From IMG/VR virus record IMGVR_UViG_3300008448_007068, positions 1-38,304 of that record: a DNA stretch of 38,304 bases; one strand, written 5' to 3'. Positions 1-38,304 of the stretch are shown here, piece by piece. Under the pieces are notes generated by a model. That model saw only the letters and a list, made by a program, of their open reading frames with translations, was not told the DNA's origin and made no database searches. Position 1 is the stretch's first letter, and every line of letters starts with the position of its first letter. Made by a program: the position numbers and the translations under genes. Origin of the DNA: a virus.

Positions 1-90
1 AATCAAAGCGAATGGGATGGAGAAGACCGCTGGTTCGGCGCAAAAGACTCAAGAAGAAACCAATTTGGCACACAATATTGGCTTTTTTAA
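1..90 (+). CDS. 3' end of an unidentified gene (possibly terminase large subunit by position)
   Basis: An open frame enters from the left edge and ends at TAA 88-90, giving the last 29 residues of a protein. The tail is rich in aromatic and charged residues (Trp-Phe-Gly-Ala-Lys-Asp, ending Tyr-Trp-Leu-Phe). The piece is too short to assign by sequence. In T4 and in marine T4-like phages the gene before the tail sheath gene is usually gene 17, the large terminase subunit, so that is the positional guess only. About 55 bases of AT-rich DNA separate it from the sheath gene. Confidence 0.5.
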   Translation, partial: NQSEWDGEDRWFGAKDSRRNQFGTQYWLF

Positions 91-145
91 CTAAATTCTC
101 GGAAATAATATATATTTTAGACGAAAATATTTTCAAGGAGAATTT

Positions 146-1336
146 ATGGCACGACCAAATGTATCAGTTACAATATTAGATGAATCACTGGTTGTCCCGA
201 CATCCGAAGAAGGATCACCAACCATCGGAGCTATGGTTTCGGTTCAAGGTCTTAGTTTGTTTGGTACTACCGCAGAAAAAAATCAAGGATATTATCTAGT
301 AAATGATATTCCAGACTGGTTTTCAAGACTTCAGACATTTACACAGACAGAAAATAACTTAGGTGGCGCAAGTGGAGTTACTTTTATCGCAGGATACCTT
401 GCATCAAATGGAGCAACTGCATGGACCGATGAATGGTATTCTGTTTATAACTTCCTCCAATACGGAGCACCTTGCTATGTCGGTTTCAATAACGCTGAAG
501 CTGGTCTATCTGGCTTCTATAGTTTAGATGTTGATGTTATCTTCGAAGGTGTTACTTTAGGTAGAGAACAAACAAAAGCATTCTTTAATCATAGAGTTGC
601 AAAGGAAGCACCAGCATTTGGTGTTTTCAGTCTGATTTCAACAGATAGTGTGAATTTAGATGCTACAGATCTTGGCGTTCCAACAGCACTTTCTGGTTTG
701 AGTTCACCCGAATTTGGATGCTTTGTCTACGGTCAAAAGAATCAATTGAATGTTTCTGGTGATGGTACAACTCTTGTTAAATCAACTCTAGCTGCTGATG
801 TAGCTGGGTGCTTATCAAGAACAGATCGTGTTTCTTATCCATGGTATTCACCAGCAGGAACAAGAAGAGGTCAAATTCTAAATGTAGTTTCGCTAACACA
901 AAGTCTAACAGAAACTCAGCAAGATAATCTTTATGACAGTAAAGTAAATCCAGTCGCAACATTTGTTGGCGAAGGAACTATTTTATTCGGTGATAAGACA
1001 TATGCTGCTTCCACTTCTTCGCTTACATCAATTAATATCGCAAGACTTGTGATTTACTTGAAGAGAGCACTCACACCACTTGCTAGAGGTATTCTATTCG
1101 AACAAAATGATGCTCTAAGCAGAAATAGATTCTCAAATGCAGCAGATTCTATTCTCAGAGATGTTCAATCACAAAGAGGAATTAGTGACTATAAGGTAAT
1201 ATGCGATGAATCAAATAACACAGCTTCTGTAATTGCTGCTAAAGAATTTGTCGCTGATATCTTAATTAAACCAATTCCATCAGTTAACTTTGTACGAATT
1301 ACTATAACCAATAAAGATTTAAGTGACACTCTTTGA
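146..1336 (+). CDS. 18: Contractile tail sheath protein (gp18)
   Basis: 396-aa protein, recognised as the T4 gp18 family. The C-terminal half carries the conserved sheath core: a Gly-x-Ile-Leu-Phe-Gly-Asp-Lys-Thr segment, then Ile-Asn-Ile-Ala-Arg-Leu-Val-Ile-Tyr-Leu-Lys-Arg and a Cys-Asp-Glu-Ser-Asn-Asn-Thr stretch near residue 350. These residues build the inner sheath wall and the inter-subunit strands. T4 gp18 is 659 aa, so this version is much shorter and probably lacks most of the outer surface domains. The start is fixed by AAGGAG eight bases upstream of ATG 146. It is followed directly by the tail tube gene, the normal sheath-tube pair. Confidence 0.93.
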   Translation: MARPNVSVTILDESLVVPTSEEGSPTIGAMVSVQGLSLFGTTAEKNQGYYLVNDIPDWFSRLQTFTQTENNLGGASGVTFIAGYLASNGATAWTDEWYSVYNFLQYGAPCYVGFNNAEAGLSGFYSLDVDVIFEGVTLGREQTKAFFNHRVAKEAPAFGVFSLISTDSVNLDATDLGVPTALSGLSSPEFGCFVYGQKNQLNVSGDGTTLVKSTLAADVAGCLSRTDRVSYPWYSPAGTRRGQILNVVSLTQSLTETQQDNLYDSKVNPVATFVGEGTILFGDKTYAASTSSLTSINIARLVIYLKRALTPLARGILFEQNDALSRNRFSNAADSILRDVQSQRGISDYKVICDESNNTASVIAAKEFVADILIKPIPSVNFVRITITNKDLSDTL

Positions 1337-1354
1337 AATAACTAAGGAGTAAAA

Positions 1355-1927
1355 ATGGCTAACGGATTATCAGATTTTAGAAACAATTTCTTTGGTGTCA
1401 GACAAAATAGATTCATGGTCAACTTTACCTTTCCATCTGGAATAGGTACGGGCCTTGATCTAGACACTGTTCAAACAATATACTGCAAAGCCACACAAGC
1501 ACCTCCAAGTGCTGTTGGTCAAATTCCAGTAATGTGGCAGGGAAGACCAGTAAAATTCTCTGGTGAAAGAGTTTATGGTGACTGGGCATTGGTTATTTAC
1601 GAGGCGGCAGGGAAAAAATCATCCCATAATCTCAAAGCAGCCTTTGAGAGATGGGTCAATGCAATGGATGAAAGAAACACTCACCAAATTAATTACAATG
1701 TTGTTACTAACTGGGATCTTTATTATGATGATATTCAAACGACCAGATCAGGTCAACCAGGACAGACACCAGGTAATTATAGCAAACATATTAAATTAAT
1801 TAATTGCTTCCCAACTGAAATTTCACCAATTGATTTATCATACGATTCAGAAAATTCTTTCATTGAATTTACTGTAAACATGTCGTTTGATTATTGGGAA
1901 CCAGTAACGGCGGCTGCTGGAGCATGA
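1355..1927 (+). CDS. 19: Tail tube protein (gp19)
   Basis: 190-aa protein of the T4 gp19 tail-tube family, which stacks in hexameric rings inside the sheath to form the DNA conduit. Typical features seen are an N-terminal Phe-Arg-Asn-Asn-Phe-Phe-Gly-Val-Arg-Gln-Asn-Arg-Phe segment, a central Gly-Arg-Pro-Val-Lys-Phe-Ser-Gly-Glu-Arg segment, and a C-terminal Ile-Glu-Phe-Thr-Val-Asn-Met-Ser-Phe-Asp-Tyr-Trp strand close to the end. T4 gp19 is 163 aa, so this one is slightly longer. A clear AAGGAG precedes ATG 1355. It lies 18 bases after the sheath gene and 12 bases before the portal gene. Confidence 0.93.
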   Translation: MANGLSDFRNNFFGVRQNRFMVNFTFPSGIGTGLDLDTVQTIYCKATQAPPSAVGQIPVMWQGRPVKFSGERVYGDWALVIYEAAGKKSSHNLKAAFERWVNAMDERNTHQINYNVVTNWDLYYDDIQTTRSGQPGQTPGNYSKHIKLINCFPTEISPIDLSYDSENSFIEFTVNMSFDYWEPVTAAAGA

Positions 1928-1939
1928 CATATATAAATT

Positions 1940-3493
1940 ATGGACTTGAATTTATTTGGCTTTTTATTTGGTAAAAAACAAAATGAACCACTACAGTCAA
2001 CTGTAGAGGATCAAAAAACAACACCGTCTTTTGTTCCACCCGACGATTACGATGGAAGTGTCGTAGTCGATGCGGGTGGTTTTCTTTCGACTGTATTTGA
2101 TTTTGGTGCTCAATATAGAGATGAAAATGCTCTTATTCAGCAATACAGATCGATGTCATTGTATCCAGAGGTTGACCTAGCAATAGAAGATATTGTTAAT
2201 GATTCAATCGTATTTGATGATAACAAAAAATGTATTGAATTGAATTTAGATCAAGTAGCATTATCTGAAAATATTAAATCTAAGATATTAAATGAATATA
2301 AAAACATCTTAAAATTATTAAATTTTTCAAACACTGGATATGAAATTTTTAGACGTTGGTATATCGATGGTCGTTTGTATTATCATTGCATGATTGATAT
2401 TAATCGACCAGAAAAAGGCATACAGGAATTAAGACCAGTAGATCCTCTTAAAATTCGAAAAGTCAGAAAAGTAGAAAGAGAAAATCAAATTATCAATGGT
2501 GTACAAACACCAATTGTAAAGAAAATTGATGAGTATTATGTTTATACTGATATAGATCCTGATGCTATCTTACCAACATCAAATATTGGTATGAAGATAG
2601 CAGTAGATTCTATTGCGTATGCTACTTCTGGTCTGGTGGATCATGCTAGCAAACGAGTAATAAGTTATCTACACAAAGCAATTCGACCCTTAAACATGCT
2701 TCGGCAAATTGAAGATGCGGTTGTTATTTACCGCATGTCAAGAGCACCAGAACGAAGAGTATTTTATGTAGATGTCGGTTCTTTACCAAAACAAAAAGCC
2801 GAACAATACATGAGAGAACTCATGAATCGTTATCGTAATCGATTGATTTACGATCAAAAAACGGGTGAAATTAAAGACGATAGAAGCCATCTTTCAATGC
2901 TTGAAGACTATTGGATTCCAAGAAAAGATGGTAATCGCAGCACAGAAATAACTACGCTTGATGGTGGTCAAAATCTTGGACAGATGGAAGACGTAGAGTA
3001 TCTACAAAGAAAACTTTATAGAGCCTTGAATGTACCTATTTCTAGACTTGAAACCTCAACTGGTTTCAATATGGGTAGAACCTCAGAAATAACCAGAGAT
3101 GAAGTTAAATTCTATAAGTTTATCGAAAGAATGCGCCATAAATTTGCATCTCTTTTCTTAGAATTATTGAAGAAACAGTGCATTCTAAAGGGTATTTTAA
3201 CTCAGAACGATTGGGAAAAGATCTCTCAGGATATTATCTTTAATTTTAACAGAGATTCGTATTTCAACGATCTAAAAGAAAATGAAATTCTTCGGGAGAA
3301 AGTCGAGATGTTAAATATTCTCGCTAATTTCACAGGAACATTCTATTCTACAAATTATATTCGTAAAAATATCCTAAAAATGACAGATCAGGAAATGGCT
3401 CAAATAGATCAAGAAATAGAGATTGAAAGACGCAAGCAATTAGAACAACAGATGCAGGCTCAAGCAGCAATGCCACCTGAAGAACAGCAATGA
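1940..3493 (+). CDS. 20: Portal vertex protein (gp20)
   Basis: 517-aa protein matching the T4 gp20 portal (524 aa), the dodecameric ring at the unique capsid vertex through which DNA is packaged. Seen in the sequence: an early Gln-Tyr-Arg-Ser-Met-Ser-Leu-Tyr-Pro-Glu-Val-Asp block near residue 70, an Arg-Ala-Pro-Glu-Arg-Arg-Val-Phe-Tyr-Val-Asp-Val-Gly block near residue 270, and a Leu-Asn-Val-Pro-Ile-Ser-Arg-Leu-Glu block near residue 365, all portal hallmarks. The C-terminus is a Gln/Met-rich helix. The start has little Shine-Dalgarno sequence, so translation may depend on the gp19 gene just upstream. The stop overlaps the next ATG (ATGA at 3490). Confidence 0.95.
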   Translation: MDLNLFGFLFGKKQNEPLQSTVEDQKTTPSFVPPDDYDGSVVVDAGGFLSTVFDFGAQYRDENALIQQYRSMSLYPEVDLAIEDIVNDSIVFDDNKKCIELNLDQVALSENIKSKILNEYKNILKLLNFSNTGYEIFRRWYIDGRLYYHCMIDINRPEKGIQELRPVDPLKIRKVRKVERENQIINGVQTPIVKKIDEYYVYTDIDPDAILPTSNIGMKIAVDSIAYATSGLVDHASKRVISYLHKAIRPLNMLRQIEDAVVIYRMSRAPERRVFYVDVGSLPKQKAEQYMRELMNRYRNRLIYDQKTGEIKDDRSHLSMLEDYWIPRKDGNRSTEITTLDGGQNLGQMEDVEYLQRKLYRALNVPISRLETSTGFNMGRTSEITRDEVKFYKFIERMRHKFASLFLELLKKQCILKGILTQNDWEKISQDIIFNFNRDSYFNDLKENEILREKVEMLNILANFTGTFYSTNYIRKNILKMTDQEMAQIDQEIEIERRKQLEQQMQAQAAMPPEEQQ

Positions 3494-3714
3494 AAGTTTA
3501 CTTTTATGATAAGGAAACTCTAAAAAAAGAGCTTAAGAATAAATCAAATAAAGCTCTTATGGTTAGATTCAAGAGCCATACAAGCGTATCAATACCTAAA
3601 AATATATTAGAAATTATTCAAAATTTATCAAAAAATGATAGAACTTTTATGAAAAAGTTGCTTTCAAGTGAAAATAACTTTATTTTCTTCTTGACAAATT
3701 TCATAAAAAAATAA
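3490..3714 (+). CDS. Small basic protein of unknown function in the prohead-core position
   Basis: 74-aa lysine-rich protein I do not recognise. It begins at the ATGA that overlaps the portal stop, so it is probably translated by coupling to gp20. It is basic (many Lys, several Lys-Lys pairs) and ends in an aromatic stretch Phe-Ile-Phe-Phe-Leu-Thr-Asn-Phe, with no obvious membrane span or signal peptide. In T4 the genes between 20 and 21 encode prohead core proteins 67 and 68. This protein occupies that slot but is basic rather than acidic, so I would not call it gp67. Its location in a late head operon suggests an assembly or core role. Confidence 0.7.
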   Translation: MKVYFYDKETLKKELKNKSNKALMVRFKSHTSVSIPKNILEIIQNLSKNDRTFMKKLLSSENNFIFFLTNFIKK

Positions 3715-3717
3715 ATA
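3710..3717 (+). promoter_or_regulatory. Possible weak late promoter (AATAAATA)
   Basis: AATAAATA fits the NATAAATA late-promoter form of marine T4-like phages and lies 19 bases before the ATG of the gp67-like gene, a spacing like that before gp23. AATAAATA also occurs inside coding sequence in this window (for example 13833 and 33178), so on its own it is weak evidence. Confidence 0.35.
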
Positions 3718-3736
3718 AAAATAACGGAGAATAAAA

Positions 3737-4225
3737 ATGGAAAAATTAAACGAAGCAGTGGTACATTTAATTAATGAAGATGTTGTAAATGCAAAAAAAA
3801 TCATAGAAAACGAACTGTATGTTCGTCTTGGTAGTCTCTTGGAAAACGAACTCAAGAATTACGCACCAACTATCTTTACAGAAAAAGAAAAATTAGCAAA
3901 GAAAGATTACGATGGTGATGGCAAAATTGAGACTGGTTCACAGGAATTTCTTGGTTCAAAAGATAAAGCCATCAAAAAATCTATGGCCATGAAAGCTGAA
4001 TCTGTAGAAGACTCAGATGATGAACTTCTAGAAGAAGATGCATTTATTGAAGAACTTCAACAATTAGTTGAGTCAATCGAAGAAGATATTGGTGAAGAAC
4101 TCACTGAATCTGAAATCGAAGAATTGGCCAATATTCTATTAGAAGAAAGTGGTCCAGATGAAGACGAAGAAGAAGATTTCGAAGAAGATTTTGAAGAAGA
4201 AGAGTCCGAAGAAGAAAGCCAATAA
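3737..4225 (+). CDS. Acidic prohead core protein (gp67-like)
   Basis: 162-aa, strongly acidic protein. The N-terminus (Met-Glu-Lys-Leu-Asn-Glu-Ala, then Asp-Val-Val-Asn-Ala-Lys-Lys-Ile) resembles the start of T4 gp67, an internal scaffold component degraded by the prohead protease. The last third is an almost uninterrupted Glu/Asp tract. In the middle (about residues 56-69) is an Asp-Tyr-Asp-Gly-Asp-Gly-Lys-Ile-Glu loop resembling an EF-hand calcium-binding loop. It lies between portal and protease, as in T4. The assignment rests on charge, position and the N-terminal resemblance. A good GGAG precedes ATG 3737. Confidence 0.7.
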   Translation: MEKLNEAVVHLINEDVVNAKKIIENELYVRLGSLLENELKNYAPTIFTEKEKLAKKDYDGDGKIETGSQEFLGSKDKAIKKSMAMKAESVEDSDDELLEEDAFIEELQQLVESIEEDIGEELTESEIEELANILLEESGPDEDEEEDFEEDFEEEESEEESQ

Positions 4226-4237
4226 AAGGAAAAAATA

Positions 4238-4885
4238 ATGCTTTTAATAAAAGAAAATAATGATTCAGATATTGTAATTTCTGAAGCCGTTGATAACGGT
4301 GCAAAATCATGGTTTATTGAAGGCAAAATGATTCAGTGCAATAAGCCAAATAAAAACAACCGTATGTACGTTACTGAGCATATGGATGCGGAAGTTGCAC
4401 GCTATACCCAAAATTATATCAAAGAAAATAGAGCTTTAGGTGAATTAAATCACCCACCAACCGCAGATATAGATCTTTCAAGAGTTTCCCATAAAATCGT
4501 TAGACTAGAAAGAAATGGTAATGATTTTTATGGTAAAGCCAAAATATTATCATCTACACCGATGGGTAATATTGCAGAAAATCTTATCAAAGAAGGTGTT
4601 AAGTTGGGGGTTTCTACCAGAGGACTTGGTTCTTTAATTAAAATGAATGGTTTTAATCAAGTTCAACCAGACTTTAAGCTTGTTGCAGTAGATCTGGTAT
4701 CAGATCCATCTGCACAGGATGCCTATGTAATGGCACTTAGAGAAGGTAAGGAATGGGTATGGGCAAATGAATTTTTGCCAGAAAGTCAAGTAAATCAACA
4801 ATATAAGACTTTAAAGAAGGCTAGTAGCAGAAAATTAGAAGAAGCTGCTATAAAAATCTTTAAAGATTTTATGCGTTCTTTATAA
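4238..4885 (+). CDS. 21: Prohead core maturation protease (gp21)
   Basis: 215-aa serine protease of the T4 gp21 / herpesvirus-assemblin-like family (T4: 212 aa). It cleaves core and capsid proteins before DNA packaging. Candidate catalytic residues seen are His72 in Gly-Glu-Leu-Asn-His-Pro-Pro, Ser126 in Gly-Val-Ser-Thr-Arg-Gly-Leu-Gly, and an Asp in Val-Asp-Leu-Val-Ser-Asp-Pro-Ser (152 or 156). The same three blocks are diagnostic for the family. An AAAGGA precedes ATG 4238. It lies between the core protein and the scaffold, both likely substrates. Confidence 0.93.
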   Translation: MLLIKENNDSDIVISEAVDNGAKSWFIEGKMIQCNKPNKNNRMYVTEHMDAEVARYTQNYIKENRALGELNHPPTADIDLSRVSHKIVRLERNGNDFYGKAKILSSTPMGNIAENLIKEGVKLGVSTRGLGSLIKMNGFNQVQPDFKLVAVDLVSDPSAQDAYVMALREGKEWVWANEFLPESQVNQQYKTLKKASSRKLEEAAIKIFKDFMRSL

Positions 4886-4902
4886 GTGGAAAAATAATTT
4901 TT

Positions 4903-4910
4903 GCTAAATA
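4903..4910 (+). promoter_or_regulatory. Possible variant late promoter (GCTAAATA)
   Basis: GCTAAATA lies 27 bases before the scaffold ATG in the only sizeable gap of this part of the head operon. It deviates from TATAAATA at the second position. A similar CCTAAATA stands before the sugar island at 17217. The evidence is location only. Confidence 0.2.
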
Positions 4911-4937
4911 ATAATATAATAATTTAATGGAGAATAT

Positions 4938-5930
4938 ATGAAACAAAAGAAAGCAGTTTTCGCAGCAAATGGTACAGGAACAATGGCCGCTAATGGCGTT
5001 GAACCACAAGATGCTGGTACTGAGGTTATTCCAGACGGAACAGCACAACGAAACATGGCATCACTCAGACCAGGCGGTGGTATCGCGGGAATGTTGGCCA
5101 TGAAACAAAAAGCAGGAACCGCAATGTATCCAGAACAAGATACAGAGGAAGAAGAAGAGGGTGATATGGAAGAGCAAAAGGAATCAGTATCACTTGATAT
5201 TTCTGATTTCGCAAATGCACTTTTCGAAGGTGAAGAACTCAGCGAATCATTCAAGAAAAAGTGCATCGCTGTATTCGAAGCCGCCGTCAACGAAAAAGTT
5301 TCTATGATGGAACAAGCCATGCTTGAAGCATCAAAGAAAATCATCGAAGAACAAGTCGCTCAGTCTGTAGGTACAATCACAGAAGGTGTTGATAAATATC
5401 TCACCTATGTCTGTGAAGAATGGATGAACGAGAATCGTCTTGCTGCTGAACAAGGCATGAAGACAGAAATCGTTGAGAATTTCATTCATGGCCTTAAGGA
5501 TCTCTTTGAGAACAGCTTCATTGATGTCCCAAATGAGAAATACAATGTTGTTGATGAATTGTTCGAAGCAAATAGCGAACTTGAATCAAAACTCAATGCT
5601 CAAATCAATGAAAATCTTGAACTCAAGAATTCACTCATTGCTCATCAATGTGCAGATGCATTCGTTCAAGAATCAGCTGGTTTAGCAGATACTGAAGTTG
5701 AAAAACTCGCTGCTCTTGCAGAAGGTATTGAATTTACTTCAGTTGATCAATACAGAGAGAAAGTAAAACTTCTTCGTGAATCATATTTCAATGGTTCAGA
5801 ACAACCAGCACATCAAATAGATGAAAGCGTTTCTTCATCTACACAACAACTTGTAGAATCTGGAAGTGATATGGATTATATCGTCCGTACAATTTCAGAG
5901 CAAGTCAAGCGTTCAAATCGTAAATCGTAA
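4938..5930 (+). CDS. 22: Prohead scaffolding core protein (gp22)
   Basis: 330-aa protein in the position of T4 gp22 (269 aa), the major internal scaffold around which the capsid shell forms. After a Gly/Ala-rich N-terminal region and a Glu-rich patch near residues 70-82, the rest is predicted to be long helices rich in Glu, Lys, Leu and Ala, as expected for a coiled scaffold. Several hydrophobic-x-Glu sites, such as Leu-Phe-Glu near residue 95, could be gp21 cleavage sites. ATG 4938 has GGAG upstream. It is directly followed by the capsid gene with its own late promoter. Confidence 0.88.
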   Translation: MKQKKAVFAANGTGTMAANGVEPQDAGTEVIPDGTAQRNMASLRPGGGIAGMLAMKQKAGTAMYPEQDTEEEEEGDMEEQKESVSLDISDFANALFEGEELSESFKKKCIAVFEAAVNEKVSMMEQAMLEASKKIIEEQVAQSVGTITEGVDKYLTYVCEEWMNENRLAAEQGMKTEIVENFIHGLKDLFENSFIDVPNEKYNVVDELFEANSELESKLNAQINENLELKNSLIAHQCADAFVQESAGLADTEVEKLAALAEGIEFTSVDQYREKVKLLRESYFNGSEQPAHQIDESVSSSTQQLVESGSDMDYIVRTISEQVKRSNRKS

Positions 5931-5943
5931 AAAATAAAAAAAG

Positions 5944-5951
5944 TATAAATA
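5944..5951 (+). promoter_or_regulatory. Late promoter before the major capsid gene
   Basis: Exact TATAAATA, the T4 late promoter read by gp55-RNA polymerase with clamp gp45. It lies 21 bases before ATG 5973, leaving room for an AGGAG ribosome site. A late promoter before gene 23 is expected from T4. Confidence 0.85.
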
Positions 5952-5972
5952 AAAAAGTATAGGAGAAAATAA

Positions 5973-7412
5973 ATGGACTTTAATAGCGTTACACCTTATG
6001 ACACAATTTTAGAGAGATGGAATGCTGTGATTGATCACCCAGATCTTCCAGCAATCGATGACGTTTATCGTAAGAAGACTACCGCAGTTCTTCTTGAAAA
6101 TCAAAGAAAAGCTCTTCGTGAGCAAGCTGGCTTCCTTTCAGAAGCCCCAACAAATTCAATGAATGCTGGTGGTTTTGCTAGCACCTCTGTTGCTGGTACT
6201 AACTCAGCACTTCAAGGCTACGATCCAATTCTAATCAGCCTTGTTCGTAGAGCAATGCCAAATGTTGTTGCATACGATGTTGCTGGCGTTCAGCCAATGA
6301 CCGCACCAACTGGTCTTATCTTTGCTATGAGAGCAAGATATGATAGCCAAACAGGCCCAGAAGCCATGTATGATGAACCAATTGCTTCATTCTCTGGTGT
6401 TTCTGGTGGTACAGGAACATATCCTGGTACTACTAATGGATATACTGGTGGTTATACTTATTCAAATCCATTTGGCTCTATTGGTGGTACTGGATGGGCA
6501 AGTGGACCTCTTGCAAATAGAACAGGTCAATTTAATTTCTTCCGTGGATTCCTAACAGGACAAGCAGAAAATCTTTCAGCTTCGTCATCACAAGCAAATA
6601 CAGATGGTGTTGCAACTGGATTCCGTGAAATGGCATTCAGCATTGAGCGCGTAGCTGTCGAAGCTCGTACTCGCGCACTCAAGGCAGAATACACAACTGA
6701 ACTCGCACAAGATCTTAAGGCTGTCCACGGTCTTGATGCTGAATCAGAACTTGCAAATATTCTCTCAGTTGAAATTCTCAATGAAATTAACAGAGAAATT
6801 ATTCGTGCAGTTTATGCATCAGCTAAAGCTGGTTCAAATCAATCAGATCTTAACAAGTCTGGAGATTATAGCTTACTTACAGACTCTGATGGTCGTTGGT
6901 CAGCAGAACGCTACCGTGGCCTCATGTATCAAATCGAACGTGAAGCTAACGTAATCGCTAAAGAAACTCGTAGAGGTAAAGGCAACTTCATTCTTTGCAG
7001 CGCAGATGTTGCTTCTGCTCTCGCAATGGGTGGATTCCTCAATCTCTCACCAGCACTCAATGTTCAAATGAATGTTGATGATACTGGTAACGTCTTCGCT
7101 GGTGTTCTCAATGGTAAATATAAGGTTTATATTGACCCATTTGTTCCAGCTGGCGTAGATTTCTTCTGCGTTGGTTATAAGGGTGCTTCACCCTACGATG
7201 CTGGTATCTTCTACTGCCCATATGTTCCTCTACAAATGGTAAGAGCAGTTGGTGAAAATACCTTCCAACCAAAGATCGGCTTCAAGACTCGCTACGGTAT
7301 GGTTGCAAATCCATTCGCTGGTGGTCGTACAGCTAATGTTGGTCTTGGTGATGGTGCTAATACTTACTACCGTCTAACTCGCGTCGTTGATCTTCATGGT
7401 AATCAAGCCTAA
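5973..7412 (+). CDS. 23: Major capsid protein (gp23)
   Basis: 479-aa precursor of the T4 gp23 HK97-fold capsid protein. Residues 1-57 form a charged helical propeptide ending Gly-Phe-Leu-Ser-Glu, followed by Ala-Pro-Thr-Asn. This fits the T4 protease rule hydrophobic-x-Glu, so maturation probably occurs after Glu57. The mature part starts with a Gly/Ala/Ser-rich stretch, then Pro-Ile-Leu-Ile-Ser-Leu-Val-Arg-Arg-Ala-Met-Pro. Its end carries a conserved Lys-Thr-Arg-Tyr-Gly-Met-Val-Ala-Asn-Pro block. Codons are visibly more GC-rich than in flanking genes, as expected for a highly expressed gene. It has its own late promoter and a terminator after it. Confidence 0.96.
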   Translation: MDFNSVTPYDTILERWNAVIDHPDLPAIDDVYRKKTTAVLLENQRKALREQAGFLSEAPTNSMNAGGFASTSVAGTNSALQGYDPILISLVRRAMPNVVAYDVAGVQPMTAPTGLIFAMRARYDSQTGPEAMYDEPIASFSGVSGGTGTYPGTTNGYTGGYTYSNPFGSIGGTGWASGPLANRTGQFNFFRGFLTGQAENLSASSSQANTDGVATGFREMAFSIERVAVEARTRALKAEYTTELAQDLKAVHGLDAESELANILSVEILNEINREIIRAVYASAKAGSNQSDLNKSGDYSLLTDSDGRWSAERYRGLMYQIEREANVIAKETRRGKGNFILCSADVASALAMGGFLNLSPALNVQMNVDDTGNVFAGVLNGKYKVYIDPFVPAGVDFFCVGYKGASPYDAGIFYCPYVPLQMVRAVGENTFQPKIGFKTRYGMVANPFAGGRTANVGLGDGANTYYRLTRVVDLHGNQA

Positions 7413-7440
7413 TAGATAGGTTTGGTATAAAAAAATAAAG

Positions 7441-7474
7441 CAAAGGGTTGGGTAAAACCAACCCTTTGTTATTT
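7441..7474 (+). terminator. Strong terminator after gp23
   Basis: A perfect 11-bp stem (7441-7451 with 7458-7468), GC-rich in the middle, with a 6-base loop and TTATTTT after it. An A-rich run precedes it. It closes the capsid transcript and abuts a late promoter. Confidence 0.9.
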
Positions 7475-7482
7475 TATAAATA
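7475..7482 (+). promoter_or_regulatory. Late promoter with almost no leader before the gp3-like gene
   Basis: Exact TATAAATA directly after the T-rich end of the terminator. Only five bases (TTGTT) separate it from ATG 7488. Taking the T4 position of the element (about -13 to -6), transcription would start at or beside the A of the ATG. Confidence 0.8.
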
Positions 7483-7487
7483 TTGTT

Positions 7488-8042
7488 ATGGGATTTAATA
7501 ATATACCAGATTCTGTTAAGCAATATTTACCTGGAGATTTTTTGGCTACAAATCCAAATATTCCAGTAAATACTAATTTTTTAACAAATAATAAATTTAT
7601 TTTTATGTTGGACAGATGTCCAACAATTGCATATTTTTGCCAAAGAGCAAATGTGCCATCTGTATCGTTAGGGGTATCAATTCAGAATACGCCAACAGCA
7701 ATACAAATTCAACGACCAGGTACAACTGTTACTCTTGAAGAGTTTCAAATTGGTTTTGCGATAGATGAAGATCTTCTTAACTGGCGTGAAATTCATAACT
7801 GGATAAAATCAATAACTTATTATGGAAATAATTGTCAGATATTAAAAGAAGAACAACAAACAGCAAATGCATCTTTATTAATTCTTAATAGTTCCTATAG
7901 ACCATTTCTTAAAGTTAGATTTTATGATATTTTTCCAACTTTCTTAAGTGGTATTGATTTTGATTCGACTTTACCAGATACAGATAATATAATTGCATCT
8001 GTTAATTTCGCATATTCTTATTTTGACATCGAATCTATTTAA
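7488..8042 (+). CDS. Probable tail completion / tail-tube terminator protein (gp3-like)
   Basis: 184-aa protein without a motif I can name with certainty. In marine T4-like phages the gene between 23 and uvsY is gene 3, whose product caps the tail tube and stabilises the sheath (T4 gp3: 176 aa), and the length fits. Seen in the sequence: a Phe-Ile-Phe-Met-Leu-Asp-Arg-Cys-Pro strand, Pro-Ser-Val-Ser-Leu-Gly, and an Asp-Glu-Asp-Leu-Leu-Asn-Trp-Arg-Glu-Ile block near residue 96. This layout recalls tail-tube-like folds, so a tube-like virion protein is the safe reading. There is no Shine-Dalgarno and no later in-frame Met before residue 40, so a leaderless start is likely. Confidence 0.65.
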   Translation: MGFNNIPDSVKQYLPGDFLATNPNIPVNTNFLTNNKFIFMLDRCPTIAYFCQRANVPSVSLGVSIQNTPTAIQIQRPGTTVTLEEFQIGFAIDEDLLNWREIHNWIKSITYYGNNCQILKEEQQTANASLLILNSSYRPFLKVRFYDIFPTFLSGIDFDSTLPDTDNIIASVNFAYSYFDIESI

Positions 8043-8057
8043 TAGTATAATTTTAAA

Positions 8058-8495
8058 ATGAATATAAATGAACTTAAAAAAAGTGTAGAAGAAGATTTAA
8101 AAATTGATTCAACCGAATTGGGTTCAGAGGCTATACGCTCTCCACAATTACATAATAAGTATTTGTGTTTTTTACTAGATGAAAAACACAATCTTAATTT
8201 AATGGAATCAATTCTCAAGATGACAGAAAAAGATAAATGGCTCTATTACACTGGTAAAATGAGCGAAGAAGATCTTAAAAAGCATAACTGGGAACCATTC
8301 GATTTAGCTATTATCAAACAAGATGTTGATCGCTTTATAGAATCAGATAAACAATATTCTGATATGAAAATCAAAGTAGAACAACAAAGAGAAAAAGTTA
8401 ATTATCTTGAAAATGTTATCAAGATCATGTCGAATCGTGGATGGAATATTAAATCTGCCATTGAGTGGGTCAAATTCACTCAAGGAATTTCATGA
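8058..8495 (+). CDS. uvsY: Recombination mediator UvsY
   Basis: 145-aa protein of the T4 UvsY family (137 aa). UvsY loads the UvsX recombinase onto single-stranded DNA covered with gp32. The N-terminal Leu-Lys-x5-Glu-Asp-Leu-Lys-Ile-Asp-Ser-Thr-Glu-Leu block and the C-terminal Ile-Met-Ser-Asn-Arg-Gly-Trp-Asn-Ile-Lys block correspond to conserved UvsY segments. A Trp-Leu-Tyr-Tyr-Thr-Gly-Lys-Met block near residue 60 corresponds to Asp-Tyr-Tyr-Ser-Gly in T4. The stop overlaps the uvsW start (ATGA at 8492), so the two are translated together. Confidence 0.88.
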   Translation: MNINELKKSVEEDLKIDSTELGSEAIRSPQLHNKYLCFLLDEKHNLNLMESILKMTEKDKWLYYTGKMSEEDLKKHNWEPFDLAIIKQDVDRFIESDKQYSDMKIKVEQQREKVNYLENVIKIMSNRGWNIKSAIEWVKFTQGIS

Positions 8496-9952
8496 TAGAA
8501 ATAGAAAAAGTAGATGAAAGTTTTATAAAAATTAAATGCGAAGAAGATATCGCAAGAGAACTTTCATCTTTTTTCACATTTAAGGTTCCAAATCATGAAT
8601 ACACACCAGCCTATAGAAAAAAGAAATGGGATGGTAAGATTCGTTTATTTAATCTCGCATCAAAAACAATATATGCTGGTTTGTTAGATTATATAATAAA
8701 ATTTTTTAACGAAAGAAATTATTCATATAAATTAAATTTTAATACAGATTCTATCGATAATAATTCTTTTGAAGAATGGTTTACAAAACAAAAAATATAT
8801 TCTAATAAAAAAGAATTAAAACCGCATGATTATCAATTAGATGCTGTTAAGCAAGCATTAAATAAACAAAGAATATTATTACTTTCACCAACAGGTAGTG
8901 GTAAATCGTTAATAATTTATTTAATTCTACGATATCTTTTAGAAAAAGATCAGAAAAAATACCTAATAGTTGTTCCTACTACTGGTCTTGTGAATCAATT
9001 ATACAATGACTTTGCTGATTATTCAAATAGAGATGTTCAATTTTTACAAAAAATTCATACTATATTTGCTGGTAGAGAAAAAATAACAAATAAAAAAATA
9101 GTAATATCAACATGGCAAAGTATATTTAAAGAACCAGAATCATTTTTCAATGAATTTGATGGTATCTTTGGGGATGAATGCCATTTATTTAAAGCAAAAT
9201 CATTATCATTACTTGTTCGTAAAATGAAACAAACCAAGTATCGCATAGGAACAACAGGCACTTTAGATAATACAGAAGCACACAAACTTATCATAGAAGG
9301 ACTGTTTGGTAGATCTTATGCGGTAACAACAACTAGAGAATTAATTGACGATAATATTTTATCTAAATTAAATATCAATAATATATTATTATCTTATGAT
9401 GAATTCCCCAAAAAACCTTTATATGCACAAGAAATAGAATGGTTAATTTCAAACGATCTTCGAAATAATTTCATTGCTGATCTTGCATGTAAATTAAAGG
9501 GTAATGTTCTTGTACTCTACAATTTCGTTGAAAAGCACGGATTACCTTTATTTAATAAAATAAAGCAACGAAATAAAAAAGATGTTTTCCAAATTCATGG
9601 AAAAACAGATGTTGAAGAAAGAGAATTAATTCGCAATATAGTAAATAATCACACAAATAGTGTTCTTGTGGCATCTTATGGAACTTGCAGTACTGGAATT
9701 AATATCAAGAATATAAATGCTATTATCTTCGCCTCACCGTCCAAATCCGTTATTCGTGTTCTTCAATCAATAGGTAGAGGTCTAAGAAAGTCAGAAACAA
9801 AAGATAATGTAGTAGTATATGATATAAGTGATGATTTACATTTCAAATCATATAGGAACCATACCTTAAGACATATGGATGAGCGTTTGACCATATATAA
9901 TAATGAGAAGTTCACATACAAAACAGTAAAAGTGAAGTTAGGAGCCAAATGA
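8492..9952 (+). CDS. uvsW: Recombination DNA/RNA helicase UvsW
   Basis: 486-aa superfamily 2 helicase. T4 UvsW unwinds branched DNA and R-loops, shutting off origin replication. Motifs seen: a DNA-binding N-terminal block (Lys-Lys-Trp-Asp-Gly-Lys near 44-49), Pro-His-Asp-Tyr-Gln at 111-115, Walker A Pro-Thr-Gly-Ser-Gly-Lys-Ser at 133-139, a DECH box at 228-231, Gly-Thr-Thr-Gly-Thr motif III, and Ser-Ile-Gly-Arg-Gly-Leu-Arg motif VI. I start it at ATG 8492 rather than an upstream GTG (8465), because that ATG overlaps the uvsY stop and has AAGGA before it. T4 UvsW is about 100 aa longer. It overlaps the next gene by ATGA. Confidence 0.94.
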   Translation: MIEIEKVDESFIKIKCEEDIARELSSFFTFKVPNHEYTPAYRKKKWDGKIRLFNLASKTIYAGLLDYIIKFFNERNYSYKLNFNTDSIDNNSFEEWFTKQKIYSNKKELKPHDYQLDAVKQALNKQRILLLSPTGSGKSLIIYLILRYLLEKDQKKYLIVVPTTGLVNQLYNDFADYSNRDVQFLQKIHTIFAGREKITNKKIVISTWQSIFKEPESFFNEFDGIFGDECHLFKAKSLSLLVRKMKQTKYRIGTTGTLDNTEAHKLIIEGLFGRSYAVTTTRELIDDNILSKLNINNILLSYDEFPKKPLYAQEIEWLISNDLRNNFIADLACKLKGNVLVLYNFVEKHGLPLFNKIKQRNKKDVFQIHGKTDVEERELIRNIVNNHTNSVLVASYGTCSTGINIKNINAIIFASPSKSVIRVLQSIGRGLRKSETKDNVVVYDISDDLHFKSYRNHTLRHMDERLTIYNNEKFTYKTVKVKLGAK

Positions 9953-10671
9953 ATAAAAATACAAAAATCTTCAAACTAGTTAGTGGTGAAGAAATAATTG
10001 GCAATCTTTTAAATAATGATAATGATTCTGTTCTTAAGATTGAAAATCCAATGGTTTTCAAAACAACGACCATGCTTGATACTCGCGGAGTCCCGCATGA
10101 TGTGACAATATTAAAGGATTGGATGTTAAGATCAAATGAAAAAATTGCGGACTTGGCAAAAGAACAAGTATCTATTTCATTTAATCCAAACGAAAAAACT
10201 TTAGAACTTTATAATATTGAAATGTCAAAAAATAATATTTCTCCACAGGAAATATTAGATGCTGGTTCTGTAAAAGATAATTTTATGAATCCACTTGATG
10301 AAATCATGGATTCATATATGAGTAATTTAATTGATCTTGCAAAACAAGAACAACCAAGACGAAGAAAAGCAAAAAAGAAAAGAAGACAGCCAGAACCAGA
10401 ACAAGATGAATTAAGTCTTGAATCTTTAATTCCAAATGAATTGAAGGAAAGACCAATGATTTATCTTTCTATGGTTATTCCACCAGAATGTATTATGAAT
10501 TTAATGACTGCTGGTATTCTTGATCCAGAACAATTACTTGAAATGATCAATGAAGTAAAGAAAAAAAATAACTTTACTGGTGATGAGAAGAAGCGTGAAG
10601 ACTTTGGTAATAAGTTATCTGACTGGAACCCAGATCCAAAATCAACTGATTATGGTGATCCAGAATCTTGA
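9949..10671 (+). CDS. Conserved Sm-like-domain protein between uvsW and gene 55
   Basis: 240-aa protein of unknown function. The N-terminus (Thr-Lys-Ile-Phe-Lys-Leu-Val-Ser-Gly-Glu-Glu-Ile-Ile-Gly, then short beta-strand-like segments to about residue 85) has the look of the phage Sm-like domain, a small beta-barrel that may bind RNA. The middle holds a basic Arg/Lys cluster (about 137-146). The C-terminal half is acidic and helical, with Pro-Asn-Glu-Leu-Lys-Glu-Arg-Pro-Met-Ile-Tyr-Leu and a polar tail. A protein of this type sits at the same place in marine T4-like phages. The ATGA overlap with uvsW indicates co-translation. The Sm-like call is pattern recognition, not proof. Confidence 0.75.
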   Translation: MNKNTKIFKLVSGEEIIGNLLNNDNDSVLKIENPMVFKTTTMLDTRGVPHDVTILKDWMLRSNEKIADLAKEQVSISFNPNEKTLELYNIEMSKNNISPQEILDAGSVKDNFMNPLDEIMDSYMSNLIDLAKQEQPRRRKAKKKRRQPEPEQDELSLESLIPNELKERPMIYLSMVIPPECIMNLMTAGILDPEQLLEMINEVKKKNNFTGDEKKREDFGNKLSDWNPDPKSTDYGDPES

Positions 10672-10716
10672 TTAGTTATTATTACTTACTAAGTATTATT
10701 ACTTTATCCCTTTCTC

Positions 10717-10730
10717 TCCCCACAAGGGGA
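10717..10730 (+). terminator. Short GC hairpin, possible weak terminator
   Basis: Stem TCCCC/GGGGA with an ACAA loop, in the 121-base gap between the Sm-like gene and the gene 55 promoter. There is no T-run after it, so termination would be weak. It may instead be an RNA end or processing site. Confidence 0.35.
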
Positions 10731-10766
10731 ATTATAAGCAGAACCTCAAAACTGTCAAGTAAAAAC

Positions 10767-10794
10767 TTGAAATTTTGTAGAAATCTGTTATAAT
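10767..10794 (+). promoter_or_regulatory. Host-type sigma70 promoter before gene 55
   Basis: TTGAAA at 10767-10772, a 16-base spacer, and a perfect TATAAT at 10789-10794 with the extended TG (TGT before the -10 box). It is the only near-consensus sigma70 promoter I noticed. It would drive gene 55 and the replication and recombination genes behind it early, using host polymerase. The -10 box overlaps an in-frame ATG at 10793, which therefore cannot be the start codon on this transcript. Confidence 0.8.
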
Positions 10795-10810
10795 GAAAGA
10801 GGAGTATAAA

Positions 10811-11374
10811 ATGGCAAAAGATATAATAGAAAAAGAATTAAAATCATTAAGACATTATGTTGATAACGAAAAATTTCTTAAATCCATGAATGAATGGAAA
10901 AAAGAAGTTAAAAAGGCCGAAAAGAAAGGTCAAAAGCGACCCCCGGTAACGAATTATATAGCAGAATGCTTTATAATGATCGCTGAACACCTTTCTCAAC
11001 GGCCTAATTTTATTAATTATCCATTCCGAGAAGATATGGTTGGTGATGGTATCGAAAATTGTATTGCTTATGCTCATAATTTCGATTCTGAAAAATCATC
11101 AAATCCATTCTCGTATTTTACACAGATAATTTACTATGCTTTTTTACGCAGAATAGAACGAGAAAAGAAGCAATCTTATATAAAATATAAATGCATACAG
11201 ATGAATGATGTGGATGGTAAATTTGTAGACTGGCTTAAAAATAATCAGGGATCATCGACTTTTTCAGAATTTCTCCAAAGTACATTTTTCTTATCTGAAC
11301 ATGATATAGAAAAAATGGAGACAAAAGAAAAAGCTAAAAAGAAGCGTGGAAAGAAACCAAAAAAGAAATCATGA
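10811..11374 (+). CDS. 55: Late-gene sigma factor (gp55)
   Basis: 187-aa homologue of T4 gp55, the sigma factor that lets host RNA polymerase read TATAAATA promoters. Conserved blocks seen: Asn-Tyr-Ile-Ala-Glu-Cys-Phe-Ile-Met-Ile-Ala-Glu-His-Leu-Ser, the Met-Val-Gly-Asp-Gly-Ile-Glu block, Ala-His-Asn-Phe-Asp, and Pro-Phe-Ser-Tyr-Phe-Thr-Gln-Ile. The longest frame starts at 10793 inside the -10 box of its promoter. I choose ATG 10811, which follows a GAGGAG ribosome site. T4 gp55 ends in a hydrophobic clamp-binding segment. Here the end is instead very lysine-rich (about 12 Lys/Arg in the last 16 residues). The stop overlaps the gene 47 start. Confidence 0.92.
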   Translation: MAKDIIEKELKSLRHYVDNEKFLKSMNEWKKEVKKAEKKGQKRPPVTNYIAECFIMIAEHLSQRPNFINYPFREDMVGDGIENCIAYAHNFDSEKSSNPFSYFTQIIYYAFLRRIEREKKQSYIKYKCIQMNDVDGKFVDWLKNNQGSSTFSEFLQSTFFLSEHDIEKMETKEKAKKKRGKKPKKKS

Positions 11375-12435
11375 AAATCGCTATTATTTCAGATACCCAT
11401 TTTGGGGTTCGTAATGATTCTCCAATATTTCTGAATTATTCTTTAGATTATTTTGAGAATATATTTTTCCCATATCTACAAGAAAATAATATTCAGAATG
11501 TTATTCATATGGGTGACTTACTAGATCGTAGAAAGTATGTTAATTTTAATACTCTTGGTCAGGTAAGAACTCGTTTTATGAATAAATTCGATGAATATGG
11601 TATCACTCTTCATATTACATTGGGTAATCATGATGTCTTTTATAAGAATTCTAATCATGTAAATTCTATAAAAGAATTGTTTTCCTATGGATATAAGAAT
11701 GTCATACTATATGAACAACCAACAGATATTAAATTTGGTGACATGTGTATAGGAATTGTTCCTTGGATTTCACCTGAAAATTTTGATGAATCAGTAGAAT
11801 TTATTCAAAATAATTCTTGTTCTATTTTATGTGGGCATTTTGAGATTAATGGATTCGAAGTCATAGCTGGAATTCGGCATGAGGGTGGAGTAGAAAGTTT
11901 TATCTTTAATAATTATGATAAAGTATTTTCTGGACATTTCCATCTAAAACAAACACATAAAAATATTCATTACTTAGGCACACAATATCAATTATCTTTT
12001 GCTGATGTCGGTAGTAAAAAAGGTTTTCATGTATTCGATACAGAAACAAGAGAAACAACATTTATAGAAAATAAAAAGAATCTTTTCTATACATTAAGAT
12101 ATGACGATACTAATGAAGCATTTGTAAAAGCATTAACAAAAGCAAAATATGATAAGTATAAAGACGCATACATTAAGATAGTAGTAGTTAATAAGAAAAA
12201 CTCTAAACTATTAGATGTTATGGTTGATTCTTTAAATTCTGTTGGTGTGTATGGTATTCAAATTATTGAAGATACCAGTATATCGTCAAAGATGGATGAT
12301 GCTGAAGTAGATGTTAGTGAAGATACCATCACAATAATCTCAAAAGAAATTGATGGTATGGAACAAATAGAAGATAAAAATAAATTAAAGCTTATTATTA
12401 AAGATCTTTATATGGAGAGTTTGAGCAGTGACTGA
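11371..12435 (+). CDS. 47: Recombination endonuclease subunit, Mre11-like (gp47)
   Basis: 354-aa calcineurin-type metallophosphoesterase (T4 gp47: 339 aa). With gp46 it forms the phage equivalent of SbcCD/Mre11-Rad50 and resects DNA ends for recombination-dependent replication. Metal-binding motifs seen: Asp8-x-His10, Gly-Asp-Leu at 48-50, Gly-Asn-His-Asp at 85-88, a Cys-Gly-His-Phe-Glu block and a final Gly-His-Phe-His. The C-terminal third lacks motifs and probably contacts gp46. The start overlaps the gp55 stop (ATGA), and the end overlaps a small open frame. Confidence 0.95.
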   Translation: MKIAIISDTHFGVRNDSPIFLNYSLDYFENIFFPYLQENNIQNVIHMGDLLDRRKYVNFNTLGQVRTRFMNKFDEYGITLHITLGNHDVFYKNSNHVNSIKELFSYGYKNVILYEQPTDIKFGDMCIGIVPWISPENFDESVEFIQNNSCSILCGHFEINGFEVIAGIRHEGGVESFIFNNYDKVFSGHFHLKQTHKNIHYLGTQYQLSFADVGSKKGFHVFDTETRETTFIENKKNLFYTLRYDDTNEAFVKALTKAKYDKYKDAYIKIVVVNKKNSKLLDVMVDSLNSVGVYGIQIIEDTSISSKMDDAEVDVSEDTITIISKEIDGMEQIEDKNKLKLIIKDLYMESLSSD

Positions 12436-12547
12436 TAATAAAAAAACAGCAGATGAACTTTTATTTGAAGAAGATAAACCAGTTTTTAGATCTATGGTAA
12501 CAGAAGGTGTTCTTTTAAATGATAATATTCAAAAAGATAAAGTTTAA
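12428..12547 (+). CDS. Candidate small protein (39 aa) bridging genes 47 and 46
   Basis: GTG 12428 opens a 39-codon frame ending TAA 12545-12547. It overlaps the last 8 bases of gene 47 and the first 29 of gene 46. A GGAGAG about eight bases upstream is a good ribosome site. Without this frame there would be an 83-base untranslated gap in an otherwise gapless operon. The peptide is acidic in the first half (Ala-Asp-Glu-Leu-Leu-Phe-Glu-Glu-Asp) and ends Lys-Asp-Lys-Val. I know no function. It may also serve to carry ribosomes to the gene 46 start, which has only a weak site of its own. Confidence 0.5.
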   Translation: MTDNKKTADELLFEEDKPVFRSMVTEGVLLNDNIQKDKV

Positions 12548-14237
12548 GAATTTCGGATCGTTTGGGAATACATGGTCAGAAATTGAGTTAAATAAAAATT
12601 CAACCACTCTGGTCTGTGGTACAAATGGAAGTGGTAAATCTTTCGCGTTGCTTGATACAATTACATTTGCATTATTCGGTAAACCATTTAGAAAGATAAA
12701 TCTAACTCAAGTAAGTAATTCTATAAACAAGAAAAATTGTTTGGTTGAACTTGAGTTTTCTATAGACAAAGATGATTATAAAATTGTTCGTGGTTTATCA
12801 CCCAAGATTTTTGAAATTCATAGAAATGGAAAATTGATAAATCAAGATTCCAAAAATATTGATTATCAGGGTGTATTAGAAGAACAAATTCTTAAAATGA
12901 ATTATAAGACATTTACCCAAGTAGTAATTCTTGGTAGTTCTGCATTTGTTCCATTCATGCAATTAACTGCTTCTGATCGTAGAGCCGTTATTGAAAATAT
13001 TCTTGATATTAATATTTTTACAACTATGAATGTTATTCTTAAAACAAAGGTAACAATCGCAAAAGAAAATATTACAGATATTGTAAATAAAATAGAATTA
13101 CAAAAACAAAAAGTCGAATATCAACAAAAAATTGTGGATAATTTAACTTTACGTTTGAATAATGATATTAAAAAAATTCAAGAAGAAATAGATCAACATT
13201 CAATAGAAGAAAATAATTATCTAGAAGAAATACAAAAATTACAACAAGAAAAAAATCTTGTAGATTTAAATGATAAGATTGATGATATTCTAAAGATATT
13301 TAAAAAGAATGAGACAACAATATCACAATATACATTCAAAATTTCAGATCTTGAAAAAGAAGTAAAGTTCTATGAAAAGACAGAAAACTGTCCTAAATGC
13401 AAAACACATTTGACAGATGGTTTAAAGAAAGAAAATATAGAGTCACTGACACAAAATATTACTTCTTTAGAGAAAGAAATAAATTCATTAGTAGAGACAA
13501 ATGATTCTAATGAAAAAATTATTTCTATAGAACAGAAGAATAAACTAAAAATAGTTAAAATAGATTCTGATATTAAAGATTTGAATTCATCTATACGAGA
13601 AATAAAATCATTAATTGCCTACAAAACAAAACAATTAGCAGAATCAAATAAGATAGAAATGGATTTAGTTAGAGAAAAGACTGTTTTGAGGATGGAAAAA
13701 TCTGAACTTATTAAATTAATGAAGGAATCAGAAGTTCTTAAAGAAGATCTAACTTATCTTAAACTAGCTGGGGATATTCTTAAGGATAATGGTGTTAAGA
13801 TTAAAATAATTAAACACTATTTACCATCTATGAATAAATACATCAATAAGTATTTACGAGCCATGGATTTCTTTGTTCAGTTTAATATAGACGAAGAATT
13901 CAACGAAGTAATCAAGAGCCGTCATCGGGATGAATTCAGTTATATGAATTTCAGTGAAGGTGAAAAGATGCGTATTGATCTCGCATTGCTTTTGGCATGG
14001 AGAGAAATTGCTAAAATGAAAAATAGCGTTAATTGCAATTTATTGATTCTTGATGAAATTTTTGATTCATCTTTAGATTCAGTTGGTACTGACGAAGTAC
14101 TAAGATTGCTTAATGCTTTGGGGACTAAAACAAATGTTTTTGTTATTAGCCATAAAGCAGATCAAATCGTAGATAAATTCACAAACACAATAACATTTGA
14201 AAAGAAGAATAACTTCAGTAAAATGACCATATCATAA
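12519..14237 (+). CDS. 46: Recombination endonuclease subunit, Rad50-like (gp46)
   Basis: 572-aa SMC/Rad50-type ATPase (T4 gp46: 560 aa), partner of gp47. Seen in order: Walker A Gly-Thr-Asn-Gly-Ser-Gly-Lys-Ser at 34-41, Phe-Gly-Lys-Pro-Phe-Arg, two long Lys/Glu/Ile coiled-coil arms, a zinc hook Cys-Pro-Lys-Cys near residue 290, an ABC signature Phe-Ser-Glu-Gly-Glu-Lys, and Walker B Leu-Leu-Ile-Leu-Asp-Glu-Ile-Phe-Asp with the D-loop Ser-Leu-Asp. A His in Val-Ile-Ser-His-Lys follows. All ATPase parts are intact. The stop codon overlaps the late promoter of the next gene. Confidence 0.95.
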   Translation: MIIFKKIKFKNFGSFGNTWSEIELNKNSTTLVCGTNGSGKSFALLDTITFALFGKPFRKINLTQVSNSINKKNCLVELEFSIDKDDYKIVRGLSPKIFEIHRNGKLINQDSKNIDYQGVLEEQILKMNYKTFTQVVILGSSAFVPFMQLTASDRRAVIENILDINIFTTMNVILKTKVTIAKENITDIVNKIELQKQKVEYQQKIVDNLTLRLNNDIKKIQEEIDQHSIEENNYLEEIQKLQQEKNLVDLNDKIDDILKIFKKNETTISQYTFKISDLEKEVKFYEKTENCPKCKTHLTDGLKKENIESLTQNITSLEKEINSLVETNDSNEKIISIEQKNKLKIVKIDSDIKDLNSSIREIKSLIAYKTKQLAESNKIEMDLVREKTVLRMEKSELIKLMKESEVLKEDLTYLKLAGDILKDNGVKIKIIKHYLPSMNKYINKYLRAMDFFVQFNIDEEFNEVIKSRHRDEFSYMNFSEGEKMRIDLALLLAWREIAKMKNSVNCNLLILDEIFDSSLDSVGTDEVLRLLNALGTKTNVFVISHKADQIVDKFTNTITFEKKNNFSKMTIS

Positions 14238-14240
14238 ATA
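14233..14240 (+). promoter_or_regulatory. Late promoter (CATAAATA) with almost no leader
   Basis: CATAAATA overlaps the gp46 stop codon and is separated from ATG 14246 by five bases (TTCTT), the same spacing as at 7475. It would give a leaderless transcript of the following structural-type genes and then gp45. Confidence 0.65.
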
Positions 14241-14245
14241 TTCTT

Positions 14246-14563
14246 ATGAGTAATCCAGAACAACTTAATTATAGAGGAAATTTTAAAGAATATGATTCCC
14301 GTGGATATGAAGTAACATATAATGTTGGTGATGTTGTACTTTATGATGGAAAACAATACGTAGCCATTGAAAGAAACAAAAAATCATTACCAATAAAGAA
14401 AAATTCTGGATGGAAAGAATTATCTGGTGATATAGAAGATTATCATTATTCGGATAGTATTCCACTAAACGCAAATGTCGGTGATAGATGGGTTGACAGG
14501 TTAACTGGTAAGATGTATACTTACATAGAAGATAAAAATGGTTTTCATTGGGTAGAATTTTAA
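14246..14563 (+). CDS. Small probable virion protein with carbohydrate-binding-like repeat
   Basis: 105-aa protein. Residues about 24-60 have the pattern Tyr-x-Val-Gly-Asp-Val-Val-x-Tyr-x-Gly-Lys-Gln-Tyr-Val-Ala followed by a Gly-Trp, like the small chitin-binding (CBM5/12) fold. The second half has Gly-Asp-Arg-Trp-Val-Asp-x-Leu-Thr-Gly-x-Met-Tyr and ends His-Trp-Val-Glu-Phe, a module frequent in marine phage fibre and neck proteins. I infer a surface or tail-associated structural role; binding of sugar is a guess. There is no ribosome site and the late promoter ends five bases before the ATG. The stop overlaps the next ATG (TAATG). Confidence 0.7.
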   Translation: MSNPEQLNYRGNFKEYDSRGYEVTYNVGDVVLYDGKQYVAIERNKKSLPIKKNSGWKELSGDIEDYHYSDSIPLNANVGDRWVDRLTGKMYTYIEDKNGFHWVEF

Positions 14564-14748
14564 TGGAAAAGAATAACAATAAAAATCAACAGCCAAAGCC
14601 ACGTTCGGATCGTGGCGTTCACAATAAAGAAAAGAATGGCAAAAAGCATCGTCTTAAACAAGATCTTCGAAATTATGTTGGTAATCCAAATACTTTTGAT
14701 GATCTAGATGATCTTGATGATATGGATGATTTTGAACAGTTTAAATGA
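14563..14748 (+). CDS. Small bipolar protein just upstream of the sliding clamp
   Basis: 61-aa protein with a basic, Asn/Lys-rich first half and a strongly acidic end (repeated Asp-Asp-Leu/Met, finishing Asp-Asp-Phe-Glu-Gln-Phe-Lys). ATG 14563 overlaps the stop of the previous gene (TAATG); a longer in-frame start at 14548 would lie inside that gene and is less likely. In T4 the gene immediately before 45 is rpbA, an RNA-polymerase-binding protein. The acidic-aromatic tail also recalls the clamp-binding ends of T4 gp33 and gp55. Both are only suggestions; I do not recognise the family. Confidence 0.6.
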   Translation: MEKNNNKNQQPKPRSDRGVHNKEKNGKKHRLKQDLRNYVGNPNTFDDLDDLDDMDDFEQFK

Positions 14749-14757
14749 AAGAATACT

Positions 14758-15444
14758 ATGAATACAGCGACACAAATTACGTTGAGCAAGACTACACTTG
14801 CGATCTTGAAGAACTTTGCCTCACTCAATTCGAATATCCTGGTAAACCCAGGAAATACAATCAAGACAATCACACCTTCGATGAATGGTATGGCTGAAGC
14901 GGTTGTAGAAGAAACATTCGACACCCAATTTGGTATTTGGGATCTCAATAAGTTTCTTGGAGTCGTGAGTCTATTTACCAATCCAACATTTGAATTTGGT
15001 GAAAAGTCTGTTACTATTTCTGGTAATAATAATTCTGTAGTAAATTATGGTTATTCAGAACCACGACTATTGACTGCACCAACAAAGAGTGTAAATATGC
15101 CAGAGATTGCAGTAGAGGTTGATATTACACAGGAAATGTTCTCTGAACTTAGCCGTGCAAGTTCTATCATGCAACTTCCTGATATTTCTTTTACTGGTAA
15201 TGATGATGGTATGTTTGTTGAGGTATCAGATCGATCAGATCCATCAAGCAATAGCTGTAAGATTCGTCTTGCTGATAATGATAACGGTAAGGATTTTGCA
15301 TTCCATTTCAAGATGGATAATATTAAACTCCTTCCTGGTAATTACAAGATTTCTTTCGCAAAGCAACTCGCGGGTCGTTTTGAGAATGAAAATATTCAAC
15401 TAACTTACTGGTTTGCAATGCAACCAGATTCTTACTGCAATTAA
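14758..15444 (+). CDS. 45: Sliding clamp (gp45)
   Basis: 228 aa, the same length as T4 gp45, the trimeric ring that tethers the DNA polymerase and activates late transcription. Conserved blocks: Leu-Ser-Lys-Thr-Thr-Leu-Ala-Ile-Leu-Lys-Asn-Phe-Ala near residue 10, Ile-Trp-Asp-Leu-Asn-Lys-Phe-Leu-Gly-Val-Val-Ser-Leu near 62, and Met-Asp-Asn-Ile-Lys-Leu-Leu-Pro-Gly-Asn-Tyr-Lys near 190. It lies with gp44, gp62 and RegA in the classical T4 order. The ribosome site is weak (GAAAG), and a second frame that overlaps the start is discussed as a finding. Confidence 0.94.
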   Translation: MNTATQITLSKTTLAILKNFASLNSNILVNPGNTIKTITPSMNGMAEAVVEETFDTQFGIWDLNKFLGVVSLFTNPTFEFGEKSVTISGNNNSVVNYGYSEPRLLTAPTKSVNMPEIAVEVDITQEMFSELSRASSIMQLPDISFTGNDDGMFVEVSDRSDPSSNSCKIRLADNDNGKDFAFHFKMDNIKLLPGNYKISFAKQLAGRFENENIQLTYWFAMQPDSYCN

Positions 15445-15449
15445 ATATT

Positions 15450-16400
15450 ATGAATACAAATCCCGAACACTTTCTCTTTGTAGAGAAATATCGTCCTAAA
15501 ACCATTGATGAGTGTATTCTCCCAGTGTCCTTGAAGCAAACCTTCAAGGACATGGTTGCTAAAGGAGAACCACAGAATCTACTGCTATTTGGTACAGCCG
15601 GAACTGGTAAAACAACAGTAGCGAAAGCCCTTTGTAATGAGATGGGTTGTGACTGGATAATCATCAATTGCTCCGAAGAGGGTAATATCGATACTCTTCG
15701 TACAAAGATTCGGCAATTTGCAAGCACAGTATCATTTTCAAGTGGTGTCAAGAAGGTGGTTATTCTAGATGAGTTTGATTACTCAAACGCAAATAGCATT
15801 CAACCAGCACTTCGTGGTGCTATTGAAGAATTTGCTAATAATTGTCGTTTTATTATTACATGCAATTACAAGTCTAGGATCATTGAACCAATTCATTCAA
15901 GATGTACCTGTATTGATTTTACAGTCTCTCAAGAAGAAAAGAAGCAAATCTGCACCCAACTTTATACACGCTGTGAACAGATTTTGAAGACTGAAAAGAT
16001 TAAGTATGAATCACAAACACTAGCCAAACTGATTAATAAGCATTTTCCAGATTTTCGTAGAATTCTAAATGAACTTCAGCGTTACTCTGTTTCTGGAATT
16101 ATTGATCATGGAATTTTGATTAATATCACAGATCTTGAGGTGAAAAATCTCATTGAGTCTATGAAAAAGAAGGATTTTTCTTCTGTTCGTAAATGGGTGG
16201 CTGCAAATGTGCATTTATCCCATTCTGATATTTTCCGAAAGATTTATGATAATCTATCGGAAGTCCTAACAAAACAATCCATTCCACAGGCTATTATTGT
16301 TCTTGGTGAATACCAATACAAAGCAGCATTTGTTGCCGATCAAGAGATTAATATGGTTGCTTGCCTAGTCGAATTAATGATGAGTTGTGAGTTTAACTAA
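15450..16400 (+). CDS. 44: Clamp loader ATPase subunit (gp44)
   Basis: 316-aa AAA+ ATPase (T4 gp44: 319 aa) that, with gp62, opens and loads the gp45 ring at primer ends. Motifs: Glu-Lys-Tyr-Arg-Pro-Lys at 12-17, Walker A Gly-Thr-Ala-Gly-Thr-Gly-Lys-Thr at 48-55, Walker B Ile-Leu-Asp-Glu-Phe-Asp at 104-109, sensor 1 Ile-Thr-Cys-Asn-Tyr, and the arginine finger Ser-Arg-Cys. The C-terminal helical collar domain is present. It ends TAATG, overlapping the gp62 start by one base. A perfect 11-bp inverted repeat sits inside the early coding region. Confidence 0.95.
   Translation: MNTNPEHFLFVEKYRPKTIDECILPVSLKQTFKDMVAKGEPQNLLLFGTAGTGKTTVAKALCNEMGCDWIIINCSEEGNIDTLRTKIRQFASTVSFSSGVKKVVILDEFDYSNANSIQPALRGAIEEFANNCRFIITCNYKSRIIEPIHSRCTCIDFTVSQEEKKQICTQLYTRCEQILKTEKIKYESQTLAKLINKHFPDFRRILNELQRYSVSGIIDHGILINITDLEVKNLIESMKKKDFSSVRKWVAANVHLSHSDIFRKIYDNLSEVLTKQSIPQAIIVLGEYQYKAAFVADQEINMVACLVELMMSCEFN
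15526..15552 (+). repeat. Perfect 11-bp inverted repeat inside gene 44
   Basis: TGTCCTTGAAG at 15526-15536 is the exact reverse complement of 15542-15552, with a 5-base loop. The RNA would form a stable hairpin about 76 bases after the gene 44 start. There is no T-run, so it is not a terminator. Confidence 0.75.
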
Positions 16401-16777
16401 TGGATCTTGGAGAATACCTAAATTCTATTAATAAAACCAAGAAGAATATTATTGGTTTAAATGAACAAGCTGAGAGAGGATATATTCCTTTTGTGGTCAA
16501 TAAATCTCTTTCTTACCACAAGGATGCTATTTTTCATGCTAATTTTATGAATCTAAAGCCAAATTTAGATAAAAAATTACAGTATGAGTATTACCTAGAG
16601 GCTTTACCAAAGGCTAATCGATATGCGAAATGGCATAAAGACGATAAAGCCTCTATAGAGCCTATTATGGAGTTTTATGGCTATTCTAGAGCCAGAGCCA
16701 TGGAAGCAGCCCAGATCTTATCAGATAGCCAAATAGAGGCCATAAAAGAGTCATTAAATAAGGGTGGAAAGTCCTAA
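16400..16777 (+). CDS. 62: Clamp loader small subunit (gp62)
   Basis: 125-aa protein corresponding to T4 gp62 (187 aa), the single subunit that completes the gp44 tetramer. The diagnostic block is Tyr-Glu-Tyr-Tyr-Leu-Glu-Ala-Leu-Pro-Lys-Ala-Asn-Arg-Tyr-Ala-Lys-Trp (about 61-77), matching Phe-Asn-Tyr-Leu-x-x-Ala-Val-Pro-Arg-Gly-Lys-Arg-Tyr-Gly-Lys-Trp of T4. The protein is shorter than T4 at both ends. Position between genes 44 and regA and the one-base overlap with gene 44 support the call. Confidence 0.85.
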   Translation: MDLGEYLNSINKTKKNIIGLNEQAERGYIPFVVNKSLSYHKDAIFHANFMNLKPNLDKKLQYEYYLEALPKANRYAKWHKDDKASIEPIMEFYGYSRARAMEAAQILSDSQIEAIKESLNKGGKS

Positions 16778-16780
16778 AAA

Positions 16781-16788
16781 TATAAATA
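16781..16788 (+). promoter_or_regulatory. Late promoter before regA
   Basis: Exact TATAAATA, 23 bases before ATG 16812, with TATGGAG supplying a ribosome site between them. It could also feed the sugar island that follows, as no terminator separates them. Confidence 0.75.
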
Positions 16789-16811
16789 ATTTATATTTTA
16801 TGGAGTAAAAA

Positions 16812-17216
16812 ATGACTGAAGATGAGGATATTTTTGATGGGCTTGGTGTAGAGATTAATTTAAAGAATAAAGAAGATTTTCTTAAGGTAAAAGAAACATT
16901 GACAAGAATTGGAGTTTCTTCTAAAAAAGAGAAGAAATTATTCCAATCTTGTCATATTTTACATAAGCGTGGACGGTATGCCATTATGCATTTCAAAGAG
17001 ATGTTTTTATTAGATGGTCTTGACAGCGATATTTCAGAAGATGATATCGCTAGACGTAATACTATAGTTCGATTACTAGTTGAATGGAATCTCATAGAAG
17101 CTACAGATCCAGAAGAGTATAAAGAGCCACAGATTTCTCTTGCTAGACTCAAGATCATTCCACATAAAGATAAACAAGAATGGCAATTGATCCCTAAGTA
17201 TCACATAGGAAAATAA
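16812..17216 (+). CDS. regA: Translational repressor RegA
   Basis: 134-aa RegA. The core Lys-Val-Lys-Glu-Thr-Leu-Thr-Arg-Ile-Gly, then Gln-Ser-Cys-His-Ile-Leu and His-Phe-Lys-Glu-Met, is nearly identical to T4 RegA, and the end Leu-Ile-Pro-Lys-Tyr-His-Ile-Gly-Lys matches T4. RegA binds ribosome sites of early mRNAs, including clamp and clamp-loader genes, and blocks translation. T4 RegA is 122 aa. The extra residues are an acidic N-terminal extension of about 12 residues. The start is supported by GGAG before ATG 16812. In T4 DNA polymerase follows; here the sugar island does. Confidence 0.96.
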   Translation: MTEDEDIFDGLGVEINLKNKEDFLKVKETLTRIGVSSKKEKKLFQSCHILHKRGRYAIMHFKEMFLLDGLDSDISEDDIARRNTIVRLLVEWNLIEATDPEEYKEPQISLARLKIIPHKDKQEWQLIPKYHIGK

Positions 17217-17224
17217 CCTAAATA
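17217..17224 (+). promoter_or_regulatory. Possible variant late promoter (CCTAAATA) before the sugar island
   Basis: CCTAAATA begins right after the regA stop and lies 18 bases before the first glycosyltransferase ATG. It differs from TATAAATA in the first two bases. Only its position and the similar GCTAAATA at 4903 speak for it. Confidence 0.2.
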
Positions 17225-17242
17225 CAAAAAAGGATTTATATT

Positions 17243-18085
17243 ATGGAATATGTGCAAGCAATTGGAGCACCTTTTTTATTAGAACATTCATCTAATTCCG
17301 ATCTAAAACCAAAAAAATTCGAATGGACTAATGAAGATAGTCCAATTAAAGTTTTTATAGATTCTGCAATTCCGCATGGGATAAATTACAGGAAAAAGCA
17401 AGGTGAAAAGAAAATCGCATGGATCTGCGAATCAAGGGCTATTTTTCATGCTTGGTCAATACCTCGCAATGTGTTTGATCAACTTATACCACAACTTGAA
17501 GAAAGTTATGATGCGGTTTATTTCGCGGATAGGGAATATTGTAAAAAGAGTTCGAAATTTCATTTCTCATTTGCTGGTAGTAACTTACCTTGGGTAAAAG
17601 AACATAAGATCTTTACAAAATCAAAGATCTGTTCTATGTTCGCGTCTAGTAAAAAGATAACCCCTGGTCATGCTCTGCGTCATCAAATAGCAGAAAATCT
17701 TAAAGGTAAAATTGATATCTTTGGTGGTGCAGCAAATTCTAGTAAAATTGGAAATAATGCATCTCCATGGAATAGTAAACATGAATTACTAAATGATTAC
17801 ATGTTTCAAATAGTAATTGAAAACGATAGTTACCAAACGTATTTTACAGAAAAATTAACTGATTGTTTTGCTACTGGAACAATACCAATTTATTGGGGTG
17901 CTCCAGATATTGATAATTACTTTAATAAAGATGGAATGATTATAATTAAAGATGAAATAGATTTAAATTTATTGACACCAGAATATTATTATAGTAAAAT
18001 AGATGCAATAAAAGAAAATTTTGATAAAGTTCAAAAAATGCAAGGATCAGATGATATTCTATACGATCTGATTAAACAATTATGA
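17243..18085 (+). CDS. GT10-family glycosyltransferase (fucosyltransferase-like), copy 1
   Basis: 280-aa protein with a C-terminal GT10 (alpha-1,3/4-fucosyltransferase) domain. Diagnostic segments: Ala-Ser-Ser-Lys-Lys-Ile-Thr-Pro-Gly-His-Ala-Leu-Arg (134-146), Ile-Glu-Asn (192-194), Phe-Thr-Glu-Lys-Leu-Thr-Asp (201-207) and Pro-Ile-Tyr-Trp-Gly-Ala-Pro (215-221). The Glu-Lys and Tyr-Trp-Gly elements bind the GDP-sugar in known members. GT10 enzymes transfer fucose or another 6-deoxyhexose from a GDP carrier. There is no membrane anchor, so it is probably cytoplasmic. AAAGGA precedes ATG 17243. The acceptor is unknown. Confidence 0.85.
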   Translation: MEYVQAIGAPFLLEHSSNSDLKPKKFEWTNEDSPIKVFIDSAIPHGINYRKKQGEKKIAWICESRAIFHAWSIPRNVFDQLIPQLEESYDAVYFADREYCKKSSKFHFSFAGSNLPWVKEHKIFTKSKICSMFASSKKITPGHALRHQIAENLKGKIDIFGGAANSSKIGNNASPWNSKHELLNDYMFQIVIENDSYQTYFTEKLTDCFATGTIPIYWGAPDIDNYFNKDGMIIIKDEIDLNLLTPEYYYSKIDAIKENFDKVQKMQGSDDILYDLIKQL

Positions 18086-18753
18086 AAACTCCACTAGTAA
18101 GTTTCTTTGCCGATATAGATGGGCGTACATATTATAGCGATCATGCAAAACGGTTCATTAAAAATTGTCGTGATCTTGAAATACCATTTATTGTAAGAGA
18201 ATTACAATCAAAAGGTGATTATAGAGCAAATTGCTTATCGAAACCAAGATTTATATATGAAATGGCAAAAGAAATAAATATTCCATTTGTATGGATGGAT
18301 ATTGATACAATAATTCATAAAACTTTAAATGTTTTTGATGAATTAGCACCAAATTGCGATATTGCATTTGCTTTTCCAAAAGTTCCAACTAAAGATGATC
18401 CATCGATGGCTTTACCAAAAGCCTCACCAATTTTTGTAAATAATACGGCAGCTGGCATTGAATTTATACACGATTGGGTGCATGGAGTAGAACAGATAAA
18501 AAAACAAAATGTTCCGGTATTCGACCATGAAATTCTAGTCAGTTTATTTCTAAAAAATATGAAAAAAATTAGAGTTGGTTGTTTACCAAAATCATATTGC
18601 ATATGGCCAGGTGAAGCATATGATGGTGAAAAGTTTATAACAATGGGATTAGCCGATAGCGATTCAAAACAACAAAAATTAAAAGAACTTGGTTTTGATG
18701 ATTCTGCTATACAATATCAAAGTGTGGGTAATAAATTTTTGGAGAATCGATGA
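18082..18753 (+). CDS. GT-A-type nucleotide-sugar transferase
   Basis: 223-aa protein that looks like a small GT-A fold sugar transferase. Phe-Val-Trp-Met-Asp-Ile-Asp-Thr-Ile-Ile (69-78) is a DxD motif, which holds a metal ion and the sugar nucleotide. Before it, Leu-Ser-Lys-Pro-Arg-Phe-Ile (52-58) matches the Lys-Pro-x-Phe-Ile segment common in such enzymes. Asn-Asn-Thr-Ala-Ala-Gly and Phe-Asp-His-Glu-Ile-Leu follow and resemble acceptor-side motifs. Donor and acceptor cannot be told. It overlaps both neighbours by ATGA, so the three genes are co-translated. Confidence 0.75.
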   Translation: MKTPLVSFFADIDGRTYYSDHAKRFIKNCRDLEIPFIVRELQSKGDYRANCLSKPRFIYEMAKEINIPFVWMDIDTIIHKTLNVFDELAPNCDIAFAFPKVPTKDDPSMALPKASPIFVNNTAAGIEFIHDWVHGVEQIKKQNVPVFDHEILVSLFLKNMKKIRVGCLPKSYCIWPGEAYDGEKFITMGLADSDSKQQKLKELGFDDSAIQYQSVGNKFLENR

Positions 18754-19586
18754 AACCAATTATTTTAAATGCAGACTACATGATTCCTGAAAATGAAATT
18801 CCGGAAGTTGATCATGAAACAGAAATACACTTTACAAGATTTGGTAAAAATCAGTATCCTGGTGATATTCCTAATTTTGTAAATAAAGATTCATATAAGA
18901 TGTTTTGTCATGTAAATGAACCAACCACATCAAGGTGGGTGGAGCCAATAGATCATATAATTTTACATCATAAAGTATATGATAAAATTATAACATCAAA
19001 TGAAAAAATATTAAATGAATGTTCTAATGCGAGATTTATGCTTTATGGAACTACATGGCTTAATAAATCAAATCATCATCCAGATTCATTTGGAAAATAT
19101 ACAGAGAATCTTGGTCAACTAAAAAAAGATCTAAGTTTATCTATGATCTGTGGATCATTAACAGGAAAATCTGGTTATAATATAAGACATATTATTTTTC
19201 AGAATCAAAATAGAATTAATGTTTCTAAGAGATTCTATAGTTCTACGAGATTTGTTATTCCTGGTACTCCAACACTACCAAATGATGATAAAATAAATCT
19301 ATTTAATAGTATGTACTCTGTTTCTATTGAGAGTACACAAGAAAAAAATTATATAACTGAAAAACTTATTGATTGTTTAATAACTAAGACAATACCAGTT
19401 TATTGGGGCTGTCCAAATGTATCTGATTTTTTTGATACTAGTTACTGGCTAAGAATAGAAGATTTATTAAATTTTAATTTTACTGAAGAATATTATAACA
19501 ATAATATTGAAAAAATTAATAAAAACTTTGAGGAAGCAAAAAAATATTGTAAAAATATTTTTGAAAGAATATTGGAGATTAAATGA
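18750..19586 (+). CDS. GT10-family glycosyltransferase, copy 2 (diverged)
   Basis: 278-aa protein whose C-terminal part repeats the GT10 signature: Val-Ser-Ile-Glu-Ser (191-195), Tyr-Ile-Thr-Glu-Lys-Leu-Ile-Asp (201-208) and Pro-Val-Tyr-Trp-Gly-Cys-Pro (216-222). The N-terminal part differs strongly from copy 1, and the Ile-Glu-Asn element has become Ile-Glu-Ser. It probably uses the same kind of GDP-sugar on another acceptor position. ATGA overlaps at both ends place it in the same translational unit. A change of donor is possible because the N-terminal half is poorly conserved. Confidence 0.75.
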   Translation: MKPIILNADYMIPENEIPEVDHETEIHFTRFGKNQYPGDIPNFVNKDSYKMFCHVNEPTTSRWVEPIDHIILHHKVYDKIITSNEKILNECSNARFMLYGTTWLNKSNHHPDSFGKYTENLGQLKKDLSLSMICGSLTGKSGYNIRHIIFQNQNRINVSKRFYSSTRFVIPGTPTLPNDDKINLFNSMYSVSIESTQEKNYITEKLIDCLITKTIPVYWGCPNVSDFFDTSYWLRIEDLLNFNFTEEYYNNNIEKINKNFEEAKKYCKNIFERILEIK

Positions 19587-20428
19587 TTGTACAAATTACT
19601 ATTACACGAAATGAATTATTTCTTATTAAAGAAATGATGCCCCAGTGGCAAAAATATGCTGATGCTTTTGTTTTTATGCTAGATCGTTGTGATGATGGTA
19701 CTTTAGAATATTTAATTGAAAATAAAGAAAAATTTAATATTTTATCTATTTTAGATAGTAATGTCGATGAAAATAATTTAAATACTCAAATCGAATCTGA
19801 AATTAGACAACGATTATTTGATGAAGCATACAAATATTCTGGTAAAATTATATGTCTTGATACAGATGAATATCTTGATGGTAATATAACAAAAGAGCAA
19901 TTAAAATTAATTATGGAAAATAATAAAGATATGCTTTTTCATTCTAGATGGATTCAATATATTGGTAAAAATAAAATAAGAACGGATGGTCCTTGGAAAA
20001 TTAATTTTAAAGATAGAATAGGATCTTATTCTACAAGATGTTTATTTAAAAATGCTCAAATGCATTCAGAACATTTACCAGTTCCGAGTAAACAAGCAGC
20101 ATTTGAAATTCCTGATCTATTCATTGCACATCTACAGTGGTTAGATAAACCAACCGTTGCTGTAAAACAGTATTTTTGGAAAATTACAGATTATATTATT
20201 AATAAAAAATTTGGAACACAAACTACATCGCCATTAGCATATGATGCTTCTGTTAATGGCTTTAATTGGTTAGAAGAACAATTTAATTTTGATTTAAAAA
20301 TTGACGAAAAAGTTTATCAAAAACATGATATTGAAAATAGTTATAAATTTAAATTTATAAAAGAAAATATTAAAAAATATAATATACCAAATTTAAATGA
20401 CTGGGGAATGAATATTCACAAAGATTAA
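19583..20428 (+). CDS. GT2-like glycosyltransferase
   Basis: 281-aa protein with the N-terminal pattern of a GT-A family 2 or 92 transferase: Ile-Thr-Arg-Asn-Glu (7-11), Phe-Met-Leu-Asp-Arg-Cys-Asp-Asp-Gly-Thr (31-40), and a DxD-like Cys-Leu-Asp-Thr-Asp-Glu-Tyr-Leu-Asp-Gly (91-100). The Asp-Asp-Gly-Thr segment normally contacts the nucleotide. The C-terminal part carries a Gln-Trp-Leu-Asp-Lys-Pro block and no membrane span. Very AT-rich codons. The start overlaps the previous stop. Donor and acceptor are unknown. Confidence 0.75.
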   Translation: MIVQITITRNELFLIKEMMPQWQKYADAFVFMLDRCDDGTLEYLIENKEKFNILSILDSNVDENNLNTQIESEIRQRLFDEAYKYSGKIICLDTDEYLDGNITKEQLKLIMENNKDMLFHSRWIQYIGKNKIRTDGPWKINFKDRIGSYSTRCLFKNAQMHSEHLPVPSKQAAFEIPDLFIAHLQWLDKPTVAVKQYFWKITDYIINKKFGTQTTSPLAYDASVNGFNWLEEQFNFDLKIDEKVYQKHDIENSYKFKFIKENIKKYNIPNLNDWGMNIHKD

Positions 20429-20450
20429 GATATTAGAGGAGTATTTTAAG

Positions 20451-21161
20451 ATGAATAAACGTGTACTTTTATTAACCGGAACTACAGACATGCTTAGAAG
20501 GGAGAATGAAACGGATAATACCATGGAAGAGGTATTTGATTTAACTCTACCTTCTAAACAAAGATATGCAAAAAAACATGGCTATGATCTTATGTCTATG
20601 AGATCTTTTGGATCAGATAGACATGGTAGATTTAAAAATACTGATCTTGGATTTATTAGAGTTTTACGTGCATTTGAAATGCTTGAGTATTATGATTATG
20701 TTATGTGGATTGATGCCGATTCTATCATTACTAATGAAAATTATACAATAGACGATTTTCAATTAGATGATAAAATGTGTTTTTATGCATCATGGGATTG
20801 GGCAGGAAAAACTACTTTTAGTACTGGTAATTTTATAGTTCATAGAGGAGAAAATTTTGATAATTTATTTAATACATTTTTAAGTGTTAGTAAATATGTT
20901 ATCGAAACTAATCAGTGGGGGTGGGAACAAACAACTATGAATTTAATCTATAATCAAACAAATTTTAAAAATAACATCAAGATTCTAGATCATAAATTCT
21001 TAGGAGCAATACCGAATAGAGAATTGTTTAGAGGAATTTGGGATGGTCGTTCTGAACCAAAATATCCATGGAATAAAGATTGTTTTCTATCTCATATAAC
21101 AGGAATACCAAATAAAAATAGAATAGATGTGCTTAAAAATAGTTTTGGTGAATATTTATGA
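20451..21161 (+). CDS. GT34-like (GMA12/MNN10) galactosyl- or mannosyltransferase
   Basis: 236-aa protein. Tyr-Val-Met-Trp-Ile-Asp-Ala-Asp-Ser (83-91) is a DxD metal site, preceded by Lys-Gln-Arg-Tyr-Ala-Lys-Lys-His-Gly-Tyr, which is how GT34 enzymes begin. Phe-Ser-Thr-Gly-Asn-Phe-Ile-Val (123-130) and Trp-Glu-Gln-Thr-Thr-Met-Asn (158-164) are the family's later motifs. The end has Ser-His-Ile-Thr-Gly-Ile-Pro. Eukaryotic relatives add galactose or mannose; phage ones are uncharacterised. A 22-base gap with a strong GAGGAG separates it from the previous gene. It overlaps the next gene by ATGA. Confidence 0.78.
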   Translation: MNKRVLLLTGTTDMLRRENETDNTMEEVFDLTLPSKQRYAKKHGYDLMSMRSFGSDRHGRFKNTDLGFIRVLRAFEMLEYYDYVMWIDADSIITNENYTIDDFQLDDKMCFYASWDWAGKTTFSTGNFIVHRGENFDNLFNTFLSVSKYVIETNQWGWEQTTMNLIYNQTNFKNNIKILDHKFLGAIPNRELFRGIWDGRSEPKYPWNKDCFLSHITGIPNKNRIDVLKNSFGEYL

Positions 21162-21838
21162 ATAATAAAATAGAATTAAAAAATGTAACTATATTATGTG
21201 TGGATGGAGTAAATCCAGATATAGGATTAAAAGCTTTAAAATATAGCATGAAGCATATAATTTTTGGTAAAAGTATATTATTATCTCATATAAATCCAGG
21301 AAATATTTCCGATAACATTATATTTGAACAAATACCAAAATTAACACATGACACTTATAGTCAATTTATGTTACATGAACTTTATAAGTACGTTGATACA
21401 GATTACTGCCTGACTATTCATGATGATGGGTTTGTTATAAATCCACATCTATGGAATGATGAATTTCTACAATACGATTATATCGGAGCACCATGGTATC
21501 ATACTGTTCCATATTACGGTCAAAAATATAGAGTAGGAAATGGTGGATTTAGTTTTAGAAGTAAAAAACTAGTCAATCTTTGTAGAAATATTAAAACTAA
21601 TAGCCATGAAGACGCAAGCATTTCCATACGAAATAGAGATTTATTAGAACATTATGGTTGTAAATTTCCTTCAGTAGAAGTAGCTATGAGATTTTCTTTA
21701 GAAGAAGAAATACCAGAATGTCCTTTTGATTTAAATACTTGTTTTGGTTTTCACGGAAAAGGAACTTCTACTTTAAGATCAAATGAGCACAATCAACAAC
21801 TATTAGATAGAATAAAATTATTAGACACCGTAGACTGA
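21158..21838 (+). CDS. DUF5672-type putative glycosyltransferase
   Basis: 226-aa protein. I recognise the DUF5672 pattern: Tyr-Ser-Gln-Phe-Met-Leu-His-Glu-Leu-Tyr-Lys-Tyr-Val, Asp-Tyr-Cys-Leu-Thr-Ile-His-Asp-Asp-Gly-Phe, Phe-Leu-Gln-Tyr-Asp-Tyr-Ile-Gly-Ala-Pro-Trp and Val-Gly-Asn-Gly-Gly-Phe-Ser-Phe-Arg-Ser. Members are found next to sugar-transfer genes and are thought to be glycosyltransferases, but the reaction is not known to me. Most members I recall have Gln rather than Asp before Asp-Gly-Phe. The start overlaps the previous stop. Confidence 0.75.
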   Translation: MNNKIELKNVTILCVDGVNPDIGLKALKYSMKHIIFGKSILLSHINPGNISDNIIFEQIPKLTHDTYSQFMLHELYKYVDTDYCLTIHDDGFVINPHLWNDEFLQYDYIGAPWYHTVPYYGQKYRVGNGGFSFRSKKLVNLCRNIKTNSHEDASISIRNRDLLEHYGCKFPSVEVAMRFSLEEEIPECPFDLNTCFGFHGKGTSTLRSNEHNQQLLDRIKLLDTVD

Positions 21839-21856
21839 TATGAAAGGAATTAATTT

Positions 21857-22723
21857 ATGGGGTATATAACAAAAGTAGAACTTGGAGCAGAATGTGGATT
21901 TGGTTCACAAATGGCACAATACGCTTCTCTTTATGCTGTGGCCAAAATAAGTAAAAATGAACCAATTTTGATAAAAGAAACATTCGATAGCAGTTCATTT
22001 GGTCTATTAATATCAGACCCATTCAAAATAAAACCAAAAATTTTATCGATAAATGATTTTAAAAATGATGTTTTTTATAATATTAAACCGCAATTGCCAC
22101 CTGGAATACTAATAGGAGAAATAGACAAATCATTATTTTCTCTTTCTACTGAAAAAAATTATGTAATCAGGGGGGATTTAGGCTTTTTTGAGTATTTTCA
22201 TTCTTTGAGAGAAGAAATAACACAGATTTATACTTTTAATGATGACATACAACAATTTTGCAAACAGTACTTGGAACAAACTAATCCAAACAACGAAATA
22301 ACTGTTTCGATTGGATTTAGACGAGATGATGGTGGAGGTGCTTCATTAATTTTATCTTTGGATTATTATTATAATGCAATTCTTTCTATTAAAGAATTAT
22401 TGCTCGGGAAGAATATTAAATTTTTTATCTTTTCTGGTGCTCCACACGATCCATTAAATGGATGGGAGTGGATTAAGAACAATTTAAAATTAGATAATGT
22501 GGTTTATGTAGAAAATCTCGATAAATATCAACAAATGTGCTTAATGACTATGTGTGATCATAATATAATTGCAAATAGCAGTTTTCACTGGTGGGGTGCT
22601 TATTTAAACAAAAATAAAGACAAAAAGGTAATATGTCCATTCAATTATCTGAAAGATAAAAGATTTGATCATATCAATGGAAGATATTTTCCAAAAGAGT
22701 GGATTTCCTTAAACGTTGATTGA
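21857..22723 (+). CDS. GT11-like alpha-1,2-fucosyltransferase homologue with altered motif
   Basis: 288-aa GT11-type protein. The start Gly-Phe-Gly-Ser-Gln-Met-Ala-Gln-Tyr-Ala (14-23) corresponds to the usual Gly-Asn-Gln-Met-Phe-Gln-Tyr-Ala. Gly-Phe-Arg-Arg-Asp-Asp (153-158) corresponds to the donor-binding HxRRxD motif but has Gly in place of His. Later blocks Phe-Phe-Ile-Phe-Ser-Gly and Ile-Ala-Asn-Ser-Ser-Phe-His-Trp-Trp-Gly-Ala-Tyr-Leu are close to the family. GT11 enzymes transfer fucose from GDP-fucose to a galactose. The altered motif could mean another GDP-sugar. An AAAGGA precedes ATG 21857. Confidence 0.82.
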   Translation: MGYITKVELGAECGFGSQMAQYASLYAVAKISKNEPILIKETFDSSSFGLLISDPFKIKPKILSINDFKNDVFYNIKPQLPPGILIGEIDKSLFSLSTEKNYVIRGDLGFFEYFHSLREEITQIYTFNDDIQQFCKQYLEQTNPNNEITVSIGFRRDDGGGASLILSLDYYYNAILSIKELLLGKNIKFFIFSGAPHDPLNGWEWIKNNLKLDNVVYVENLDKYQQMCLMTMCDHNIIANSSFHWWGAYLNKNKDKKVICPFNYLKDKRFDHINGRYFPKEWISLNVD

Positions 22724-22732
22724 GAATGATTT

Positions 22733-23578
22733 ATGAATAATATAATTTCAATATTCGGTGGAAATGGATTTATAGGATCAAAATTTTGTAAATTGTATCC
22801 TGATAAAATAATAAAAATAGACAGAAATGACTATAAGCCAAAATCTAATAATATTTTATACTTTATAAGCACTGTTGATAATTATAATATTCATGAAAAT
22901 TTACACATAGACATCGATACTAATTTAAAAGTATTGATGAATGTTTTGGAAAATATTCCTAAAAATTCAGATACTGTTTTTAATTTTGTTAGTTCCTGGT
23001 TTGTTTATGGTCAAAATAATGAAATACCATTTCGTGAAGATTATTCACATTGCAATCCAACTGGTTTTTATTCAATTACAAAACATTGTGCTGAACAAAT
23101 GTTGATATCTTTTTGCCAAACATTTAATATTAAATATAGAATATTTCGTTTAGCAAATGTATTGGGTGAAGACGATACCAAAATATCAAAAAAGAAAAAT
23201 GCATTACAATACTTGATTAAGGAAATAACACAGAATAGAGATGTAGAATTATATTACAATGGTAAAGTGTTGAGAGATTATATCTACGTTAATGATGTAT
23301 GTGATGCGCTTAAATATTGTATCGATTTTGCCCCAGTCAACCAGATAATCAATATTGGAAATGGGGAACCACTTATTTTTGGAGAACTTATAGAAAAGGC
23401 AATTGATTATTCTAAATCATCTTCAAAAATAATACATATTGATCCGACACAATTTCACAATATAGTACAAGTTAGACACTCATATCTAGATACAACAAAA
23501 CTTAAATCTTATGGATTTACTTCAAAATATGATATTGATACAATTATACATAAACTAGTTGATTTCTATAAAGGATAA
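22733..23578 (+). CDS. NAD-dependent epimerase/dehydratase (extended SDR), sugar nucleotide
   Basis: 281-aa extended short-chain dehydrogenase. Gly-Gly-Asn-Gly-Phe-Ile-Gly near the N-terminus is the NAD-binding loop, and Tyr-Ser-Ile-Thr-Lys is the catalytic YxxxK. Val-Leu-Arg-Asp-Tyr-Ile-Tyr-Val-Asn-Asp-Val is the typical C-terminal substrate-domain hinge. The enzyme could be a 4-reductase, an epimerase or a GDP-fucose synthase-type enzyme; sequence alone does not decide. It is followed six bases later by the RmlB-like dehydratase, so the pair may act in sequence. Confidence 0.82.
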   Translation: MNNIISIFGGNGFIGSKFCKLYPDKIIKIDRNDYKPKSNNILYFISTVDNYNIHENLHIDIDTNLKVLMNVLENIPKNSDTVFNFVSSWFVYGQNNEIPFREDYSHCNPTGFYSITKHCAEQMLISFCQTFNIKYRIFRLANVLGEDDTKISKKKNALQYLIKEITQNRDVELYYNGKVLRDYIYVNDVCDALKYCIDFAPVNQIINIGNGEPLIFGELIEKAIDYSKSSSKIIHIDPTQFHNIVQVRHSYLDTTKLKSYGFTSKYDIDTIIHKLVDFYKG

Positions 23579-23584
23579 TTTATA

Positions 23585-24538
23585 ATGATTAAAGTTGTAT
23601 ATGTGACAGGGTGTTTAGGATTTATTGGGTCTTACGTGACTCGTCTTTGTTTAAAAAAAGGTTGGTATGTCAAAGGTGTAGATAAGATTACATACGCTGC
23701 CAATAAGGAATTACTAAACGAATTTAAACAGTATCCTAACTTTTCTTTTGTCCACTGTGACATAAATGATCTTAAGTTTCTTTATGATTGTGATTATGTC
23801 ATTAATACCGCAGCAGAAACACATGTAGGAAATTCTATCGCGGATAGTGATGACTTTGTAAAGTCAAATATAGATGGTGTCCATAATTTATTAAAATTAA
23901 TTAAAAATTATAGACAAGAAAGTGCAAAAACTCCAATACTTGTTCATTTTAGTACAGATGAGGTATATGGAGATATCGTCGAAGGTTCTCACACAGAAAC
24001 AGATTTACTCAAACCATCAAATCCATATTCTGCCACAAAAGCCGCAGCAGATATGTTAATACTTGCGTGGTCAAGAACATATAATATACCATATGTTATA
24101 TTAAGACCTACAAATAATTATGGTGTAGGTCAATATGTTGAAAAATTAATACCAAAGGCATGTAAATATCTATCTTTAGGCAGAAAGATCCCATTACATA
24201 ATAATGGAACTCCTGTAAGAAATTGGTTACACGCAGAAGATACCGCAAATGCTTTATTAACAATAATAGATTCTGGTGTTAAAAATGAAATTTATAATAT
24301 TTGTGGTGGATTTGAACAAAGCAATATAGAAACTGTAAAGAGTATCTTGAATTGTTATGATTTTTTAATCAAAGATATAGATTTATATGTAGATTTTAGT
24401 TGGAATAGAATTGGGCAAGATGTAAGATACGCATTGGATGATTCTAAACTTAAAAGTTTAGGATGGAAACCAACTAAAATATTTAATGAAGAAATAGTAA
24501 ATATTGTTAATTATTATAAAAAGAAATTTATATGGTGA
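23585..24538 (+). CDS. RmlB-type NDP-glucose 4,6-dehydratase
   Basis: 317-aa extended SDR with strong RmlB features: Gly-Cys-Leu-Gly-Phe-Ile-Gly NAD loop, Ala-Ala-Glu-Thr-His-Val, His-Phe-Ser-Thr-Asp-Glu-Val-Tyr-Gly-Asp with the dehydratase Asp-Glu pair, Tyr-Ser-Ala-Thr-Lys, and Arg-Pro-Thr-Asn-Asn-Tyr-Gly. Such enzymes convert dTDP-glucose (or a related NDP-hexose) to the 4-keto-6-deoxy sugar. No RmlA, RmlC or RmlD neighbour is visible, so the product must be used by another enzyme of the island or by the host. The usual Arg-Asn-Trp-Leu-His-Ala-Glu-Asp hinge is present. Confidence 0.85.
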   Translation: MIKVVYVTGCLGFIGSYVTRLCLKKGWYVKGVDKITYAANKELLNEFKQYPNFSFVHCDINDLKFLYDCDYVINTAAETHVGNSIADSDDFVKSNIDGVHNLLKLIKNYRQESAKTPILVHFSTDEVYGDIVEGSHTETDLLKPSNPYSATKAAADMLILAWSRTYNIPYVILRPTNNYGVGQYVEKLIPKACKYLSLGRKIPLHNNGTPVRNWLHAEDTANALLTIIDSGVKNEIYNICGGFEQSNIETVKSILNCYDFLIKDIDLYVDFSWNRIGQDVRYALDDSKLKSLGWKPTKIFNEEIVNIVNYYKKKFIW

Positions 24539-24542
24539 TTTT

Positions 24543-25613
24543 ATGAATAAAATATTTGAAAATTTATTTGTCTTAGAATTGGCAAATAATCATTGGGGAT
24601 CTTTAAAAAGAGGAAAACAAATCGTAAAACAATTTGCAAAAGTTGTTAAAAATAATAAAATTAAAGCTGCAATAAAGCTTCAATTTAGAGATGTTGAAAA
24701 TTTTATACATAAAGATTTTAAAAATGATGGAAATGGAATAGAATTAACAAAACTTCCAAAAAGAAGTAGATATATCCAAAAAACATCAAAAACAAAATTA
24801 ACATATGATGAAATGCATGAGTTGATACAATATATCAAAAAACATGATTGTATTCCAATGGCAACACCATTCGATGAAGCATCTGTTGATTATTGTACTA
24901 AAATGAATATACAGATTATTAAAATTGCAAGTTCAGATATTAATGATTGGATACTTTTAAATAAAATTGCAAGTACAAATAAACCTGTTATTATTTCAAC
25001 TGGTGGGGCAAATGATAAGCAAATAGAAGATGTTGTTAGATTTTTTACTAATAGATCAATACCAATTGCAATAAACCACTGCGTATCAAAATACCCAACA
25101 GAGGATGAAGAATTAGAATTAAATCAAATTGATTATTTGAAAAATAAATTTCCAAATAATATTATAGGATTATCTACACACGAATATCATGATTGGACAT
25201 CCTCAATGTACATATCCTACGCTAAAGGAGTTAGGACATGGGAAAGACACATTGATATACCTTATCCAAATGGCCATGAACAAAAAGAAGTTTCATTATA
25301 CTGCTCTTTACCAGAACAAATAGATGAATGGTTTAAAGCATATAATAAAGCAGTTGCCATGTGTGGAACTTCTTCAGAATCTAGAAGAATTATTGATGAT
25401 AAAGAAATAAATTACTTAGAATCTCTTTATCGTGGATTATATTTAAATAAAAATATTAAAAAGGGTGAGAAAATAACTATTAATGATTTATATAGTGCAA
25501 TTCCATACCAAAAAGAATTAGGGCATATTACTTCTAGAGATTTTATTGAAGATGGAGCGGTTGCTCTTCGTAATCTAACAAAAAATTCACCATTACTTAA
25601 AGAAGATATTTAA
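24543..25613 (+). CDS. NeuB/SpsE-type sialic (nonulosonic) acid synthase
   Basis: 356-aa NeuB-family enzyme, which joins phosphoenolpyruvate to a 6-carbon amino sugar to give a nine-carbon acid. Blocks seen: Glu-Leu-Ala-Asn-Asn-His-Trp-Gly at the start, a Lys-Leu-Gln-Phe-Arg block, Ala-Thr-Pro-Phe-Asp-Glu, Lys-Ile-Ala-Ser-Ser-Asp, Ile-Ser-Thr-Gly-Gly-Ala, Asn-His-Cys-Val-Ser-Lys-Tyr-Pro, and His-Glu-Tyr-His-Asp. The last 60 residues look like the C-terminal SAF (antifreeze-like) domain. I start it at ATG 24543, five bases after the previous stop, rather than at an upstream in-frame start at 24504 that would overlap it. No NeuA or NeuC is in view. Confidence 0.85.
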   Translation: MNKIFENLFVLELANNHWGSLKRGKQIVKQFAKVVKNNKIKAAIKLQFRDVENFIHKDFKNDGNGIELTKLPKRSRYIQKTSKTKLTYDEMHELIQYIKKHDCIPMATPFDEASVDYCTKMNIQIIKIASSDINDWILLNKIASTNKPVIISTGGANDKQIEDVVRFFTNRSIPIAINHCVSKYPTEDEELELNQIDYLKNKFPNNIIGLSTHEYHDWTSSMYISYAKGVRTWERHIDIPYPNGHEQKEVSLYCSLPEQIDEWFKAYNKAVAMCGTSSESRRIIDDKEINYLESLYRGLYLNKNIKKGEKITINDLYSAIPYQKELGHITSRDFIEDGAVALRNLTKNSPLLKEDI

Positions 25614-25614
25614 C

Positions 25615-27360
25615 ATGAAGGTTTCTGATTTAGTTTTTGATTTTATAAGCTCTAAAGGAATTGATACTGTATTTACGGTGTCTGGTGGTGGATGTATGCA
25701 TTTAATAGATTCTTTAGGTAAAAATAAGAATCTAAAATATGTTTGTAATCATCACGAACAAGCGTGTGCTCTTGCGGCAGAAGGATATGCCAGAGTATCA
25801 AATGTTCCTGGATGTATTTTAGTTACAACTGGCCCTGGTGGAACAAATGCAATTACTGGTGTTCTTTGTGCATATCAAGATTCTATTCCTATGATTGTAA
25901 TTTCTGGACAGGTTCCATCTGATCAACTTTCAATTGGGACTGGTTGCAGACAAATAGGACAGCAAGAATATAATATTGTTGATACAGTTAAACCGATGAC
26001 AAAATATTCAATAACGGTTACTGATAAAGATACAATATTATTTCATCTTCAAAAAGCATATTATTTGGCAACTTCTGGTAGACCCGGACCTATTTGGATA
26101 GATATACCTTTAGATATACAGAGCAGTGATGTTGATGTTACAAAAATAAAACAATTTAAAGAACCAATTACGAATTACAGTAAACTGAAAAAATGGTTTT
26201 ATATTAATAAATTACAAACTTTATTAAATAAAAGCAAAAAACCAGTAATTGTAGTTGGGAATGGAATTAGAGTTTCAGGAACAACAAATGAATTAATTTC
26301 TTTTTTAAATAAAACTAAAATTCCTATATTAACAGGTCCACATTCAGCGGTCGATGTTGTAAATTCTGATTATGAATTTTATGGGGGTAGATTTGGTTTA
26401 TTGGGTCAATATACTTCAAATCATATAATACAAGAAAGTGATTTGATAATATCTTTGGGATCTAGACTCAATCCTAAAATGATTGGTTATGATTCTTCTA
26501 AATTTGCACCAAATGCAACAAAATTTATTGTTGATGTTGATCAAAATGAAATTAAAAAATTAAAATTTGATAATAAGATTGGTTGGTGTATTGATCTTAG
26601 ATTATTTTTTAATGCAATTCAAAATATTAATATACCTGATATTTCCGATTGGCAACAAAAAGTTAAGCAATATAGAAGCAAAGAAAAATTAGTTTTATCT
26701 AAACATATAGAATTACAGGATTATGTTAGCACTTATGTTTTTGCTAATAAGTTAGAAAAATATTTAAAATCAGATTCTACTATAGTAACTAGTGATGGTA
26801 CAGCGCATGTTGTTCCTCTTAAAACTATGACATTAAAAAATAATCAAAGACTCTTCAGTAATGAAGGAACCGCCCCAATGGGTTATGGTCTTCCAGCAGC
26901 AATAGGAGCGCATTATGGAACTAAAAAATCAATAATTTGCATAGAGGGGGATGGTAGCATTATGATGAATCTTCACGAATTACAAACAGTAAAACATAAT
27001 AAAATACCAATCAAATTATTTATTATTAATAATGGTGGTTATTTATCAATTAAATTGACACAAAATTCATTTTTTAAAGGACATTTAGTTGCATCTGAAA
27101 ATTCATCAGGTGTTTCTATTCCATCATTTAAGGAATTAGCAAATGTTTTCGGATTTAATTATATTTCTATAATTAATAATGATAAAATAGATCAAGCATT
27201 ATGTGATACGTTCAAGAACGATCAACCAACTATAATAGATGTATTTACCGATCCAAATGAACAACATGAACCAAAGGTAGTAGCAAAGGGTATAAATAAA
27301 GATGGGAAAATTATTCCAGGAGAATTAACAAATATGAATGTGAAGGTTATAGATTTATGA
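25615..27360 (+). CDS. ThDP-dependent acetolactate-synthase-like enzyme
   Basis: 581-aa thiamine-diphosphate enzyme of the acetolactate synthase superfamily. Seen: catalytic Glu48 in His-His-Glu-Gln-Ala-Cys-Ala, the Thr-Gly-Pro-Gly-Gly-Thr-Asn block, the ThDP motif Gly-Asp-Gly-Ser at 445-448, and Asn-Asn-Gly-Gly at 472-475. All three domains are present. A plain branched-chain amino acid role is unlikely inside a sugar cluster. In Yersinia a homologue, YerE, adds a two-carbon unit from pyruvate to a 4-keto-3,6-dideoxyhexose in yersiniose synthesis, so such a role is my best inference. ATG 25615 follows the neuB stop by one base. Confidence 0.82.
   Translation: MKVSDLVFDFISSKGIDTVFTVSGGGCMHLIDSLGKNKNLKYVCNHHEQACALAAEGYARVSNVPGCILVTTGPGGTNAITGVLCAYQDSIPMIVISGQVPSDQLSIGTGCRQIGQQEYNIVDTVKPMTKYSITVTDKDTILFHLQKAYYLATSGRPGPIWIDIPLDIQSSDVDVTKIKQFKEPITNYSKLKKWFYINKLQTLLNKSKKPVIVVGNGIRVSGTTNELISFLNKTKIPILTGPHSAVDVVNSDYEFYGGRFGLLGQYTSNHIIQESDLIISLGSRLNPKMIGYDSSKFAPNATKFIVDVDQNEIKKLKFDNKIGWCIDLRLFFNAIQNINIPDISDWQQKVKQYRSKEKLVLSKHIELQDYVSTYVFANKLEKYLKSDSTIVTSDGTAHVVPLKTMTLKNNQRLFSNEGTAPMGYGLPAAIGAHYGTKKSIICIEGDGSIMMNLHELQTVKHNKIPIKLFIINNGGYLSIKLTQNSFFKGHLVASENSSGVSIPSFKELANVFGFNYISIINNDKIDQALCDTFKNDQPTIIDVFTDPNEQHEPKVVAKGINKDGKIIPGELTNMNVKVIDL
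27291..27298 (+). promoter_or_regulatory. Late promoter inside the end of the ThDP gene
   Basis: Exact TATAAATA in the last 70 bases of the ThDP gene, 58 bases before the methyltransferase ATG at 27357. The leader would be longer than at other sites here, so this is less certain than the others. Confidence 0.45.
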
Positions 27361-28115
27361 AATTTTTCCCAAAGACAAATTTTAACAATATTTTTTATGA
27401 TAAGTCATTGACATTGACGGAATTGGCAAATAAGTTAGAAACAGATAAAGGGACTGCGGACTCTTCCACTCTTTCTTGGGGTAAGAATTGGCCAGATCAT
27501 TTTTCAATGGGATATACACTCATATACGAGAAGTATATGAATCAATTCCGTGATAAAGCAGTTAAACTGTTTGAAATTGGAATTTGTGACAAAAGATTTC
27601 CTTATGCTTCTCCAAAAATGTGGATGGCTTATTTTAAAAATTTAGATTTATATTGTGTTGATAATTTTTGGGGTTCTTATCTACATGAAAAAAATCAAGA
27701 TATTAAATTATTAAATGAATGGGGAATTAATTTTATCTATGCAGATCAAGGAAATTTTTGCGATTGGGAAGAAATTAAAAAAGAATGTCCTTCTGATTTT
27801 GACTTTATTATAGAAGATGGTAGTCATTGGCCAAATCATATGGCTGTTAGTTTATGGCAATCTCGTAATATGATTAAATCTGGTGGCTATTACTTTATGG
27901 AAGATTTACAAAATCCAACTACAGCAAGAGGAAAATTTAAATATGATAATTCTCTGCTTGCTGAGGATTTATTCGCAACTCAAAAAAGTGGCATATTTAA
28001 TTCTCATTTTTTAAATGATAAACAGAATTCAGAAGTAAATGCCTCTTTTGAACTTGTTGAAATGGTTTTAGATAAAAAACACATTAATTATATTGTTGTC
28101 TTTAGGAAAAAATAA
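27357..28115 (+). CDS. Class I SAM methyltransferase (MycE/TylF-like)
   Basis: 252-aa protein resembling the sugar O-methyltransferases of the MycE/TylF type. Near the start is Glu-Thr-Asp-Lys-Gly-Thr. Then come Leu-Phe-Glu-Ile-Gly-Ile (SAM motif I), Leu-Tyr-Cys-Val-Asp-Asn, Asp-Phe-Ile-Ile-Glu-Asp-Gly-Ser-His-Trp and Gly-Gly-Tyr-Tyr-Phe-Met-Glu-Asp. The Asp/Glu/His residues of the latter two blocks hold the metal in MycE. It would methylate a hydroxyl of a finished sugar. It overlaps the ThDP gene by ATGA. Confidence 0.75.
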   Translation: MKFFPKTNFNNIFYDKSLTLTELANKLETDKGTADSSTLSWGKNWPDHFSMGYTLIYEKYMNQFRDKAVKLFEIGICDKRFPYASPKMWMAYFKNLDLYCVDNFWGSYLHEKNQDIKLLNEWGINFIYADQGNFCDWEEIKKECPSDFDFIIEDGSHWPNHMAVSLWQSRNMIKSGGYYFMEDLQNPTTARGKFKYDNSLLAEDLFATQKSGIFNSHFLNDKQNSEVNASFELVEMVLDKKHINYIVVFRKK

Positions 28116-28637
28116 ATGATAAAAGTAAATAACGAAAATCCAAATGAACACTGGCAGTTTGTTTCGGTCAATAACCGTGTTGTTTTAGATCTGGGTTGTG
28201 GTAGATGGGAGCATGTAGAGCATCGTGATCCTAAATGGCCAACAACGCCAGAATTTTTTATACAAAAAGGTGCAAAGCATGTAGTCGCAATTGACTGTGA
28301 TCCAAATGAAATTAATTGGTTTACTAGTAATTTTTCCAAAGAAACAAATTATGAATTTATATTAAGTTGTATCAATTCTTCTAATGATTTTTTAAATTTA
28401 ATAACAACATATAATCCAAATTGTATTAAAATTGATATAGAGGGTGCAGAGTCTAATATAATTGATATACCAAATGATGTCTTTTCAAAAGTAGATGAAT
28501 ATTATATAGAAACACATAATCACCATTTGTTTGAGTCATGTATTTCTAAATTAGATTCATGCAATTATCAAATTATAAACATAATAGATTTGATTCATAC
28601 TAATGGTGCATGTAAAGTAATATTTGCTAAAAAATGA
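28116..28637 (+). CDS. FkbM-like SAM methyltransferase
   Basis: 173-aa methyltransferase. Val-Val-Leu-Asp-Leu-Gly-Cys-Gly-Arg-Trp-Glu is SAM motif I, and Val-Ala-Ile-Asp-Cys-Asp is motif II. Lys-Ile-Asp-Ile-Glu-Gly-Ala-Glu is the FkbM-type signature. FkbM-like enzymes O-methylate sugars and small molecules. It is short (many members are about 250 aa) but motif-complete, and the start is adjacent to the previous stop. It overlaps the next gene by ATGA. Confidence 0.75.
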   Translation: MIKVNNENPNEHWQFVSVNNRVVLDLGCGRWEHVEHRDPKWPTTPEFFIQKGAKHVVAIDCDPNEINWFTSNFSKETNYEFILSCINSSNDFLNLITTYNPNCIKIDIEGAESNIIDIPNDVFSKVDEYYIETHNHHLFESCISKLDSCNYQIINIIDLIHTNGACKVIFAKK

Positions 28638-29431
28638 AGATACTGATAACTGGTGGTAATGGTTATATTGCTAAAAGTTTATATTCTGCTTTTTCAAAGC
28701 AATATCAAATTACTGTAATCACTCGAAATGATTTTGATTTGAGTGATAATATACAAGTTTGTTCTTGGTTTAATTATAATCAATATGATGTTGTTATCCA
28801 TACAGCAATAAGTGGTGGGAGTCGATTACAAAACGATGACCAAGTAGTTTATAATAAAAATCTGGAAATGTTAAATAATTTAATTAAAAATAAACATTGT
28901 TTTTCTAAGCTAATATCATTTGGTTCTGGTGCTGAAATATATCATGGCAATACACCATATGCTAATAGCAAAAGAAAAATTGCAGAAATAGTGAATACTA
29001 TAGAGAATTGGTATAATTTAAGAATATTTGGTGCGTTTGATCACAATGAATTACCAACAAGATTTATAAAAGGAAATATTTTAAGATATCTTAAAAAAGA
29101 ACCAATGATTCTTCATAGTAATAAGATCATGGATTTTTACTATATCGATGATCTTATCAATATAGTAGATCATTATATCCAAAATGATGATCTACCAAAA
29201 ACAGTCAACTGTTCGTATGATGAAAAATATACACTAACACATCTAGCAAATTTCATAAACACTCTAGACAATCATAAAGTACCTGTTATAATTGAATCTA
29301 ATGGAGATCTTCAGTTTTATTGTGGTAATGCACACAATCTTCCTATAACGGAAGTTGGTATTAAGCAGGGAATTATAAATACATTTAACTATCTAAAGGA
29401 TTTAAATAATGATTCAGGTAACTGTGAATGA
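28634..29431 (+). CDS. NAD(P)-dependent sugar-nucleotide reductase/epimerase (SDR)
   Basis: 265-aa SDR with the N-terminal loop Gly-Gly-Asn-Gly-Tyr-Ile-Ala and the catalytic Tyr-Ala-Asn-Ser-Lys. Ser-Phe-Gly-Ser-Gly-Ala-Glu lies between them. The C-terminal block Met-Asp-Phe-Tyr-Tyr-Ile-Asp-Asp-Leu is the usual hinge. The third Gly of the cofactor loop is Ala. Lying directly before the 3-dehydrase and GDP-mannose dehydratase, it is a natural candidate for the 4-ketoreductase of the finished deoxysugar, as ColC or YerF are in their pathways. The exact reaction cannot be told. Confidence 0.78.
   Translation: MKILITGGNGYIAKSLYSAFSKQYQITVITRNDFDLSDNIQVCSWFNYNQYDVVIHTAISGGSRLQNDDQVVYNKNLEMLNNLIKNKHCFSKLISFGSGAEIYHGNTPYANSKRKIAEIVNTIENWYNLRIFGAFDHNELPTRFIKGNILRYLKKEPMILHSNKIMDFYYIDDLINIVDHYIQNDDLPKTVNCSYDEKYTLTHLANFINTLDNHKVPVIIESNGDLQFYCGNAHNLPITEVGIKQGIINTFNYLKDLNNDSGNCE
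29374..29381 (+). promoter_or_regulatory. Late promoter before the rfbH-gmd pair
   Basis: Exact TATAAATA inside the end of the SDR gene, 27 bases before the 3-dehydrase ATG 29409. An AAAGGA ribosome site lies between. Spacing resembles the promoter-ATG spacing at gp23 and at 33053. Confidence 0.65.
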
Positions 29432-30755
29432 TGAAATTGACCGCAAGATAAAAGAATTAGTACAACTAAAACAATCGCAAAAATCTAAGAATTGGATACC
29501 AGGAAAAGATTGGGTTCAATATTCTGGATCTTATTTTGATGATGATGAATATATTGCAGGAATTGAATGCTTCCTTAATGGGTGGTTAGCACTTGGAGAA
29601 AATGGTATTCGATTTGAGCGTCAATTTAGATCTAAACTTGGCAAAGATCATGGAGCACTAACAAATAGTGGATCTAGCGCAAATCTTTTAATGATTTCTG
29701 CCCTTAAGTCTAAAAAGTTATATAATCTTCCTGTCGGAACAAAAGTAATAACTCCAGCCGCAGGATTTCCAACAACAATCAATCCAATTTTACAAAATGG
29801 ATTTACTCCAGTATTTGTTGATATTGAACTTGATACTCTTAATCTTAATTTAGATCAAGTAGAAGATGCAGCAAAGCAAGGTGCAAGGGTTTTGGTTTTC
29901 GCGCATGTTCTTGGCAATCCTCCGAACATGGATCGCCTCATGGAGATCGTAAACAAATACAATATTATTCTTTTAGAAGATTGTTGTGATGCTCTTGGTA
30001 GCAAATACGATGGAAAACTCCTGGGGTCGTTTGGTCAGTTCGCATCTTGTTCATTTTACCCAGCACATCATATCACAATGGGTGAGGGTGGATTTGTTGC
30101 ATGTCAAACAGAAGAACAAGAAACTGTTGTAAAGAGTCTCCGTGAATGGGGTCGTGGTTGCTATTGCTCTGGCAAGGGTGCTGCGTGTCTTCGTAATGGA
30201 ATGTGTAAAAAGAGATTCAGTAATTGGTTGCCAGCATTTCCTGATGAAATATTTGATCACAAATATGTTTATGAAGAGATTGGATATAATCTAAAACCTC
30301 TTGAAATGCAAGCAGCAATTGGATTAGTTCAATTGCAAAAGATGGATAAGATTATTGAAATTCGTAAAAAGAATTTTAATCGTCTTTATTCAATTTTTTC
30401 CAAATATGAAAAAATATTTCATTTACCAAAGGCAACAGAAAAGTCAGATCCTTCTTGGTTTGCTTTTCCTCTTACCATAAGAGATGGGGTTTATATTAAG
30501 AGAAATGAATTCACAATGTATCTTGAAGACAATAAGATACAGACAAGAAATTATTTTGGTGGAAATGTTCTACTACAACCAGCATATGATGGGGTATATC
30601 AAGGAGATGCAAAGAAAGATTTCCCAGTATCTACTAAAGTAACTACTGATACGTTTTTCTTAGGTACAAGTCCAGTCATTACTGACGAACAATTAGATTA
30701 TATTGAATCTGTTGTTCATAATTATTTTGATAAAGCAAATAATACAATAGTATAA
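29409..30755 (+). CDS. rfbH: E1/RfbH-type NDP-4-keto-6-deoxyhexose 3-dehydrase
   Basis: 448-aa fold-type I (DegT/StrS) protein of the special E1 class, which uses PMP and an iron-sulphur cluster to remove the C3 hydroxyl of a 4-keto-6-deoxysugar. The Lys of normal aminotransferases is replaced: Tyr-Pro-Ala-His-His at 218-222 gives His at 220 or 221, as His220 in Yersinia E1. Cys193, Cys251 and Cys253 fit the spacing Cys-X57-Cys-X1-Cys; a fourth ligand would be Cys260 or Cys266. The downstream Lys-Arg-Phe agrees with E1. It ends two bases before gmd. The matching E3 reductase is not in view. AAAGGA precedes ATG 29409; the gene overlaps the previous one by 23 bases. Confidence 0.88.
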
Positions 30756-30756
30756 T

Positions 30757-31809
30757 ATGAAAAAAATAGCATTAATAACTGGCATATCAGGCCAAGATGG
30801 TTCATATTTAACAGATCTATTATTGAGTAAAGGATACGAAGTTCATGGAATAATTCGGAGATCTTCATCATTTAACACAGCACGTTTAGAGCATCATATT
30901 CAAAATTCAGAAGTATATAATAAAACATTATTTTTACATTATGGCGATTTAACAGATTATACTACTATTGAAAAATTAATTCATAAATGTAATCCAGATG
31001 AAATTTATAATCTTGGAGCACAAAGTCACGTAAGAGTTTCTTTCGATGCACCTGTTTATACAGGGGAAACTGTGGGTATCGGGACGTTAAATGTTCTTGA
31101 AGCAATACGAACAATACAATCACTCACAGGTAAACAAATAAGATATTATCAGGCATCCTCCAGTGAAATGTTTGGTAAGGTGCAAGAAGTTCCACAAAAA
31201 GAAACAACACCATTTTATCCAAGATCACCATATGGGTGCGCTAAAGTCTATGGTCATTGGTTAACAGTAAATTATAGAGAATCATATAATATACATGCTT
31301 CATGTGGAATTTTATTCAATCATGAAAGTCCCCGTAGAGGTGAAACTTTTGTCACTCGTAAAATTACCAGAGCTGTTGGCAGAATATATCAAGGACTTCA
31401 GAAGAAATTATATCTCGGCAATATGAGTGCGCTACGAGATTGGGGTTTTGCTGGGGATTACGTTGAAGCAATGTGGTTAATGCTTCAGCAGGACAATCCA
31501 GATGATTATATAATTGCAACAAATAAAATGATTTCAGTCGAAGAATTTTGTGAAAAAGCATTTGTAAAACTTGGTATGAATTACAAAGATTATGTTGAAA
31601 TAGATGAAAGATACTACAGACCAGCAGAGGTTGATCAATTGTTGGGTGATTATACTAAAGCAAAACAAAAACTAGGATGGGAACCAAAAACTAGTATTTA
31701 TCAACTCATTGATATGATGGTTGACCATGATTATGAGTTAGCAAGAAGAGATAAAATTATTGAGATTCATGATAAAAAACTGAATCCTACTGGTAGTTCT
31801 TTTATATAA
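30757..31809 (+). CDS. gmd: GDP-mannose 4,6-dehydratase
   Basis: 350-aa GMD, an extended SDR that turns GDP-mannose into GDP-4-keto-6-deoxymannose, the precursor of GDP-fucose, colitose and perosamine. Motifs: Gly-x-Ser-Gly-Gln-Asp-Gly-Ser-Tyr-Leu (9-18), Arg-Arg-Ser-Ser-Ser-Phe-Asn, Ser-Ser-Ser-Glu-Met-Phe-Gly (134-140), Tyr159-x3-Lys163, and Asn-His-Glu-Ser-Pro-Arg-Arg-Gly-Glu. All catalytic residues are present. It is the clearest enzyme of the island and its product can feed the GT10/GT11 transferases or the adjacent 3-dehydrase. Confidence 0.95.
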
Positions 31810-31812
31810 ATA
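31805..31812 (+). promoter_or_regulatory. Late promoter before the GT2-TPR gene
   Basis: Exact TATAAATA overlapping the gmd stop codon, 18 bases before ATG 31831, with AAAAGG as ribosome site. This gives the last gene of the island its own late start. Confidence 0.75.
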
Positions 31813-31830
31813 GTATAAAAGGTATATAAT

Positions 31831-33021
31831 ATGCATAAATTATGTCTGTCGATGATCGTTAAGAATGAGTCTCATATTATTCATGAGTGCTTAAATTCTG
31901 TTTATAAAGACATTGATTACTGGGTAATCGTTGACACTGGATCAACAGATAATACCAAAGAAATCATTACTAATTTCTTCAAAGAAAAGGGAATTCCAGG
32001 GGAACTACATGAAAAACCATGGGTATCATTTGGCCACAACAGAACAGAAGCATTAGATCTATGTAAAGGAAAAGCAGAATATGCTTTTATGATTGATGCA
32101 GATGATTATCTTGAAGGATCTTTAAAATTTAATCCACATCCTAGTGTGGATGGTTATATTCTTAGAATGGGACGAGAGGAGTTTTCGTGGTGGAGATCAC
32201 AAATTTTCAGACTTGAATCAAATTGGAAATATGTTGGTGTTCTTCATGAATATGCTCATTGTGAAAAACCAAATCCAGTGATGACAAAACTGGAAGGTAA
32301 TTATAGAGTTGTTGCAAGGACAATGGGTGCTAGAAATCTTAATATCACCCCAATTGAAAAATACTCTAAGGACGCAGAACTTCTGGAAAAGGCTCTAGAG
32401 ACAGAACCAGGAAATATTCGTTACCAATTCTATTTGGCCCAATCATACTTTGACTCTCAGCAATGGGAAAAGGCAGAAGCCGCCTACATGAAGCGTGTTG
32501 ATATGGGTGGTTGGCAAGAAGAAGTTTATTATTCGCTTTATCGTGCGGCGATCTGTAAGAGTATGTTAAATCGTGAATGGATTGAAATTCAACAAGCTTT
32601 CATGGAGGCATATAATTATAGACCCATTCGTGCAGAGCCATTATTCCATATAGCACAAATCTATAGAATGAAGTTCAATAAACCAGCTCTGGCATATCTT
32701 TTCGCCAAGATGGCCGCTGAAGTACCATATCCAGCAAATGATATTTTATTCGTACCGGATATTATCTACAAGTTTAATATTCTGGATGAGGTTGCAGCAA
32801 CAGCATTTTATGCTGGTCAGCCAATTGTTGGTCATGCAGCCTGTATGAAATTACTCAAAGAAAATAGAGTTCCTGCTGCCGAACTCCAGAGAGTAAATGC
32901 TAATTTAAAGCAATATGAACAAATATTGGCTCAGATGCAAGCAGATGCACACAAGTTCCAACAAGAGCAACAACAAAAAGAAGAACCCCAGAAAAAGAAA
33001 AAATTTAAACAAAGAAAATAA
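31831..33021 (+). CDS. GT2 glycosyltransferase fused to TPR-like helices
   Basis: 396-aa protein. Residues 1-100 form a GT2 nucleotide-binding half: Met-Ile-Val-Lys-Asn-Glu, Val-Asp-Thr-Gly-Ser-Thr-Asp-Asn-Thr, and Met-Ile-Asp-Ala-Asp-Asp-Tyr-Leu as the metal site. From about 180 on come TPR-like helix pairs (Tyr-Gln-Phe-Tyr-Leu-Ala-Gln-Ser-Tyr-Phe and similar). The tail is Gln/Lys-rich and ends very basic. Proteins of this make-up are common in phages and are often guessed to glycosylate virion proteins. It has a late promoter and is followed by a terminator and by virion-type genes. Its codons look less AT-rich than the transferases upstream. Confidence 0.85.
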   Translation: MHKLCLSMIVKNESHIIHECLNSVYKDIDYWVIVDTGSTDNTKEIITNFFKEKGIPGELHEKPWVSFGHNRTEALDLCKGKAEYAFMIDADDYLEGSLKFNPHPSVDGYILRMGREEFSWWRSQIFRLESNWKYVGVLHEYAHCEKPNPVMTKLEGNYRVVARTMGARNLNITPIEKYSKDAELLEKALETEPGNIRYQFYLAQSYFDSQQWEKAEAAYMKRVDMGGWQEEVYYSLYRAAICKSMLNREWIEIQQAFMEAYNYRPIRAEPLFHIAQIYRMKFNKPALAYLFAKMAAEVPYPANDILFVPDIIYKFNILDEVAATAFYAGQPIVGHAACMKLLKENRVPAAELQRVNANLKQYEQILAQMQADAHKFQQEQQQKEEPQKKKKFKQRK

Positions 33022-33027
33022 TTTTTG

Positions 33028-33053
33028 ATCCCCCCGTGGAGGGGGATTTTTTT
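33028..33053 (+). terminator. Terminator after the sugar island
   Basis: Stem ATCCCCC (33028-33034) with GGGGGAT (33041-33047), loop of six, then a seven-T run (33047-33053). The T-run runs straight into the next late promoter. Confidence 0.88.
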
Positions 33054-33060
33054 ATAAATA
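33053..33060 (+). promoter_or_regulatory. Late promoter of the distal structural module
   Basis: Exact TATAAATA sharing its first T with the terminator T-run, 22 bases before ATG 33083, with AGGAG between. Confidence 0.85.
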
Positions 33061-33082
33061 TAATATATTATAGGAGAAATAT

Positions 33083-33427
33083 ATGTCTAGGACATTTCCA
33101 GCAGAAGTACAAATCACGAATCCAAAAGCCATGTTTACTGTTGGTCACATAGGAGCAACAGCGAATTCTTTCTTACCAATAAATAGTTATGTTACTGGTG
33201 CTGGTTCAACAGGATCAGACATTACACTAAATGATGGTGTATTGGTTAAAAATATAGGACCAAATACTATAAAAGTCACTTATGATCCACTGGATCATGG
33301 AGCAGCTGAAGGATTTGATCTTACTGAATTAGATCAAATTTTGATCGAAACAAATAGTATTTCTAGCGTACTTGTAAAAAATAATATCGGTTCTCAGGGA
33401 ATCACATTTAGCATTTATGCAAATTGA
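33083..33427 (+). CDS. Probable virion protein, tandem paralogue 1
   Basis: 114-aa protein predicted to be mostly beta strands. Its second half, Gly-Val-Leu-Val-Lys-Asn-Ile-Gly, then Val-Thr-Tyr-Asp, His-Gly-Ala-Ala-Glu-Gly-Phe-Asp-Leu and Gln-Ile-Leu-Ile-Glu, has the shape of a small beta-sandwich common on phage particle surfaces. The two following genes encode relatives. It is the first gene after a late promoter and has a strong AGGAG, so abundant expression is likely. No named family recognised. Confidence 0.7.
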   Translation: MSRTFPAEVQITNPKAMFTVGHIGATANSFLPINSYVTGAGSTGSDITLNDGVLVKNIGPNTIKVTYDPLDHGAAEGFDLTELDQILIETNSISSVLVKNNIGSQGITFSIYAN

Positions 33428-33435
33428 GGTAAAAT

Positions 33436-33780
33436 ATGGCAATAGGCCCAAGAAGAATAGAAAATATTATACGGAATCTAAATCCAAAAGTATTTTTTAC
33501 AAATACATTAACATCAGAAGCCGATAATTTTGTTCATATCGGAACTAATGTTGTTATGAATGAATCCATTACACCCCAGTATGGATTTTTGATTAAAAAT
33601 GTTTCATTTGGTACAGCTCCATTTCTATACGTTAAATATTCAGATTTAAATCATGGAATAAATGATGGTTTTCTATTAAATTCTGGAGAGAGTATATTTT
33701 TAGAATGTAAAGATTATTCTAAAATACAGGTTAAAAGAGCAGCAGAAACAGTACTCAATGTAAGAGTAATAGGATATTAA
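33436..33780 (+). CDS. Probable virion protein, tandem paralogue 2
   Basis: 114-aa relative of the preceding protein. It repeats Gly-Phe-Leu-Ile-Lys-Asn-Val, then Val-Lys-Tyr-Ser-Asp-Leu-Asn-His-Gly, Gly-Phe-Leu-Leu and Ser-Ile-Phe-Leu-Glu in the same order and spacing. The N-terminal 40 residues are unlike copy 1. The ribosome site is weaker (GAGG). It ends one base before the next ATG. A minor virion or decoration role is inferred from context. Confidence 0.68.
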   Translation: MAIGPRRIENIIRNLNPKVFFTNTLTSEADNFVHIGTNVVMNESITPQYGFLIKNVSFGTAPFLYVKYSDLNHGINDGFLLNSGESIFLECKDYSKIQVKRAAETVLNVRVIGY

Positions 33781-33781
33781 A

Positions 33782-34102
33782 ATGGCAAGAGTATCAACAT
33801 TAATAGATCGAATAAACTCACCTATAATTGCTTGTACTATACAAGTTAATAATTATTTAGCATATGAAAGTTTACCAAATTTAATAACTGGAATATCTTC
33901 TGTTAAATTAAAAAATGGAGTTTTAATAAGAAATTTTGGACATGGTGATGTGTTAATTTACAATGAGACTGCAAAAAATCGTACAAGAGAAATTAGTATA
34001 GTACCAGATGAAAGTATTTTTATTCAAATAACAGATATCAATAATATTCAAATAAAAACAAATAGCGCAATAGGATCATTAGTAGGTATTTTAGCAAACT
34101 GA
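33782..34102 (+). CDS. Probable virion protein, tandem paralogue 3
   Basis: 106-aa relative of the two genes before it, with Gly-Val-Leu-Ile-Arg-Asn-Phe-Gly, Glu-Ser-Ile-Phe-Ile-Gln and Ile-Gln-Ile-Lys-Thr in matching places. The His-Gly segment shared by copies 1 and 2 is lost. It is the most diverged copy. It begins two bases after the stop of copy 2. Same inferred role, lower certainty. Confidence 0.66.
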   Translation: MARVSTLIDRINSPIIACTIQVNNYLAYESLPNLITGISSVKLKNGVLIRNFGHGDVLIYNETAKNRTREISIVPDESIFIQITDINNIQIKTNSAIGSLVGILAN

Positions 34103-34115
34103 GGAAAAAAAATAA

Positions 34116-37100
34116 ATGGCTAACACACCACCACCACCCGGCAATCCAGGTTTACCGAAAGAAAGTTTAGTAGTATCAGGAAGAAATAACAGATATACAG
34201 GAACAACCTTTTTTGGGGGGGACTCTGTTTTACCGCCTGTATTGTATAATACAGCAACAACTCCAGTTACTTACAATGGTTTTCAGTGGTCATTTAATAC
34301 AAATGTGAATTGGGGTAGATTTATTAGTGGAGAACCATTTATTCTTGTTCCTCCTGCTGGTATTATTGTTGCTGGCGTTTCTTATGATGGACACAATTTA
34401 CCTAGATTGGTTACTGGTTATACTGGAGCTAGTGCTCAAGCCCTTGGTATTGGTGTTACAATGTATGTAAGTGGTTCAATGAAAAACCCAGGACCATTTT
34501 GGGAACAACGTGATTTTAATTTTACTAAGAAGGTTTTAGGATCACAAATATTTCCGTGGAATTATGATGAAAGAACAACACAGGGTGTTGTGGGTAGAAA
34601 AGGCGATGATCTTGTAAAGGGAAAACTAGTAAGTTTTGATAATTCTTTTGATAATTTTCTATTTTTTCCTATCGGTTTATCTGCTGGTGATAATTTAGTA
34701 ACAGCAAAAAGTAGTTTCAACGGTAATCATGAATACTACTTCAAACCACAGGGAACGAATAAATTCGTTCGATGGACAAATCCAGAAATGTCCAGAATGT
34801 TTATAGAAAAATATGGTATTTTAACAGCCATTGCTGAAAGTAATGTACCAACTTACGCAGATTGTTATAGACCACCCGTATTCTGGAATGGTGCTTCTCT
34901 TTCAAATAGACCAATATTTTACCGGCATGATATGGTAAAAAATACAGAGAATTATTTGATACAAAAACCAGAAAAGGATGTACGTGGAGATTTAATTAAT
35001 TATAATGCAGAAAATATATTAAATGAAACTACCAATTGGAATAATTTTGTTAATAATATGTGGATTTCAACACATATTCCATATTATAGTGGAGTAGCAC
35101 ACCAATTAGCGATTTCTGGTTATGATTTATATAATGATGACCCGAATACTGAGATGGGTGGCTATATGGGTGGTGGAGCAAAAGTAAAGGATCAGATGAT
35201 CCAATCTGTGTTTGCTCCGTGGGTTACTAAAATTAATCGTAAAAAAGCATTAGATAAAGTAACTCAATTTTGTATAGATTGTTGGGGCATTCCTAATGCT
35301 GGTGGTATTGCTAATGGTGATGGTGGTTATCATGCTGCTGTTGCCCACCCATGGATTGTATTCTTGGGATGGTTGTATAATCGACCAGATATGACAAAAT
35401 ATTATCTTGGTAAACAAATTCAAGATAGATTGGCTCCTGGTTATATCGGTGGATTTACACTCACAAATCCCCCAGTTCCACTTGAATATATGTACAAGAT
35501 GTTCCTTACACAAGATTATAGACAACGATTTAAAGTCTATGGTTCCGGTATAACACAATCAAATGGATTTACCGGATGGGTTGGAACTAATCCAAATATT
35601 TCACTATATCATGGTTTAACCATGCCTTCGAAAGCCACTGGATCAACTGGATTTGGTTGGATATATAAATTAACAGGTATTAGTCTTGCTTATTCATATA
35701 CAGCATCTACTATAGAATTTAAATCACAAAAAATAAATGGAGCATTTGGTACTATAGTTTGCCATAGAGATACTGTATTTAGATTAAATGGTCTTGGACC
35801 AGGATCAGATAAACCAGGACCAGCTACATTACCTTTAGTTGTTACTTCTACCGGAACATTAGCTAAAAAAGGATTTGATACTAATAGTGATGTTGGTGGA
35901 TTCTGGTCATTTGACGATGGCTCAATGCTGGGAATGAATGTAGAAATAGTATCCGGTCCTGGTGCTGGCGCAACAGCATATAGAATAATAAAAGGATATA
36001 ACCACTTTATTGGAAGAGGTAAAATAGAAGATGAAACCGAAGAAGAAGGTTTATCTGGAAATAATTTAGGAATCATTAAATCATTACAATATCCAACCTT
36101 TATTTTGGATCGTGATTTTGATGCAGGAGCACCAACATCAGAGTCTGTAATAAAAATATATCCCAGTAAGAGTAATGAAGTTGTGTGGGGATTTAGTGCT
36201 GGTGGTTGGGCAGCAGATTTAAATGAAAAAGGTATAACCCAGTTTGGTCCAGTTCAGCAAACTATATACCAACAACCTTCTTATAATAATATTGCTGATG
36301 AAGCTATAGTAAAGCATTATTCAATACATAATCATCTTGGAATTACTGAAGATCAATTCTTGATTGATTATGTAAAAGGTGTTTATTTTGATGAGAATCT
36401 GAATACCGCAACAAGAAGACAAAAGTATTATGGTTCTGCATATGTAGGATCTATTTTCTCTGGTGGTAACTTATTGGGTGGTGCGCTAGTTGGTATGATG
36501 CTTGGGATTACTGGACAACAATATGCTCCGAAATTTGTTAATGATCTTGGTGGTATGTTCGACAATGATCCAGAAGTTCCGCTTGATGGAATATCTTTAG
36601 AATTCGCCCCAGAAGGTATAACATATACTGTTCAGGGTGGTTCTGGTGTAGTTCATACTGGTTATGGGAAAATATTTGATGAACCGCAAACAATCTTAAG
36701 AATAACAGCAATCATAGGAAATAAAATATTCACAGAAGTAAATCAGCCAGGTTTATATACTCTTTTACGTGATCTAAAGATACAATACGGACCATTTTTA
36801 ACGAACAATATTGTTGTTGACGACAGAGAAGATGAAGAAGCGTTTAAAGATAAAGTATCTTATCACGATTTTGGTGAGTCAAGAGCATCAACAGGCATTG
36901 AAGATATTACACGATATGATGATTTTATGAGAAAACTTCCCGATCTTCAAGCTATAGCTGAATACAACGAAAATGCTGAAATACCAAAAACAGTAAAATT
37001 AAATTTTGTAACAGACAGATATACGATGGGTGGCGCGGTTACTATAGTACCAAGACCAGGTGAAAGTAGAAAAGTAACATCTTCTAATTTAATTGGAAAT

Positions 37101-37961
37101 ATAATCAGAGGAACCAATGATCAGATAAATACACTTTCATTTACAGTTGATCTTGATGGTTCTCACATACCGATAGTATCAGACAGTATTCATTATTGTA
37201 TTGCTTCCCCGCGGATTGGTAGCGGGACATTTGATATGCCAGAAGAATATATTTATGACAATTGGAAGAAAGTGACTAATGTGGCATATAATGGTAATAT
37301 GATAATATTGAATGACTTAGAATTACCATCTGGAACAGCTTTAGGAAATTATGGTGTTAATACAAATGATAAGTTAATATTTATAAGATATTTAAATGAT
37401 ACTAGTGTATATGAACACCCATTTACAGCAATTCCTGTACCTCAAATAGCCTCAACAGATTCAAATGTATTAAGAGATATAAGACAAAGTAATTATCCAA
37501 CATTTAATCAAACTGATCTTTTCACAAAGCATAAGATCGACCAGATTAAAATACAAAATTCTAGTGGAAATGCCGGAGTATTTTCTATTAATTACATATC
37601 ATCTTCAACAAGTGGTATTTCTGCTGACTATAGATCAGCTGCATATAATCACTTTAGAATATTGCATAATAATTATTATGAAAATGAGAATAGTTATGGT
37701 TTCCCAATATTCAGTACATTTATAGAGGATATTAATGGATTGGTTGATTACACATATTATGGGGGTAAATATAATTATGTGTTCTTTGCTAATCTAAATG
37801 GTGTAGAATATTATAAACCAAAACATACTGGTTTTAGTATTACGGAACGAGACATAAATCCTCCTACTGGGATAGGATATTATGATCTAGTAATACATGG
37901 ACAAACCATGAATGTTTATATGCCACAAATTCCACAAAATCTATATTATATTACAGAGTAA
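34116..37961 (+). CDS. Large (1281-aa) probable virion/tail protein with a helical enzyme-like middle
   Basis: The largest gene of the window. The N-terminus is Pro/Gly-rich (Pro-Pro-Pro-Pro-Gly-Asn-Pro-Gly) followed by beta-rich sequence. Residues about 300-490 change character to long amphipathic helices with Trp/His/Tyr clusters, including Gly-Asp-Gly-Gly-Tyr-His-Ala-Ala-Val-Ala-His-Pro-Trp near 400 and a Gly-Tyr-Met-Gly-Gly-Gly stretch. The rest is beta-rich with many Gly, Asn and Tyr. No signal peptide or coiled coil is obvious. I do not recognise the family. Late promoter, neighbours and composition indicate a structural or tail-tip protein; an alpha/alpha-barrel polysaccharide-degrading domain is a speculation. 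GAGGA precedes ATG 34116. Confidence 0.7.
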   Translation: MANTPPPPGNPGLPKESLVVSGRNNRYTGTTFFGGDSVLPPVLYNTATTPVTYNGFQWSFNTNVNWGRFISGEPFILVPPAGIIVAGVSYDGHNLPRLVTGYTGASAQALGIGVTMYVSGSMKNPGPFWEQRDFNFTKKVLGSQIFPWNYDERTTQGVVGRKGDDLVKGKLVSFDNSFDNFLFFPIGLSAGDNLVTAKSSFNGNHEYYFKPQGTNKFVRWTNPEMSRMFIEKYGILTAIAESNVPTYADCYRPPVFWNGASLSNRPIFYRHDMVKNTENYLIQKPEKDVRGDLINYNAENILNETTNWNNFVNNMWISTHIPYYSGVAHQLAISGYDLYNDDPNTEMGGYMGGGAKVKDQMIQSVFAPWVTKINRKKALDKVTQFCIDCWGIPNAGGIANGDGGYHAAVAHPWIVFLGWLYNRPDMTKYYLGKQIQDRLAPGYIGGFTLTNPPVPLEYMYKMFLTQDYRQRFKVYGSGITQSNGFTGWVGTNPNISLYHGLTMPSKATGSTGFGWIYKLTGISLAYSYTASTIEFKSQKINGAFGTIVCHRDTVFRLNGLGPGSDKPGPATLPLVVTSTGTLAKKGFDTNSDVGGFWSFDDGSMLGMNVEIVSGPGAGATAYRIIKGYNHFIGRGKIEDETEEEGLSGNNLGIIKSLQYPTFILDRDFDAGAPTSESVIKIYPSKSNEVVWGFSAGGWAADLNEKGITQFGPVQQTIYQQPSYNNIADEAIVKHYSIHNHLGITEDQFLIDYVKGVYFDENLNTATRRQKYYGSAYVGSIFSGGNLLGGALVGMMLGITGQQYAPKFVNDLGGMFDNDPEVPLDGISLEFAPEGITYTVQGGSGVVHTGYGKIFDEPQTILRITAIIGNKIFTEVNQPGLYTLLRDLKIQYGPFLTNNIVVDDREDEEAFKDKVSYHDFGESRASTGIEDITRYDDFMRKLPDLQAIAEYNENAEIPKTVKLNFVTDRYTMGGAVTIVPRPGESRKVTSSNLIGNIIRGTNDQINTLSFTVDLDGSHIPIVSDSIHYCIASPRIGSGTFDMPEEYIYDNWKKVTNVAYNGNMIILNDLELPSGTALGNYGVNTNDKLIFIRYLNDTSVYEHPFTAIPVPQIASTDSNVLRDIRQSNYPTFNQTDLFTKHKIDQIKIQNSSGNAGVFSINYISSSTSGISADYRSAAYNHFRILHNNYYENENSYGFPIFSTFIEDINGLVDYTYYGGKYNYVFFANLNGVEYYKPKHTGFSITERDINPPTGIGYYDLVIHGQTMNVYMPQIPQNLYYITE

Positions 37962-37962
37962 A

Positions 37963-37970
37963 TATAAATA
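37963..37970 (+). promoter_or_regulatory. Late promoter motif just upstream of a terminator
   Basis: Exact TATAAATA two bases after the stop of the 1281-aa gene. The next element is the terminator at 37990-38016, so a transcript from here would be only about 40 bases long. Confidence 0.45.
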
Positions 37971-37989
37971 TATAAAATACCTTAAAAGG

Positions 37990-38016
37990 AAAACAGGGGA
38001 TTTCTCCCCTGTTTTT
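37990..38016 (+). terminator. Strong terminator after the 1281-aa gene
   Basis: Perfect 11-bp stem (37990-38000 with 38005-38015) containing AGGGGA/TCCCCT, a four-base loop and a T-rich 3' side. The A-rich left arm would also serve as a T-run on the other strand. Confidence 0.9.
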
Positions 38017-38020
38017 CATT

Positions 38021-38028
38021 TATAAATA
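38021..38028 (+). promoter_or_regulatory. Late promoter with almost no leader before the last gene
   Basis: Exact TATAAATA four bases after the terminator; six bases (TTGATA) lie between it and ATG 38035. The predicted leader is zero to two bases. Confidence 0.8.
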
Positions 38029-38034
38029 TTGATA

Positions 38035-38304
38035 ATGCCATTTAATTTTCCATCAGATCCAGCAAACGGTGCTACATTCTCCTTTGGGAGCTTGTCGTGG
38101 CAATATAATGGTTATGCTTGGGAAAGATACGATACAACACCAAATGAAGTTTATTCTATAAATGGTATTACAGGTGCTATAGGACTATCCGCTGGTACTG
38201 ATGTTGAAATTTCAATTACTGGAAAAACATTTACCATAGCATCACCTACTGTATATGGTGTTTCTGGTGCAATTTATGCGTCAAATTTAGCAACAGGATT
38301 GCTT
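38035..38304 (+). CDS. 5' part of a fibre-like structural protein
   Basis: Ninety codons, open to the right edge. The start, Pro-Phe-Asn-Phe-Pro, then Phe-Ser-Phe-Gly-Ser-Leu-Ser-Trp-Gln-Tyr-Asn-Gly-Tyr-Ala-Trp, has the short aromatic module seen at the N-termini of marine phage tail or neck fibre proteins. It is followed by Asn-Gly-Ile-Thr-Gly-Ala-Ile-Gly-Leu-Ser-Ala-Gly-Thr, a repeat typical of fibre shafts. No ribosome site precedes the ATG and no other early Met is in frame, so a leaderless start is likely. The full length is unknown. Confidence 0.75.
   Translation, partial: MPFNFPSDPANGATFSFGSLSWQYNGYAWERYDTTPNEVYSINGITGAIGLSAGTDVEISITGKTFTIASPTVYGVSGAIYASNLATGLL

Follow-up and report, generated by a model that had tools for sequence, protein, structure and literature searches.

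Predicted leaderless late mRNAs from T4-type promoters placed five bases before the start codon in marine and freshwater T4-like phages

In a 38,304-base virus record from IMG/VR (the window, by which we mean the whole of that stretch of DNA), a T4-type late promoter, the predicted transcription start and the AUG of a gp3-like gene appear to be fused at position 7488, and we consider it quite probable, from the comparative sequence analysis that follows, that this gene is expressed late from a leaderless mRNA. T4 late promoters carry the motif TATAAATA at -13 to -6 (PMC1524935); because of this geometry the predicted +1 of the window promoter coincides with base 7488, the A of the ATG. A first-pass annotation of the DNA had noticed the motif, which is indeed present five bases before the ATG, had applied the same T4 rule to it, and had proposed a leaderless gp3 transcript, a proposal consistent with every computational test available to us. 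What that annotation did not see is that the arrangement recurs across many late genes and is not a peculiarity of one: on the best reading of the sequences compared here, leaderless late genes would constitute a recurrent set in T4-like phages (mostly Kyanoviridae) of marine and freshwater origin.

The window displays the usual gene order of T4-like phages (tail sheath, tail tube, portal, protease, scaffold and gp23), continuing after gp23 with the gp3-like gene, UvsY, UvsW, gp55 and recombination genes (Table 1). The gp3-like gene, assigned to the gp3/tail-tube family, lies between gp23 and uvsY in the order gp23-gp3-uvsY-uvsW, and its product is at most 38% identical by tblastn to annotated gp3 or tail completion proteins of cyanophages. 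Its upstream neighbour, gp23, has a conventional leadered late start, with AGGAGA at 5961-5966 within the leader, and thus provides a leadered contrast to the gp3-like gene. Elsewhere in the window, TATAAATT at 1932-1940 stands immediately before the portal gene ATG, at distance 0, and a 1281-aa ORF without a PHROG match (34116-37961) follows closely after a series of small ORFs that have Shine-Dalgarno-like sites.

Table 1. Features of the window relevant to late promoters and the starts of adjoining genes.
Feature	Position	Strand	Remarks
gp23 late promoter TATAAATA	5944..5951	+	21 nt before gp23 ATG
gp23 major capsid gene	5973..7412	+	phrog_138 2e-139; Pfam Gp23 1.9e-133
Terminator-like hairpin	7439..7470	+	13 pairs; between gp23 and promoter; tail ATTTTAT
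T4-type late promoter TATAAATA	7475..7482	+	sequence match; conserved in relatives
5-nt spacer TTGTT	7483..7487	+	length fixed, sequence variable among relatives
gp3-like start codon ATG	7488..7490	+	predicted transcription start = 7488
gp3-like tail completion protein gene (184 aa)	7488..8042	+	phrog_45 1.7e-29
gp55-like late sigma factor gene (193 aa)	10793..11374	+	phrog_234 6.8e-60
Promoter CATAAATA of second leaderless candidate	14233..14240	+	
105-aa ORF, second leaderless candidate	14246..14563	+	5 nt from CATAAATA to ATG
TATAAATA after hairpin	38021..38028	+	6 nt before ATG 38035

Loci of gp3 were retrieved from IMG/VR by protein similarity, and 86 were classified. The motif occurs 4-6 nt before the gp3 ATG in 25 of these, at a distance of exactly 5 in 22 and exactly 4 in three. 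Of the remaining loci, five lie at distances in between; in 17 the leader measures 15-60 nt, and many of these have GGAG-type sites; the other 39 lack the motif within 60 nt; because so many relatives have such a leader or lack the motif over this interval, leaderless gp3 is not universal. Across the leaderless loci (about two dozen), in which protein identity falls from 98% to about 30%, the succession of NATAAATA, five (rarely four) bases and ATG is kept. The spacer sequences themselves vary (TTGTT, CTTCT, CTGAT, ATAGT, TTATT and others), as do the hairpin stems and the lengths of the T-tracts, and the length from motif to ATG is constant. A different disposition was observed in Melnitz-3 (L027, ~21337-21370) and in loci L021-L023: upstream of gp3, the ATG placed five bases after TATAAATA begins a mini-ORF (ATG AAA AGG ..., 8-9 codons), within which lies the Shine-Dalgarno sequence of the real gp3 start just downstream, and the gp3 leader itself starts with AUG.

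The spacing was surveyed more broadly in 20 T4-like records plus the gp3 loci, comprising the whole or large parts of T4, HTVC008M, P-SSM4, Melnitz-3, P-SSM2, S-PM2 and P-HM2, part of phiM12, and IMG/VR contigs. For each NATAAATA the distance was counted to the first following ATG that starts an ORF of 60 aa or more, and the survey, with the gp3 loci included, yielded 450 promoter-gene pairs representing 194 protein families; a motif-selected scan, biased by construction, was kept out of the statistics. Two distance classes are evident: a spike of 27 families at exactly 5, beside which distance 4 has four families, 6 has six, 7 has eight and 8 to 12 have one each, and a broad hump that extends from about 15 to 40. 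With 2.8 families per position as background (the mean of distances 0-3 and 7-14), the 27 families at distance 5 correspond to a Poisson P of about 1e-17, an approximate value in that the background derives from neighbouring positions. Control motifs of similar composition showed no spike at this distance (0-2 each), and ATAAATAT, an overlapping motif shifted by one base relative to the promoter, peaked at distance 4, as expected. None of the 28 promoter-gene pairs of T4 itself stands at distance 5, and none falls below 14; the single T4 occurrence of TATAAATA five bases before an ATG (131165-131180, minus strand) lies between gene 31 and rIII, where no start is annotated, and was discarded as a candidate.

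Further attributes separate the two classes. Start codons at distance 5 comprise 31 ATG, one GTG and no TTG, and Shine-Dalgarno-like cores precede 5% of genes at distances 4-6 versus 61% of those at 15-50. At the position predicted as +1, the leadered promoters of phages other than T4 have A in 57%, a purine in 77% and C in 2% of cases, and the corresponding values for the leadered promoters of T4 are 57%, 75% and 4%; this purine signature supports the same predicted start geometry.

The published annotations of two cultured phages of Pelagibacter (strain HTCC1062), an abundant ocean bacterium, provided a check that used annotated CDS starts only, and was therefore independent of the ORF rule of the survey. 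HTVC008M has nine annotated starts at exactly 5 and three elsewhere in the interval 0-14; the respective counts in Mosig are seven and two; and no annotated start in either phage is at distance 4 or 6. The predicted 5' ends, on the A of the AUG, would fall in HTVC008M at 6280, 7562, 16007 (minus strand), 18916 (minus strand), 19456, 31132, 49760, 75559 and 142360, and in Mosig at 24964 for gp3 and 106670 for gp2 (both minus strand). The HTVC008M genes at distance 5 encode a 2OG-Fe(II) oxygenase, CsgF, a baseplate tail tube cap, two baseplate wedge proteins, a regulator, a putative tape measure protein, gp2 and an 85-aa product (the last encoded right after the major capsid gene), and those of Mosig include gp2 and a gp3-like gene adjoining the major capsid gene. 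Both phages, which are rich in predicted leaderless starts, also encode a homologue of ribosomal protein bS21 (HTVC008M, 91228-91431; Mosig, 9932-10141, minus strand). Since tblastn with the HTVC008M protein found no match in the window or in the IMG/VR records examined, a phage bS21 is not required as a general partner of such starts.

These distributions bear on the possibility that transcription begins 1-3 nt away from base 7488, leaving a leader of 1-3 nt on an mRNA whose translation would still be independent of a Shine-Dalgarno sequence. T4-like late starts may wobble, and homologues occur at neighbouring spacings: gp3 at 4, and gp25, which in the relatives of HTVC008M is found at distances 5, 6 and 8 and is devoid of a Shine-Dalgarno leader. 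Judging by the two longer gp25 spacings, a leader of 0-3 nt may be tolerated. As an account of the gp3-like gene we nevertheless judge this unlikely: the spike is one base wide, the two isolates lack annotated starts on either side of it, and the predicted +1 at 7488 matches the purine signature of the leadered promoters.

Placement of a hairpin between gp23 and the promoter relates to a second possibility, in which a gp23 read-through RNA or a processed transcript is the main template for gp3 translation and the nearby late promoter is minor. The first-pass annotation had described a strong terminator that blocks read-through. The structure is strong by calculation (MFE -21.8 kcal/mol, z -5.6; none of 200 shuffles as stable), and 23 of the 24 gp3 loci in the leaderless group have an equivalent upstream hairpin (MFE of -8 kcal/mol or lower). 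A full block is less certain, because the T-run of the tail (ATTTTAT) is broken and passes directly into the promoter; complete termination is thus not guaranteed, and read-through mRNAs may also arise. Polycistronic mRNA, moreover, serves many phage genes that lack Shine-Dalgarno sequences. Yet on a read-through RNA the hairpin would stand only 17 nt upstream of an ATG that has no Shine-Dalgarno sequence, and a dependence on read-through gives no reason for the promoter-to-ATG distance to stay fixed as hairpin and T-tract change, so that a primary role for such transcripts seems very improbable.

The predicted leaderless mRNA also depends on correct identification of the start codon. The first-pass annotation was right that no Shine-Dalgarno sequence precedes ATG 7488 and that the next in-frame Met is residue 40; it overlooked an in-frame TTG at codon 19 (7542), with GGAGA immediately upstream. 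Initiation at this TTG instead of the ATG has next to no likelihood, and was rejected, as the relatives do not keep the codon (TTA in L002-L007, CTC in L008). Members of the clade differ within codons 1-17 of the gp3 gene at 4, 1 and 19 first, second and third positions, respectively, and the N-terminus Met-Gly-Phe persists down to 49% identity; in the window, a product begun at ATG 7488 would start MGFNNIPDSVK. We take ATG 7488 to be the real start because codons 1-17, by this strong third-position bias, are under purifying selection. The nine annotated CDS starts of HTVC008M and the seven of Mosig at distance 5 likewise agree with the AUG at this spacing as the true start.

Within the window, TATAAATA alone is not enriched (10 found, 9.4 expected), and ATAAATA-N5-ATG is found twice where 0.74 are expected, which is not significant (18 of 100 shuffles); the window match by itself is within chance, and its significance comes from comparison. 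That chance in an AT-rich genome, or simple compaction, set TATAAATA five bases before the ATG to no functional effect is scarcely credible, because the exact spacing is retained in diverged gp3 loci and the genome-wide spike at 5 is flanked by a valley on either side, is specific to ATG and is missing from control motifs and T4 genes, and because compaction alone would not empty distances 8-12. The window contains a second leaderless candidate, the 105-aa ORF at 14246, whose family has distance 5 in nine of nine distinct relatives having the motif. Near its end (37962-38035), a hairpin is again followed by TATAAATA, and an ORF from ATG 38035 extends past the window; here the predicted +1 is the A before the ATG, giving a 1-nt leader, and the distance in a relative (G001) matches the 6 nt of the window.

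With the late promoters of T4 (dependent on gp55, gp33 and gp45), the promoters considered here share the motif, the predicted geometry, the +1 purine signature, late structural genes downstream and an encoded gp55; they differ in that T4 late genes carry leaders, whereas the predicted +1 of the window promoter falls on the first base of the start codon. Late promoters of the NATAAATA type are reported for S-PM2 and Syn9 (PMC2984593, PMC3037559), and 15 late promoters are predicted in Melnitz (PMC9004378). These have the same motif, belong to the same phage group and are predicted upstream of late genes; in the passages of the three papers that were searched, neither an exact placement of +1 nor a leaderless transcript is brought up. 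Leaderless mRNAs of bacteria, exemplified by lambda cI and by mycobacteria (reviewed in PMC9031893), with 6-8% of the primary TSSs of Prochlorococcus MED4 lying within 10 nt (PMC5607370), likewise have a 5' AUG, no Shine-Dalgarno sequence and a strong AUG preference. They use host-type promoters, whereas here a phage-encoded late sigma system would generate a leaderless late set. A paper on phage AR9 remarks that phage transcripts are often leaderless, the leaders of AR9 itself being 26-491 nt (PMC5312081); the polymerases and promoters of AR9 and of other phages with reported leaderless transcripts differ from the gp55 type. Leaderless mRNA and NATAAATA late promoters are thus each already known separately. 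Our search of the open-licence literature found no report of leaderless mRNAs from gp55/T4-type late promoters.

We envisage that host RNA polymerase with phage gp55 would bind TATAAATA at 7475-7482 and initiate on base 7488, yielding a gp3 mRNA that would start 5'-AUGGGA. The hairpin would end most gp23 transcripts and so separate gp3 from gp23 transcription, and for that reason gp3 would depend mainly on the 7488 start. As leader and Shine-Dalgarno sequence are absent, the ribosome, probably as a 70S particle, would have to bind directly at the AUG on the 5' end, in the manner described for other leaderless mRNAs (PMC9031893). The recurrent class would take in gp3, gp2 and gp25, the genes for baseplate and tape measure proteins, and auxiliary genes; late genes with leaders, gp23 for example, occur beside it. 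In T4, gp3, gp2 and gp25 are low-copy virion parts. The purpose may perhaps be modest expression of such parts, or genome compaction; leaderless low-copy genes, set against a gp23 with a Shine-Dalgarno leader, would fit stoichiometry control, which is only an idea because auxiliary genes also belong to the class. A further proposition, which we offer as speculative and rather doubtful, is a leaderless late regulon of Kyanoviridae type, in which fusion of promoter and start would partly switch late synthesis to leaderless initiation, possibly with help from a ribosome changed by the phage (HTVC008M and Mosig encode bS21). Such a regulon, if real, would set the stoichiometry or timing of low-copy virion proteins.

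Late transcription in T4 is a textbook system, and its late mRNAs carry Shine-Dalgarno leaders. The promoter-start fusion described here would explain the absence of ribosome-binding sites from the late genes concerned, and would furnish an annotation rule, by which NATAAATA followed by five bases and ATG marks the true start. Cultured phages suitable for direct tests exist (HTVC008M, Mosig, Melnitz and P-SSM4). If the reading is correct, a phage-encoded sigma system yields a defined set of leaderless mRNAs in many ocean and freshwater relatives of T4, within bacteria whose translation initiation has been little studied.
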